NCBI RefSeq assembly: GCF_004565475.1
Contig: NZ_SRHX01000001.1
Coordinates: 372,001-436,000 of the forward strand
DNA from: Lonepinella koalarum
GTDB taxonomy: Bacteria > Pseudomonadota > Gammaproteobacteria > Enterobacterales > Pasteurellaceae
Length of the DNA: 64,000 bases
Reading direction: 5' to 3'
In this document: positions 1 through 64,000 of the stretch, piece after piece
Numbering within the stretch: position 1 is the stretch's first letter
Layout: each line of letters starts with the position of its first letter
Position numbers and translations under genes: made by a program
The notes under the pieces: model-generated
The model's input: the letters and a program-made list of their open reading frames with translations, nothing else
The model's database searches: none
What the model was told of the DNA's origin: nothing

Positions 1-1
1 T

Positions 2-703
2 TATCAGCCTCAGCTGGTTATGCAAGTAGAGCAAGGATTACCTTTGGTACGAGTCGGTACCATCATTGGTACACCACTTAATTCATTAACGGTACTGGAA
101 AGTAGCCAAATTAAAAGTTTAGCCGATTTAAAAGGTAAAAAAATCGGTTTTTCCGTCAGTGGTTTTGAAGATTCTTTATTGGAAAGAATGCTTAGTACGG
201 TAGGACTTACTCGCAATGATGTGGAATTAGTCAATGTAAACTGGGCGTTATCGCAATCCTTGTTAAGTAAACAGGTCGATGCGGTGATCGGTGCATTTCG
301 TAATTTTGAATTGCACGAATTAAACCTTGAAGGACATCAAGGCAGATTATTCTACCCTGAGCAATATGGCGTACCAAGTTATGAAGAACTGATTTTTGTG
401 GCACAAGCAGGAAAACAAAATGATGTCAACATTAACAAATTTCTCACTGCCATTGAACAGGCGACAGCCTATATTAAACAAAATCCAGATCAAGCTTGGC
501 AAGATTTTGTCAATTACAAGCCACAAGAGTTAAACAACGAACTCAATCGTCGTGCTTGGCAAGACACTATTCCATTACTTACTGATAACACTCGTCAGTT
601 AAACCAAGAATTGTATCAACAAGTGGCACAGTTTATGCTAGACAGCAAATTAATTAAAGCGGTGCCTGTTTTAGAGAATTATGCGGTAGAGCCGGCACGT
701 TAA
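2..703 (+). CDS. thiY: ThiY-like ABC transporter substrate-binding protein (5' end outside window)
   Basis: This is the C-terminal part of a periplasmic binding protein of the NMT1/THI5-like family. The frame is open to the left edge (YQPQLVMQVEQG...), so the start and any signal peptide lie outside the window. Visible family features are the SLADLKGKKIGFS strand-loop, the following ligand-lobe segment ending in VDAVIGAFRNFE, and the ELIFVAQAG stretch in the last third. Family members of this kind bind a thiamine pyrimidine precursor (formyl-aminopyrimidine or HMP) and deliver it to a ThiX/ThiZ-type permease and ATPase. The ligand is inferred from similarity to ThiY and Haemophilus homologues and cannot be proved from a fragment. 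A hairpin follows the stop codon. Confidence 0.7.
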   Translation, partial: YQPQLVMQVEQGLPLVRVGTIIGTPLNSLTVLESSQIKSLADLKGKKIGFSVSGFEDSLLERMLSTVGLTRNDVELVNVNWALSQSLLSKQVDAVIGAFRNFELHELNLEGHQGRLFYPEQYGVPSYEELIFVAQAGKQNDVNINKFLTAIEQATAYIKQNPDQAWQDFVNYKPQELNNELNRRAWQDTIPLLTDNTRQLNQELYQQVAQFMLDSKLIKAVPVLENYAVEPAR

Positions 704-712
704 TTTTACGCG

Positions 713-787
713 ATACGGTGATCTGTCCCCTATGTTGGGAAAGTATCCAAGATTGAGAGACAGATCATCGTATGGGGTCTTTTTATT
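713..787 (+). terminator. Probable intrinsic terminator between convergent genes
   Basis: Imperfect inverted repeat: TACGGTGATCTGTC near 714-727 pairs with GACAGATCATCGTA near 760-773, with one G:T-type mismatch. The loop is about 32 nt and CTTTTTATT follows. It lies between the thiY-like gene and the convergent rapA stop. The long loop makes it only moderately convincing. Confidence 0.5.
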
Positions 788-3677
788 GGCTCACTATCAC
801 TCTCAAACTATCCAATCGCCAGCGAGCTTGTTGTAAATGTTGTAATGCTTGTTGGTGCATTGTCTCTAAGCTGTTAATTTCATCTTGCCGAATAGCTGGA
901 TTGACAGCTTTTAATGCTGTCAGGCGTTCTAGTTCTTCGCTTAATTGTTTATCTGCCAACTGTTTGGCTTGCGTAATAATTTGTTTAGACTCAAGCATCA
1001 TCAAGTTTTCTCCAGCCTTAAGCATTTGTTCTAAATTGGGGCGAACCATTTTCACCATTTTGCTTGCCATGGTTTTTGCCATCGGTTTAAGCTGTTTTTC
1101 AAGATGTTCGAATGTCACATTGGGAGCGAGATTATTGCCTTTGCTATCTAACAATAAGCGTACAGGCGTAGGGGGTAAAAAACGGTTTAGCTGCAAACCT
1201 TTTGGCGCTTGGCTTTCCACTACGTAAATACATTCTAATAATAATGTCCCTGTCGGTATTCTTTTATTGTTTAACAAGCAAGTGGCAGTTTTTCCAATAT
1301 CGCTAGACAAGACTAAGTCAATGCCGTTGCGTAACATGGGGTGATCCCAACTGAGAAATTCGACATCTTCACGTGCTAAGGCAACATCTCGGCTAAATGT
1401 TACCGTGATACCGTCTTCTTTTAAGCCAGGGAAATCAGGTACTAACATCGTGCCAGTGGGTGTAATGACAATGGATTGTTCGCCTAAGTCTTCTTGTTCT
1501 ACGCCAATAATATCGAATAAATTTAAGGTGAAATTGATTAATTCAGGGCTGTTGTCTTGCTCGGCAATTTGATTTGCCAACTGTTGAGCCTGAATGCCAC
1601 CGTTGGAATTTAATTCCAGTAAGCGATCTCGTCCATTTTCGAGTTCGTCTTTCAGCTTGGCACGTTGTTTAGCTGTTTCTTTGATGAAATCGGCAAAACC
1701 ATCAAGTGCGGAAGGATGTTGTAAAAAATGTTGTAATTTTTCACCGCACTTTTCAAATAACATTGCCCCCATTGGGCAGGTTTGTTCAAAGGCATTTAAG
1801 CCTTGGTGATACCAATCGGCTAACAAGGCTTGTGGCGTTTGAGCAAAACAAGGGACATGAATTTGAATTGCTTTAGTTTGCCCGATTCGGTCTAAACGCC
1901 CGATACATTGTTCTAATAAATCAGGATTACTTGGCAAGTTAAACAGTACTAAATGTTGCGCAAATTGGAAATTTCGCCCTTCTGAACCGATGCTTGAACT
2001 GAGTAATACTTGAGCGCCTTGTTCTTGATCCGCAAAGTAAGCAGCGGCACGATCTCGTTCAATAATCGACATATTTTGATGAAATACCGCACTACGAATC
2101 CCTTCTTTTTCTCGCAAGGCTTGCTCTAACTGAATCGCAGTTTGAGCCAGTTGGCAAATCACTAACACTTTCTCCGTGCGGTGATTTTTTAAGAACGTGA
2201 CCAACCAATCAAAACGGGGATCAAATTCGTACCATTTAGCATGGTCATTCATTTTCTGAAACAGCTGTTCTGGATAAAATAAACCCCGCTCAACCTTTTC
2301 ACCGAGAGAACGCATCACTTTCATGGTATTTTCATATTGCTTAGGTAATTCAAGGGTGATCTGATGATAAATCCGTTGCGGAAAGCCTTTTACGCCTGAT
2401 CTGGTATTACGGAATAACAATCGACTGGTACCGTGACGGTCGATCAGATGACGAATGAGTTCTTGTCGAACGCTGGTTTTTTCTGGTTCGTTATGGCTCT
2501 CTAATACCTTAAATTGTGGCTCAATATCTTGTTCGGATAACAGATCAGAAATGGCGTTTTTTTGCACCGCACTTAGAGGTTTTTGGGTCAGTAAAGTTTG
2601 TACTGCCTTGGCAACAGGTTGATAATTTTGCTGTTCTTGTAAGAACGCATGGTAATCATAAAAACGGTCATTATCTAATAAGCGTAAGCGGGCGAAATGC
2701 CCTTGTTGTCCGAGTTGTTCAGGCGTGGCAGTGAGGAGTAATACAGACGGAATTTGTTGAGCTAAGGTTTCTACTAACTGATATGCTGTACTTGGATTTT
2801 CAGGTGACCATTGTAAATGATGTGCTTCATCTACAATCAACATATCAAATTGGCTTGCAATTAACTGTTGCATTCGTTTTGGATTTGCCACCAACCAATC
2901 AATGGAACAAATAATGCGGTTTTCCGTATCAAAAGGATTTCGCTCTTGTTCATCTTCGGTTGCAACAAAATCGCCAGCACGTTCTTCATCAAATAGCGAA
3001 AAATGCAAATTAAAACGGCGTAGCATTTCCACTAGCCATTGATGTTGCAAGGTTTCTGGCAGCAGGATTAATACTCGATCGGCACGTTCGGCAAAAATTT
3101 GTTGTTGTAAAATCATGCCAGCTTCAATGGTTTTACCTAACCCAACTTCATCTGCTAACAATACTCGTGGTGCAATACGTTGTCCTACTTCTTTGGCAAT
3201 ATGTAGTTGGTGGGGAATTAAACCCGCTCGAATACCACATAGTCCACGTAAAGGAGATTGAAATTGTGCCTGTTGATGTTGTAAAGCACGATAACGCAAA
3301 ACAAAGCGATCTGAGCGATCAATTTGTCCTGCGAATAATTTATCTTGTGGTTGGCTAAAACTGATATTGCTGGCGAGTTCTATTTCTTTGATCACCATTT
3401 CTTCGCCATTATCTAGGCGTTGGGCTAAATACAGGGCAATATTATTATTGATGATCGTATCGACGATTTTGGCCTGCCAGCCTTGTTGATGTGTGATGTG
3501 ATCGTGCTTTTTGAACAGCACACGGGTTAAGGGGGCGGTGGCAATGGCATACATTCGGGTTTCTTCTGATGCAGGGAAAAAAATGGTGACACTGCGGTGA
3601 TTAAGCTCGGTGATCACGCCTAAACCGAGATCGTTCTCGCTTTCGCTGATCCAACGTTGACCGATAGCAAATGACAT
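783..3677 (-). CDS. rapA: RNA polymerase-associated protein RapA (HepA), SWI2/SNF2 ATPase
   Basis: RapA binds RNA polymerase and uses ATP to recycle stalled or post-termination polymerase. The 964-residue length is close to the E. coli protein (968). The N-terminus ([19 protein letters not shown]) is the Tudor-like polymerase-binding region. The SWI2/SNF2 motor follows, with motif [14 protein letters not shown] at about residue 175, motif II DEAHH, motif [13 protein letters not shown], and helicase C motifs ending in [11 protein letters not shown]. The reading frame has two adjacent ATGs. I chose the second because it matches the family N-terminus (MxFxxGQRW). The gene is monocistronic and divergent from pnuC. 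Confidence 0.96.
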
Positions 3678-3877
3678 CATGTGGGGACACTCTTGTTATA
3701 AATTGGAGGCGTATTTTAGCAAAAATGAGCAAAAATAAAATTGAAATTTATGTATTAGATATTTTCCATAATGATAATTTAATAATTTAATTAGGTATGT
3801 TTTGTAATTTATACTTGACTTCACTAAAGTGCGGTGCAACAATTCGTCTGTTTGTTATTAATATTAAGGAACCTGTT
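3678..3877. promoter_or_regulatory. rapA-pnuC divergent intergenic region with an uptake sequence
   Basis: AT-rich spacer that must carry promoters for both genes; I could not pick convincing -35/-10 pairs. It contains a perfect uptake core AAGTGCGGT near 3827-3835. An AAGGA ribosome binding site at about 3866-3870 precedes the chosen pnuC ATG at 3878. Confidence 0.4.
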
Positions 3878-4564
3878 ATGAACTATATCAATGCCATTAA
3901 AAAAGAATTCTTTGGTGGTTGGAATACGATTGAAACTCTATGGATTGTGGTTTTTGTTGGGGCTCAAATTTGGGCGTATGTACAAGAGCCAGATTCACCA
4001 CTGGGAATGATTTCAGGAATTGCCGGATTGTTATGTGTTATTTTCGTCAGTAAAGGAAAAATCAGTAACTACTTCTTCGGGCTTATTTTTGCTTATACTT
4101 ATTTTTATGTGGCTTGGGGGAGTAATTTTATTGGCGAAATGAATACCACCTTGTATGTGTATATTCCAGCCCAATTTATTGGTTATTTTATGTGGAAAGC
4201 GAATATGCAAAATGACCAACAAGGCAATGAAGAAGTGATTGCTAAAGCCTTAACACCAACAGGTTGGCTGATTTTATTAGTGAGTATTGCGGTGTGTTCA
4301 TTCTTCTTTATTCAGGCAGTAAAAGCGGCTGGTGGCAGTTCCGCCGCTTTAGATGGCACCACTACAATTATCACTTTTGCCGCTCAACTTTTGATGATTC
4401 TGCGTTATCGTGAACAATGGGCGTTATGGATCCTGTTGAATGTTCTCTCTATTGTGTTATGGGCGGAAACACCAGCAATGTATATTATGTATAGCGGTTA
4501 CTTGTTGAACTCTATTTATGGGTATTATAACTGGACGAAATTAGTCAAAGTGGCAAGTAAATAA
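3878..4564 (+). CDS. pnuC: Nicotinamide riboside transporter PnuC
   Basis: Inner-membrane facilitator for nicotinamide riboside. In Pasteurellaceae it feeds V-factor (NAD) salvage together with the NR kinase/NMN adenylyltransferase NadR, which is also in this window (36386-37672). The protein has 228 residues and about seven hydrophobic segments. The C-terminal family motif is seen as EQWALWILLNV followed by YGYYNWTK. The start at 3878 was chosen because AAGGA lies 8 bases before it and because MNYINAIKKEFFGGW is a typical PnuC beginning; the frame stays open about 27 codons further upstream without support. A strong terminator follows. Its specificity for NR is well established for the family, and this copy is the likely orthologue. 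Confidence 0.92.
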   Translation: MNYINAIKKEFFGGWNTIETLWIVVFVGAQIWAYVQEPDSPLGMISGIAGLLCVIFVSKGKISNYFFGLIFAYTYFYVAWGSNFIGEMNTTLYVYIPAQFIGYFMWKANMQNDQQGNEEVIAKALTPTGWLILLVSIAVCSFFFIQAVKAAGGSSAALDGTTTIITFAAQLLMILRYREQWALWILLNVLSIVLWAETPAMYIMYSGYLLNSIYGYYNWTKLVKVASK

Positions 4565-4573
4565 GCATTCGTT

Positions 4574-4609
4574 AAGGGGAAATTGATCATATTTCCCCTT
4601 CTTTTTTAT
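4574..4609. terminator. Terminator between pnuC and lacZ (convergent)
   Basis: Perfect stem AAGGGGAAAT/ATTTCCCCTT with a 7-nt loop, followed by CTTTTTTAT on the + strand. It sits 10 bases after the pnuC stop and 7 before the lacZ stop, so it can serve both convergent genes. Confidence 0.9.
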
Positions 4610-4615
4610 GTTACC

Positions 4616-7717
<3,102 letters not shown>

Positions 7718-7738
7718 TTATTGGCATGAGAAAGCCGA

Positions 7739-8419
7739 TTATACCCAATATTTGTCAATTTCAGCACGAATCGCTTCGGCGGTTTGTTTACCTTTTTCGC
7801 CCACTAATGCTCGACCCGCAATAAAGGCTTTGGCATTTTTGATTTCTTTGAATAGGTGAATTTGTTCTGGCACGATACCGCCGGTGATAGAAAGTTCAAG
7901 ACCTAACGCTGAAAGTTGTTTCATCAAGCTTACATCTTCGTCTGTCCAACCTTTACCGGCTAATTCGGCATCACGAGAACGGTGATAAATGGCTTGTTTT
8001 ACCCCTAATTCCACCCATTCTTTGGCATCTTTTTCTACTGACCAGTTACCGTAGATTTCAATTTGGATTTCTTTTTTCACTTTTAATTCAGGGTGAGCAG
8101 CATTGAAATCGTCAGCGACTTTTTTACACGCCGCTTTAGTAGCTGGGTGAGCAGCAGCGGATACGGTTAACCAGTCAGCACCGGCTTCAAATGCCATTTT
8201 CGCTAAGATTGCACCACCGTCAGTGGTTTTTAAATCACACACAATAATGTGATTTGGGTGTAATGCGCGCAAAGTACTCACTGCTTTCATGCCTTCAGCA
8301 CAAGCAAGAATAGTACCTACTTCAATGATTTCAACCACGCTTTCCGCTTGTTTGGCATCCGCTACAGCTTTTTCGAGGCTTAATGAGTCAAGAGCGATTT
8401 GTAATAATGGTTTAGACAT
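7739..8419 (-). CDS. ulaD: 3-keto-L-gulonate-6-phosphate decarboxylase UlaD
   Basis: Converts 3-keto-L-gulonate 6-phosphate to L-xylulose 5-phosphate and CO2 in L-ascorbate breakdown. The 226-residue single-domain TIM barrel belongs to the orotidine-5'-phosphate decarboxylase suprafamily. Key landmarks are LDSLSLEKA at the first strand, EVGTILACAEG, the catalytic strand VCDLKTTDGG (Asp-Lys-Thr-Asp around residues 62-67), ADWLTVSAAAH and the phosphate-binding SITGGIVPEQ and FIAGRALVG. It is the last gene of the minus-strand ula transcript. AAGGA precedes the ATG. A large inverted repeat separates it from ulaC. Confidence 0.95.
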   Translation of the reverse strand: MSKPLLQIALDSLSLEKAVADAKQAESVVEIIEVGTILACAEGMKAVSTLRALHPNHIIVCDLKTTDGGAILAKMAFEAGADWLTVSAAAHPATKAACKKVADDFNAAHPELKVKKEIQIEIYGNWSVEKDAKEWVELGVKQAIYHRSRDAELAGKGWTDEDVSLMKQLSALGLELSITGGIVPEQIHLFKEIKNAKAFIAGRALVGEKGKQTAEAIRAEIDKYWV

Positions 8420-8457
8420 AATTTTTTCCTTTCAAATTTGTTAATTATTTAAATTAT

Positions 8458-8526
8458 TGTAGGGGCGTATTGCATACGCCCTGTACATCGTTTTTAGTTT
8501 TTGGGCGTATGCAATACGCCCCTACA
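8458..8526. repeat. Compound palindrome (REP-like element) between ulaC and ulaD
   Basis: Two perfectly complementary 24-base arms (8458-8481 and 8503-8526) are separated by 21 bases. Each arm is itself a small hairpin: GGGCGTAT-TGC-ATACGCCC and its counterpart. The element is GC-rich in an AT-rich surrounding and lies between two co-transcribed genes. It looks like a dispersed REP/MITE-type repeat and could act as an RNA stability or attenuation structure. Its presence elsewhere in the genome cannot be checked here. Confidence 0.8.
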
Positions 8527-8536
8527 TTGAATATTG

Positions 8537-9007
8537 TTAATTCAACGCGGCATCAATTACAGCAATCACTTCATCTGCGGTTTTACAACGAAGTAATTTT
8601 TGTAAATCTACCCCTGTTTCGCTATTAGGATCTTCATCTTCTAGTACTTGGGTGATTTCCATAATACCTTGCATATGTTGATCGGAATCGCTACCTGCGA
8701 GGGTAATTAGCACGCTGACCGGTTCATCTTCACCATCAAATACCACTGGTGTGGTTAAGGTGACTAATGCAAATGCGGTTTTAATGACCCCCTCTTCCGG
8801 GCGAGCATGTGGCATCGCAAGACCCGGGGAAAGAATGATGTAAGGTCCCATTTCTTTCACTTTGGCAATAATATTGTCATAGTAACGTGGCTCAATAGCA
8901 CCAGATGCAACTAACAAGTCAGTACCGATTTTCACCGCTTCTTCCCAGTTATTTGCAGTTTGATTTAACTTAATGGAATGGTTGGCAATGAGAGATTCTT
9001 TTAACAT
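8537..9007 (-). CDS. ulaC: L-ascorbate PTS enzyme IIA component UlaC
   Basis: Cytoplasmic phosphocarrier passing phosphate from HPr to the IIB domain of the ascorbate permease. The 156-residue protein is a PTS EIIA type-2 (mannitol/fructose-like) domain. The phosphorylated histidine is H67 in PGLAMPHARPEEG. The start at 9007 was chosen because AAGGA lies 7-8 bases upstream; the frame continues seven codons further without a site. It lies between the fused IIC-IIB gene and ulaD on the same strand. Confidence 0.94.
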   Translation of the reverse strand: MLKESLIANHSIKLNQTANNWEEAVKIGTDLLVASGAIEPRYYDNIIAKVKEMGPYIILSPGLAMPHARPEEGVIKTAFALVTLTTPVVFDGEDEPVSVLITLAGSDSDQHMQGIMEITQVLEDEDPNSETGVDLQKLLRCKTADEVIAVIDAALN

Positions 9008-9072
9008 AACATTTCCTTCTTTGAACATTTAAACATGGGATCCCTCGGCTAATAAGTCGAGGGACGTAACAC

Positions 9073-10872
9073 TTATTTACCGACGTGTTTATTGATTAAT
9101 TCAACTAATTCATCACCGAACGTATTTGGGTTTAACATGTTTTGTACGCCAAGTACAGATACATTGTCTCCGCCATTAATTTCACCAGCAAGGTGTTTAG
9201 ATGAAACAATAATGTCGATACCAGACAATTTACCTTTGTAATCTGTGACGGCACAAGAATCCATTACATTTGGAATACCTCGTTTGTCTAAGTATTGTTT
9301 AATTTTCATTTTCATCATCATGGATGAACCTTGACCAGAACCACATACCGCTAAGATACGAATAGCTTTAGTATCTGCACCGGCTTGTGTTGTTGTGGTT
9401 GTTGTGACAGGTTCTGCGACAGTTTCTTCTTCGACACCATAACCGTCCATTTGTTCAAGGGTTTTGCCAGCAGCTTTGGCAGCAGCTTCATCTGCACGTA
9501 ATTTACGTGATGCGAAGAACATATACACTAAGCAAAGGGCTAAGACAATAAAGAAGAAGAATGGAATACTAACAATACCTTGTAATACTGGTGGCCAGAA
9601 TAACGCCCAGTCTGCCATACCCATCCAACCGTTGAACTCAGTACCTTGTGATTTTAATAATTGAATCACCCAAGCAGAGCCAAGCACTTCAATCATACCC
9701 ATCACTAAACAGATTTTGATAACCGCTTTCCAACCGCCGAATTTATTTGCAAACACACCGACGGTCGCATTAGAGAAGAACATTGGGATAAAGCCCGGGA
9801 TAATTAATACTTCGACCCCGAAGTTATCACCGAACGCAAGCAATAAACCGACCGCAATAAACTGACCGATAGCACCCCACATGAAACCGAATACCATGGC
9901 ATTTGGTGAGTAAGCATAAATTGCCGCACAGTCAATGGCTAATACAGAATTTGGAATCACACGTTCGGAGATACCTTTAAATGCTTCGGAAAGTTCTGCT
10001 ACGAACATACGGACACCGACCACGATAATTTGAATGGCTACCGCAAATTTCATACCAGTTTCGATAATGTACATAATCCAGTGTGTTTTGCCCGCCATAC
10101 TTTGTAAATTATCTAAACCGAAAGAAAGTAAGATAATACCAAAGAACACCGTCATGACTAATGCAGTGGCAGAAATACTATCATGGAAAATATGTAACCA
10201 TTTTGGTAATTTCATATTATCGACGGTATCTTTTGGATCACCTAATTTTGGTGCTAATTGAACCGCTACCCAAGAGGCAATTTGTTGTTGGTGACCAATG
10301 GAGAAACCTGCACCGCCAGTAACAGCTTGGGTTGGTTTATACATGATGTTAGAGGAAATACCCCAATAGAGTGCCATTAAGACCGCCGTATAAATCACGG
10401 TTTCCCACATAGAGGCGCCGATAATCATGTAGAATACGGCCACTAAGCCAGCTTGTTGGAACATGATATGACCGGTTAACATAATGGTACGAATACCGGT
10501 GACACGTCTCAATACCACTAACAGGATATTTAAGGCTAATGCAAGTAATACGGCATAACCGACCCAACCGTAATTTTCACCCATAGTTTGGATGGTAGAT
10601 TGCATACTGGTATAAGGGTCAATAACTGCACCCGTTAAATGGTGAAATTCGGAAAGTTTGTCAATGATAGGTTTAAAACTGGAAGTTAAGAAACCAGAAC
10701 CTTGTTGTACCATTAAGAAACCGACGATAGTTTTAATCGTCCCTTTTATAACCGTCGTAGTATCTTTTTTTAGTAAGATGTAACCCAAGCAAGCGACGAT
10801 CCCGAGTAGAAAAGGTGCTTTGGATAACACTTGAGCGTTAAAACCTAAAAATAGGTCGTAGAGAGTGTCCAT
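9073..10872 (-). CDS. ulaA: L-ascorbate PTS permease, fused IIC-IIB (UlaA-UlaB)
   Basis: Inner-membrane component that transports and phosphorylates L-ascorbate to L-ascorbate 6-phosphate. Residues 1 to about 460 form the polytopic IIC (SgaT/UlaA) domain, with family stretches such as [12 protein letters not shown] and [11 protein letters not shown] Glu/Thr/Ala-rich linker follows (about 461-500). The last 96 residues are a IIB domain with the phosphocysteine C510 in [10 protein letters not shown]. In E. coli UlaA and UlaB are separate proteins, so this is a fusion with a flexible tether. It is the first gene of the minus-strand ula transcript, divergent from ulaG. A GGAG site precedes the ATG. 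Confidence 0.95.
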
Positions 10873-11032
10873 ATATAATTCTCCGCAGTAGAATAAAATT
10901 ATTATTGCATTGGCTCAATTTGAGCTTGAGCTGGTGAGTACCACTATTTTATACAATACATCCGTTAAAATAGTGCGAACGACAGAATCATAATCCTAAA
11001 ATGCAAGTTATAAAAGATTATTTTTGATTATT

Positions 11033-11048
11033 TGTGAGCGAGATCACA
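11033..11048. promoter_or_regulatory. CRP-cAMP binding site, ula (perfect core)
   Basis: TGTGA-GCGAGA-TCACA, a perfect match to the two half-sites with six bases between, extended by AT-rich flanks. It lies on the ulaA side of the divergent region. Confidence 0.85.
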
Positions 11049-11196
11049 AAATTTTTGCAAAAACTTATTGCGTTGATGATTTTTTAACCTTTTTGACTAA
11101 AAAAGTAAGAATAGCTTTTGTTTGTTTAAATTTTGTTAAATTTCTGCTTATTTTCCCTTTGTTTTAGGCGGAGTTGATAAAAAATAGTAGAAAAAA

Positions 11197-11212
11197 GGTG
11201 AGCTAGATCACA
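11197..11212. promoter_or_regulatory. Second CRP-like site, ula
   Basis: GGTGA-GCTAGA-TCACA, one mismatch in the left half-site. It is centred about 92 bases before the ulaG ATG, suitable for activating ulaG. Confidence 0.7.
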
Positions 11213-11296
11213 AAAAAAAGAAAAACTATTTTACAAATTCGTATGATTGGTTATGATTGTTTTTGATTATTTAATTACGCTTTTAAGGAGCTTGCA

Positions 11297-12388
11297 ATGA
11301 GTAAAATTCAAGAAATCAGTCGTGAAAGTTGGATTCTTTCTACTTTTCCAGAATGGGGAACATGGCTAAACGAAGAAATTGAACAAGAAGTCGTACCGGA
11401 AGGTAACTTCGCTATGTGGTGGTTAGGTTGCGTGGGGGTCTGGATTAAAACTCCAGCCGGTGCAAATATTTGTATGGATTTATGGTGTAGCCGTGGTAAA
11501 AGTACCAAAAAAGTCAAAGATATGGTACGTGGTCACCAAATGGCGAATATGGCGGGTGTGCGTAAATTACAACCGAACTTACGTGCACAACCAATGGTAT
11601 TAGATCCATTTGCGATCAATGAAGTAGACTTTATCTTAGCTTCTCACTATCACAGTGACCATATTGATGTAAACGTGGCGGCAGCCATCATCAACAATCC
11701 AAAATTAGATCATGTTAAATTCGTTGGTCCTTGGCATTGTACTGAATTATGGAAAAAATGGGGGGTACCAGAAGATCGTTTAATTACCGTTAAACCGGGA
11801 GATGTGGTAAAATTAAAAGATGTTGAGATCCACGCATTAGATTCTTTTGACCGTACTTGTTTAGTCACTTTACCTGTTGAAGGTGCTGAAGAACAAGGTG
11901 GAGAATTAGCCGGTCTTTGCCCGTCAGATGAAGAAATGGGGCGTAAAGCGGTGAATTATGTGTTTAAAACACCGGGTGGTAATATTTATCATGGTGCTGA
12001 TTCACACTATTCTATTCAATTTGCCAAACATGGTAAACAATTTGACATTGATGTGGCATTAAATAATTATGGTGAAAACCCAGTAGGTATTGCCGATAAG
12101 ATGACATCTATCGATTTACTCCGTATGGCGGAATGTTTACGTACCAACGTGATCATCCCTGTTCACCACGATATTTGGACCAACTTTATGGCAAGTACGC
12201 AAGAAATCATTGATTTATGGCGTATGCGTAAAGATCGTTTACAATACAAATTCCACCCATTCATTTGGGAAGTGGGTGGCAAATATGTTTATCCTCGTGA
12301 TAAAGACTTAATTGAATATCATCACCCACGTGGTTTTGATGATTGTTTTGAACAAGAACCAAATATTCAGTTTAAATCAATGCTTTAA
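11297..12388 (+). CDS. ulaG: L-ascorbate-6-phosphate lactonase UlaG
   Basis: Opens the lactone ring of L-ascorbate 6-phosphate to give 3-keto-L-gulonate 6-phosphate in the cytoplasm. It is a metallo-beta-lactamase-fold enzyme of 363 residues. The metal ligands are visible in SHYHSDHID (H117, H119, D121, H122), with further ligands in YHGADSHYS and PVHHD. AAGGAG lies 6-7 bases before the ATG. It is the first gene of the plus-strand transcript ulaG-ulaR-ulaE-ulaF. Confidence 0.96.
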
Positions 12389-12399
12389 TATATAAAAAC

Positions 12400-12447
12400 C
12401 ACTTTCTGACCGCCTTATTGGATTTTTCAAAGTGCGGTTAGAAAGTG
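12400..12447 (+). terminator. Intercistronic hairpin ulaG-ulaR containing an uptake core
   Basis: CACTTTCTGACCGC pairs with GCGGTTAGAAAGTG (13 of 14 bases), with a 20-nt loop. The right arm overlaps the uptake core AAGTGCGGT at 12430-12438. No T-run follows, so it is more likely an attenuating or mRNA-protecting hairpin than a full terminator; it lies just before the regulator gene. Confidence 0.6.
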
Positions 12448-12482
12448 AATTATTGATTAAAGCTTATTTTTCAGGAAGAACA

Positions 12483-13235
12483 ATGAACGAAAATTATAGA
12501 CATAGACAATTATTAGCTTTACTCAATAAACAAAAAGCACTTTCTACACAAACGATAATAGAACAACTAAAAGTTTCTCCTGCTACTGTTCGTCGAGATA
12601 TTAATAAATTAAATGAATTAGGACTTCTCAAGAAAGTGCGTAACGGGGTAGAACATTTGCATTATACAATAGTTCACAATCCAGAATTAGTTGATACCAC
12701 GCATAATGATGAGAAACAACGTATTGCGCTAGCGGCTACTGATATATGTAAAGCAGGGCAAAGCGTTTTTATTACTTGTGGCACAACCATGATGATGCTA
12801 GGACAGCAATTATGTGGGCGAGATATACAAATTTTAACCAATTATATGTCATTGGCAAATTATTTAATTAAGCACAAACATAGTGATTTATGTATTATGG
12901 GAGGGCAGTATAATGCAGAAAAAGATATTACCCTCTCTTTTAATAGTTCTGATTACAGTCATTACTACGCCGCTAATATTATGTTTACCAGTGGACGAGG
13001 ACTTACTGAAGAAGGCTTATTTAAAACGGATATGATTATTGCCAATTCAGAAAAACAAATGGCAGCTAAAGCTGATCGATATGTCGTATTATTAGATAGT
13101 TCTAAATTAGATAATAAAGCCGGTATGTTATTTACCCGAATTAATGACATTGACACTTTAATTACCGGACAAGAAGCGGATCCTGAGATTATTCAAAAAT
13201 TGAGAGATAAAGGTTTAAAAATTATTCTGGCTTAA
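12483..13235 (+). CDS. ulaR: DeoR-family transcriptional repressor UlaR
   Basis: Predicted repressor of the ula genes, released by L-ascorbate 6-phosphate. The 250 residues match UlaR (251 in E. coli). The N-terminal winged helix-turn-helix has the DeoR signature VSPATVRRDINKLNELGLLKKVRNG, with a DeoR sensor domain after about residue 75 (ITCGTTMMMLGQQL phosphate-binding loop). The start at 12483 was chosen because AGGAAG precedes it and RHRQLLALLNKQ is the usual beginning; the frame is open 17 codons upstream. It is co-transcribed with ulaG and ulaE. Confidence 0.88.
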   Translation: MNENYRHRQLLALLNKQKALSTQTIIEQLKVSPATVRRDINKLNELGLLKKVRNGVEHLHYTIVHNPELVDTTHNDEKQRIALAATDICKAGQSVFITCGTTMMMLGQQLCGRDIQILTNYMSLANYLIKHKHSDLCIMGGQYNAEKDITLSFNSSDYSHYYAANIMFTSGRGLTEEGLFKTDMIIANSEKQMAAKADRYVVLLDSSKLDNKAGMLFTRINDIDTLITGQEADPEIIQKLRDKGLKIILA

Positions 13236-13268
13236 CCGCCTTAGGCATGCTTATAGAAGGAAAACGTT

Positions 13269-14129
13269 ATGCGAAAACATAAACTTGGTATTTACGAAAA
13301 AGCCTTACCGAAAAACATTAGCTGGCAAGACAGACTTTCCATTGCTAAAGCGACAGGTTTTGATTTTGTGGAAATCTCCATTGATGAAACAGACGAACGT
13401 CTTGCTCGCTTGGATTGGAGCAAAAAAGAACGAATCCAGTTGGTAAAAGCGATTATTAACACAGGTGTGACGATTCCATCTATGTGCCTTTCAGGTCATC
13501 GCCGCTTTCCATTTGGTAGTAAAGATCCAGCAATTCGCCAAAAAGCTTATGAAATTATGCAGAAAGCTATTCAATTATCCGTGGATATTGGCGTGCGAAC
13601 CATTCAATTAGCGGGCTATGATGTTTATTACGAAGAGCAAGACGAAGAAACCCTACGCTTATTTGAAGAAGGTTTAAAATGGGCGGTGGAATTAGCGGCA
13701 AGTAATGAAGTCACCATTGCAGTGGAAATTATGGATACTCAATTTATGAGTTCGATTTCACGTTGGAAAAAATGGGACGATATTATCAAAAACCCATGGT
13801 TTACCGTGTATCCAGACTTAGGTAACTTAACCGCTTGGAATGACAATGTGGAACAAGAACTGCGATTAGGCATTGATAAGATTTCTAAAATCCATTTAAA
13901 AGATACCTACAAAGTCACTGAAACCTGTAAAGGTCAATTCCGTGATGTACCATTTGGTGATGGTTGCGTGGACTTTGTTAACTGTTTTAGAATTTTAAAT
14001 GAATTAAATTATCGTGGTGCATTCTTAATTGAAATGTGGACCGAAAAATCAGATGAACCAATTGCCGAGATTATCAATGCTCGCCGTTGGATTGAACAAA
14101 AAATGCAAGAAGGAGGCTTTACACTATGA
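13269..14129 (+). CDS. ulaE: L-xylulose-5-phosphate 3-epimerase UlaE
   Basis: Converts L-xylulose 5-phosphate to L-ribulose 5-phosphate. The 286-residue protein has the xylose-isomerase-like TIM-barrel fold. Landmarks are LGIYEKALP at strand 1, [33 protein letters not shown] with a metal-binding Glu, [10 protein letters not shown] and KIHLKDT. AAGGA lies about 8 bases upstream. It overlaps the next gene by four bases (ATGA), so UlaE and UlaF are translationally coupled. Confidence 0.95.
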
Positions 14130-14845
14130 CCAAATTAACCGAATTAACACCTGAATTACAAGCACTAAGAGAGCGTGTATTGAAAGCAAATTTGGAATTA
14201 CCTAAATATGGCTTGGTTACGTTCACTTGGGGCAATGTGAGTGAAATAGACCGCGCTTCCGGCTTAGTGGCGATTAAGCCATCTGGGGTAGAATACGATG
14301 CCATGACAGTGGAAGATATTGTGATCGTGGACTTACAAGGCAATCGTGTTTATGGTGACAAAAAACCGTCATCCGATACAGCAACTCACTTGGAACTTTA
14401 TCGTGAATTTAAAGACATTGGTGGGGTAGTGCATACTCACTCACGCCATGCTGTGGGTTGGGCGCAAGCTGGTGAAGATATTTTAGCCTTAGGCACCACC
14501 CAAGGTGACTATTTCTATGGTTCAGTGCCTTGCACACGTCGTATGACACCAGCTGAAATTCAAGGGGAATACGAGCTTGAAACGGGTAAAGTAATCGTGG
14601 AAACGTTCCGCAAACGTGGTATTGAACCAAAAGCGGTACCGGGTGTGTTAGTCCATTCTCATGGACCTTTCACTTGGGGCAAAGACGGACATGATGCTGT
14701 ACATAATTCCGTGGTATTAGAAGAAGTCGCCTATATGAACTTTATCAGTCACCAAATCCGCCCACAAATTAACTCTATGCAACAAGAATTGTTGGATAAA
14801 CATTATTTGCGTAAACATGGCGCCAATGCCTACTACGGTCAATAA
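14126..14845 (+). CDS. ulaF: L-ribulose-5-phosphate 4-epimerase UlaF (AraD family)
   Basis: Zinc-dependent class II aldolase-fold epimerase making D-xylulose 5-phosphate from L-ribulose 5-phosphate, the entry into the pentose phosphate pathway. It has 239 residues. [10 protein letters not shown] and IKPSGVEYD form the phosphate site, and the zinc ligands are in [14 protein letters not shown] plus a later His in [11 protein letters not shown]. The start overlaps the ulaE stop by four bases. It is the only 4-epimerase gene in the window, although araA and a ribulokinase-like gene lie near 39-42 kb, so it may also serve arabinose. Confidence 0.94.
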
Positions 14846-14851
14846 TGATTT

Positions 14852-14875
14852 AGGGGGATGGATAAACGTCCCCTT
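14852..14875 (+). terminator. Weak hairpin after ulaF
   Basis: AGGGGGA pairs with TCCCCTT around a short loop, followed only by ACATTTTC. It lies in the 28-base gap between convergent ulaF and trmN6 and probably ends both transcripts. Confidence 0.5.
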
Positions 14876-15584
14876 ACATTTTCAAATAAAATTCTCTCGT
14901 CAATTCAACAAATTCATAGGTATATTGATTATTTTGATCATAAATCATGAGTTGGCTCACTTTTTTCTCTTTTTCCATGCGTTCAAAAGAAAGTAACATT
15001 CTATGTGGAACTTTGCCTTGCTTAGGCGTGATTTCACAACGCTGGTTGCAAAAAAGTGCGGTGCTTTCTATTAAATTTTCTGCTTGCTCGACAGGTAAAA
15101 TAAATTGAATTTTACCTTGTTCACTCAAACATTGATTAGCCGCCATTAACCAAGCTAAATGATCATATTGTTGAGTATAACGAGCGACATTGCGTTGTAC
15201 ATTTCGGCAATCAATGCCTTGTGCAAAATAAGGGGGATTTGCTACAATTAAATCAAAACATTGCTTTTTTTCACCGCAGTTTTGTGTAAATTCTATAATA
15301 TCTTGTTGAATAATCTGAATTTTATGTTGCCATTTTGATTGCTTAACATTTTCTCTAGCTTGTTCCGCTGCACTTGGATCGATTTCTATACCGACAATTT
15401 GCGTATTATGATCAGTACGTTGTGCTAGCATTAAAGCAATTAAACCTGTTCCTGTTCCCAGATCGCAAATTCGTTTCGCATGATGAATATCTGCCCAAGC
15501 TCCTAGTAAAATGCCGTCTGTTCCCACTTTCATGGCACATTTGTCGTGTTGAATACGAAATTGTTTAAAGCAAAACCCTGACAT
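14874..15584 (-). CDS. trmN6: tRNA1(Val) (adenine(37)-N6)-methyltransferase TrmN6
   Basis: SAM-dependent N6-methylation of A37 in tRNA1(Val). The 236-residue protein is a Rossmann-fold methyltransferase: the N-terminal FKQFRIQHDKCAMKVGTDGILLGAW is the family signature, CDLGTGTGLIALML is the SAM loop, and IVANPPYF is the catalytic NPPY motif at about residue 120. It is divergent from srmB, the same arrangement as yfiC-srmB in E. coli, which supports the call. Confidence 0.93.
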   Translation of the reverse strand: MSGFCFKQFRIQHDKCAMKVGTDGILLGAWADIHHAKRICDLGTGTGLIALMLAQRTDHNTQIVGIEIDPSAAEQARENVKQSKWQHKIQIIQQDIIEFTQNCGEKKQCFDLIVANPPYFAQGIDCRNVQRNVARYTQQYDHLAWLMAANQCLSEQGKIQFILPVEQAENLIESTALFCNQRCEITPKQGKVPHRMLLSFERMEKEKKVSQLMIYDQNNQYTYEFVELTREFYLKM

Positions 15585-15603
15585 AAATCCCCTTATTGAA
15601 CGA

Positions 15604-15617
15604 AAGTGCGGTATAAT
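15604..15617 (+). promoter_or_regulatory. srmB promoter -10 box overlapping an uptake core
   Basis: The uptake core AAGTGCGGT (15604-15612) runs straight into a perfect TATAAT (15612-15617), 39 bases before the srmB ATG. The -35 box is not clear. Confidence 0.55.
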
Positions 15618-15656
15618 TTAGCATAATTTTTACATTAACTGAAATTAGAGAATATT

Positions 15657-16979
15657 ATGTCGCTATCGACTTTTGATGAATTTGACCTGTCGCCAATGTT
15701 GCTGAAAGCCATTGCGAAAAAAGGTTACACTCGCCCCACGACCATTCAACAGGAAACCATACCTGCTGCCATGGAATTGCGTGATATATTAGGTTCTGCC
15801 CCGACAGGCACGGGTAAAACCGTGGCATTTTTACTGCCCGCTATTCAGCATTTATTAGACAATCCACGCCGCCAACCTGGTCCACCACGTATTTTAGTGT
15901 TAACTCCCACTCGCGAGCTGGCAATGCAAGTAGCAGAGCAAGCGGAGGAATTAGCTCAATTTACCCATTTGAGCATTGCGACTATTACAGGGGGCGTGGC
16001 ATATCAAAACCACGGTGAAGTGTTTAATAAAAACCAAGATTTAGTGGTAGCAACCCCTGGGCGACTATTACAGTATATCAAAGAAGAAAATTTTGATTGT
16101 CGTTCAGTAGAAATTTTGATTTTTGATGAAGCAGATCGCATGTTACAAATGGGCTTTGGGCAAGATGCGGAGAAAATTGCCGCCGAAACCCGTTGGCGTG
16201 AACAAACAATGTTATTTTCCGCTACCCTTGAGGGCGAATTGCTGACGGATTTTGCCGAACGTTTATTACAAGATCCATTGCAAATTGATGCAGAACCAAG
16301 CCGTCGTGAACGCAAAAAAATTAATCAATGGTATTATCATGCCGATAATGTTGAACATAAAACCAAATTGCTTGCTCGTTTTATTGAAAATGAACAAGTC
16401 AGTCGTGGCATTGTGTTTGTGCGTCGTCGTGAAGATGTGCGTGAGTTATCAGAAACCTTGCGTAAACGGAATATTCGTAGCACCTATTTAGAGGGTGAAA
16501 TGGCTCAAACCCAACGTAATAATGCCATTGATAAGCTAAAAAATGGCATTGTTACCGTGTTAGTGGCAACTGACGTAGCCGCTCGTGGTATTGATATTGA
16601 TGATGTCAGTCACATTATGAATTTTGATTTACCTTATAGTGCAGATACTTATTTACATCGCATCGGTCGCACTGCTCGAGCAGGTAAAAAAGGCACTGCC
16701 GTGTCCTTTGTGGAAGCTCATGATTACGGCTTGTTAGGCAAAATTAAACGCTATACCGAAGAATTACTTAAACCAAGAATTATTGAGGGGTTAGAACCTC
16801 GTACTAAAGCCCCTAAAGACGGTGAAGTAAAATCTGTCAGCAAAAAAGCCAAGGCACGGATTAAAGCTAAACGGGAAGAAAAGAAAAAAGACGAGCAAAA
16901 GAAAAAAGTCAAAGTACGTCATAAAGACACGAAAAATATTGGGAAACGGAGGAAGCCGAGTGGGGTAATATTGGCTTAA
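15657..16979 (+). CDS. srmB: ATP-dependent RNA helicase SrmB (DEAD-box)
   Basis: DEAD-box helicase acting early in 50S ribosomal subunit assembly. It has 440 residues. All motifs are seen in order: Q motif RPTTIQQETIP, motif I APTGTGKT, Ia PTRELAMQ, Ib TPGRLLQ, II DEADRM, III SATLEG, V ATDVAARGID and VI HRIGRTARAG. A lysine-rich basic tail (about 380-440) suits RNA binding. It is divergent from trmN6. It is also convergent to the S10 operon, an apt neighbourhood for a ribosome-assembly factor. Confidence 0.95.
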   Translation: MSLSTFDEFDLSPMLLKAIAKKGYTRPTTIQQETIPAAMELRDILGSAPTGTGKTVAFLLPAIQHLLDNPRRQPGPPRILVLTPTRELAMQVAEQAEELAQFTHLSIATITGGVAYQNHGEVFNKNQDLVVATPGRLLQYIKEENFDCRSVEILIFDEADRMLQMGFGQDAEKIAAETRWREQTMLFSATLEGELLTDFAERLLQDPLQIDAEPSRRERKKINQWYYHADNVEHKTKLLARFIENEQVSRGIVFVRRREDVRELSETLRKRNIRSTYLEGEMAQTQRNNAIDKLKNGIVTVLVATDVAARGIDIDDVSHIMNFDLPYSADTYLHRIGRTARAGKKGTAVSFVEAHDYGLLGKIKRYTEELLKPRIIEGLEPRTKAPKDGEVKSVSKKAKARIKAKREEKKKDEQKKKVKVRHKDTKNIGKRRKPSGVILA

Positions 16980-17025
16980 TAGACAAATTGTTTGGTAAGA
17001 ATTGTTTTAAGTGAATTGTCAAACG

Positions 17026-17060
17026 AAAAAGCTCAGCACAATGGTGCGGAGCTTTTTTAT
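17026..17060. terminator. Bidirectional terminator between srmB and rpsQ
   Basis: Stem AAAAGCTCAGCAC/GTGCGGAGCTTTT with one mismatch and a 4-nt loop, followed by TTATTTAT on the + strand and TTTTTCG on the - strand. It ends both srmB and the S10 operon. Confidence 0.9.
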
Positions 17061-17079
17061 TTATATTAATTACCGCAGA

Positions 17080-17337
17080 TTAAGCTACAACAGCTTTTTC
17101 AACGACACGAACTAATGTCCAAGATTTGGTTTTTGAGATAGGGCGAGATTCTTTGATCTCAACCGTATCACCAATTTTGGCTTCGTTGTTTTCATCGTGA
17201 ACGTGTAATTTTGTGGTACGGCGGATAAATTTACCCAATAATGGGTGTTTTACACGACGCTCAATGGCGATCGTGAAAGATTTATCCATTTTATCGCTAA
17301 TTACACGACCTTGAACAGTACGAATTTTATCAGTCAT
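17080..17337 (-). CDS. rpsQ: 30S ribosomal protein S17
   Basis: Primary 16S rRNA-binding protein of the small subunit body, 85 residues with the OB fold. The family motifs [31 protein letters not shown] are split across the N-terminal strands, and [18 protein letters not shown] is the C-terminal signature. It is the last gene of the S10 operon, overlapping the rpmC stop by one base and followed by a terminator. Confidence 0.97.
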
Positions 17338-17527
17338 TACTCACCCGCCTTTTCGGTTAATACAGTTTTTACTTGTGCAATCGAGCGACGCACTTGTTTT
17401 AACTGATGGGTTTGTTGAAGCTGACCGGTGGCGGATTGCATACGCAATTTGAATTGTTCACCTAAAAGGTTCACTAATTCCGCATTCAGCTCTTCAACGC
17501 TTTTGTTTCTAAGTTCTTGAGCTTTCA

Positions 17528-17528
<1 letters not shown>
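17337..17528 (-). CDS. rpmC: 50S ribosomal protein L29
   Basis: Small two-helix protein near the peptide exit tunnel, a contact point for signal recognition particle and trigger factor. The 63 residues start [18 protein letters not shown] and contain the [12 protein letters not shown] signature. It overlaps rplP and rpsQ by single bases, indicating tight translational coupling. Confidence 0.97.
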
Positions 17529-17938
<410 letters not shown>

Positions 17939-17951
17939 TTAACAGTTCTCC

Positions 17952-18659
17952 TTACTTACGACCTTTGCCACGTGGTGCCTTTTTCGGCTGGGCAGGTTGT
18001 TGTTCTGGTTGTTGTGCAATTGCAGCCATTCCACCTAAAATTTCACCTTTGAAGATCCATACTTTTACGCCGATGACGCCGTAAGTGGTATGTGCTTCTG
18101 CAGTGTTATAATCGATGTCCGCACGCAGTGTATGTAATGGCACACGACCTTCACGATACCATTCTGAGCGTGCAATTTCTGCACCACCTAAACGACCGCT
18201 TACTTCAACTTTGATACCTTTAGCACCTAAACGCATGGCGTTTTGTACTGCACGTTTCATTGCACGGCGGAACATTACACGGCGTTCTAATTGAGAAGCA
18301 ATGCTGTCTGCAACTAATTTTGCATCTAATTCAGGTTTTTTCACTTCAGCAATGTTGATTTGAGCAGGTACGCCAGCGATTTTCGCTACTGCGTTGCGTA
18401 ATTTTTCAACATCTTCGCCTTTTTTACCGATAACGATACCCGGGCGAGCTGTGTGAATAGTAACACGAATGCTTTTTGCAGGACGCTCAATAGTGATGCG
18501 TGATACTGAAGCACTCGCTAATTCTTTATTCAAGAATTTACGTACGTTGAAATCGCCTTCTAAATTATCGGCGAAGTCTTGTGTATTCGCAAACCAAGTA
18601 GAGCTCCAAGGCTTAACAATACCTAGGCGAATACCATGTGGATGAACTTTTTGACCCAT
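17952..18659 (-). CDS. rpsC: 30S ribosomal protein S3
   Basis: Head protein of the 30S subunit at the mRNA entry channel, with helicase activity on mRNA. The 235 residues include the type II KH domain with [15 protein letters not shown] and the C-terminal [18 protein letters not shown]-type segment. The ATG at 18659 was chosen because [13 protein letters not shown] is the universal start; the frame is open 11 codons upstream. The C-terminus ends in a basic Pro/Lys tail. Confidence 0.97.
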
Positions 18660-18675
18660 TGTTATTCCTCTACGA

Positions 18676-19011
<336 letters not shown>

Positions 19012-19018
19012 TTACCTC

Positions 19019-19297
<279 letters not shown>

Positions 19298-19319
19298 TTA
19301 TCCTCTTTAGTTAATAAAA

Positions 19320-20141
19320 TTATTTGCCACGACGACGTACGATAAATTTATCAGTACGTTTGTTGTGACGAGTTTTCTTACCTTTGGTTTGAACGCCCCA
19401 AGGAGTAACAGGGTGTTTACCGAAGTTACGACCTTCACCACCACCGTGTGGGTGATCTACTGGGTTCATTGCAGTACCACGAACGGTAGGACGAATCCCT
19501 CTCCAACGGCTTGCACCTGCTTTACCAAGTACACGCAACATATGTTCAGAGTTACCGACTTCACCGATGGTGGCGACACATTCTGCTAATACTTTACGCA
19601 TTTCGCCAGAACGTAAACGCAATGTCACGTAGTTACCTTCACGTGCGATGATTTGTACATAAGCCCCTGCAGAACGGGCAATTTGACCGCCTTTGCCAGG
19701 TTTTAATTCAACGTTATGTACAGTCGAACCAACTGGAATATTACGCATTGGTAATGCGTTACCCACTTTAATTGGTGAGTTTACGCCAGCTTGGATTTGA
19801 TCGCCTACTGATAAGCCTTTTGGTGCTAAGATGTAACGGCGTTCACCGTCTTTATAAAGCACTAATGCAATATTGGCAGAACGATTTGGATCATATTCAA
19901 GACGCTCAACAACCGCTGGAATATCCAACTTATTACGTTTAAAATCAACTAAACGATAATGTTGTTTATGACCACCACCGATATGACGAGTAGTGATACG
20001 TCCTAAATTATTACGACCACCTGTTTTAGATTTGGTATCTAACAACGGTGCATAAGGTTTACCCTTATGTAATTCAGGGTTCACGATTTTAACAACGTGA
20101 CGACGACCAGCGGAGGTCGGCTTACATTTAACGATAGCCAT
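19320..20141 (-). CDS. rplB: 50S ribosomal protein L2
   Basis: Primary 23S rRNA-binding protein near the peptidyl transferase centre. It has 273 residues with an OB fold followed by an SH3-like domain. The C-terminal signature [15 protein letters not shown] carries the conserved His (of HPHGGG). The start [18 protein letters not shown] is canonical. Confidence 0.98.
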
Positions 20142-20160
20142 TTCTAATTTCTCCTCCTAA

Positions 20161-20466
20161 TTACTCTGTCGCACCTTCAGCGAAGTCCAAAGATTGGCCT
20201 TCTTGAAGTGTAACATAAGCTTTTTTCCAGTCGCTACGGCGACCCACTTTCGCACCACGGCGTTTAGTTTTACCTTTCACCACCACAGTACGCACTGAAT
20301 CTACTTTTACTTCAAAAAGTTGTGCTACCGCACTGGCGATTTCCACTTTGTTAGCATCTAATGCCACTTTGAAAACCACTGTGTTTGAGCCTTCAGCGTT
20401 ATTTGTTGCTTTCTCAGAGATAAGCGGTGCTTTCAGCACACTTAGCAAACGTTCTACTGGAATCAT
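20161..20466 (-). CDS. rplW: 50S ribosomal protein L23
   Basis: Exit-tunnel protein and docking site for trigger factor and SRP. The 101 residues begin [21 protein letters not shown], with the family segment [20 protein letters not shown]. The start codon overlaps the rplD stop as ATGA, so translation is coupled to L4. Confidence 0.96.
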
Positions 20467-21065
20467 GCTAAAATCTCCTCAATTTGTTTTACTGCATCTA
20501 CTGTGATCACCACTTTATCAAAAGCAATTAAGCTCACAGGATCAATGCCTTGCACATCACGCACATCTACTTTATAAAGATTGCGAGCGGCTAAGAACAG
20601 ATTTTCATCTAGGCTTGCAGTAATGATTAATGCGTCAGTTAACGCTAAATCTTTTAATTTTTGAACTAAAACTTTGGTTTTTGGTGCATCAATTTCGAAT
20701 TTTTCCACCACAACCAAACGGTCTTGACGAACTAATTCAGATAAAATGCTTTTAATTGCACCACGGTACATTTTTTTGTTCACTTTTTGGCTGTGATCTT
20801 GTGGTTTTGCCGCAAATGTGACACCACCAGAACGCCAGATTGGTGATTTAATATCACCAGAACGGGCACGACCAGTCCCTTTTTGACGCCAAGGTTTTTT
20901 ACCTGAACCAGACACTTCAGCACGAGTTTTTTGTGCGCGAGATCCTTGACGAGCACCTGCTGCATAAGCAACAACCACTTGATGAATTAACGCTTCATTA
21001 AACTCACGTCCGAAGGTAGTTTCAGAAACGCTGAGTGCATTCGCACCGACAACTTGTAATTCCAT
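20463..21065 (-). CDS. rplD: 50S ribosomal protein L4 (S10 operon autoregulator)
   Basis: Large-subunit tunnel protein. In E. coli, free L4 represses the S10 operon by acting on its leader. The 200 residues include the extended tunnel loop [19 protein letters not shown] (about residues 50-68), where macrolide-resistance changes arise in other species; it looks intact here. Regulation by L4 is inferred from the long leader before rpsJ. Confidence 0.97.
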
Positions 21066-21079
21066 CGACTTTCTCCCGA

Positions 21080-21706
21080 CTACGCTTTCACTGCTGGTTT
21101 CACGATAACATCACTATTAGTTGCACCAGGCACAGCGCCTTTCACTAATAATAATTTACGTTCAGCATCAACACGAACAACTTCAAGTGATTGAACGGTT
21201 ACACGCTCATTCCCTAAGTGTCCAGCCATTTTTTTACCTTTAAACACACGACCTGGGGTTTGGTTTTGACCAATAGAACCCAACACACGATGTGATAAAG
21301 AGTTACCATGAGTTGCATCTTGAGTACGGAAATTCCAACGTTTAACACCACCTTGGAAACCTTTACCTTTAGATGTACCAGTAACATCAACTTTTTTAAC
21401 ATCTGCAAAGATGTCAACATTAATTTCTTGACCTAAAGTGAATTCTTCACCTTCAGTACGAAATTCCCATAAACCGCGACCAGCTTCAACACCTGCTTTC
21501 ACGAAATGACCAGCTTCTGGCTTCGTTACACGACTTGCTTTTTTAGAGCCAGTAGTAACTTGAACAGCAGAATAGCCATCGTTTTCAAGAGTTTTCACTT
21601 GAGTCACACGGTTGGATTCAATTTCGATAACGGTAACAGGTACAGAAACGCCATCTTCATTGAAGATACGAGTCATACCCACTTTACGACCGACTAAACC
21701 AATCAT
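21080..21706 (-). CDS. rplC: 50S ribosomal protein L3
   Basis: Early assembly protein of the large subunit; its loop reaches the peptidyl transferase centre. The 208 residues start [19 protein letters not shown]. The central signature [13 protein letters not shown] is followed by [21 protein letters not shown], where Gln151-type methylation occurs in E. coli. It is the second gene of the operon. Confidence 0.97.
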
Positions 21707-21723
21707 TGTAATAACCTCTTAAA

Positions 21724-22242
<519 letters not shown>

Positions 22243-22271
22243 ATTATACAGCAAACCAAAAACAAGTGCAA
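22243..22271 (-). promoter_or_regulatory. S10 operon sigma70 promoter
   Basis: On the minus strand TTGCAC (complement of 22266-22271) and TATAAT (complement of 22243-22248) are separated by exactly 17 bases. An uptake core (22232-22240) sits right where transcription should start. Confidence 0.85.
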
Positions 22272-22420
22272 CATAATTCCAAGAAAGAGCCTTGACATTA
22301 GCAACGTTATGGCTAAACACACCCTATGATAGTGGACGATATTAACAGCAGTTAGAGATGATTGGGAAACTGGAAAATAAATAGATAGATTGGCTCAGTC
22401 AGCACCCCCTATTTTAAAGA
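22272..22420. other. Spacer between S10 promoter and the GntR gene
   Basis: About 150 bases with no ORF, repeat or terminator that I can support. The GntR-family gene ends at 22421 with only AT-rich sequence after it. Confidence 0.4.
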
Positions 22421-23122
22421 TTACTCAACATAATAATAAAGTATGTCAGTAAGGTAGGCATCATAATATTCAAATGCTTTCTCAACACCATCAATAATAC
22501 AAAAAGTGGTCGCCTTTACTCTCAATAATGGAACATTGCTATTTTTTATCTCAAGCAACGTATCAATATCTTCTGTTCCTTTAATTGCGGTAATATATTG
22601 TGTTTTTCTCACTATGTGAAGGTGATAAAAATGTTTTAACACGTCATATAGAGAGCGATCATTAAAATTAAAATATTCAAGCTTAGGAAAAAGTGACTCG
22701 GGTAAAACTGAAGTATTAATACAATAAGGTTGATTGTTGGCAAAATAAAGAGATTTTATAACATAAACAGATTCGTCTTCTGTAATACCAAGTAATTTTG
22801 CGTATGTTACACCTGCTTTTTCTTTACTAAAAGAAAGTTGTCTTTTGGTTGGAATCTTCCCTTGATTAAGAATAGCATCTGTAAAACTGTAAACATGTGA
22901 TAATTTGGTATTAGCAGATTCTTTTACGAAACAACCTTTTCGTCCAACTCTGTATAGAATACCTTCATTAACGAGATCATTGACTGCTTTTCTAACGGTA
23001 ATTCTACTTACCGAATAATATTCACACATTTCTTTTTCAGATGGCAGAACTTGGTTTTCAGTGTATTCGCGACGAGTGATTTTATTTTTAATATCGTTAA
23101 TAATTTGTTCATATTTCGTCAT
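22421..23122 (-). CDS. GntR-family regulator, HutC/UTRA type
   Basis: Transcriptional regulator of 233 residues. The N-terminal winged helix has the GntR signature LPSEKEMCEYYSVSRITVRKAV and the wing RVGRKGCFV (residues about 25-70). A UTRA effector domain follows (about 85-230), as in HutC, NagR, PhnF and E. coli YegW. A 10-bp palindrome overlaps its likely -10 region, suggesting autoregulation. It lies immediately downstream of the hydrolase-kinase-carrier genes on the same strand and is their probable regulator. The effector is unknown; UTRA domains usually bind small phosphorylated or sugar-like molecules. Confidence 0.88.
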   Translation of the reverse strand: MTKYEQIINDIKNKITRREYTENQVLPSEKEMCEYYSVSRITVRKAVNDLVNEGILYRVGRKGCFVKESANTKLSHVYSFTDAILNQGKIPTKRQLSFSKEKAGVTYAKLLGITEDESVYVIKSLYFANNQPYCINTSVLPESLFPKLEYFNFNDRSLYDVLKHFYHLHIVRKTQYITAIKGTEDIDTLLEIKNSNVPLLRVKATTFCIIDGVEKAFEYYDAYLTDILYYYVE

Positions 23123-23144
23123 AGTTTACCTTACCTTTTGGTTC

Positions 23145-23179
23145 ACTATATAGTACCAGTTGATATGATAAAGTGCTAT
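23145..23179 (-). promoter_or_regulatory. GntR gene promoter with palindromic operator candidate
   Basis: On the minus strand a TAGCAC-like -35 and TACTAT -10 are 17 bases apart. The perfect palindrome ACTATATAGT (23145-23154) overlaps the -10 box. AAGGTAAGG precedes the ATG. This is a candidate autoregulatory operator. Confidence 0.45.
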
Positions 23180-23265
23180 TGCTTTTTGATGTAATAGGAT
23201 GAACATGGAATGAAAAGCCACCAAATTAATGGTAGCGTTATAGTTATAGATGTATTGATAGGACT

Positions 23266-23961
23266 TTATGGCGTTTCTGTATGAATTTTTACCGAAATTT
23301 TACGCCAATTGAAATAACCATAGACTGAATTTATCATATTGATAACATTCATAATTATAATGAGAAAGGCTGAAGAATCGCCAGAAATAAAGATCATTAT
23401 CCACATTACAACAGCGAGAACATTGACGACAACCCACATAAGCCACTGTTCAGAATAGCGTTTCATATAGAGAAAACTGGCAATAACTGCAACAACTGTA
23501 GTTAAAGAATCCATAAAGGCAAACCCCCCACCTAGATATTCTAAAAATTCAGCATATCCCCATACGGCAATAACAGTGATAAGTATCATTTGAATAATAC
23601 CTGCTTTTGTCATCGTTCTGAATTTGACTTCGCCTTCGGATGTCATATTCTTTTTCCAAAGAATGATAGAAGCAATACTGATGGGAATACTATAAAGAAT
23701 GTTGTACATTATTTCACCATAAAGTGGAATGGTAAAACATTGTATTGAATACATTACGCTCCAAATGATAGCAAAATACAAACCTTCAATTTTTCCTTTT
23801 GCACCCAGTACCAAATTTAGAGAACTCGTTAATGTCATAATTAACATGAAAGTAGTTTCATTATCAAATACCCAAGCAATCGTTTGAAAAATGAGTACAA
23901 AAGCAAGCCAGGCTTTTTCTTTCAAGCTCCAATCATCAAAATAATGTTTAAAATTACTCAT
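23266..23961 (-). CDS. PnuC-family transporter (second copy, substrate unknown)
   Basis: Predicted inner-membrane facilitator of 231 residues with about seven hydrophobic segments. The PnuC family motif is visible near the C-terminus as YSEQWLMWVVVNV, matching the EQWALWILLNV of the first PnuC, followed by SVYGYFNWRK. The start at 23961 was chosen because GGAGG lies about 8 bases upstream; a frame from 23976 would overlap the kinase gene. The rest is clearly diverged from the first PnuC, so a different ligand is likely. PnuC-family members carry NR, thiamine, riboflavin or nucleosides and depend on intracellular phosphorylation to trap the ligand; the kinase next door fits that. Confidence 0.85.
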   Translation of the reverse strand: MSNFKHYFDDWSLKEKAWLAFVLIFQTIAWVFDNETTFMLIMTLTSSLNLVLGAKGKIEGLYFAIIWSVMYSIQCFTIPLYGEIMYNILYSIPISIASIILWKKNMTSEGEVKFRTMTKAGIIQMILITVIAVWGYAEFLEYLGGGFAFMDSLTTVVAVIASFLYMKRYSEQWLMWVVVNVLAVVMWIMIFISGDSSAFLIIIMNVINMINSVYGYFNWRKISVKIHTETP

Positions 23962-23965
23962 AGGT

Positions 23966-24862
23966 TTATCCTCCAAATTTTTGAATAAAGTTTTCTTTGG
24001 TCATTGTAGAGCCTTGTGTTTGAACAACTTCGGCGGCAATTTTATTAGCAAGTATAACAGCATCTTTAAGAGGATATCCTTGAGATAATCCAGCTAGAAT
24101 AGCACCGATATGACTATCTCCAGCACCAATCGTGTCAACAATTTTCACTTTAGGACTTGGAATTATTTCAAAAATTGTTCCATCAAAATAAGCTGCTCCT
24201 TTAGAACCTAATGTGACGATAATGAGATTCTGAGTCTGAGAATGTAAACACTGAACTGCCTGTTTTATGTCATTATGGTGAGTAAAATCCTTTAATTCTT
24301 TTTCGTTAATATGCAAAATAGGTTTTAAAGATAACAGCTGATTCATTACTTCTGCATTTATAACATTAATAACAGGACCGGGAGCGAAAAAGAGTTGTGT
24401 TTGGTTATTCGCAGATAACCATTCAGCAATAATTTTCCCATTATGATTAGTAAATTGATAACCATCCACATAGACTTGGGAATAATCATCAAGATTAATG
24501 TTTTCTAACCAGTCTTTTTTAAAATATCCTTCCGCACCAACGACAGTAATAAAGGTACGTTCTCCATTAGATTCAACAAGCGTTAAACAGTATCCGTTAT
24601 CTTTTTCTTCACTGTGGAACAGAATTGGATAACCATTTTGCAAAAGGGTTTCACGGATTAAATTTGCATATAAGCCCGTTCCGACGGGAACATAAAGATC
24701 ATGATGTGTGTCCAAATTTCTCATGGTACTTGCTACATTATATGCACATCCTCCTATGGTTGTTTTGGTTTCTATGCAGGTGATGTCTTCTCCTGATAAT
24801 GGAAGACGATCAATTAACATTATTTGATCGACAATAGCTGAACCAAGAATTAATGTCTTCAC
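23966..24862 (-). CDS. PfkB-family carbohydrate/nucleoside kinase (YegV-like)
   Basis: Predicted sugar or nucleoside kinase of 298 residues. It has the N-terminal ribokinase-like start LILGSAIVDQIMLIDRLPLSGED, the first PfkB signature GGCAYNVASTMRNL (about residues 38-51) and the second signature DTIGAGDSHIGAIL with catalytic Asp at D249. It overlaps the upstream hydrolase gene by four bases (ATGA) and the carrier starts five bases after it. E. coli yegV encodes a PfkB kinase in the same type of cluster. The substrate is not known; ribose, a nucleoside or a ribosyl conjugate are the reasonable options. Confidence 0.88.
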   Translation of the reverse strand: MKTLILGSAIVDQIMLIDRLPLSGEDITCIETKTTIGGCAYNVASTMRNLDTHHDLYVPVGTGLYANLIRETLLQNGYPILFHSEEKDNGYCLTLVESNGERTFITVVGAEGYFKKDWLENINLDDYSQVYVDGYQFTNHNGKIIAEWLSANNQTQLFFAPGPVINVINAEVMNQLLSLKPILHINEKELKDFTHHNDIKQAVQCLHSQTQNLIIVTLGSKGAAYFDGTIFEIIPSPKVKIVDTIGAGDSHIGAILAGLSQGYPLKDAVILANKIAAEVVQTQGSTMTKENFIQKFGG

Positions 24863-25857
24863 TTTAGTTTCTCCCGTCCTTTAATTAAAATATCAATATA
24901 GGTATTAAAATTGATATTATTTTGTTTGTGTAACATTTCAATATAATGAGAGTGAATGACGGATACGCCAGTAAAAGCACCACAAATTGCAGTCGCCATC
25001 GCACCAATAGTATCCGTATCTCCGCCCATATTGGCACAAAGAAAAGCAGAATGATTAGGATTTCTGGCATAATATGCCACGGAAATGGCAGCAGGAACAG
25101 ATTCTATAATTTGTACCCCAGTGCCGACAATATCATAGATTTTTTGTAAAAAAATGCTATCTTGTTCCTTATATTTCCTAGCTATTTCAATACCAATTTT
25201 TACTCGTTCATTTAATCGTGGACTAAAAGTTTCAGCTCCTTTAGCATAGCCGATAGGCTCAATTGCTAGAATATCATCCACAACTTTTTCAAAATCATCA
25301 TTAACAATTGCAGAGGCAACGCCAACGGCAATCATTGCTGCTCCTGCTATTGCTATATCACTTGAATGAGTAGCACAACTAAGATCATAAACGTAGTCAA
25401 CTAGTTTTTCTTTTTGTTCGGGATAAAACATTGCTCCTATTGGACCTATTCGCATAGCTGAACCATTTGAAAGAGCCGAGTTAGTTACTTTAGATGGATT
25501 TTTACCTTCTCGGAAATCTGTGAGGGCCAATTTTGTTGTTGGTCCTAATATATTATTTTGAAAAGCATTTTCTCGCTCAGACCATTCTAGAAGGCGTTGA
25601 GCGACGTCTTTAGTATTAGGGATATAATTGGTTGACGCAAGAGAATCAAGTAGTACCAGAGCTTGTCCAGTATCATCAGTAAATTGCCCCTTGATATAAT
25701 TAGTCGCCACCTCATTTTCGGCGGGACCATCAAGCATTTCTGTAATCAATCCCCCAAAGAATTCTTCTATGTATTTTTTGCTCCATAATTCAGAGGGCAT
25801 TCCCATTGCATCTCCAAGAGCTTGTCCATAAAGTGCACCTGCAATTCTATTTTTCAT
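24859..25857 (-). CDS. yegU: ADP-ribosylglycohydrolase-family protein (YegU-like)
   Basis: Predicted binuclear-metal N-glycosidase of the DraG/ARH fold, 332 residues. The N-terminus GALYGQALGDAMGMPSELW, the metal ligands FTDDTGQ (T60-T63) and the C-terminal metal motif GGDTDTIGAMATAI (D280, D282) are intact, so the enzyme should be active. Length and sequence resemble E. coli YegU (334), as I recall it. The start at 25857 was chosen from the YegU-like MKNRIAGALYG beginning and a GGGG site; the frame is open ten codons upstream. It is first in a coupled operon with the PfkB kinase and PnuC-type carrier. The true substrate may be a small ribosylated compound and not ADP-ribosylated protein. Confidence 0.86.
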   Translation of the reverse strand: MKNRIAGALYGQALGDAMGMPSELWSKKYIEEFFGGLITEMLDGPAENEVATNYIKGQFTDDTGQALVLLDSLASTNYIPNTKDVAQRLLEWSERENAFQNNILGPTTKLALTDFREGKNPSKVTNSALSNGSAMRIGPIGAMFYPEQKEKLVDYVYDLSCATHSSDIAIAGAAMIAVGVASAIVNDDFEKVVDDILAIEPIGYAKGAETFSPRLNERVKIGIEIARKYKEQDSIFLQKIYDIVGTGVQIIESVPAAISVAYYARNPNHSAFLCANMGGDTDTIGAMATAICGAFTGVSVIHSHYIEMLHKQNNINFNTYIDILIKGREKLK

Positions 25858-25879
25858 ATTTACCCCAGAATAACAAAAA

Positions 25880-25936
25880 GACATCACAAAATGTAATGTC
25901 TAAAGCGATAATACTCTGTGAATTTATAGAATGCAA
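25880..25936 (-). promoter_or_regulatory. Promoter and operator candidate of the yegU-like operon
   Basis: On the minus strand TTGCAT (complement of 25931-25936) and TATTAT (complement of 25908-25913) are 17 bases apart. Just downstream, at 25880-25900, is an imperfect palindrome GACATcAC-N5-GTaATGTC, placed where a repressor would block the start site. Confidence 0.6.
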
Positions 25937-26155
25937 GTTAAATATTGTGTGATTTATGATTTAAATGATGAATCTGTACAAAATTATTTGAAACATTCCG
26001 AAGCTATTAGTACAGCGGTAAATCATTTGATGTTGATACGTTGATTTTAAATGGAACGTTTGAACAACAACGTACCAACTATCCGATTTTAACTGAAAAA
26101 GTCACCAATCACTCAACATAGGACGAATCACCATTACCCTCGCCAATGCCACACG
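25931..26155 (+). pseudogene. Possible degraded coding remnant, unidentified
   Basis: A short reading frame from ATG 25931 (MQVKYCVIYDLNDESVQNYL...) stops after 37 codons at 26042-26044. An overlapping frame then continues (DVDTLILNGTFEQQRTNYPIL...) to a stop near 26122, and a third piece (RITITLANATRY) follows. The pieces look like protein but are too broken to identify. The region also contains the yegU operon promoter on the other strand. Chance cannot be excluded. Confidence 0.25.
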
Positions 26156-26173
26156 CTATTGCTGACCTTTCAT

Positions 26174-26201
26174 TTTTCCCCACAATTCTTTGTGGGGAAA
26201 A
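26174..26201 (-). terminator. Intrinsic terminator after melB
   Basis: Perfect stem TTTTCCCCACAA/TTGTGGGGAAAA with a 4-nt loop; on the minus strand the A/T-rich arm ends in AAAATG after the T-rich arm. It lies 12 bases after the melB stop. Confidence 0.8.
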
Positions 26202-26212
26202 TCTCCCTAAAC

Positions 26213-27583
26213 TTATTCAAACTTCCGATATTTATCCAACAAGCGAATATTCACTTTTGCCAGTAAGTCGCCGTGTAGGCGGTAGTAGCGGAAATAAACG
26301 AAGAGTTTGACAGCGAAGAACAAAATTGGCAAGCCGATCATGATGATTTTCATGTAGAAAATGGTGCTTTCACTTTGCTCTACATTTGGCACATAATGAA
26401 TCACCGTGAGTAATACGCCGATGAGGAATGCAGAAACTGCCGATCCTGCTTTGACCACCATGGTTTGTACGGCGTAAGCAATGGATTCGGAGCGGATGCC
26501 GAGTTTATATTCACCGTAATCCACCGTATCTGCCACCATAATCACTTGCAATGTCCAGAACAAGGCAGTGCCGATGTTCATTAAAATCCCTGCAAAGATA
26601 ATCAGCCAAATACTATGATGATCAGACATCCCTGTGTAAGCCAACACTAAGCAAGATAAAATTGGCGAAATAGACGCTGTTGCCCACAAAATACGGCGTG
26701 AGAACAGTTTTGCCAATTTTGAGAACAGTACGATGACCACTAAATTGGCTACACCCGCATAAGACATATAATACGGGAAGAGCTCTTTGTCACCCACCAC
26801 ATAGGTGAAGTAGTAAATGGCGAAAGATGTGATGATATTGCTGGCGATATTGTAGCAAAGCGCCATGACCAATAGGCTGGAAAGCTGGTCATTGCGGGGA
26901 ATCAGGGAAATCAGCTCTTTCAGTGGAATGCGTTTTCCGCCTTGATTTTCTTCAAGATTGTCAGAAGAATATTTTTCTTTGACGTTCACCAGCGTGATAA
27001 TGGTGGATGCCACAAAAAACGCAATAATTACCCACACGAAAGCACGGAAACCTGCCCCTTGATCTTCGCCGCCCACTTTTGCCACAAACCATAAACATAC
27101 GCCAGCGGTGACAAAGTTAGCGAGGCTGGCGAAAAAGCGTGGGTAAGGCACGAGTTGTTCCCGTTCCCGTTGGTCAAGGGTGAGGGTTGGGGTGAGTGAC
27201 CAAAAGGGAATGTCCATTAAGGTGTAGGTCATGCCCCATAAAATATAGGTGACGGCAATGTAAACCACTAACGCCGTGCCGCTGAATTTGTCGGCATAAA
27301 ACAGGGAAAGCAAGGCAATAGAATTTAAAATCGTGCCAATTAAAATCCATGGCTTGAATTTGCCCCAGCGAGTGCGGGTGTTGTTCACAATCCAGCCCAT
27401 AATCGGGTCGTTGACCGCATCCCACACACGGGCGATCATAAAAATCGTCCCCACTACGGCGGCAGATGCCCCCACTACATCGGTGTAATAGTACATTAAA
27501 TACATATACACAATGCCAATGGCAAAATCTTTGCCGTATGCCCCCAGTCCAAAACTGAGTTTGGTTTTCATGGATAAACTCAT
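26213..27583 (-). CDS. melB: Melibiose:cation symporter MelB (GPH family)
   Basis: Inner-membrane sugar:cation symporter with about 12 membrane segments, 456 residues (E. coli MelB 473). The cation-site aspartates are visible at the same positions as in E. coli MelB: D19 in GKD, and D55 and D59 in WDAVNDP. The loop WGKFKPWIL and later [13 protein letters not shown] (helix X-XI loop) are family signatures. AAGGAG lies 6 bases before the first ATG. It is transcribed after melA but separated from it by a terminator-like hairpin. Melibiose is the expected substrate; other galactosides, including lactose, are possible. Confidence 0.9.
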
Positions 27584-27610
27584 GGTTTACTCCTTGTGAT
27601 TAATGATGGA

Positions 27611-27638
27611 AAAAAGCATGGTAAGGGTTTACCATGCT
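27611..27638 (-). terminator. Terminator-like hairpin between melA and melB
   Basis: Perfect 10-bp stem AGCATGGTAA/TTACCATGCT with a 4-nt loop. On the minus strand it is followed by TTTTTTCC, a full intrinsic terminator inside the melA-melB transcript. It should make melB expression lower than melA. Confidence 0.8.
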
Positions 27639-27650
27639 TCGTGAGTGGTG

Positions 27651-29003
27651 TTATTGATTGATCCAGTTTGGTAACCAGTCTTTATGTGCCACCAATAATT
27701 CATCGACCAAGGCATAAATTTCTTCTAAGCCAAGGGCGGCGGCGGTGTGCGGATCAAGCATTGCCGCATGATAAATACGATCCCGATTTTCCGTGATCAA
27801 GGCTTCCGTGGTTAAACGTTGCACATTAATATTGGTTTGCATCAACGCCGCCAAATGGTTTGGAATTTTGCCTACATGAGTTGGCTGAATGCCGTTGGCA
27901 TCCACTAAACAAGCCACTTCCACACAGCAATCGGACGGCAAGTTTTCAATTAACTGATCGTTTTTCACATTGCCGTAAATCACGCTTGGTTGTCCCGTCC
28001 AAATGGAGTTGATAATGCTACTGGCGTATTCACGGGATTCTGCCACACAAATTTTTTCCGCTTGTTTAAATTCTTGCAAGTCGCTTTTCCATTTTTCCAC
28101 TTGCTCTACGCAACGTTTTGGATATTCATCGAGTGGCACTTTGTAACGCTCAATTAAATCAGGGCGATTCGGCTTGATGAAATACGGCGTGTATTCGGCA
28201 AAATGTTCGGAAGATTCGGTGACGAAATAGCCCAGTTTTTTCAACATTTCATAACGCACAATATTGTTACAACGCAGATTATTATCCATGCGTGGTTTTG
28301 GTGCGCGACCGCTGGCATAAGCCTCGTGTAAATCAGGGTAAATGCTTTGATAACTGCCATCTGGCAAGCGTTTTTCAAGGCTTAAATAAAACGCCATGTG
28401 GTTGATTCCTGCACAAATATAACGCAAATCATGGTGATCCAAATCTAAATCGTGAGCCAATTCTTCCGCTGTGCCTTGCACCGAATGGCAAAGCCCCACT
28501 TGTTTAATTTGTGGATATTTTTCAAACATCGCCCAGCTGTTCATCGCCATTGGGTTCACATAGTTCAACATGGTGGCATTCGGGCAAACTTCCAACATAT
28601 CATCACAGATTTTCCATAAATGCGGAATTGTCCGCAAGGCACGCATAATGCCACCCACGCCCAAGGTGTCGGCAATGGTTTGCTCCAAGCCATATTTTTT
28701 GCACACTTCAAAATCCGTCACGGTGCAAGGCTCATAACCGCCAATTTGGAACGCCACCACCACAAAATCCGCATCACGCAAGGCTTCTTTTTGATCGGTG
28801 TAACTTTCAATCGTGCCGTTCGCCCCTTGAGATTTCATTAATTTTTCAATCACAAAATGGGATTCTTCCAACCGCACAGGGTCAATATCCATTAAGGCAA
28901 TGCGAGCTTCTTTCAACGCAGGTTTATGAAACACATCGCCTAAAATATTTTTCACAAACACGGTGGAACCCGCCCCAATAAAGGTAATTTTTGGACTACT
29001 CAT
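27651..29003 (-). CDS. melA: Alpha-galactosidase MelA (GH4)
   Basis: Cytoplasmic NAD- and Mn-dependent hydrolase of melibiose. The 450 residues (E. coli 451) carry the Rossmann start KITFIGAGSTVFVKN, the GH4 signature with NYVNPMAMNSW, and the Mn-binding CHS motif (GLCHSVQG) with a later His in GINHMAF. First gene of the minus-strand mel transcript, divergent from melR. Codon choice (many TTG leucines, GCC/GCG alanines) is richer in G/C than in neighbouring genes. Confidence 0.95.
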   Translation of the reverse strand: MSSPKITFIGAGSTVFVKNILGDVFHKPALKEARIALMDIDPVRLEESHFVIEKLMKSQGANGTIESYTDQKEALRDADFVVVAFQIGGYEPCTVTDFEVCKKYGLEQTIADTLGVGGIMRALRTIPHLWKICDDMLEVCPNATMLNYVNPMAMNSWAMFEKYPQIKQVGLCHSVQGTAEELAHDLDLDHHDLRYICAGINHMAFYLSLEKRLPDGSYQSIYPDLHEAYASGRAPKPRMDNNLRCNNIVRYEMLKKLGYFVTESSEHFAEYTPYFIKPNRPDLIERYKVPLDEYPKRCVEQVEKWKSDLQEFKQAEKICVAESREYASSIINSIWTGQPSVIYGNVKNDQLIENLPSDCCVEVACLVDANGIQPTHVGKIPNHLAALMQTNINVQRLTTEALITENRDRIYHAAMLDPHTAAALGLEEIYALVDELLVAHKDWLPNWINQ

Positions 29004-29186
29004 AGCAAACTCCTGATAATAAATAAATGGATTTAAATTTGGCTTGAGTATGCCTGCTAAATCGGTTAAATTCTTCCCATAATTTCAATAAAAATTCCCA
29101 AAAATTCAGATCGAATGACTTGGGTCACAGATTTTTTGGTAAAAGTGCGGTGTTTTTTACCGCGGTTTTTTAAAAGGAACGAAAGA
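29004..29186. promoter_or_regulatory. melA-melR divergent control region with CRP-like site
   Basis: A CRP-like site AATGA-CTTGGG-TCACA lies at 29114-29129. Repeated TTCCCA-containing blocks (ATTCTTCCCATAATTTC near 29070 and AAAATTCCCAAAAATTC near 29092) are candidate MelR sites. An uptake core lies at 29143-29151. The E. coli melR-melA region is likewise controlled by CRP and MelR. Confidence 0.5.
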
Positions 29187-30182
29187 ATGAAAGAAAACCA
29201 AAAAAATCAGGATTCAACCTTAACATTTGCGGACAATCTCCCCCAAGAATCCGAAGAGATTAGTCCCTTAGCCTTGTATCACACGCAATATCCTGTGCAT
29301 GTGACCTTGCAACAGCCACCAGGGGTGATGGAAGGCTATCATTGGCATGGACATATGGAAATTAATATTCCTTTTGGCGATGTGGAATATATTTTTAATG
29401 GCAAAAATATTCCAATTAAAGCGGGGCATATTGCGTTGTTTTGGGCTTCCGTGCCGCATCGTTTGGTGGATTGTCAGGCTTGCTCGGCGATGGCGGTGTT
29501 GGATATTCCCGTGCATTTGTTTTTGTCTTGGTCGTTGCCGAACAAGCTGATTAATCAAATTACCCACGGCATGATTTTGCAATCCAATCAAGCGGATTTG
29601 GTGGGGCGGTTTGAAATTGAACGCTGGCAAAAAGAGTTACAATTAGCCGACAGTAATCGCCAGCAATTGGTGTATAACGAAATTCAACTGATGATTAAAC
29701 GCATGAGTTTTGACGGTTGGCAAGCCCTCGCCAGTGGGGCGGAATACAATAAACAGGAAAATAATAATTCCCGTCATCAATTAAATTATGTAAGCCTCAT
29801 GCTCAATCATATTGCCACCCATTACAGCCAAGCCCTGACGGCGGCGGACATTGCCTCGGCAGTGGGATTAAACCCCAATTATGCCATGGGATTGTTTAAG
29901 AAAACCATGCAACTCACCATTAAGCAATACATTATCATGATGCGAATCAATCACGCCAAAGCCTTGTTGAGCGACACGGATAAATCTATGTTGGATATTT
30001 CTTTGTCTAGCGGTTTTAATGCCTTAAGCCGTTTTTATGATAATTTTCAGAAACAGGTGGGGACATCGCCACAAAATTACCGTAAATTTTGTCGTTCAAA
30101 TCAACATTGGCATACTCAAGGGTTTTCACCCATTAAAGGGAAAATTAAAGGAGCATCAGATGGGCTACAATTGCTGTTATAA
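29187..30182 (+). CDS. melR: AraC-family activator MelR
   Basis: Melibiose-responsive activator of melAB. The 331-residue protein has an N-terminal cupin-like sensor domain (about 40-180; PGVMEGYHWHGHMEINIPFGDVEY) and two C-terminal helix-turn-helix motifs (ADIASAVGLNPNYAMGLFKK, then LDISLSSGFNALSRFYDNFQK). The ATG at 29187 was chosen because AAAAGGAACG precedes it; the frame is open 24 codons upstream. It is divergent from melA as in E. coli. Confidence 0.9.
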   Translation: MKENQKNQDSTLTFADNLPQESEEISPLALYHTQYPVHVTLQQPPGVMEGYHWHGHMEINIPFGDVEYIFNGKNIPIKAGHIALFWASVPHRLVDCQACSAMAVLDIPVHLFLSWSLPNKLINQITHGMILQSNQADLVGRFEIERWQKELQLADSNRQQLVYNEIQLMIKRMSFDGWQALASGAEYNKQENNNSRHQLNYVSLMLNHIATHYSQALTAADIASAVGLNPNYAMGLFKKTMQLTIKQYIIMMRINHAKALLSDTDKSMLDISLSSGFNALSRFYDNFQKQVGTSPQNYRKFCRSNQHWHTQGFSPIKGKIKGASDGLQLLL

Positions 30183-30202
30183 TAGGGTTAACTCTATCGC
30201 AA

Positions 30203-30232
30203 TAAAAAAGATCGAATTTCTCCGATCTTTTT
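30203..30232. terminator. Terminator between melR and rpoH (convergent)
   Basis: AAAAAAGATCG pairs with CGATCTTTTTT around AATTTCTC; T-rich tails occur in both directions. It lies 20 bases after melR and 15 before the rpoH stop. Confidence 0.85.
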
Positions 30233-30247
30233 TCAGGCAAGAATTTA

Positions 30248-31093
30248 TTAAAAACTTACCGCACTTTTCAATTTTTTCAATGCATTAGTTTCAAGCTGAC
30301 GCACACGTTCAGCAGAAATATTGTATTTAGCGGCCAAATCGTGCAAGGTCGCTTTATTGTCGTCTAGCCAGCGAGCTTTGATAATGTCTTGACTACGTTC
30401 GTCCAAGGTTTCCATTGCGTTGCTTAGTTGCTCAACAGCTTGGTTTTCAAAGTTTTCATTTTCAAATTCTGCAGCGAAGTTAGAGCTTTTGTCTTCTAAG
30501 TACATCACGGGAGAAAAACTACTTTCTTCACCCTCTTCATTTGGTAAATCAAAACCCACATCCGAACCCGTCATTCGGCTTTCCATTTCAATCACATCTT
30601 GTTTAGATACGCCGAGTTCGTTTGCAACCACATCTACTTCATTGTCGTTAAACCAGCCTAAGCGTTGTTTAGTTTTACGTAAATTGAAGAACAATTTACG
30701 TTGTGCTTTGGTGGTGGCAACTTTCACGATACGCCAGTTGCGTAATACATATTCGTGAATTTCTGCTTTGATCCAATGTACCGCAAAAGACACCAAACGT
30801 ACGCCAACTTGAGGATTAAAACGTTTTACCGCTTTCATCAAACCGATATTACCTTCTTGAATCAAATCCGCTTGCGGCAAGCCATAACCTGAATAACCAC
30901 GAGCAACATGAATCACAAAGCGTAAATGTGACAAAATCAACGCTTTTGCTGCTTCTAAATCTTCTTTGTAGTACAAACGTTCCGCCAATTCCTTTTCTTC
31001 TTCAGCGGTAAGCATTGGATACTCATTAGCTGCTCGAATATAACCTTCCAGATTACCTTGCGGAACTAACATCATTTGTGCTTCTTTATTCAT
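30248..31093 (-). CDS. rpoH: RNA polymerase sigma-32 factor RpoH
   Basis: Heat-shock sigma factor, 281 residues (E. coli 284). Region 2 has [37 protein letters not shown] and the -10 recognition helix. The RpoH box QRKLFFNLR (131-139), which marks this sigma subgroup and is used in chaperone/FtsH control, is intact. Region 4 ends with [19 protein letters not shown]. An uptake core lies in its last codons (30258-30266). Confidence 0.97.
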
Positions 31094-31286
31094 TGCTTTC
31101 CTTCTTTAATCCTAGATGAATTTCACCTGCCTGTTATAACATAAAAAACCAAAAGATCAACTATCTTTCGATTTTATGTTAAATTAGACCGCACTTTGTG
31201 AATAAAAGTTCGTCAATATTAGAAAATATTGATGTAAAATTAGTGCTTATTGATAGGCTTAACCATTCTTTAATGGGATAAGCTAC

Positions 31287-31712
31287 TTATTTTAAAATTA
31301 ACATCGGTTTTTCACTATTACGAGCGACTTTTACCGTATTGGAACTTAAGCCTTTAGCATTAGGCTTGCTACTTGCCAACATCACTATTAAATCGACGGA
31401 TTTTTCCTGAGCAATGCGATTAATTTCTTCATAAATCGTACCATGTGCTACAATATGCTGGACTTTTGCCCCCGCTGGAAAAACGGACTGCGTAAAATCA
31501 TGTAAGGCTTTGTTCGCTTCTTCAACCACCGACTTATCAAAATTTTTCGGTAAAAACGCTGAAATAAAACTATCGTCCATCGGTTCAATAATAGATACCA
31601 CACGATACAGTGCATCCGGATTATTCGCCGTCAGTTTTAAACAAGTATCAACCACATATTTGGCACTTTCTAAATTATTTAAATCAATGGCAATAAGAAG
31701 TTTGTTATACAT
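31287..31712 (-). CDS. Universal stress protein (UspA family)
   Basis: A 141-residue single Usp domain: an N-terminal LLIAIDLN strand with the conserved Asp, HDFTQSVFPAGA in the middle, and a C-terminal segment DLIVMLASSKPNAKG followed by NSEKPMLIL, which only loosely fits the nucleotide-binding G-2x-G-9x-G(S/T) pattern. It is the last gene after a TAXI-TRAP permease, 47 bases downstream on the same strand. In Halomonas the Usp protein TeaD sits next to the TRAP transporter TeaABC and modulates it, so a similar regulatory role is plausible here. Confidence 0.85.
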   Translation of the reverse strand: MYNKLLIAIDLNNLESAKYVVDTCLKLTANNPDALYRVVSIIEPMDDSFISAFLPKNFDKSVVEEANKALHDFTQSVFPAGAKVQHIVAHGTIYEEINRIAQEKSVDLIVMLASSKPNAKGLSSNTVKVARNSEKPMLILK

Positions 31713-31759
31713 AAAATATCCTTTTTAAATAGGCTAACCCAAACAGTTAGCCATCATAT

Positions 31760-34402
31760 TTAGTGAATTGATTGCTTTCTACGGCGCTGATTCCAGTAAA
31801 TTCCAATAGCAAGTAATAACGCTGGAATAAACATCCATTCTTTATTCAGTGAATGAACCGGCACATCCAATTCAAGAATAGTTTGATCCCAATTCAGACC
31901 GGCTTTAGCGGCTGGAGAATCTATTTCCACATTATCAATTAAGATTTTAGGTGATGTTTGACCATTAATCTCAATTTGCTCCCCAGTATCTAACAAGGTT
32001 AAACCTAGGGCTTGCACACGCTCTTCACCTGTTGTACCTTCAGGCACCGTCAGTTGAGCGTAAAATTGAATTTCCTTACCATAAGGATTCATGCCAGACA
32101 CTTTAAGCATAATATTTTGTCCAACGGGTGCTTGTCCTAACTCTTGTACAAAATGAGCAGGATCAACCGAACGTGCAGTTGGTGAAACATATTCCATGAA
32201 GAATCCCGGACGGAACAAGGTAAATGCAGCTAAAATTAACACCACCGTTTCCCATAATTTATTCTTCACTACGAAGAAATTCATTGTAGCAGCAGTAAAA
32301 ATCATAATACCTATTGTTGCCACACAGAAAATCAAGAGTGCATGCCACCAAGTCACATCAATTAACAACAAATCCGTATTGAAAATAAACAAGAATGGCA
32401 AAATAGCGGTTCTTAAGCTGTAATAAAAGGCCGTTGCCCCGGTTTTAATCGGACTACCACCTGAAATTGCCGCGGCAGCAAAGGATGCCAAACCGACCGG
32501 CGGGGTAACATCTGCCATAATCCCGAAATAAAATACAAATAAATGCACCGCGATTAATGGTACGATTAAGCCGTTTTGTTTACCCACCTCCACAATTACC
32601 AATGCCATTAAAGATGACACCACGATATAGTTTGCTGTGGTTGGCAGCCCCATACCTAAAATTAAGCTGAAGACTGCAACAAGAATCAACATTAATAAAA
32701 TGTTACCCATGGATAAGAATTCAATAATGTTCGCTAATTGCACCCCAAAACCAGTTAACGACACCACACCAACAATAATCCCCGCAGTGGCAGTGGCAAT
32801 ACCGATACCGATCATATTTCTGGCACCGACTTCTAAGCCGTCAATAAGTTCGTATAAACCTTGTTTAAATAATTCAGCTTTATTACTTTTCTCCGCTCTA
32901 AACCAGCTCAATAAAGGACGTTGAGTGACTAAAATCGTGGCTAATGCAAGAATCGCCCAGAATGCAGATAAGCCGGGGGATAAACGCTCAATCATTAAGC
33001 ACCACATTAACACAATTACCGGCAACAGATAATGTAAGCCAGCATTTACTGTCGGTTTAGCCGATGGTAGTTTAACAATTTTAGAATTGGGATCATCCGG
33101 TTCCAAATCTGGGAAACTTGCTACTCGATGAATGAGCCCCAAATACACCGCAATGAGTAAACCACAAATAATTAAGAATGAATAATCAGGCACAGCCGTT
33201 TTAATCCATCCTAAACCCAAATCTAAAGCAAAATAAATTATGCACATGGCTAAGAAAAAGCCGATGGTCCGAATCAACACCATTAAAAATGGACGGGGCG
33301 GATCGACTCGTTCAAGCCCTGTTAACCCCATTTTACGTGCTTCTAAATGCACAATATAAACTAATGCAATATAAGAAATCAGTGCAGGTAAAAAAGCATG
33401 GGTAATCAATTGGCTATAAGGCATATTCACATATTCAATCATTAAAAACGCAGCCGCCCCCATGACAGGTGGCATAATTTGCCCATTTACCGAGGATGCC
33501 ACTTCCACTGCACCCGCCTTTTCGGGCGAGAAACCCACACGTTTCATCATTGGAATGGTGAATGTTCCAGTGGTCACGACATTGGCAATTGAAGAACCAG
33601 AAACTAACCCCGTTAATGCCGACGAAACCACAGCGGCTTTAGCAGGTCCACCACGTAAATGCCCTAAATAAGCAAACGCCGTTTTAATAAAATAGTTACC
33701 CGCGCCCGCTTTATCTAATAATGCTCCGAATAATACAAATAAAAACACATATTTAGTTGAAACGCCTAACGCTACACCAAATACGCCCTCGGTTGTGATC
33801 CATTGTTGATTGACAATTTGTGCTAACGAACCAGAACGGTGACTAATCAACCAATCTGTTGGCATAAATTGCCCGAAAAAATTGTATAGTAAAAAAATGA
33901 CGGCAATTACCACTAAAGGTAAGCCTAGACTTCGTCTAGTAGCTTCTAATAACAACAGCACCCCACAACAACCCGCAATAATATCTTGTAAATTAGGTGC
34001 GCCAAATCGGGTCACTAAACCTTCATAAAAAAAGAGATAATAAGCACCTAAAAAGGCTCCTGCTATAGCAAAAAACCAGTCTAATAACGGAATACGATGT
34101 TTTGGTGAAGTCGCAAAGGCAGGAAAGGACAAAAATGCTAAAAATAACGCAAAGGCTAAATGATAAGAACGTGCTTTGGTGTCATCCACCACTACATTCA
34201 AATCAATGCCTAAATGTGTTAATTGTTCTTGTAACCAAAACGGAAAAGGGGATGTGTAATAAAGTTGAAATACTGACCATACAATAGCGGTGATCACAAT
34301 GAGCTTTTTGGCAAATCCAGTTGGATTTCGTCCACCCGCATCATTGGATGCCACCATATCTTGTAAATCATCATAATCAACTGTTTTTGCTTGTGCAGAC
34401 AT
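31760..34402 (-). CDS. TRAP transporter permease, fused 4TM/12TM, with C-terminal DUF3394-like domain
   Basis: Inner-membrane permease of the TAXI-type TRAP family, 880 residues. The first part carries the small (DctQ-like) membrane segment. The DctM-like region follows, with signatures GAVEVASSVNGQIMPPVMGAAAFLM and LGMGLPTTANYIVVSSLMA. The last 130 residues form a soluble domain with a PDZ-like VEIDSPAAKAGLNWDQTILELDV, then a final membrane helix and a basic tail (NQRRRK), typical of the DUF3394 region in these permeases. Driven by an ion gradient, it works with the receptor gene upstream. Ligand unknown; some TAXI systems move glutamate or C4/C5-dicarboxylates. Confidence 0.9.
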   Translation of the reverse strand: MSAQAKTVDYDDLQDMVASNDAGGRNPTGFAKKLIVITAIVWSVFQLYYTSPFPFWLQEQLTHLGIDLNVVVDDTKARSYHLAFALFLAFLSFPAFATSPKHRIPLLDWFFAIAGAFLGAYYLFFYEGLVTRFGAPNLQDIIAGCCGVLLLLEATRRSLGLPLVVIAVIFLLYNFFGQFMPTDWLISHRSGSLAQIVNQQWITTEGVFGVALGVSTKYVFLFVLFGALLDKAGAGNYFIKTAFAYLGHLRGGPAKAAVVSSALTGLVSGSSIANVVTTGTFTIPMMKRVGFSPEKAGAVEVASSVNGQIMPPVMGAAAFLMIEYVNMPYSQLITHAFLPALISYIALVYIVHLEARKMGLTGLERVDPPRPFLMVLIRTIGFFLAMCIIYFALDLGLGWIKTAVPDYSFLIICGLLIAVYLGLIHRVASFPDLEPDDPNSKIVKLPSAKPTVNAGLHYLLPVIVLMWCLMIERLSPGLSAFWAILALATILVTQRPLLSWFRAEKSNKAELFKQGLYELIDGLEVGARNMIGIGIATATAGIIVGVVSLTGFGVQLANIIEFLSMGNILLMLILVAVFSLILGMGLPTTANYIVVSSLMALVIVEVGKQNGLIVPLIAVHLFVFYFGIMADVTPPVGLASFAAAAISGGSPIKTGATAFYYSLRTAILPFLFIFNTDLLLIDVTWWHALLIFCVATIGIMIFTAATMNFFVVKNKLWETVVLILAAFTLFRPGFFMEYVSPTARSVDPAHFVQELGQAPVGQNIMLKVSGMNPYGKEIQFYAQLTVPEGTTGEERVQALGLTLLDTGEQIEINGQTSPKILIDNVEIDSPAAKAGLNWDQTILELDVPVHSLNKEWMFIPALLLAIGIYWNQRRRKQSIH

Positions 34403-34430
34403 AATAAATTACTCAAATAATGATAATTAG

Positions 34431-34458
34431 ACACCCTACGCAAATTGCATAGGGTGTA
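34431..34458 (-). repeat. Intercistronic hairpin between TAXI receptor and permease genes
   Basis: ACACCCTACGC pairs with GCATAGGGTGT (10 of 11) around AAATT. No T-run follows in the transcribed direction, so it is probably an RNA-processing or stability element favouring receptor mRNA. Confidence 0.65.
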
Positions 34459-34490
34459 GAAAAGAAGATAACTCATTATATTTATAAAGA

Positions 34491-35456
34491 TTATTTTAAC
34501 CAACCTTTTTCTTTATAATAACGAGCAGCCCCTTCGTGCAACGGTGCAGATAAGGCATTTTTAATCATATCTTCTTCTTTTAAGTTAGCAAATGCTGGAT
34601 GTAAACGTTTAAAACGATCGAAGTTATCAAACACTGCTTTTACCACCGCATACACTTTATCCGCATCTACATCGGTAGAACTGACTAAGGTTGCATAAGA
34701 ACCAAAAGTATCCACAGGATTGTCCGTACCTTTATATAAACCGCCCGGAATGACGGCTTTTGCATAGTAAGAATGCTGTTCAACTAATTTATCAATCTCT
34801 GGACCCGTCACGGGTACTAAATGTGCATCACAAGAGGCTGCTGCTTCTTTTAATGCTCCATTCGGATGCCCTACGTTATAGGTAATTGCATCAAGGTTAT
34901 TATCACACATGGATGATGCCATTTCAGCTGGTTTTAATTCGGCAGCGACTTTGAAATCTTTATCTGTCCAACCTTTTTCCGCCATAATCACATTGATAGT
35001 TGCGCGAGTACCAGATCCCGGATCACCCACATTGACACGTTTGCCTTTTAAATCATCAAAAGATTTAATCCCTGAATCATCACGCGCCATTAAGGTAAAA
35101 GGTTCCGCATGTAGTGAGAACACCGCGCGCAATTTATCATTTTTCTTACCTTCAAAAGAGCTGGTACCGTTATACGCATGATATTGCCAGTCGGATTGAG
35201 CAATCCCCATATCCATTTCTTTTGCCGCAATGGAATTTAGATTAGCAATTGAAGCACCTGTTGATGGCGCATTACATTTAATATGGGTTTTCGCTGTATC
35301 ACGATTTACTAACTGACAAATCGACTGACCAACCACATAATACACACCCGTTTGTCCCCCTGTACCGATAGTAATAAATTGCTCATCTGCGGCTTGAGCG
35401 GAAAAAGCTGACATGGCTATACCGGCAACAAGAGAAAGTTTTAGTAATTTTTTCAT
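34491..35456 (-). CDS. TAXI-family TRAP transporter solute receptor (periplasmic)
   Basis: Periplasmic binding protein of 321 residues. A Sec signal peptide is evident (MKKLLKLSLVAGIAMSAFSAQA, cut before ADEQ). The TAXI family motif TIGTGGQTGVYY starts the mature protein, followed by STGASIANLNSIAAKEMDMGIAQSDW in the first lobe and KGKRVNVGDPGSGTR in the hinge region. The start at 35456 was chosen from the signal peptide and a GGAG site; the frame is open 23 codons upstream. First gene of the receptor-permease-UspA operon. Confidence 0.92.
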   Translation of the reverse strand: MKKLLKLSLVAGIAMSAFSAQAADEQFITIGTGGQTGVYYVVGQSICQLVNRDTAKTHIKCNAPSTGASIANLNSIAAKEMDMGIAQSDWQYHAYNGTSSFEGKKNDKLRAVFSLHAEPFTLMARDDSGIKSFDDLKGKRVNVGDPGSGTRATINVIMAEKGWTDKDFKVAAELKPAEMASSMCDNNLDAITYNVGHPNGALKEAAASCDAHLVPVTGPEIDKLVEQHSYYAKAVIPGGLYKGTDNPVDTFGSYATLVSSTDVDADKVYAVVKAVFDNFDRFKRLHPAFANLKEEDMIKNALSAPLHEGAARYYKEKGWLK

Positions 35457-35525
35457 AATTATAGTTCTCCTAGAAAAGGGGGATTGAGTTGTCATATTTA
35501 CATTCCCAATAAAGGGACCTATCAA

Positions 35526-35554
35526 GATATACTAAAATTTAGTATAAGTTGCAA
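35526..35554 (-). promoter_or_regulatory. TAXI operon promoter with 19-bp palindromic operator
   Basis: On the minus strand TTGCAA (35549-35554) and TATATC (complement of 35526-35531) are 17 bases apart. The perfect palindrome TATACTAAA-A-TTTAGTATA (35528-35546) fills the spacer and covers part of the -10 box, a classic repressor position. The cognate regulator is not in the adjoining genes. Confidence 0.7.
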
Positions 35555-35702
35555 CATATTTTTTACATTCTGATGAATATTTTTATATTAGAATCAACAA
35601 TTATTTATACACAGGACAGGAATAAATGAATTAAAGAAAAACAAAGTACCTATCAATCTTTTAATTTTTGAATTTTAAACCGCACTTTATTTAATAGTTT
35701 AA

Positions 35703-36385
35703 TTACCGATCATCCACTCCTTTCAACAAATAATTGCCATCAAGATCACAAAGACTGCGAAACCCCACATTAACAGTTTGAAATGAATTTTTGCGTTTTA
35801 ACTTACTATAATCAAAATTTTCGTGATGATGACCATGGTATAATTGTGTTACGCCCATTTTCTCTGCCAGCTGATTTAACACCCGAAAGCCTAATGGGTG
35901 TGGCTTAGGTGCTTCATGACAAATTAAAATATCCGCTTGTTGGTTTTCTAGTATTTCAATATCGGACGGAAAAATAGAAACCCTATGACGTAAAGGAATA
36001 CCATTCCGCCATAAATGTTCCGGCTGACAATATTGACAATAATGAATGGGATCAAAAAACACAGGTTTGCTCGGTGGCATCCAAATTTGTCCGCGAAAAA
36101 CGCCCCCTAATCCCGCAATACGTTTACCTTCAATCTCCACTACTCTAGCGTGCAAATTCCGCTCTTTCCAATGACTACCCCAAATAGCTTCATAATTCGC
36201 CACAATTTTACTATCGTGATTTCCGTGAATAAACCAAATATCACAATATTGGGCTAAATCATCTAACGGTTTCGGGTTAGTCAGTTGTAAATCCCCCAAA
36301 ATAATCAAGCTAATATCCGCACGTTCACGTACAAAAGGATATAAATGTTCATAACTGCCATGGGGATCGCCTGCAAATAAAATCA

Positions 36386-36386
<1 letters not shown>
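35703..36386 (-). CDS. Metallophosphoesterase coupled to nadR
   Basis: Predicted calcineurin-like phosphoesterase, 227 residues, cytoplasmic. All metal-binding motifs are present: GDPHG (D7, H9), GD at 31-32, GNHD (55-58), CHEAP, and GHHHEN near residue 185. Its start overlaps the nadR stop by one base, so the two are co-translated. The physical linkage suggests a role around nicotinamide nucleotides, for example as a phosphatase or pyrophosphatase, but the substrate cannot be read from the sequence. Confidence 0.85.
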
Positions 36387-37851
<1,465 letters not shown>

Positions 37852-37974
37852 CATTCTCAGGGCAGGGTGAAATTCCCTACTGGCGGTATAGCCCGCGAGC
37901 GTTCTTGTTAAAGAAGTCAGCAGATTTGGTGAAACCCCAAAGCCAACAGTATAGTCTGGATGAAAGAGAGATAA
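37852..37974 (+). ncRNA. FMN riboswitch (RFN element)
   Basis: Classic RFN aptamer. The conserved blocks are seen in order: TCTCAGGGCAGGGTGAAATT at the start, TCCCTACTGGCGGTATAGCC, GCCCGCGAGCG, a variable arm, GTCAGCAGATTTGGTGAAA, CCAAAGCCAACAGT, and the closing GTCTGGATGAAAGAGA. It controls ribB according to FMN level, most likely through the terminator that follows. Confidence 0.97.
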
Positions 37975-37982
37975 CGATATAT

Positions 37983-38007
37983 ACAAGCGAAATGTCGCTT
38001 GTTTTTG
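37983..38007 (+). terminator. Riboswitch expression-platform terminator
   Basis: ACAAGCGA/TCGCTTGT stem with AATG loop followed by TTTTTG, 9 bases after the aptamer and 58 before ribB. This points to transcription termination when FMN is bound. Confidence 0.85.
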
Positions 38008-38064
38008 TCATTTCTTGCGCCCTGATTCTGGTAATTTATATTTGCATTTTCTAAGGAATTTACT

Positions 38065-38709
38065 ATGAATCAGTCATTATTATCCCCTTTTGGCACTGCC
38101 GAACAACGTGTGATCAATGCGTTAGAAGCCTTTAAACAAGGTAACGGCGTATTAGTGTTAGACGATGAAGATCGTGAAAACGAAGGTGATCTAATCTTCC
38201 CCGCCGAAACCATTAACAGCGAACAAATGGCGACATTAATTCGCTATGGTAGTGGTATTGTCTGTTTATGTATCACGGATGAGCTTTGCCAACAGCTTGA
38301 TTTACCCGCTATGGTGCAAGACAACACTAGCGTCAATAAAACCGCATTCACAGTCACCATTGAAGCTGCTCAAGGCGTATCCACAGGTGTTTCAGCCGCC
38401 GATCGTGTCACTACCATTAAAACGGCTCTCGCAGATAGCGCCAAACCAACCGATTTACACCGCCCGGGACACGTTTTTCCATTAAGAGCAGTAAAAGGGG
38501 GCGTGTTAAAACGCCGTGGACATACCGAAGCATCTGTGGATTTAACCGTATTAGCAGGTTACAAACCTGCTGCCGTGATTTGTGAAATCACTAACGATGA
38601 CGGTAGCATGGCAAGAACCCCACAAATCGTAGAATTTGCTCAAAAATTCGGGTATCCCGTGCTGACCATTGAAGATTTGGTTGAGTATCGAAATAAGTAT
38701 CATTGTTAA
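38065..38709 (+). CDS. ribB: 3,4-dihydroxy-2-butanone-4-phosphate synthase RibB
   Basis: Makes the four-carbon riboflavin precursor from D-ribulose 5-phosphate. The 214-residue monofunctional enzyme carries the active-site acidic loop [18 protein letters not shown] (about residues 32-49) and the C-terminal signature [16 protein letters not shown]; there is no GTP cyclohydrolase II domain. AAGGA precedes the ATG. It lies under an FMN riboswitch. Confidence 0.96.
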
Positions 38710-38716
38710 CCAACAA

Positions 38717-38749
38717 AAGGCATAGTAAAATGAGTATTCACTATGCCTT
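38717..38749. terminator. Hairpin between ribB and araA (convergent)
   Basis: Perfect 10-bp stem AAGGCATAGT/ACTATGCCTT with a 13-nt loop, followed by AT-rich sequence without a clean T-run. Probable shared terminator. Confidence 0.65.
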
Positions 38750-38757
38750 AATATTAT

Positions 38758-40245
38758 TTAACGATAAGCTAACTCATTCCAGCGCAACTCATTTTTCAAC
38801 TCGGCGAGTTTGGTATCTTGATGAATATGGATAAACTCAATATCCCAATATTCCGCCAAGGTACGAAGCATGTCGGCATCTATATCTAGACTAAACACAC
38901 TATGGTGAGCGCCACCAGCTAATACCCATGCTTGTGTACCAATATCAAAATTCGGTTTGAGCTGCCAGAAAGCGTGTCCGACAGGAAGATTTGGCATAGA
39001 TTGTGGTTTATCTACGGCATCTAAGTCTGCCACGATCATTCTAAACCGATTCCCCATATCTACGATGGTAGCGTTGACTGCTTTGCCGGTTTTTGCGGTA
39101 AAGATTAAACGAGTTGGATCTTCTTTACCGCCAATACCTAATGGCTTGATGTCTAAGATTGGTTTATCATTAGCGATGCTTGGGCAAACTTCCAGCATGT
39201 GTGCACCTAACACTAATTCATTATTTTCATCAAGGTGATAAGTGTAGTCTTCCATAAAAGATGAGCCTTTTGGTAAGCCATAACTCATCACTTTAATAGC
39301 TCGCACGAGAGCGGCTGTTTTCCAATCGCCTTCGCCACCAAAACCATAACCTTGTTCCATTAAGCGTTGGACTGGTAAGCCCGGTAGTTGTTTTAAGCCG
39401 TTGAGATTTTCAAAGGTGTCAGTGAAAGCGTGGAAATCACCTTGTTCCAAGAAGGCTTTTAAACCCAGTTCAATTCTGGCACTGTCAAAAAGTGCGGTGC
39501 GTTTTTCGCCATTTTCTTTTAGGCTATCCACCAAGGTATAAGATTGCTCGTATTCCTGAACTAATTTTTTAACATCCGCCTCACTCACCTGATTAATCGC
39601 ATCAACTAATTGATACACGCCATAACCATTCACGCTGTAACCAAATTTAATTTGGGCTTCTACTTTATCCCCTTCGGTCACGGCAACTTGTCGCATATTA
39701 TCACCAAAGCGAGCTATTTTAAGGTGTTGTTGATCATAAATCGTGGCACACACACGTAACCAACGATCTAATTTTTGTTGCACTTCAAGGGATTTCCAAT
39801 GCCCGACCAGAACGGTTCTCGCTTTGCGTAAACGAGAAACTAAGAAACCAAATTCACGATCACCGTGAGCGGTTTGATGTAAATTCATATAATCCATATC
39901 AATATCATGCCAAGGAATATGTTGATTGAATTGGGTATGAAATTGTAATAAAGGTTTGTTTAGTTGGGTTAGCCCTGCAATCCACATTTTGGCAGGTGAA
40001 AAGGTGTGCATCCACGCCATTAATCCCACACAATTGGGTTGATTATTGGCTTGTTGGCAAAGGGTTAAAATCTCATCCGGTGTGGTGGCTAACGGCTGTA
40101 ACTTAATTTTAATAAACGGATTTTGGTTGTTTAAATGCGTTACAATTTGCTCCGCATGCTGTTTTACTTCAGCTAAAGCATCTTCACCATAAAGATGTTG
40201 GCTACCCACGATAAACCAGACTTCTAAATTTTTTAAGAATTGCAT
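38758..40245 (-). CDS. araA: L-arabinose isomerase AraA
   Basis: Cytoplasmic Mn-dependent isomerase of L-arabinose to L-ribulose. The 495 residues (E. coli 500) start with FLKNLEVWFIVGSQHLYGEDAL. GLMAWMHTFSPAKMWI, GYGFGGEGDWKTAALVR (catalytic Glu) and LEVCPSIA are the family signatures, followed by HHSVFS with metal-binding His. It is 10 bases downstream of the kinase gene and is last in the transcript from the AraC/CRP-type promoter at 41.9 kb. Confidence 0.97.
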   Translation of the reverse strand: MQFLKNLEVWFIVGSQHLYGEDALAEVKQHAEQIVTHLNNQNPFIKIKLQPLATTPDEILTLCQQANNQPNCVGLMAWMHTFSPAKMWIAGLTQLNKPLLQFHTQFNQHIPWHDIDMDYMNLHQTAHGDREFGFLVSRLRKARTVLVGHWKSLEVQQKLDRWLRVCATIYDQQHLKIARFGDNMRQVAVTEGDKVEAQIKFGYSVNGYGVYQLVDAINQVSEADVKKLVQEYEQSYTLVDSLKENGEKRTALFDSARIELGLKAFLEQGDFHAFTDTFENLNGLKQLPGLPVQRLMEQGYGFGGEGDWKTAALVRAIKVMSYGLPKGSSFMEDYTYHLDENNELVLGAHMLEVCPSIANDKPILDIKPLGIGGKEDPTRLIFTAKTGKAVNATIVDMGNRFRMIVADLDAVDKPQSMPNLPVGHAFWQLKPNFDIGTQAWVLAGGAHHSVFSLDIDADMLRTLAEYWDIEFIHIHQDTKLAELKNELRWNELAYR

Positions 40246-40255
40246 AATTATTCTC

Positions 40256-41842
40256 CTATTTTATATGTTCAATCGCTGTTTGTACAATAGCGATACCTTG
40301 TTGATATTGTTTAATAAATTTCTCATAACCCTGATGAATTGTCGGCTCAGGCTTAACCACATCAAGCTGGCTTTGGATAAAAATCTCATGATCTAAATAC
40401 TCACTTAACGTGTTATTTTTGCCTAAGAAATTGGCTAATAATGCAATACCCCAAGCTCCCCCTTCACCTGCGGTTTGCATGATGGCAACAGGGATATTTA
40501 AGGCGGATGCTAAGACTTTTTGTGCGATACCTTGGGTTTTGAACATACCACCATGGGCGAGTATTTGCTCAATATTGACGTTCTCTTGTTGCAACAAAAT
40601 ATCGACCCCTAATTTCATCGCTCCAAAGGCAGCATAAAGATGGGAAAGCATAAAATTCGCCACATTAAATTCCGCATTCGTCGGGTGAATAAACATCGGG
40701 CAACCTGATCCCAGCCCCACAATATGTTCGCCAGAATGGAAGCCATAAGCCAGTAAACCACCGCAATCCGGTGATCCTTTTAAGGCTTGATTAAATAAGG
40801 TTTCATAGAGTTTTTGGGAATTTACATTTACATCAAAGGCTTGCAGCACTTCATTGAACAAATGTACCCAAGCATTAATTTCTGAACTGCAGTTATTAGC
40901 GTGTGCCATTGCCACCAGTTTACCTGTAGGCGTAGTGACAATGTCTAATTCAGGATAGACTTTTGACAAGGCTTTTTCTAATACGATCATAGCAAAGGCA
41001 GAAGTACCAGCAGAAATATTACCGGTTTTTTCTTTAATACTATTGGTGGCGACCATACCAGTTCCGGCATCCCCTTCCGGTGGACAAAATGGAATATTGG
41101 CTTGCAAATTACCAGCAGGATCAAGTAATTTCGCTCCTTTTTCGCTTAAAAAGCCTGCATTGTCACCTGCTAGTAATACTTTCGGTAATAGCGCTTTAAT
41201 ATGCCAAGAATATTGTTTTTCGCTAATCAATTGATCAAATTGTTGTAGCATGGTCTGATCATAATCCAATCGTTCACTATCAATCGGAAACATGCCTGAC
41301 GCATCACCAATCCCCAATACTTTTTCGTCAGTTAATCGCCAATGTACATAGCCTGCCAGCGTAGTGAAATAATCAATTTGAGCAACATGCGGTTCATTAT
41401 TCAAAATCGCTTGATATAAATGGGAAATGCTCCAACGTTGCGGAATATTATGGTTAAAAAGTGCGGTCAATTTTTGCGAAGATTTTTGCGTAAAATTATT
41501 CCGCCAAGTTCGAAATGGTACGAGCAAATTATCTTGTTTATCAAAAGGTAAATAACCGTGCATCATGGCACTGATGCCAATAGCAGATAGTTTAGTTAAG
41601 GTGACTTGATATTTATCTTGAATCTGTTGAGTTAAATCCGCATAAGATTGCTGCAAACCTTGCCAAATTTCAGCTTCGGAATAAGTCCAAATGCCATTGT
41701 CAAAATGATTTTCCCAATCGGCAATACCAGTAGCAAGAATCTCACCTTGCTGGTTAATTAAAACGGCTTTAATTCGTGTTGAACCAAATTCAATTCCTAG
41801 CACAGCTTGCCCAGATTGAATATATTGCGCTGTATTTTTCAT
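40256..41842 (-). CDS. araB: FGGY-family carbohydrate kinase, probable L-ribulokinase
   Basis: Two-domain FGGY kinase of 528 residues with N-terminal phosphate-1 motif GIEFGSTRIKAVLINQQG, SAIGISAMMHGYL, the ATP-side GNISAGTSAFAM and C-terminal QTAGEGGAWGIA. Placement between araC and araA, behind an AraC/CRP-type promoter, makes L-ribulose the likely substrate. The sequence is not of the E. coli AraB type (which begins IGLDFGSDSVRAL), so it may be a different FGGY branch recruited to this role. The gene symbol is given on function and context, not on close similarity. Confidence 0.8.
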   Translation of the reverse strand: MKNTAQYIQSGQAVLGIEFGSTRIKAVLINQQGEILATGIADWENHFDNGIWTYSEAEIWQGLQQSYADLTQQIQDKYQVTLTKLSAIGISAMMHGYLPFDKQDNLLVPFRTWRNNFTQKSSQKLTALFNHNIPQRWSISHLYQAILNNEPHVAQIDYFTTLAGYVHWRLTDEKVLGIGDASGMFPIDSERLDYDQTMLQQFDQLISEKQYSWHIKALLPKVLLAGDNAGFLSEKGAKLLDPAGNLQANIPFCPPEGDAGTGMVATNSIKEKTGNISAGTSAFAMIVLEKALSKVYPELDIVTTPTGKLVAMAHANNCSSEINAWVHLFNEVLQAFDVNVNSQKLYETLFNQALKGSPDCGGLLAYGFHSGEHIVGLGSGCPMFIHPTNAEFNVANFMLSHLYAAFGAMKLGVDILLQQENVNIEQILAHGGMFKTQGIAQKVLASALNIPVAIMQTAGEGGAWGIALLANFLGKNNTLSEYLDHEIFIQSQLDVVKPEPTIHQGYEKFIKQYQQGIAIVQTAIEHIK

Positions 41843-41973
41843 AGATTATTCTCTCTTTTGATAAAATAACTATATCCTAGAATAATCTTAAAGTTAGCCA
41901 AAAGTAAGAGGTCAATATGCTGTTTATATGGATTAAATAGCTAGATAAAAATAAATGTGAACGAGATCACATT
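41843..41973 (-). promoter_or_regulatory. araBA promoter with AraC half-sites
   Basis: On the minus strand an I1-like half-site TAGC-N7-TCCATA (complement of 41927-41943) is followed, after 4 bases, by an I2-like site CAGCATATTGACCTCTT (complement of 41906-41922), exactly the 21-base periodicity of E. coli pBAD. TTGACC inside I2 is a fair -35 with TTTAAG 17 bases on. A perfect CRP site lies upstream. Confidence 0.75.
41956..41971. promoter_or_regulatory. CRP-cAMP site, araBA (perfect core)
   Basis: TGTGA-ACGAGA-TCACA, with flanks AAA and TTTT. It lies 12 bases upstream of the I1-like AraC site, as a class I/II activating arrangement would require, and just after the araC stop. Confidence 0.88.
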
Positions 41974-42825
41974 TTAACGAGAATTACGATATTCTGATGG
42001 ATTTAACCCTGTATGGCGTTTAAATAAACGACAAAAATAAAGCTGATCATCATAGCCTAAGATTCTGGCGATATGGTAAATCGGTGCGTTAGACGTATGG
42101 AGTAAATGCTGGGCTTTAATCATGCGTTGTTCTTCTCGCCATTTAATCATGGAGCTGCCTGTTTGTTGGACAAATAAATGAGCAAGGCGAGAGGGAGAAA
42201 TATGAATAGCGTTGGCAATATCAGCGATTTTATGATTTTGCCCCAAGTTGTCGGTGATAAAATGACAAGCGGATAACACTCGAGGATCTAACATTCGCTG
42301 TTTATTAGACGGATCGAGTTTAAAACAAGTGAGTAATAATTGTTCAAGTAAACACATCGACATTTCTTCATAAAACAACCCTTTATGCCGATATTCTTGT
42401 TCAATTTGTTTAAATAATGTCAAAATCCGTTGATATTCGTTGCAATCGGTAACGGTCAACCGCCCCACATGATTGACTGTATCACTCCAATTAAGCCAAT
42501 CTTTCCATAAGGCTCTGGGACGAAAATAAATCCATTGATGATGCCATAAAGGACTGTTTTCTGCTCGATGATAATAATGGGTGGCATTCGGCGGAAATAA
42601 CAGCAAATCACCTGCGGAGCAATTAAATTGATCATCACCTTGAAAAATTGTCCCAATCCCATCAGTGGTTAAATTAATAATATAACCTTTCATGCCGTTA
42701 GGTCGGTTAATGGTAAAGTCCAATGCTTCTCCTGCCACAATCGGCGTCATTCCTGCGACTAAATAAGCATTAAAATTATAGCCCGGTAATAATGGATTAT
42801 CTTGTTGAGCAGGAGAAGATTGCAT
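41974..42825 (-). CDS. araC: Arabinose operon regulator AraC
   Basis: L-arabinose-responsive activator/repressor, 283 residues. The N-terminal arm and cupin domain show close similarity to E. coli AraC (NPLLPGYNFNAYLVAGMTPI; PNGMKGYIINLTTDG; GDLLLFPPNATHYYHR; HHQWIYFRPRALWKDWLNW). The C-terminal DNA-binding domain has IADIANAIHISPSRLAHLFVQQTG and ARILGYDDQLYFCRLFKRHTGLNPSEYR. AAGGA precedes the ATG. Unlike E. coli, where araC is divergent from araBAD, it is placed directly after araH in the same direction. Confidence 0.93.
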   Translation of the reverse strand: MQSSPAQQDNPLLPGYNFNAYLVAGMTPIVAGEALDFTINRPNGMKGYIINLTTDGIGTIFQGDDQFNCSAGDLLLFPPNATHYYHRAENSPLWHHQWIYFRPRALWKDWLNWSDTVNHVGRLTVTDCNEYQRILTLFKQIEQEYRHKGLFYEEMSMCLLEQLLLTCFKLDPSNKQRMLDPRVLSACHFITDNLGQNHKIADIANAIHISPSRLAHLFVQQTGSSMIKWREEQRMIKAQHLLHTSNAPIYHIARILGYDDQLYFCRLFKRHTGLNPSEYRNSR

Positions 42826-42834
42826 GCATTTTCC

Positions 42835-43803
42835 TTATGATTTAATAAATTTTTGTTTATATTTATCAAAAATCACCGCAATTAATAGAATTAATCCACG
42901 TACCACATATTGAGCAAATGGTGAAATATTGAGTAAGTTCATGGCATTCTCAATTGTACCTAAAATCAAAATCCCAGCAATAATAAAGGAAATTTTACCA
43001 ACTCCACCACTCATTGAGACACCACCCAGTACACAAGCTGAAATGGCGGTCATTTCAAAACCAATGGAGGTCATTGGTTGTCCACTTGTCATACGAGCAG
43101 CAAGAATTACCCCCGCTAATGCTGAAACGACCCCTGATGCTACAAAAATAAGCAATTTAGTTCGATCAACATTAATCCCCGCTAAACGAGAGGCTTCTTC
43201 ATTACCACCAATGGCTAAGGTATTTCGTCCATAAGTGGTGCGACCGAGTAAGAAACCAAAAATAGCAATACAAATAATGGTAAACCAAATTGGCAACGGA
43301 ATACCAAGAAAATCTTGATAGCCTAAATCAAAAAATTCTTCTTTAGTAATTCCCACCGCTTTACCGTCAGAAATAATATAACCTAAGCCACGTGCAATTT
43401 GCATGGTAGCAAGGGTACTAATAAATGAACTAATTTTAAGTTTAGCAATCACAAATCCGTTCATTAATCCAATCATTGCCCCTAAGCCTAAACCGGCTGC
43501 AATGCCTAGAAATAAGCTTTGTGTGGCATTCAATGTCACTGCGGTGACGACGCCAGCACAGGCAATCACGGATGCAACAGATAAGTCTATTTCACGTGCT
43601 GCCAAGCAAAATAACATTCCGCAAGATACCATTCCACTCATGGAAATAGCAAGCCCTAGCCCTTTCATATTGATAACTGTCGCAAAGTTAGGAATAAAGA
43701 TACAGGATGCGATAAAAATCACAGCGAAAATCAGTAACATGCCGTAAGCATTCCAGATTTTGGATAAAATTGTCGCATTTTTTGTTTGAGTTGTCGTATT
43801 CAT
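42835..43803 (-). CDS. araH: L-arabinose ABC transporter permease AraH
   Basis: Inner-membrane permease of the AraFGH importer, 322 residues with 8-10 hydrophobic segments (branched-chain/ribose permease family). Landmarks are AISMSGMVSCGMLFCLAAREIDLSVASVIA and the EAA-type loop IGGNEEASRLAGINVDR. A GGAG site precedes the ATG, 18 bases after the araG stop. It is followed by araC after 9 bases. Confidence 0.94.
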   Translation of the reverse strand: MNTTTQTKNATILSKIWNAYGMLLIFAVIFIASCIFIPNFATVINMKGLGLAISMSGMVSCGMLFCLAAREIDLSVASVIACAGVVTAVTLNATQSLFLGIAAGLGLGAMIGLMNGFVIAKLKISSFISTLATMQIARGLGYIISDGKAVGITKEEFFDLGYQDFLGIPLPIWFTIICIAIFGFLLGRTTYGRNTLAIGGNEEASRLAGINVDRTKLLIFVASGVVSALAGVILAARMTSGQPMTSIGFEMTAISACVLGGVSMSGGVGKISFIIAGILILGTIENAMNLLNISPFAQYVVRGLILLIAVIFDKYKQKFIKS

Positions 43804-43821
43804 TATACATCTCCAAAATAG

Positions 43822-45309
43822 TTAAACCATTGCCAATTTTAAAATTTTTTCTTCTGTGGCTTGTGAACGTTCAACGCAACCAGTCATTTTCCCTGCTCGC
43901 ATGACCATAATTCTATCCGCCACACCAATCACTTCAGGTAAATCACTGGAAACCACGATAATCGCCAATTTTTCATCCGCTAATTTGAAAATCAAATCAT
44001 AGATTTCTGATTTTGCTCCCACATCAATCCCCCTTGTAGGTTCATCAAGCAACAGCACTTTAATATCTTCCGATAACCAACGTCCAAGAATGGCTTTTTG
44101 TTGATTCCCCCCAGATAAATTCACAATTAACTGCTCAATAGATGGGGTTTTCACGTTCATTTGTTGACGTTGTTGTTCTGCGTTTTGTTTTTCCCATTTT
44201 TCATTAATAATAAATTTAAACAAATTATGTGAACGTCTGGCACTGATATTAATGTTTTCAGCTACCGTCGCCGTTGGAATAACCCCTTCTTTTTTACGAT
44301 CTTCTGGACAAAGCACAATACCTTGTTCAATGGCTTGTTTTGGGGTGGAAATCGTACATTGTTTACCGTCTAATTCAATTGAGCCTTGTGTCATCGGATC
44401 CGCACCAAAGATCACTTTCAGTAATTCTGAACGCCCGGCGCCGACTAATCCAAATAAACCGAGAATTTCCCCTGCTTTAACGGATAAATTAAAGTCGCCT
44501 TTCAATTTTGTGCCAGAAAGTGCGGTGATTTTTAGCCGAGTTTCACCGGTTTCTCTTGGACGATAATGATAAATATCACCCAGATTACGTCCCACCATGC
44601 TCCGCACTAAATCATCATTAGTGATTTTGCTCAAATCATTGAAAGTTTCCACAAATTGTCCGTCTTTTAATACGGTGATTTCATCACTAATACGGAAAAT
44701 TTCTTCCATTCGGTGCGAAACATATAAAATCACTTTGCCTTCCGCTTTCAATTCATTAATCACTTGAAATAATTTATCAATTTCAGGTGCAGATAAACTA
44801 CTGGTCGGTTCATCAAAGGCAATAATTTTTGCTCCACGACTTAAGGCCTTGGCAATTTCAATCATTTGCCATTGACCGATGGATAGCTCTTTTAATGGGG
44901 TATTAGGATCAACATTCAGATCTAACTTATCTAAATATTGCTGCGTCCGTTCGATTAACGCCTTTTGATTCACTATACCCAAATGATGAGGAAATTGCCC
45001 TAAACACAAATTTTCCGCCACCGTCATTTCAGGCACGATATTCAATTCTTGATAAATAATCGCAATCCCAGCCAATAAGGCTTCTTTGGTATTACGAAAG
45101 GTCATAGTTCGTCCACCGATATGTAATTTCCCTTCGGTGGGTAAATAGTTACCGCTCAGGATTTTCAATAGGGTCGATTTACCCGCCCCATTTTCGCCCA
45201 TTAAAGCGTGAACCTTACCTTCATAACATTTAAATGACACATTTTGTAGAGCTTTAACGCCGGGGAATATTTTGGTAATGTTATCAAATTCTAAATAAGG
45301 AATTTGCAT
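43822..45309 (-). CDS. araG: L-arabinose ABC transporter ATP-binding protein AraG
   Basis: Duplicated ABC ATPase of a monosaccharide importer, 495 residues. The first domain has Walker [11 protein letters not shown], signature [15 protein letters not shown] and Walker [13 protein letters not shown]. The second has a degenerate Walker A-like [27 protein letters not shown] and [16 protein letters not shown]. The start at 45309 was chosen from GGAG 7 bases before; the frame is open eight codons upstream. Sits between araF and araH. Confidence 0.95.
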
Positions 45310-45340
45310 AGAGTTTCTCCTTATAAAGGACATTGAATGG

Positions 45341-45391
45341 TTGGATTTCTCTCAACGATATAGCAATGCCATGACACCAAGAGAAATCCAA
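45341..45391 (-). repeat. Intercistronic hairpin between araF and araG
   Basis: Perfect 12-bp stem TTGGATTTCTCT/AGAGAAATCCAA with a 27-nt loop directly after araF. Such structures commonly protect binding-protein mRNA and lower expression of the permease genes. Confidence 0.7.
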
Positions 45392-45402
45392 CAATAAGAA
45401 GA

Positions 45403-46416
45403 TTAAAGTCCTTTTTTCGCTAATTCTTCTTTGAAATTTTCACGTTTTAAAAATACAGGATCGCCGATGGCAATAAATTTTTCAGGTTCAACATCATCTT
45501 TGACCCATTTGTACAATAATTCAACACTTCTATAACCGTGCACATCTGGGCTAGGTAATAATGAACCTAAGAAACCGGTTGGATTTGGTTTAGATAATTC
45601 ATTAACGGCATCCGTACCATTGATACCAATACCCACCACATTTGTCGCTTTAAAGCCTTGACCTTCGGTGGCACGCACACCACCTAATACCGTATTGTCA
45701 TTCATACCGACAATCAACCAATTTTTCACTTCAGGATGTTGTACTAACATGGAATTGGCGGCATCCAATGCACCTGGAATATCATTACTTTTAGTTGGTG
45801 ATTTATAAATTTGTTTTTCAGGGAACCCTGATGCAATTAATGCTGAAATTGAACCTTCAGTACGGCGACGAGCGGTATCTAATTCATCTGCTGTAATGGC
45901 AAGCACTGCGGTTTCTTTCACATCCCATTTGCGGTTAAGCATTTCTTTGTAAAGTTCTTGACCTTGACGTTGACCAATTTCTTCCGCCGCCATCATAATT
46001 AATGGCACTTGGGTCATCGGTTCACCGGCTGCATTTAAAAATTGATCGTCAACGGTAATAACTTTCATTTTATAGGATCTGGCTTTTGCCATAATCGCCG
46101 GTCCAAGTTTTGGATCTGGCGTACAAATCACAAAACCTTTTGCACCATTAGCGGCTAAATTATCAATAGCGTTTAAGGTTTTTTCACCATCAGGCACTGC
46201 AATTTTGATAATTTGCACATTTCCCAAATCGGCGGCAGCTTTATCCGCAAATGTCCATTCGGTTTGGAACCATGGTTCTTCAGGCTGTTTCACTAAGAAA
46301 CCTAATTTTAATGGATCTTCCGTGTTAGAATATGCTGGTAAGCTACTTAATCCAGCAAAACCTAAAACAGATACAGCGAGAAGTGATTTCATAAACGTTC
46401 TTTTGGTGAATTTCAT
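45403..46416 (-). CDS. araF: L-arabinose-binding periplasmic protein AraF
   Basis: Periplasmic sugar-binding protein, 337 residues, with a Sec signal peptide (KRTFMKSLLAVSVLGFAGLSS, probable cut near AYS-NTED). The mature start LKLGFLVKQPEEPWFQTEW matches AraF, whose Lys10 and Trp16-equivalents bind arabinose. NDNTVLGG and VVGIGINGTDAV are the second-lobe ligand motifs. AGGAG precedes the ATG. First gene of the araFGH-araC transcript. Confidence 0.95.
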   Translation of the reverse strand: MKFTKRTFMKSLLAVSVLGFAGLSSLPAYSNTEDPLKLGFLVKQPEEPWFQTEWTFADKAAADLGNVQIIKIAVPDGEKTLNAIDNLAANGAKGFVICTPDPKLGPAIMAKARSYKMKVITVDDQFLNAAGEPMTQVPLIMMAAEEIGQRQGQELYKEMLNRKWDVKETAVLAITADELDTARRRTEGSISALIASGFPEKQIYKSPTKSNDIPGALDAANSMLVQHPEVKNWLIVGMNDNTVLGGVRATEGQGFKATNVVGIGINGTDAVNELSKPNPTGFLGSLLPSPDVHGYRSVELLYKWVKDDVEPEKFIAIGDPVFLKRENFKEELAKKGL

Positions 46417-46715
46417 ATTAAGTTCTCCTATGGATAGATATTACATTAATTATCAATCAGATAATGCTTAATTGATAAAGTTTGAAATTCTAATTTAGGG
46501 CTATATTACAAAATTAGAATAAATGAAAAAGTGATCTAGATCACAGTTTAAATTTATAGCAAAATTATCCATATATTGAGCTAAAAAAACCTGTGTGAAA
46601 TATGAAAATTTATGATGACTTATATGAAAAATACGCTGTTTCGTGCTATTTTCTTGATTATCAGGTATGCTTAGCATCAAAAACCACGTGCAAAGAAGAT
46701 AAAAAGAGAAAATCC
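46417..46715. promoter_or_regulatory. araF-engB divergent control region
   Basis: Contains a CRP site at 46530-46545 and AT-rich stretches. A TAGC-containing segment on the minus strand (near 46500) could be part of an AraC site, but I cannot define a full half-site pair. No gene is evident; an upstream extension of the engB frame to 46602 has no ribosome binding site. Confidence 0.5.
46530..46545. promoter_or_regulatory. CRP-cAMP site, araF
   Basis: AGTGA-TCTAGA-TCACA, one mismatch to the core and with the symmetrical GATCTAGATC centre. About 114 bases before the araF ATG. Confidence 0.8.
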
Positions 46716-47342
46716 ATGTCTGAAATAAAATTAAACTACTATAAAACCCACTTTCTCACCAGTGCAGCGAATATTACGCAACTCCCCGAAGATACGGGAA
46801 TTGAAATCGCTTTTGCAGGACGTTCAAATGCGGGAAAATCTACCGCACTTAATGCTTTAACCAATCAAAAAAACTTGGCTCGTACATCAAAAACCCCGGG
46901 GCGGACGCAGTTAATTAATTTATTTGAAGTGGAACCGCAATGTAAACTCGTGGATTTACCCGGTTATGGTTATGCTGCTGTCCCTGAACAGATGAAATTG
47001 CAATGGCAAAAGTCTTTATCGGAATATTTACAGAAACGAGAATGTTTGCAAGGCGTAGTGATTTTAATGGATATTCGCCATCCGCTGAAAGATTTAGATC
47101 AGCAAATGATTGAATGGGCTGTCGCATCGGAATTACCTGTACTATTATTACTCACCAAAGCAGATAAACTTAGCCAAAGTGCCAGATCAAAAACCGTAAA
47201 AATGGTGCGTGAAGCGATTTTACCCTTTCAGGGAGATGTTCAAGTTGAGCCATTTTCAGCTCTCAATAAAATCGGTATAGATCGCTTGTCCGCCAAGTTA
47301 AATGAATGGTTTAGTCCTGCTTTTGCCACTGAAAATCCTTAA
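46716..47342 (+). CDS. engB: Ribosome biogenesis GTPase EngB (YihA/YsxC)
   Basis: Essential-type GTPase in 50S subunit assembly (and cell division in some species), 208 residues. G1 [10 protein letters not shown]2 [10 protein letters not shown]3 DLPGYGYA and G4 TKADK are intact. The start at 46716 was chosen because [17 protein letters not shown] is the usual beginning; the frame is open 38 codons upstream. An uptake core (46842-46850) lies inside the gene right after the G1 motif. Confidence 0.95.
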
Positions 47343-47364
47343 TTTTGTGATCTCTATTCCAAAA
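47343..47364 (+). promoter_or_regulatory. Candidate CRP-S (Sxy-dependent) site before comM
   Basis: TTTTGTGATC, two bases, TATTCCAAAA. The left half matches the CRP-S consensus TTTTGCGATC at 9 of 10 positions and the right half matches GATCGCAAAA at 7 of 10. It begins at the engB stop, 75 bases before comM. In H. influenzae comM is a member of the competence regulon driven from such sites. Confidence 0.6.
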
Positions 47365-47438
47365 ATACACCGTCATTTTTGTAAAGTGCGGTGGATTTTT
47401 TTATGATTTTTCTGATTTGTTATTTAAAAGGAAAAGTC

Positions 47439-48974
47439 ATGTCGTTAGCCATTGTTTATAGCCGTGCATCTATCGGGGTACAAGCCTCCCTTGTGACCAT
47501 CGAAGTCCATATTAGCAATGGTAAACCAAATTTTGTGTTGGTGGGATTACCAGAAAAAACCGTGAAAGAAGCACAGGATCGCGTGAGAAGTGCCTTGATT
47601 AATGCACAATTTAAATATCCACCAAAACGCATTACGGTTAATCTTGCCCCAGCAGATTTACCTAAAGAGGGGGGACGTTTTGATTTGCCGATTGCGTTGG
47701 GGATTTTGGCAGCATCAGGGCAAATTAATGCGGAACAATTACGTCAATTTGAATTTCTCGGTGAACTGGCATTAACAGGTAATTTACGTGGTGTACAAGG
47801 AGTTATTCCTGCTATTTTAGCGGCTCAAAAAGCAAAAAGAACCATGATTATTGCCCCACAAAATGCCAATGAGGCCTCTCTCATCTCAGAACACGACAGT
47901 TATTATGCAAATTCACTGTTAGAAGTGGTACAATTTCTCGATAATCAATTAAATTTGCCAACGGCGAGCCAAATGGCAGATCAAATTAGGTCAAATGCCA
48001 AGCAAAGTGCGGTGCAAAATAGTAAAGATTTAACCGATATTATCGGGCAACATCATGCCAAACGAGCCTTAATCATTGCCGCTGCTGGACAGCATAACTT
48101 ACTTTTATTAGGTCCACCGGGGACAGGCAAAACCATGCTTGCCAGTCGATTAACCGATCTCTTACCCGAAATGAGTGATCAAGAAGCCATAGAAACCGCC
48201 TCCGTCACAAGCCTGATTCAAAATGAACTGAATTTTGCCAATTGGAAGAAACGTCCATTCCGTAGCCCGCATCATAGTGCATCTTTGCCCGCGTTAGTGG
48301 GAGGGGGATCGATCCCAAAACCAGGTGAAATTTCATTAGCTCACAATGGCATTCTTTTTCTTGATGAGTTGCCCGAGTTTGAACGGAAAGTATTAGATGC
48401 ATTACGCCAACCCTTAGAAAGTGGTGAAATAGTTATCTCTCGTGCCACTGCTAAGATTCAATTCCCCGCTAAATTTCAATTAGTTGCTGCTATGAATCCA
48501 AGCCCAACAGGGCATTATCAAGGATCGCACAATCGCACATCACCACAACAAATTATCCGTTATTTGAATCGGTTATCAGGACCTTTTTTAGATCGCTTTG
48601 ATTTATCGATTGAAGTCCCCTTGTTACCGCAGGGTGCATTACAAAGCCAACAAGATCGGGGTGAAAGCAGCGAACAAGTGCGGTTAAAAATTGTTAAGGT
48701 ACGCGAAAGACAATTCGCTCGGCAGGGTAAAGTGAATGCTCATTTAACCAGCAAAGAAATTGAACGTTATTGCCCGTTATTAGAAAAAGATGCGATTTTT
48801 TTGGAAAATGCGCTAACTAAACTCGGTTTATCGGTACGAGCTTATCATCGTATTCTCAAGGTTTCTCGTACTATTGCAGATTTAGCAGAGTCGGAACAAA
48901 TTACGCAAGCCCATTTAGCCGAAGCCTTGGGGTATCGTACTATGGATCGGTTATTATTGAAGTTACATGAATAA
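47439..48974 (+). CDS. comM: Competence branch-migration helicase ComM (YifB, AAA+)
   Basis: Hexameric AAA+ helicase that extends homologous strand integration during natural transformation. The 511 residues match H. influenzae ComM (509). The N-terminal Lon-protease-like ChlI domain (1 to about 120), Walker A GPPGTGKTML, the Mg-chelatase AAA region with GEISLAHNGILFLDELPEF and AAMNPSPTGH, and the C-terminal helical domain are all present. The ATG at 47439 is supported by AAGGAAAAG upstream. Two uptake cores lie near it (47384-47392) and in it (48005-48013). Confidence 0.95.
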   Translation: MSLAIVYSRASIGVQASLVTIEVHISNGKPNFVLVGLPEKTVKEAQDRVRSALINAQFKYPPKRITVNLAPADLPKEGGRFDLPIALGILAASGQINAEQLRQFEFLGELALTGNLRGVQGVIPAILAAQKAKRTMIIAPQNANEASLISEHDSYYANSLLEVVQFLDNQLNLPTASQMADQIRSNAKQSAVQNSKDLTDIIGQHHAKRALIIAAAGQHNLLLLGPPGTGKTMLASRLTDLLPEMSDQEAIETASVTSLIQNELNFANWKKRPFRSPHHSASLPALVGGGSIPKPGEISLAHNGILFLDELPEFERKVLDALRQPLESGEIVISRATAKIQFPAKFQLVAAMNPSPTGHYQGSHNRTSPQQIIRYLNRLSGPFLDRFDLSIEVPLLPQGALQSQQDRGESSEQVRLKIVKVRERQFARQGKVNAHLTSKEIERYCPLLEKDAIFLENALTKLGLSVRAYHRILKVSRTIADLAESEQITQAHLAEALGYRTMDRLLLKLHE

Positions 48975-49010
48975 TGAAAGTTTATATTGATATAAAACAG
49001 ATAAAAAATA

Positions 49011-49060
49011 AACCGCACTTTATTTTCATCATGACTCCATCAAGCAAAGTGCGGTATTTT
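49011..49060. terminator. Inverted uptake-sequence pair acting as terminator
   Basis: ACCGCACTT (49012-49020 region) and AAGTGCGGT (49047-49055) face each other between convergent comM and yfbU, with A-rich sequence on one side and ATTTTTT on the other. Paired uptake sequences used as terminators are well known in Haemophilus. Confidence 0.8.
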
Positions 49061-49071
49061 TTCGCTAATTT

Positions 49072-49566
49072 TTACGCATTCAAAATATTCTGAATTTCCT
49101 GAATACTTAAATGATAACCATGTGGGCAGTTACGCCATTCATCCAGCATTTTAATGTATTTATCCCACATTGGGGTTTGTGAATCACAGCCATGTTCACA
49201 ACGCATAAATTCTTGATATTTGCCTTCCACTCCCGTAATAAAACGCAAGTAGCTTAAATATTTTTTCTCACGCACCGCACAATAGCCTACGAATTGTAAG
49301 CGGTGTGGCGTAACAGTAGTTTTGTCGGATAAATTATTGTAAGAAACATGCAAGGCTTTGTACATTTCTAAGGTATCGAGAACAGTTTGGCATTCTTCTA
49401 ATGAAATATTGCTAAACTCCTGATCTAATTCTTTTAATTCACGCGCAAAACCGCCCTTTACAATCGTTTCTAAACGGCTGTATTTTGCTTTGCTTTCTGG
49501 TTCAAGTAAACCCATTAATTTATATTGATTAGCTAAAATTAAGCGTTGAGTTGATGTCATTTCCAT
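49072..49566 (-). CDS. yfbU: YfbU family protein (UPF0304)
   Basis: Conserved protein of 164 residues, function not established (E. coli YfbU overproduction has been linked to cell death). The family start MTSTQRLILANQYKLMGLL and the C-terminal CEHGCDSQTPMWDKYIKMLDEWRNCPHGYHLS region are recognisable. Cytoplasmic, largely helical, with no signal or membrane segment. AAGGA precedes the ATG. Alone between comM and mlaA. Confidence 0.88.
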   Translation of the reverse strand: MEMTSTQRLILANQYKLMGLLEPESKAKYSRLETIVKGGFARELKELDQEFSNISLEECQTVLDTLEMYKALHVSYNNLSDKTTVTPHRLQFVGYCAVREKKYLSYLRFITGVEGKYQEFMRCEHGCDSQTPMWDKYIKMLDEWRNCPHGYHLSIQEIQNILNA

Positions 49567-49591
49567 AATAAATTCCTTATTTAATTCTTAT

Positions 49592-50341
49592 TTAATCTAT
49601 ACTGTTTAAATCATCTTCTGATAATCCCGTTTCTTTTACTTTAACATTGCCATCAGTGGCTCTATATTCAAGATTTTGATAATAGGCTTCACGGAACGTG
49701 ATATAAGGATCTTGTGCCTGATCGAGTAATGCCTCTTTATCCATTGCTTTGGCTCGTGTATCCACAGCTTGAACACCAGTTTTAACTAGGGACCATGCCC
49801 CACCAACCCAGTGCCAGAATGGATAAGTATAAGCGGTATCGACTATCGAACCGGTTAATTCTCGTGGCGTGGTAGCGTTATATACCGGTAACACAACATA
49901 GGCGCCCGGCTCTACACCATAACTGCCAAGGCTATCTCCAAAAGTACGTTGATGTTCAATTTTGAGTGGGTCACTATAGCTAGCCCAGTCAATTAAACCG
50001 CCTAAACCAAAGGTTGAATTAATCACAAAACGATTAAAATGTACTATGGCTTTTTTACCCTCACCTTCCAATAATCGGTTAACAAAACTGACCGGTTCAT
50101 CTAGGTTATTGGCAACATTGGAGATGCCTGTAGTCAGTGGGCTAGGCAAAGCATCCCAGCCTTTCGCTACGGGCTTTAATAGATAAGGATCTAACACTTT
50201 ATAGTTAAAATCCCACATGGTACGGTTAAAACCTTGTAGTGGATCATTGCGTTCGCCTGTCACAGGATCAAGCGTGTTAGTACAGCCACTCAATAAAACG
50301 ATACTACAAAGTGCGGTGGATAATATTGCAGTTTTTTTCAT
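49592..50341 (-). CDS. mlaA: Outer-membrane phospholipid-trafficking lipoprotein MlaA (VacJ)
   Basis: Removes mislocalised phospholipid from the outer leaflet and passes it to MlaC. The 249-residue precursor has a lipoprotein signal with lipobox LLSGC (Cys20). The body has PLQGFNRTMWDFNYKVLDPYLLKP, VNRLLEGEGKKA, GLGGLIDWAS and TFGDSLGSYGVEPGAYVVLPVYN, all family hallmarks. An ATG at 50341 was preferred over an upstream TTG because it gives the standard signal peptide. The MlaFEDB partners are not in this window. Confidence 0.93.
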   Translation of the reverse strand: MKKTAILSTALCSIVLLSGCTNTLDPVTGERNDPLQGFNRTMWDFNYKVLDPYLLKPVAKGWDALPSPLTTGISNVANNLDEPVSFVNRLLEGEGKKAIVHFNRFVINSTFGLGGLIDWASYSDPLKIEHQRTFGDSLGSYGVEPGAYVVLPVYNATTPRELTGSIVDTAYTYPFWHWVGGAWSLVKTGVQAVDTRAKAMDKEALLDQAQDPYITFREAYYQNLEYRATDGNVKVKETGLSEDDLNSID

Positions 50342-50437
50342 CTGATTTGTTCTCAAATAAATTTTTCCCTATTGTAAATGAGTTAGGCGAAATCTACAAA
50401 AAAATTTACCTCAGTTTAGCTAGAAATCTGCATAGTG

Positions 50438-50476
50438 TGAATATTAATTCACTTTTTCTGCATAAATATATATTCT
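50438..50476 (+). promoter_or_regulatory. carA promoter overlapped by ARG boxes
   Basis: Perfect ARG box TGAAT-ATTA-ATTCA at 50438-50451. A weaker one, TGCAT-AAAT-ATATA, lies at 50459-50472, 21 bases centre to centre, the usual ArgR spacing. A fair promoter, TTCACT (50448-50453), 17 bases, TATTCT (50471-50476), lies under both, so ArgR should repress it. Confidence 0.75.
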
Positions 50477-50605
50477 TGTAACTTTACAAGATGATCTGGG
50501 CTTGATAAAATAGCTTGAATTTAATTAATTCATCTCGAGATTGCACTAAGCAATCTTAGGTTAATGAATATTTGTAAGTGTTCAACCACACAATCAGGAG
50601 TAATT

Positions 50606-51745
50606 ATGTCCGCACAAGCCATTCTCGTGCTTGCTGACGGTAGTGTTTTTCACGGCACATCCATCGGTGCTGAAGGTCACACTATCGGCGAAGTCGTTTT
50701 TAACACTGCCATGACAGGCTATCAAGAAATTTTAACTGACCCTTCTTATTTTAAACAAATCGTCACCTTAACTTATCCCCACATTGGCAACACAGGTTGC
50801 AACGTTGAAGATTTTGAAAGTCATCAAGTATTTGCGGCGGGCTTAATTATCCGTGATTTACCCTTAATTCACAGCAATTTCCGCTCCAATCAAAGCCTTG
50901 ATCAATATTTAAAAGCCCATAATGTGGTGGCAATTGCCGATATTGACACTCGCCGTTTAACCCGTATTTTGCGTGACAAAGGCGCACAAGCAGGCTGCAT
51001 TTTAACAGGCGAAAATTTAACCGAAGCGGACGAGAAAAAAGCCTTGGAATTAGCCTTAAGTTTCGGCTCAATGGCAGGCAAAGATTTAGCCAAAGAAGTC
51101 ACCAGTGCCGAAACCTACCCTTGGACACAAGGCGAGTGGCAACTGGGCAAAAGCTATATTGAAGCGGAAAACCCCGAATTTAACATTGTCGCCTATGATT
51201 TCGGCACCAAACGCAATATTTTACGCATGCTCGCCGAACGGGGCTGTAATATCACGGTCGTTCCTGCTCAAACGCCTGCCGAAGAGGTGCTTGCCTTAAA
51301 TCCAGACGGCATTTTCTTATCCAACGGACCGGGCGACCCTGAACCTTGCGATTATGCGATTGCCGCCATTCAAACATTCTTGAAAAGCAAAAAACCGCTG
51401 TTTGGCATTTGTTTAGGACATCAACTGTTAGGCTTGGCAGCAGGCGGAAAAACCAAAAAAATGCCATTCGGACACCACGGGGCAAACCACCCAGTGCAAG
51501 ATTTAGACAGTGGCAAAGTGTTAATCACCAGCCAAAATCACGGCTTTGAAGTGGATGAAGAAAGTCTTCCTGCTAATGTGCGAGTGACTCATCGTTCGCT
51601 GTTTGATAATTCCGTACAAGGCATTGAACTCACAGACCTTGCTGCATTCTCATTCCAAGGACACCCAGAAGCCAGCCCCGGTCCGAATGATGTGGCGTAT
51701 TTGTTTGATAAATTTATTGCCAATTTGAGAGCAGCAAAAGCGTAA
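50606..51745 (+). CDS. carA: Carbamoyl-phosphate synthase small subunit CarA
   Basis: Glutamine amidotransferase subunit delivering ammonia to CarB, for arginine and pyrimidine synthesis. The 379 residues have an N-terminal CarA domain and a class I GATase domain with the nucleophile Cys in [10 protein letters not shown] and the His/Glu pair in [10 protein letters not shown]. The ATG at 50606 has CAGGAG upstream. First gene of an apparent operon carA-fic-lysE type-carB. It uses more TTG/GCC/CCG codons than most genes in the window. Confidence 0.97.
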
Positions 51746-51754
51746 GAAAAGCCA

Positions 51755-52411
51755 ATGCAAAATAAATTTCATCTCACTTTGCAAGAAAATCGTTTTTTGG
51801 CGAAGAAAAATATTGTGGAAGTGATCCACAGTATTTCACGGCTGGAAAACGTCAACACCACCTTTCCGCAAACGCAAACCATTGTCAGCGGAATGAGTGT
51901 GAGCGGTGTTTCCACCGATGATGTGCAGGTGATTTTAAATTTAAAAAATGCGTGGCAGTTTATTTTAAAAGCCGATTCGCCTTTTAATTTGGCTTTTGCT
52001 TGTAAAATCAATGGCTTTGTGGCGTATAATGAATCACTGGCGTGGGGCGAATTACGCTCGGGCAATGTGGGGATTAGTGGCGTGGCTTATGTGCCTGATA
52101 TTCCCCAACGGCAAAGCGTGGAACAAACTTTTGCACAAATTATCAATCAGCCCATTTCTGCCACGGAAAAAGCGTTAAAATTAATGTATTACCTGATGCG
52201 AAACCAGCTATTTTGGGACGGCAATAAACGCACAGCGATTATTTGTGCTAATTATTTGCTAATTCAAGCTGGGGCTGGTGTATTAAATATTAACGAGCAA
52301 CAATTAGAACAATGGCACGAACTATTGTCTCAATTTTATGAAAGTGGCGAGGATGCCGAGATTGTTGAGTGGACATATCAGCATTGTTTGTATGGGATAG
52401 GAAATGATTAA
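51755..52411 (+). CDS. Fic/DOC-fold protein with altered catalytic motif
   Basis: A Fic-domain protein of 218 residues. The family loop appears as QLFWDGNKRTA (151-161): the Doc/Fic pattern HxFxDGNKR is kept except that the catalytic His position is Gln151. The N-terminal helix that in class II Fic proteins carries (S/T)xxxE(G/N) reads QTIVSG (41-46), so the inhibitory Glu also appears replaced. It follows carA after nine bases and overlaps the next gene by eight. Fic proteins usually AMPylate or phosphorylate protein hydroxyls; this one may be inactive, or may have a different chemistry. No antitoxin partner is seen. Confidence 0.75.
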   Translation: MQNKFHLTLQENRFLAKKNIVEVIHSISRLENVNTTFPQTQTIVSGMSVSGVSTDDVQVILNLKNAWQFILKADSPFNLAFACKINGFVAYNESLAWGELRSGNVGISGVAYVPDIPQRQSVEQTFAQIINQPISATEKALKLMYYLMRNQLFWDGNKRTAIICANYLLIQAGAGVLNINEQQLEQWHELLSQFYESGEDAEIVEWTYQHCLYGIGND

Positions 52412-53039
52412 TGTATTTACCACAGGCTTTTTAATCAGTGCTGGATTATTAGTTGCTATCGGTCCACAAAATACGTATGTATTACGCCAAGGAATTAAAA
52501 AAGAAGCGATTTTTACGGTAAGTACAGTCTGTTTTTTATGCGATACGCTACTGATGACGATAGGTGTTTTTGGATTGGGCAAAGTGATTAATGATAACCA
52601 TATAGCACTTATTCTATTGACCTTAGTTGGATTTATTTTTCTAATTTGGTATGGCTACAATGCTTTAGTGAGTGCTTGGAAAGGGAATGATTCTTTAATT
52701 ATCAATTCAAAAGAACAAGCTGAAGTCAATAAACTAAAAATCATATCCACAACAGTGGCAATGAGCTTATTAAATCCAAATGTTTGGCTGGACACTGTGG
52801 CTATCGTAGGCAGTATTTCTTTATCTTTTGCAGAAAATATGAGAATTTACTATTTGGTGGGTGCTTTAACCGCTTCTTTTGTTTGGTTTTACAGCATTGG
52901 GTATCTTAGTTCGGGACTATCCAATATATTATCGAAAAAGAAAGTATGGCAGGTATTAGATCTTTGCATTGGGATTTATATGCTTTATATGGCATTTATG
53001 TTACTTGCTTCTGGTTTTTCAAATGGGATATTTTCTTAA
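52404..53039 (+). CDS. argO: LysE/ArgO-family amino acid exporter
   Basis: Inner-membrane exporter of 211 residues with six hydrophobic segments. The LysE family signature GLLVAIGPQNTYVLRQGI is in helix 1, and SLLNPNVWLDTVAIVGS in the central region carries the conserved Asn-Pro-x-x-x-x-Asp. Substrate is probably arginine or lysine; the place inside a carAB operon behind ARG boxes fits arginine. AGGAAATG within the fic tail is its ribosome binding site. The gene is AT-richer than the flanking carA and carB, suggesting a separate origin. Confidence 0.82.
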   Translation: MINVFTTGFLISAGLLVAIGPQNTYVLRQGIKKEAIFTVSTVCFLCDTLLMTIGVFGLGKVINDNHIALILLTLVGFIFLIWYGYNALVSAWKGNDSLIINSKEQAEVNKLKIISTTVAMSLLNPNVWLDTVAIVGSISLSFAENMRIYYLVGALTASFVWFYSIGYLSSGLSNILSKKKVWQVLDLCIGIYMLYMAFMLLASGFSNGIFS

Positions 53040-53081
53040 ATACACTTAAATTAATGTTCAAATTATTACAGAGAAAAAACT

Positions 53082-56000
53082 ATGCCAAAACGTAACGACA
53101 TAAACACAATATTAATTATCGGGGCAGGTCCGATTGTGATCGGTCAAGCCTGTGAATTTGACTATTCGGGGGCGCAGGCTTGTAAGGCTTTGCGGGAAGA
53201 AGGCTATAAAGTGGTGTTGGTGAACTCCAACCCTGCCACCATTATGACCGATCCGAATATGGCGGATGTCACCTACATTGAGCCAATTCAATGGCAAACC
53301 GTGGAAAAAATCATTGAAAAAGAACGCCCTGATGCGATTTTACCGACCATGGGCGGACAAACGGCGTTGAACTGTGCGTTAGATTTGTCTAAACATGGCG
53401 TGTTGAAAAAATACAATGTGGAGTTGATCGGAGCGACCGAAGATGCCATTGATAAAGCGGAAGATCGTGGACGGTTTAAAGAAGCCATGGCGAAAATTGG
53501 GCTAAATACGCCAAAATCTTTTGTGTGCCATACTTTCGATGAGGCGTGGAAAGCACAGGAAGAAGTGGGCTTTCCAACCTTGATTCGTCCGTCATTTACC
53601 ATGGGCGGCTCAGGCGGCGGCATTGCTTATAACCGTGATGAATTTCAAGCCATTTGTGAACGGGGTTTTGATGCCTCACCGACCCACGAGCTGTTGATTG
53701 AGCAGTCGGTGTTGGGTTGGAAAGAGTACGAAATGGAAGTGGTGCGGGATAAGGCGGACAACTGCATTATCGTCTGTTCCATTGAAAACTTTGACCCAAT
53801 GGGCGTGCATACAGGTGACAGTATCACCGTTGCTCCTGCTCAAACCTTGACCGATAAAGAATACCAAATTATGCGAAATGCCAGTCTTGCGGTGTTGCGT
53901 GAAATTGGGGTGGATACGGGCGGTTCAAACGTGCAATTTGCCATCAACCCTGAAAATGGCGAGATGATCGTGATTGAAATGAATCCACGGGTCAGTCGTT
54001 CTTCGGCGTTGGCTTCCAAAGCCACAGGTTTCCCGATTGCTAAAGTGGCAGCCAAATTGGCGGTGGGCTATACGCTTAACGAACTTCGCAACGACATTAC
54101 AGGCGGTTTAATCCCTGCCTCTTTTGAGCCGTCCATTGACTATGTGGTGACCAAAGTCCCACGTTTTGCCTTTGAAAAATTCCCCCAAGCGGACGACCGT
54201 TTAACCACGCAAATGAAATCCGTGGGCGAAGTGATGGCAATGGGTCGCACGTTCCAAGAAAGTTTACAAAAAGCCTTGCGTGGCTTAGAAACAGGGATTT
54301 GTGGTTTCAATTTGCTTTCCGAAGAACCTGAAAAAATCCGTAGCGAATTGGGTAACCCTGGTCCGAATCGGATTTTATATGTGGCAGACGCATTCGGGGC
54401 TGGTTTCAGTTTGGAAGAAGTCCATCATTATTCCAAAATTGATCCGTGGTTCTTGATTCAAATTCAAGATTTAGTGCAAGAAGAATTAGCGTTGGAAAAA
54501 CGTACGCTAGATGAATTGGATTACACTGAACTCCGCCGTTTAAAACGCAAAGGCTTTTCCGATAAACGGATTGGTCAGCTTACCAAGGCTGGCGAAACCG
54601 CGGTGCGAAATAAACGAAATTCTTTGAATCTTCACCCTGTTTATAAACGAGTGGACACCTGTGCGGGCGAATTTAAATCCGACACCGCTTATCTTTATTC
54701 CACCTATGAAGAAGAATGCGAAAGCCGTCCAACGGATCGCAAAAAAATCATGATTTTAGGTGGTGGTCCGAACCGTATCGGACAAGGGATTGAATTTGAT
54801 TATTGCTGCGTTCATGCCGCCCTTGCCTTGCGTGAAAGCGGTTTTGAAACCATTATGGTCAACTGCAACCCTGAAACGGTGTCTACGGATTTTGATACGT
54901 CCGACCGTTTATATTTTGAGCCGTTGACTCTTGAAGATGTGCTAGAAATTATCCACGTGGAAAATCCGTACGGCGTGATTGTGCATTACGGCGGTCAAAC
55001 CCCATTGAAACTCGCCAATGCCTTGCACGACAATGGCGTAAATATTATTGGCACGTCCGCCGACAGCATCGATGCCGCCGAAGACCGTGAACGTTTCCAA
55101 AAAATCTTGCAAGATTTAGGACTAAAACAACCGAATAACCGCACGGCTCGCAATGCAGTTGAAGCGGTGAAATTGGCGGAAGAAGTGGGCTATCCTTTGG
55201 TGGTGCGTCCGTCTTATGTATTGGGCGGTCGGGCGATGCAGATTGTGTACAACGTGGACGAACTCAATAAATATATGCGTGAAGCGGTACAAGTGTCCGA
55301 AGACAGCCCGATTTTGCTGGATCATTTCTTAAACAACGCCATTGAAGTGGACGTAGATTGTATTTGTGACGGTAAGGAAGTCATCATTGGTGGCATTATG
55401 CAACATATCGAACAAGCAGGCATTCACAGTGGCGACTCCGCTTGCTCCTTGCCAGCCTATTCTTTAAGTGAAGCCGTGCAAGATGAAATCCGCCGTCAAA
55501 CCGTGGCAATGGCTCACGCCTTAAATGTAGTGGGCTTAATGAACGTGCAGTTTGCCGTGCAAAATGACGTGATTTATGTGTTGGAAGTCAACCCACGCGC
55601 CAGCCGTACTGTGCCATTTGTCAGTAAAGCCACAGGGCGATCTTTGGCGAAAATCGCCGCCCGAGTAATGGCAGGAATTTCTCTAGCAGAACAGGGGATA
55701 GCTGGTGAAGTGATACCTGATTATTACTCTGTCAAAGAAGCCGTGTTCCCGTTTATTAAATTCCCTGGGGTAGACACGATTTTAGGGCCTGAAATGCGTT
55801 CCACAGGCGAAGTCATGGGCGTTGGAAAGACCTTTTCCGAAGCCTTTTTAAAAGCACAGCTGGGTGCAGGCGAGCGAGTACCAAAGACCGGCAAAGTCTT
55901 TGTTTCCGTGGACAACAACGATAAAGAACGCTTATTGCCCGTGGCTCGCAGCTTACAAGAACAAGGCTACGGCTTATGTGCCACCATAGGAACGGCGAAA

Positions 56001-56312
56001 TTCTTGAAAGAAAACGGCATTTTCGCCCAAATCGTAAACAAAGTTCGTGAAGGTCGCCCGCATATTGTGGATGCCATTAAAAACGGTGAAATTGCCATGG
56101 TCATTAACACTGTTGGTAGTACACCTGAAAGCGTAACAGATAGTCATTCTATTCGCCAAAGTGCATTGCAACAGAAAGTGTTTTTACAAACAACGCTTTC
56201 AGGAGCAGAAGCCTTAGTGGAAGGTGTGAAAAGTATTGATAAACTTGATGTGTATTCGATACAGGAGTTGCATCAAAGTCTAAATAAGGAATATATATCT
56301 AAAAATAAGTAA
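53082..56312 (+). CDS. carB: Carbamoyl-phosphate synthase large subunit CarB
   Basis: Two homologous ATP-grasp halves: the first (about 1-400) makes carbamate with ammonia from CarA, the second (about 555-935) makes carbamoyl phosphate; the C-terminal MGS-like domain (about 940-1073) binds allosteric effectors. The 1076 residues match E. coli (1073). Signatures are [20 protein letters not shown]-type starts in each half, [14 protein letters not shown] and [15 protein letters not shown], and paired [18 protein letters not shown] / [18 protein letters not shown]. Much of the gene is TTG/GCC-rich while the last ~600 bases are AT-richer. Confidence 0.97.
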
Positions 56313-56321
56313 ACAGATAAG

Positions 56322-56360
56322 AAACGATTAAATTCTATTCAAAATAGAATTTAATCGTTT
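56322..56360 (+). terminator. Very long perfect hairpin after carB
   Basis: An 18-bp perfect stem with only a 3-nt loop, starting 10 bases after the carB stop. The T-run (TTTTTTCTC) comes 11 bases later, so it is not a textbook intrinsic terminator. It may be a stability element or imperfect terminator. Confidence 0.7.
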
Positions 56361-56481
56361 AGCAGTGCTTTTTTCTCATTTGTCAGATTTGGAATTTAAA
56401 TTCAAGTGGTTTTTCTGATTGCCTATTCGACAGAAATGTTGAATAGGGTGGATGATGAGTAAGCATTAATTATCAACAACG

Positions 56482-56518
56482 AAAAGCCTTGAATACAGTG
56501 GTGTTCGGGGCTTTTTTG
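56482..56518 (+). terminator. Second terminator between carB and cyaA
   Basis: AAAAGCCTTGAA pairs with TTCGGGGCTTTT (two mismatched pairs) around a 10-nt loop and is followed by TTGTTTG; a textbook terminator shape. It isolates cyaA from carB. Confidence 0.8.
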
Positions 56519-56583
56519 TTTGCTTTATTATGCCCCAGATGATAAAGTAATAAATGCTACTTATTGAAAAAATGGGTGTTTTC

Positions 56584-59097
56584 TTGAAGTACGATATTGA
56601 ATTTGCTAAAAAACAGGTTGCTGATCTTGAACATTTCCGCATTGTGCGAGCATTGTCGGGTGCATCAAGTGAATTTCAACATATCTTTAAACTCGTGACG
56701 TTATTATTACAGGTTAACCATCCACGTTTACCTGGTTTCGTTGCCGGTACGCCTGTGGGAATTAGTAATTTTACCTTATCCGATTATCAACAAGAATACT
56801 TAGCCAAAGTTGTCCCAGAATTTTCTTATTCACAAATTAATGCTTTTTCTCACCGCACTTTTGATGCTATTTATGGCGTTTATGTCATGGGGAGTATCGC
56901 TTCTATTTCACAAACAGCTGCCTCTGATCTGGATATTTGGGTTTGTCATCGTAAAGAACTGAAGAATGATGAACGAGAGTTACTCAAACAAAAAACCTTA
57001 GTTTTACAAAGCTGGGCAAAACAATATGAAATTGATGTGAATTTTTTTCTTATGGATCAAGAACGATTCCACTGTTTTCGTTACTCAGATGCCATGACAT
57101 CAGAAAATTGTGGATCAGCACAATATATGTTATTGCTTGATGAGTTTTATCGTTCAGCTATTCGCTTAGCAGGTAAACCATTATTGTGGTTACATTTATT
57201 GGTGGAAGACGAACAACAATACGAAACTGAAGTGGAGCAATTAATTTTAAATAAACAAATTAACCCACAAGATTGGGTAGATTTTGGTGGTTTAGGAGCG
57301 TTTTCAGCGAATGAATATTTTGGTGCGAGTTTGTGGCATCTCTATAAAGGCATTGATTCCCCGTATAAATCAACCATCAAGATTTTATTGCTTGAAGCCT
57401 ATTCTTGGGAATATCCGAATACCTATTTAATTTCATCCGATTTTAAATTTCGCTTATTAACCGATCGTACCGAAGATTATCATTTTGATCCTTATTTGGC
57501 AATGTTAGATCGAGTCACTAGTTATCTGATTAATCATGGTGATTTTAAACGCTTAAATTTTGTTCGACGTTGTTTTTATATTAAAGCAACCGAAGATTTA
57601 TGGTATACCAAGGCCGAAGGTTGGCGTTTTAGCTTATTATCTGAGCTCACTAAACAATGGGGGTGGGATCAAGATACTATCCAAGAACTGAATCAACGAC
57701 CATTTTGGAAAATAAAAATGGTGAAACGTTCCTATAATGATTTAGTTCAAATGCTCATGATGAGCTATCGTAATCTGATTAAATTTGCACGTAAAAATCA
57801 TGTGGACGCGACGATTATGCCACAGGATATTAGTATATTATCTAGAAAATTATATAGTGCATTTGAGGAATTACCCGGTAAGGTATCTTTGGTTAATCTA
57901 CTGATCTCAAATGATTTATCCGAAGAAAATCTTACTTTTATTGAAGTGACTAAAGCGAAAGCGAATATAAAACCGGGTTGGTATGTGGTTAATCATGCAC
58001 CTAAAGCTTCTGAGTTGGCATCTTATAATCGGCATATTGAATATAATCCAAATTTACATAAATTAGTATCTTGGGCTTATTTTAATGGGTTACTCGCTAA
58101 GGGAACTCAGTTACATATTTTTAGTCAAACCGTATCGTTAGAAAAATTAACAGCTTTTGTAGCCGATTTAACACAATTCTTTCCAGTAAAAGTACCGCCA
58201 GCTACCAATGAAGAATTACATCATCCGTGCGAAATTCGCCATTTAGCGGTCTTTGTTAATTTAGTTTCCGATCCGACTAAAAATTTTGTTCAATCTTGGA
58301 CGAATATTCAGCAAGGAGATTTATTTAGTTTCGGGCAAAACGAAGAAAGCTTAGTCGGCAGTATCGATCTAATTTATCGTAATTTGTGGAATGAAATCAG
58401 AACATTGCACTTTGAGGGTAGCAATGCGATTTTACTAGCTTTAAAAGTATTAGCGAATAAGATTCACCGCGGTTCTGATTCACCGAAAGCGGTTGATGTT
58501 TTTTGTTATAGTGAAAATTATCAACGAGCATTGCATGATTTAGTATTGACCTTAGTTAATAAGTGTATCGGTATTCAAATGGGAACGATTTCTTCCACGA
58601 ATACGCCAAATATGTTACGGATAGCGGGTAAAAACTGGCAATTCTTCTTTGAAAATCGGGGAATGCGGTGGCAGGAAATCCCAGATGCACAACTAGCAAA
58701 TATTGATGAATTAGCCCATATTGCAAAATCTGATGAAAAAGCACCGCACTTTTTTCCACATAAATTTTTATCTCCGCAACATAATCGTAAATACCCAGTG
58801 GAAATAGACGCTTTTGCTAGCGAAGGATTTTTACAATTCTTTTTTAAAGATAATACTGATGGTACGTTTAATGTATATATTCTAGATGAACAAAATCATC
58901 TTGAAATTTATCGCCATTGTGATGGTGAAAAAGAGCGTAAAATAAGAGAGATTAATTATATCTATCAACAGGCGGATCGCTCAGGTAATAATATGTACCA
59001 TATTATTCAACGTGATTTTAATTATCCACAGTTTTATCAGTTAATTTCGGATAGTAATAATAGCAGAAAAATTATTCCGTTTACGGCAATTCATTGA
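56584..59097 (+). CDS. cyaA: Adenylate cyclase, class I (CyaA)
   Basis: Cytoplasmic producer of cAMP, the co-regulator for CRP and for competence in this family. About 837 residues. The N-terminal catalytic region has VMGSIASISQTAASDLDIWVCH (nucleotidyltransferase-type GS and DxD) and MDQERFHCFRYS. The C-terminal half is the regulatory region that responds to phosphorylated EIIA-Glc. I placed the start at TTG 56584 (LKYDIEFAKKQVADL), because E. coli cyaA also uses TTG and a GGGTG lies just upstream; ATG codons at 56554 and 56572 are alternatives. Confidence 0.93.
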   Translation: MKYDIEFAKKQVADLEHFRIVRALSGASSEFQHIFKLVTLLLQVNHPRLPGFVAGTPVGISNFTLSDYQQEYLAKVVPEFSYSQINAFSHRTFDAIYGVYVMGSIASISQTAASDLDIWVCHRKELKNDERELLKQKTLVLQSWAKQYEIDVNFFLMDQERFHCFRYSDAMTSENCGSAQYMLLLDEFYRSAIRLAGKPLLWLHLLVEDEQQYETEVEQLILNKQINPQDWVDFGGLGAFSANEYFGASLWHLYKGIDSPYKSTIKILLLEAYSWEYPNTYLISSDFKFRLLTDRTEDYHFDPYLAMLDRVTSYLINHGDFKRLNFVRRCFYIKATEDLWYTKAEGWRFSLLSELTKQWGWDQDTIQELNQRPFWKIKMVKRSYNDLVQMLMMSYRNLIKFARKNHVDATIMPQDISILSRKLYSAFEELPGKVSLVNLLISNDLSEENLTFIEVTKAKANIKPGWYVVNHAPKASELASYNRHIEYNPNLHKLVSWAYFNGLLAKGTQLHIFSQTVSLEKLTAFVADLTQFFPVKVPPATNEELHHPCEIRHLAVFVNLVSDPTKNFVQSWTNIQQGDLFSFGQNEESLVGSIDLIYRNLWNEIRTLHFEGSNAILLALKVLANKIHRGSDSPKAVDVFCYSENYQRALHDLVLTLVNKCIGIQMGTISSTNTPNMLRIAGKNWQFFFENRGMRWQEIPDAQLANIDELAHIAKSDEKAPHFFPHKFLSPQHNRKYPVEIDAFASEGFLQFFFKDNTDGTFNVYILDEQNHLEIYRHCDGEKERKIREINYIYQQADRSGNNMYHIIQRDFNYPQFYQLISDSNNSRKIIPFTAIH

Positions 59098-59155
59098 TCA
59101 GTTTTATGTAACACAATATATTTGTTTCTAATATCAAGAGTATTTTTATAGAGAT

Positions 59156-59791
59156 ATGACCATGCAAGAAAAAATTAGTATTTTGATTATAGACGATCAT
59201 CCTTTAATGCGTCGTGGTATTAAACAACTTATAGCGTTAGAAGATAATTTTCTAGTTATTGGTGAAGCCAGTAATGGTAATGATGGTATTTCCTTGGCAT
59301 TAAGAAATGAGCCGGATTTAATTATTTTGGATCTCAATATGAAAGGGCTTTCAGGTTTAGATACATTAAAAGCATTACGTAATGAAGGGGTTGATGCAAG
59401 AATTGTGATTTTAACTGTTTCTGATGCGAAAAATGATATTTTTTCTTTAATTGATGCCGGAGCAGATGGCTATTTATTGAAAGATACCGAGCCAGATATT
59501 TTATTAAAGCAAATAAAACAAATTGCTAAAGGTGAAATGATTTTAAGTGATAGCATCAAAGATCTCTTATTAGCACGCAGCCCCTCACAAGAACCTATTC
59601 ATTCTTTAACCGAGCGTGAGTTGGATGTGTTGCAATTGATCGCGACAGGTTTATCGAATAAACAAATCGCGCATCAATTATTTATTTCAGAAGAAACAGT
59701 GAAAGTACATATTCGTAATTTATTACGTAAACTTAATGTACATTCACGTGTTGCAGCAACAGTGCTTTATTTAGAATATAAAGGAAATTAA
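59156..59791 (+). CDS. narP: Nitrate/nitrite response regulator NarP
   Basis: NarL-family response regulator of 211 residues. The receiver has acidic pocket IIDDHP (D13, D14), phospho-acceptor D59 in ILDLNMKGLSG, Thr in ILTVSDA and Lys in YLLKDTEP. The C-terminal LuxR-type HTH reads LTERELDVLQLIATGLSNKQIAHQLFISEETVKVHIRNLLRKL. Close to NarP (as opposed to NarL) in DDHPLMRRGI. Pasteurellaceae usually have NarP alone with NarQ; no sensor kinase lies next to it here. Confidence 0.93.
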   Translation: MTMQEKISILIIDDHPLMRRGIKQLIALEDNFLVIGEASNGNDGISLALRNEPDLIILDLNMKGLSGLDTLKALRNEGVDARIVILTVSDAKNDIFSLIDAGADGYLLKDTEPDILLKQIKQIAKGEMILSDSIKDLLLARSPSQEPIHSLTERELDVLQLIATGLSNKQIAHQLFISEETVKVHIRNLLRKLNVHSRVAATVLYLEYKGN

Positions 59792-59802
59792 TGAGTGAAT
59801 AA

Positions 59803-59828
59803 AAAAGAGCCAGCTGGCTCTTTTAATT
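59803..59828. terminator. Terminator between narP and oapB (convergent)
   Basis: Perfect palindrome AAAAGAGCCAGCTGGCTCTTTT (two halves of 11) followed by AATTATT; T-rich on both strands. Confidence 0.88.
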
Positions 59829-60213
59829 ATTGTTCGATACATTGTTCTGCCAGAATATTACCCACACTACTTCGCAAACTGTTGTTTTCGGTTGTTTCTA
59901 ACCATTGCCAGTGAATACTGGTATAGAATTTACCTGTTTGGTAAAGTGTGGCATTCAGTTTTTCAGTGACCCCCTCAAAGGTGAGATTAATCTCATCGGT
60001 TTTCACTTTTTTAGTATTTTTACTACTTTCAGTGATACGAACAACTCTTATTATTTTATCATCTTTACATTTATAGAGACTGGCTGATCTCTTTTGTGTT
60101 GTTTTATCCAACATCACTTGGTTTTTAGGTTGAGACTGACTATGCGACAGTAATTCTGAATCTGTCGTACAAGCCACTATACCGATGAAAGTGAATAATA
60201 AAAGTCGTTTCAA
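59827..60213 (-). CDS. oapB: Opacity-associated lipoprotein OapB, MliC-like
   Basis: Small predicted lipoprotein of 128 residues. I placed the start at TTG 60213, because AAGGA lies 8 bases before it and it gives a clean lipoprotein signal MKRLLLFTFIGIVAC with lipobox IVAC (Cys15); an upstream frame to 60300 would overlap oapA. The mature part has YKCKDDK, then GKFYTSIHWQWLETTENNSL and GNILAEQC, which resembles the MliC/PliC lysozyme-inhibitor fold with a possible Cys-Cys bridge. In H. influenzae oapB lies after oapA and is needed for OapA-dependent colony opacity. Confidence 0.72.
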   Translation of the reverse strand: MKRLLLFTFIGIVACTTDSELLSHSQSQPKNQVMLDKTTQKRSASLYKCKDDKIIRVVRITESSKNTKKVKTDEINLTFEGVTEKLNATLYQTGKFYTSIHWQWLETTENNSLRSSVGNILAEQCIEQ

Positions 60214-60223
60214 GAAAATATCC

Positions 60224-61531
60224 TTATTTTGTGTATTTATAGGTACCGTCAGCTTGACGAGTAAACACAGAACCATCAGGTAAACGCATGGTATTGACAT
60301 GTCCTTGGCTTACTGAAACTTGCACTTTATCATTGGCTTTGAAGCTACTTAATACATTCCCAGCTCCGTTTGCTTTAGTCATGGCATTGGCATCACGAAT
60401 ATCCAAATCGTTGTTACGGAAGACTTGGAATAATGAAGTATTTTGTGGAATAACTAAGGTTCTTGTACTATTACTGCTTGCCGTGGTTTGTGTTGAGCTA
60501 TTGCGATTGGATTGATGAGTTTGTACGCTAGTCCCTGCTGGTTTTGCATCAACCACTGGAGCCACCTTATTGGTTGGTTGTTTAGCTTGTTCCGCTTTGC
60601 GAGCTGGTTGGGTGGCAACTTTTGCTTGCTCAGCTTTGCGAGCTTGCTCCTGTTCAGCAGCGATTTTCGCTTGCTCAGCTTTACGGGCTTGCGCCTGCTC
60701 GGCGGCTATTTTGGCTTGCTCAGCCTGATAGGCTTGTTCAGTTGCTTGAGCATCAACAGGTTTTACTGGTGCCGGTGTCACAACTGGAGATGGTACGGTA
60801 TTTTGTTGGGCTTGATCAGCTGTTGGTGTAGTGACTTCTGGTGTTGTTATATTATCAGTTTGAGCTGTCGCTGTTTCTGCTTCTACATTATTAATCACTG
60901 CGCTATTTTCAAGTGGTTTATTCGGGTCAAGTGATTGGAATTCAATCGGTGTTGATGAACTATTATTTGCTTGAATTTCTTCTATGGTATTATTGCTTGG
61001 TTTTAACCATAATAATGCGAGTAAAATTGCTATTACTCCCGCAATGGCAATAAATAGACGGCGATGTTTAGGAGGTAATTTTTGCATAATTGCCCAGTTT
61101 TCTGGATTTTTTTGGTTAGGTTTGCTTTGTGTGGGTGGCACAACTGTTTGTTCTTGTACCGTTTCTGACATCACTGGTCCAGCAGTATGTGCAACAGTAT
61201 TTATTGTTTCTGCGGTATTTGCTACTTGCACAGTTTCTGTTTGAACGCTTGTAGGTTGTATCGGATCTGTGATAGTAGGTTGTTGTGGCGGTATGGTTTT
61301 TGGTGTATCTGATACCGGTTGTTTTGCATTCTGCGTTGTATTTACTGGATTAGTCGCTGTCGTATTCGGTTGCGTACCAAAAGTCGGTTCCTTGCGGACC
61401 GCAAATTGGTTGGGTTGTAATGTTTCTTTTTTATTAAATAAGCCTGTAACTTTGCTCAAAATTGAATCCGTTTGATTTATGCCTAAATCTAATTCACTTT
61501 GATTTGAATTATTTTTTGGTGTGTTTTCCAC
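60224..61531 (-). CDS. oapA: Opacity-associated protein OapA (LysM-like, cell envelope)
   Basis: Envelope protein linked to colony opacity and colonisation in H. influenzae. The 435 residues comprise a cytoplasmic Thr/Pro/Gln-rich N-terminus, one membrane helix (158-176, RRLFIAIAGVIAILLALLW), a TolA-like Ala/Lys/Gln repeat region with unit AEQAKIAAEQxQARK, and a C-terminal OapA/LysM-like domain (SLFQVFRNNDLDIRDANAM to the end), like E. coli YtfB. The start is GTG at 61531 with TGAGGT 7 bases upstream; TGAGGTAAT is duplicated there. Likely an inner-membrane anchored peptidoglycan-binding protein. Confidence 0.88.
   Translation of the reverse strand: MENTPKNNSNQSELDLGINQTDSILSKVTGLFNKKETLQPNQFAVRKEPTFGTQPNTTATNPVNTTQNAKQPVSDTPKTIPPQQPTITDPIQPTSVQTETVQVANTAETINTVAHTAGPVMSETVQEQTVVPPTQSKPNQKNPENWAIMQKLPPKHRRLFIAIAGVIAILLALLWLKPSNNTIEEIQANNSSSTPIEFQSLDPNKPLENSAVINNVEAETATAQTDNITTPEVTTPTADQAQQNTVPSPVVTPAPVKPVDAQATEQAYQAEQAKIAAEQAQARKAEQAKIAAEQEQARKAEQAKVATQPARKAEQAKQPTNKVAPVVDAKPAGTSVQTHQSNRNSSTQTTASSNSTRTLVIPQNTSLFQVFRNNDLDIRDANAMTKANGAGNVLSSFKANDKVQVSVSQGHVNTMRLPDGSVFTRQADGTYKYTK
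60590..60735 (-). repeat. Tandem 45-bp repeats inside oapA
   Basis: Two near-identical 15-residue units AEQAKIAAEQxQARK plus two shortened ones (AEQAKVATQPARK, AEQAKQ), encoded by repeated DNA. A likely site of length change between strains. Confidence 0.75.
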
Positions 61532-61565
61532 AATATTACCTCAATTACCTCAGTAAATACTAAAA

Positions 61566-61602
61566 AAGTGCACTTTATTATATGCCCCCAATAAAGTGCG
61601 GT
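61566..61602 (-). terminator. Terminator after epmB using an uptake core
   Basis: GCACTTTATT (61570-61579) pairs perfectly with AATAAAGTGC (61590-61599), with T-rich sequence (ACTTTTTTAG) following on the minus strand. The right arm is part of the uptake core at 61594-61602. Confidence 0.75.
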
Positions 61603-61651
61603 CGAATTTTTGTCTATTTTAAAGGATCTTTAGTTATTTTCCTAGAATTAA

Positions 61652-62674
61652 CTACGGAGCATATAAAGTTTTATTGGGTTCATGAGCAATCTCTCGGGCT
61701 AATTTAGGGACTAAATAGCCTGAACTGATTTTTTGTAAATCTTGGTAAATTTGCCCCGCACTTTCATCAGAAATGTAAAAATGGCTAGCCCCTTCCACTT
61801 TATCCAGCAAATGTAAATAATAAGGCAAAATACCCACTGAAAATAATTTTTCATTCAAAGATTTCAATGTGTTAGCATTATCATTAATTTGTTTTAATAA
61901 CACGGATTGATTTAATAAGGTGACACCTATCGCTTTCAGTTTATTCATCGCATCAGCAAAAATCCCATCAATTTCATTGGCATGATTAATATGGGTGACT
62001 AACACAGTTTGAAATCTGCTTTGGGCTAAAATCTGACAAAATTCATCAGTAATTCGCTGTGGAATGACCACAGGTAAACGCGTATGAATCCGCAAACGCT
62101 GCAAGTGCGGTATTTTTTCTAGCTGTTTTATGAGCCAGTCTATTTCATGATCTTTTGCCATTAAGGGATCACCGCCAGACCAAATAATTTCTTCAATTTG
62201 TGGATTTTCCGCAATATAGTCTAATGCTTTCAACCAGTTGGCTTTATTGCCTTTGTTTTGGTTATAGGGAAAATGGCGGCGGAAACAATAACGGCAGTTA
62301 ATGGCACAGCCACCTTTCACCATTAATAACAATCGGTTATGATATTTGTGCAAAATATTTGGCGCGGCGGCTTGTTGTTCGTCTAAGGGATCTTTACTAA
62401 ATCCTTTTTCTGCCAGAAATTCTTGTTGAGCCGTCATAACTTGCAAAAAAAGCGGATCTTGTGGATTGCCTTTTTCCATTTTTTGCACAAAGGGTAAAGG
62501 CACTCGCATAGGAAATAAACGGCGAGCTTGAATATCTTTTGCAAAGTCATTCACTGGTAAATTTAGCATTCTTAATAACATTTCGGGGTCAGAAACCGCA
62601 TTCGCCAGAATTTCTAGCCAATTCTGTGTTTTTTGTTCTTCTCTAATTAAGGGTTTTTGGGGTAAAATATACAC
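61652..62674 (-). CDS. epmB: EF-P lysine 2,3-aminomutase EpmB (YjeK), radical SAM
   Basis: Converts (S)-alpha-lysine to (R)-beta-lysine, used by EpmA to modify EF-P Lys34. The 340-residue enzyme has the radical SAM cluster motif CAINCRYC (C123, C127, C130) followed by FRRHFPY, WSGGDPLMAKD for SAM binding, and the PLP lysine region near YYLHLLDKVEGASHF. Start is GTG at 62674. It is divergent from efp with 35 bases between, so the modifying enzyme and its target share a control region. epmA is not in the window. Confidence 0.95.
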   Translation of the reverse strand: MYILPQKPLIREEQKTQNWLEILANAVSDPEMLLRMLNLPVNDFAKDIQARRLFPMRVPLPFVQKMEKGNPQDPLFLQVMTAQQEFLAEKGFSKDPLDEQQAAAPNILHKYHNRLLLMVKGGCAINCRYCFRRHFPYNQNKGNKANWLKALDYIAENPQIEEIIWSGGDPLMAKDHEIDWLIKQLEKIPHLQRLRIHTRLPVVIPQRITDEFCQILAQSRFQTVLVTHINHANEIDGIFADAMNKLKAIGVTLLNQSVLLKQINDNANTLKSLNEKLFSVGILPYYLHLLDKVEGASHFYISDESAGQIYQDLQKISSGYLVPKLAREIAHEPNKTLYAP

Positions 62675-62709
62675 TTTAAAACAGCTCTACATCTAAATTA
62701 AGGATAAAT

Positions 62710-63276
62710 ATGGCATCATACACTACCACAGACTTTAAACCAGGTCTAAAATTTATGCAAGACGGTGAGCCTTGCGTAATCGTTGAAAATGAATTTGTTA
62801 AACCGGGTAAAGGTCAAGCCTTTACGCGTACTCGTATTCGTAAATTAATTTCAGGCAAAGTATTAGACGTGAACTTTAAATCAGGTACTTCAGTTGAAGC
62901 TGCTGATGTGATGGATCTTAACTTGACCTATTCTTACAAAGACGAAGATTTCTGGTATTTTATGCACCCAGAAACTTTTGAGCAATACTCTGCGGACGAA
63001 AAAGCAGTGGGTGATGCAGAAAAATGGTTACTCGACCAAGCGGATTGTATTATTACCTTATGGAATGGCACACCGATTTCTGTTACGCCACCAAACTTTG
63101 TGGAATTAGAAATTGTGGATACTGACCCAGGTTTGAAAGGGGATACCGCAGGAACTGGTGGTAAACCAGCGACATTAAGCACGGGTGCGGTAGTGAAAGT
63201 CCCTTTATTTGTTCAAATCGGTGAAGTCATCAAAGTGGATACTCGCTCAGGCGAATATGTTTCTCGCGTCAAATAA
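62710..63276 (+). CDS. efp: Elongation factor P
   Basis: Rescues ribosomes stalled at polyproline. The 188 residues have three beta-barrel domains. The modified lysine is K34 in [10 protein letters not shown], the form that takes beta-lysine, matching the divergent epmB. The C-terminal signature is [20 protein letters not shown] precedes the ATG and a strong terminator follows. Confidence 0.97.
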
Positions 63277-63294
63277 ATTATTTAGATAGCAAAT

Positions 63295-63322
63295 TAGCAC
63301 TGGTTTCCCAGTGCTATTTTTT
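63295..63322. terminator. Terminator after efp
   Basis: Perfect stem TAGCACTGG/CCAGTGCTA with TTTC loop followed by TTTTTTAT. Lies between efp and the convergent permease gene. Confidence 0.9.
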
Positions 63323-63325
63323 ATC

Positions 63326-64000
63326 TTATTTTACAATAACATTCAATTCTTCTGTTGATGGCCAAGCATTAATCACTGCTTTCACTAAGGTCGCCAACGG
63401 AATGGCAAAAAACACACCCCAAAATCCCCATAGTCCACCAAAAATTAAGACTGAAACAATAATGGTTAAAGGGTGTAAATTAACCACTTCCGAAAATAAA
63501 AATGGTACTAGTAAGTTTCCGTCCAATAATTGACTCACCACATAGGCAATCATAATGTACCAGAAAGTCGCGTGATCACCGAATTGGAAAAAGGCGACTA
63601 AAGCAACAGGAATGCTCACTAAAACTGCGCCTACATAAGGAACTAATACAGAAATGCCTACTGCTACAGAAAGTAATAATGGATAATTCAATCCAAAAAA
63701 TAGAAAGAGAATGTAGCACACTAAAGCGACAATCGCAATTTCCAGTAATTTCCCCCGAATATAATTAGCAATTTGTAATTGCATTTCTTGCCAGACTTTA
63801 TTGGCAAGACGACGATTTTGTGGTAAAAATTGAGTGAAAGAGCGAATTAAGGTGTCTTTATCTTTCAACATAAAGAACATCATTAACGGCACTAGAAAAG
63901 CATAAATACCAATAGTAACTAAATTTACAATAGAAGTGAGCGAAAATTTCACCGCGCTTTCACCAAAGCCAAGAATTTTGCTACGTGTAGCAGTGAATAT
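63326..64000 (-). CDS. AI-2E/PerM-family membrane protein (5' end outside window)
   Basis: C-terminal two-thirds of a polytopic inner-membrane protein of the AI-2E transporter (PerM/YdiK/TqsA) superfamily. The frame stays open to the right window edge (upstream residues [11 protein letters not shown]), so the internal GTG near 63952 is not the true start. Family stretches are [39 protein letters not shown] split over two helices, [22 protein letters not shown] and [22 protein letters not shown]. The role is unknown: members include exporters, Na+/H+ antiporters and AI-2-linked proteins, and this one cannot be assigned further. Confidence 0.85.

What the first reader, a model, noticed from the sequence alone, without database searches (positions are those of the whole stretch)
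51755..52411. Fic-fold protein in the car operon with His to Gln in the active-site loop
The loop QLFWDGNKRTA fits HxFxDGNKR except at the catalytic histidine (Gln151). The N-terminal inhibitory motif is also changed (QTIVSG in place of (S/T)xxxE(G/N)). Loss of both fits a protein that has given up AMPylation, or one that does another reaction or acts as a binding module. Placement within carA-carB, in frame with tight spacing, suggests a link to carbamoyl phosphate, arginine or pyrimidine metabolism.
Basis: partly seen in the sequence, partly recalled or inferred. Interest (0 to 1): 0.6.

Follow-up and report, generated by a model that had tools for sequence, protein, structure and literature searches.

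The report
His-to-Gln Fic protein, carA-carB cargo
This gene belongs to a large branch of Fic proteins, noticed in 2015 but apparently untested, in which the catalytic histidine is glutamine, and it sits between two metabolic genes most likely because that gap is a recurrent landing site for accessory, partly defence-like genes.

Summary
The ORF (51755-52411, 218 aa) and its loop QLFWDGNKR with Gln151 are real; other details need correction. QTIVSG is not the inhibitory motif: a family profile aligns Glu31 (ISRLEN) with human FICD's gatekeeper Glu, and Glu31 is invariant in a 67-row alignment. Gln is not a local loss: among homologues found without loop bait, 55 of 59 that align at this position have Gln (2 His, the weakest hits; 1 Arg; 1 Leu). 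Matches occur in 544 of 72,556 plasmid records. Khater and Mohanty (2015) already described such a clade (D2, Qx[FY]x[DE][GV]NKR). The predicted fold (pLDDT 96.9) matches FICD over its full length; Mg/phosphate-loop residues are conserved and dN/dS is low, so this is a maintained protein. Near relatives sit at carB in two further families, but the carA-carB gap exceeds 600 bp in 31 of 72 related genomes (window included) with varied cargo, partly restriction- or defence-like, and other near relatives lie elsewhere. A metabolic link is not supported. Likely mechanism, inferred: a nucleotide- or AMPylated-ligand-binding Fic that works, if it catalyses, through Glu31 rather than His.

The parts
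51755..52411 (+). Q-type Fic gene, 218 aa (P0001): class-II-like Fic fold, His replaced by Gln151, inhibitory-helix Glu31 retained
51824..51889 (+). codons for residues 24-45: inhibitory-helix equivalent IHSISRLENVNTTFPQTQTIVS with Glu31 and Thr36
   Evidence: profile alignment to FICD; conservation
52205..52240 (+). codons for residues 151-162: active-site loop QLFWDGNKRTAI (Q151, D155, N157, K158, R159; second Arg absent)
50564..51745 (+). carA, left border of the cargo gap
52404..53039 (+). LysE-type exporter gene, second cargo gene in the same gap, overlaps the fic stop by 8 nt
53082..56312 (+). carB, right border of the cargo gap

Best explanation
Shown: the protein belongs to a large, purifying-selected, widely distributed clade of single-domain Fic proteins with Gln at the catalytic-His position, a Doc-like NKR loop and an FICD-like N-terminal helix with a conserved Glu. 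Its gene lies in the carA-carB gap, which holds different accessory genes in many related genomes. Inferred: it came there as horizontally transferred cargo. It cannot use the canonical His general-base mechanism of AMPylation. The conserved Mg-Asp and phosphate loop still bind a nucleotide or a phosphorylated/AMPylated ligand, and Glu31, whose FICD counterpart activates water, is the working residue: either slow hydrolysis of a ligand with a good leaving group, or stable recognition of an AMPylated or nucleotide-bound partner (as FICD H363A traps its substrate). It acts as a mostly solitary module without a fixed partner gene.
For: Gln in 55 of 59 homologues found without loop bait (2 His at E about 2e-5, 1 Arg at 1e-9, 1 Leu at 3e-14). 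E31, T36, Q151, F153, N157, K158, R159, Y195 invariant in 67 of 67 rows and D155 in 66 of 67 (most of these rows were fetched with a Gln-containing bait; in the 10 rows that were not, the same eight are invariant and D155 is 9 of 10). FICD is the top sequence-profile match (E 7.5e-23) and top fold match (4u04_A Z 24.1, 200 residues, 2.1 A), model pLDDT 96.9. dN/dS 0.05-0.17 in 9 of 11 gene pairs, 2 saturated (values, ratios). The Q clade is one side of a branch with SH-aLRT 98 (quick tree). 544 of 72,556 plasmid records match, 482 over at least 80% of the protein. Gap survey, cargo. FICD deAMPylation requires Glu234 and His363, and H363A traps the substrate (PMC8373988, passages).
Against: No activity, ligand or phenotype of any member was found. 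Without the second Arg the FICD-type contact to that Arg cannot form (Arg role recalled and PMC4454073 section 6), so Glu31 may be structural. FICD deAMPylation also needs the His, so a Glu-only hydrolase has no precedent that I know. Natural variants with Leu or Arg in place of Gln exist in distant relatives, so Gln is not strictly required there. 9 of 147 loci have a His-type Fic nearby on the same strand, so some members may not be solitary.
Confidence: 0.55

Rival explanations
1. Pseudo-enzyme: the Fic fold is used only as a protein-binding module (flap and groove), and Gln merely fills the pocket.
For: Catalytic His absent; second Arg mostly absent; a Leu and an Arg variant in distant relatives. 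Bartonella BepC is a Fic protein whose reported effect runs through recruitment of GEF-H1 (PMC7842960, title and abstract start in the listing).
Against: Gln and the Mg/phosphate residues D155, N157, K158, R159 are invariant or nearly so in the clade, unlike what drift in a dead pocket would give.
Confidence: 0.27
2. Doc-like kinase or AMP-transferase toxin of a plasmid-addiction kind that still works with Gln, as Khater and Mohanty allow (they suggest the clade might not be dead).
For: Doc-like NKR loop; DOC_P1 hit E 1.2e-5, below its cut-off (25.5 of 38.65 bits); frequent on plasmids, in one case beside HicA/HicB and YafQ modules.
Against: No conserved antitoxin-like neighbour: of 837 neighbours in 105 loci no cluster is shared by more than 13 loci, and the commonest is ABC ATPases. 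In the window no small partner gene is seen beside it.
Confidence: 0.15
3. Metabolic partner of carbamoyl-phosphate synthetase.
For: Tight spacing to carA. The subclade recurs at carB in three families: window, Alysiella, three intact and two remnant copies in Moraxellaceae.
Against: The gap holds unrelated cargo in many genomes; subclade members lie at a metK-like and, as a remnant, at iscS/iscU-like genes; decay to remnants in 2 of the 5 Moraxellaceae genomes with it in the gap; none of the Bacillota loci fetched holds carA or carB within its flanks.
Confidence: 0.03

Closest known systems
Fic/Doc clade D2 of Khater and Mohanty 2015 (PMC4454073; section 6 read in full)
   Same: Loop consensus Qx[FY]x[DE][GV]NKR, single domain, bacterial; QLFWDGNKR fits.
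   Different: They list 45 sequences as a Doc subclade; here profile and fold are FICD-like with an N-terminal helix and conserved Glu. Their tree was not re-run.
Human FICD/HYPE, class II Fic (PDB 4u04, 6i7 series, 7b7z)
   Same: Fold over the whole model (Z 24.1), gatekeeper Glu, Mg-Asp, Asn and Arg of the loop.
   Different: His is Gln, second loop Gly is Lys, second loop Arg is lost, no TPR domain; 18% identity.
Doc toxin (PDB 3dd7)
   Same: NKR loop without the second Arg (PMC4454073 section 6 for Doc).
   Different: Doc keeps His and lacks the N-terminal helices (PMC2686095 passages); profile match weak and local (E 0.024, profile positions 136-178).
phrog_11900 (PHROGs, unknown function)
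   Same: Covers residues 10-207, E 3.2e-34.
   Different: A family of phage proteins; around the window copy (47-58 kb) the ORFs read by eye are not phage-like.
Minimal mobile elements of Neisseria (PMC3898611, passages)
   Same: Different whole-gene cassettes between the same two conserved genes.
   Different: The passages seen do not name carA-carB as such a site; that comparison rests on the gap survey here.

Membership tests
Fic/Doc superfamily (PF02661) | Pfam profile over its cut-off and Fic fold | tested here: met
   44.9 bits vs cut-off 24; fold matches
Clade D2 (Q-Fic) | Loop Qx[FY]x[DE][GV]NKR | tested here: met
   QLFWDGNKR
Clade D2 (Q-Fic) | Single-domain protein | tested here: met
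   218 aa; model aligned over 1-218 to the FICD Fic domain
Clade D2 (Q-Fic) | Placement inside the published D2 branch | not tested
   Their sequences were not held; only the motif was compared
Class II Fic AMP-transferase | Catalytic His in HxFx[DE]GN[GK]R | tested here: not met
   Gln151
Class II Fic AMP-transferase | N-terminal inhibitory motif (S/T)xxxE(G/N) | tested here: inconclusive
   Glu31-Asn32 present; Ile27 in place of Ser/Thr
Class II Fic AMP-transferase | Second Arg of GNGRxxR | tested here: not met
   I162; Arg in 4 of 67 rows
FICD-type deAMPylase | Gatekeeper Glu plus catalytic His | tested here: not met
   Glu31 present, His absent (requirement: PMC8373988 passages)
Doc-type toxin-antitoxin module | His in the loop | tested here: not met
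   Gln151
Doc-type toxin-antitoxin module | Adjacent Phd-like antitoxin gene | tested here: not met
   Neighbours are carA and a LysE exporter; no shared partner in 105 loci
AMPylation, kinase or hydrolase activity | Measured activity | not testable with these tools
   Needs protein chemistry

The most novel reading that the evidence does not exclude
Q-Fics are a distinct functional class: the conserved Glu of the inhibitory helix, normally a brake, is the working residue, and the proteins hydrolyse or read AMPylated or nucleotide-bound targets. They would serve as mobile antagonists or sensors of AMPylation in defence-gene neighbourhoods, in some loci in an operon with a His-type Fic enzyme.
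Probability: 0.2. Interest if true: 0.75.

Novelty: new member of a known kind. Interest (0 to 1): 0.42.

Why it matters
A Fic branch with Gln in place of the catalytic His was pointed out in 2015 (PMC4454073); my searches of the held library listed no experiment on it. That its gatekeeper Glu is conserved and its fold FICD-like makes the question 'enzyme, reader or dead fold?' directly testable with point substitutions at E31, Q151 and K158. The carA-carB gap as a cargo site, occupied in Pasteurellaceae, Moraxellaceae and next to carB in Alysiella, also explains why odd genes, several of them defence-like, turn up inside a core metabolic operon.

Tried and rejected
Rejected: a local or lineage-specific loss of His (Gln is the rule in the clade). 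Rejected: QTIVSG as the inhibitory motif. Rejected: a fixed partner gene (837 neighbours, 105 loci; L090, L111 and L122 dropped because my ORF caller did not place the gene; L105, L130, L134 and L136 were not given to it). Inconclusive: genome-level co-occurrence with other Fics, because 120 of 140 genomes of the family have a Fic match anyway. Inconclusive: promoter and terminator scan around car, no more sites than in shuffles. Uptake signal: AAGTGCGGT occurs 28 times in the window (0.27 expected) but not between 50318 and 56851; a longer stretch without it exists elsewhere (22241-29142), so nothing is made of it. Weak PADLOC matches of this protein (PDC-S23, PDC-S05, E 9e-6 to 1.4e-3, best stretches within residues 121-172) were not used as proof of a defence role. 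Paper searches for Q-Fic work: only PMC4454073, of those I opened, describes the clade; most others were seen as listings. For the carA-carB gap the listings showed nothing on Pasteurellaceae. I recall, without having seen it here, an older paper on a variable carA-carB intergenic region in Neisseria.

Bias to note: most rows of the 67-row alignment came from collection scans whose bait contained the Gln, so their Gln is partly by selection. The count of 55 of 59 uses loci from whole-protein searches only; L176-L178 (genomes reached through bait loci) are left out, L019 is merged with L012 and L020 with L013, and L032 and L211 carry near-identical proteins. 15 further loci did not align at residue 151 in that call: 10 of His type (L015-L018, L022, L039-L041, L189, L190), L021 and L024 (Gln, NKRTSR loops), and three remnants (L188, L216, L217). 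The tree is a quick one with SH-aLRT only; L208, L001, L009 and L204h are long branches, and six near-duplicate or odd His rows were left out before building. The 9 of 147 loci are not independent: some loci are the same gene fetched twice, and flank lengths differ.

Full report
What is there. The window has carA (50564-51745), a 218-aa ORF (51755-52411), a LysE-type exporter (52404-53039) and carB (53082-56312), all on the + strand. The ORF starts 9 nt after carA and its stop overlaps the exporter start by 8 nt; carB follows 42 nt after the exporter. The 218-aa protein matches Pfam Fic (E 2.1e-11, 44.9 bits against a cut-off of 24). The assembly has four more stretches matching Pfam Fic, three of them over the cut-off; those three have His loops, and the fourth is a gene broken by a frame change.

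The loop and the inhibitory motif. A profile of 67 rows finds FICD as the best solved relative (E 7.5e-23). In that alignment Gln151 faces the FICD His, and Glu31 (ISRLEN) faces the Glu of VAIEGN, which I take to be the gatekeeper Glu234 (numbering recalled). Glu31 is invariant in the 67 rows; the residue four before it, Ser/Thr in the class II motif, is Ile here. The loop has Lys in place of the second Gly and lacks the second Arg (Ile162; Arg in 4 of 67). The loop is thus Doc-like in NKR and the body FICD-like.

Is Gln the rule? In homologues reached by whole-protein searches, 59 distinct alignments reach residue 151: 55 Gln, 2 His (the weakest, E about 2e-5), 1 Arg (E about 1e-9) and 1 Leu (L218, E 3e-14). 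Of those with E <= 1e-10, 49 of 50 have Gln. Ten His-type Fic loci that the searches also returned at weak E-values did not align in that call. A quick tree of 60 rows, built without the columns of residues 151, 158 and 162, puts 42 Gln rows on one side of a branch with SH-aLRT 98; a second Gln group (CNKRT and NKRTSR loops, one with Arg) falls on the side of the 11 His rows. This fits transfer from Bacillota (inference).

Spread and selection. 544 of 72,556 plasmid records match at E 1e-3, 482 over at least 80% of the protein, led by Enterococcus, Acinetobacter (there fused to a zeta toxin) and Lactiplantibacillus; 4 of 50,697 phage records; 18 of 140 genomes of the window's own family and 14 of 83 of the Alysiella family, both including weak matches to ordinary Fics; 9 of 249 of the Moraxella family and 8 of 398 Bacillota genomes, both at E 1e-10 and including the genome that served as centre. 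dN/dS is 0.05-0.17 in 9 of 11 pairs; 2 were saturated, and dS exceeds 1 in four of the nine. phrog_11900 (unknown function) covers it.

Fold. AlphaFold2 from 67 rows gives mean pLDDT 96.9, pTM 0.93. Foldseek and VIA-align put FICD first over the whole model (4u04_A Z 24.1, 200 residues, 2.1 A, 18% identity). A shared fold does not show function.

Why in the car operon. In the window's family 73 genomes have carB and 74 carA at the thresholds used; 72 have both on one contig and strand (G028 dropped, split contigs; G052 carA only). The gap is 300 bp or less in 35, 301-600 in 6 and over 600 in 31, the window included. I fetched 38 gaps and read 34, among them all 30 others over 600 bp. They hold genes for PhzF, NYN/LOTUS, YhcG nuclease, DJ-1, FRG, a PLD/NgoFVII-like domain, LysE and others (10 cargo proteins scanned, 8 with a Pfam match); one or more gaps hold no clear gene (for example L138). 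By eye no Fic is among these ORFs, and the P0001 matches lie at other places. The same-genus genome in the set has neither carA nor carB at those thresholds. In the Moraxella family the nearest relatives (71-72%) lie in the carA-carB gap of three genomes, with Mrr and TIR genes (G741), an Mrr gene (G763), or AAA and PIN genes (G180); two more genomes keep only remnants of the gene there, one of them with an Mrr gene. In Alysiella it lies upstream of carB with one small ORF between, and a different LysE gene precedes it; carA is not nearby. Two other members of this subclade are elsewhere: beside a metK-like gene in G193 and as a remnant near iscS/iscU-like genes in G263 (names by eye). PADLOC models hit 4 of 10 scanned gap proteins strongly (FRG, YhcG, Mrr, the AAA ATPase), 1 weakly (PLD) and 5 not at all. 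The position is therefore best read as a shared cargo site in the manner of the minimal mobile elements described for Neisseria (PMC3898611, passages), not as a metabolic link. That cargo travels by natural transformation is an inference; the window's many AAGTGCGGT repeats (28 against 0.27 expected) fit the uptake signal of Haemophilus-type Pasteurellaceae (recalled), and the name of the host family rests on that and on gene content.

Partners. Among 105 loci with 837 neighbours no cluster is shared by more than 13 loci, and the commonest is ABC ATPases. 9 of 147 loci with a Q loop have a His-type Fic in the fetched flank, all on the same strand; chance was not computed and the loci are not fully independent. 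On several lactobacillus plasmids repA and a small ORF precede it. In Acinetobacter a related domain follows a zeta-toxin domain in one protein.

Mechanism. FICD hydrolyses AMP from its target with Glu234 placing a water and His363 as likely general acid; H363A traps the AMPylated target (PMC8373988, passages). A protein that has kept the Glu, the Mg-Asp and the anion nest, with Gln for His, would be expected to bind such ligands and to be poor at canonical AMPylation. That it hydrolyses or reads them is inference. A Fic with a degenerate loop can still be toxic: C. fetus Fic2, which keeps His, is (PMC5651007, passages).

Known or new. The clade was described in 2015 as D2, 45 sequences, with the remark that it may not be catalytically dead (PMC4454073, section 6). 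I file the finding as a new member of a known, apparently untested kind.

Noticed in passing
L032 and L211 (Acinetobacter phage-labelled contig and plasmid), 500-aa ORF: A Q-type Fic domain follows a zeta-toxin domain in one protein, annotated as zeta toxin family protein on several Acinetobacter plasmids.
   Followed up: partly
L021, L024, L014, L033, L192-L194: A second group of Fic proteins also has Gln at the His position, with CNKRT or NKRTSR loops that keep the second Arg; L194 has Arg instead of Gln.
   Followed up: partly
L083, L114, L132, L204, L061, L078, L097, L108, L186: Q-type Fic genes with a His-type Fic gene nearby on the same strand (9 of 147 loci).
   Followed up: partly
   Followed up: no
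L167 (G156 carA-carB gap): A carA-end-plus-gap segment appears twice in this assembly, with a partial carB and N letters between; duplication or misassembly.
   Followed up: no
L005 (own genome C20): A broken fic-like gene: the loop HAFREGNGR lies in another frame than the first part.
   Followed up: no
   Followed up: partly
L008: A Q-type Fic gene lies among cas-like ORFs (by eye).
   Followed up: no
L013/L020 (G021): A Q-type Fic gene, in two frames, sits between rnf/rsx-like genes (by eye), another insertion in a core operon.
   Followed up: no
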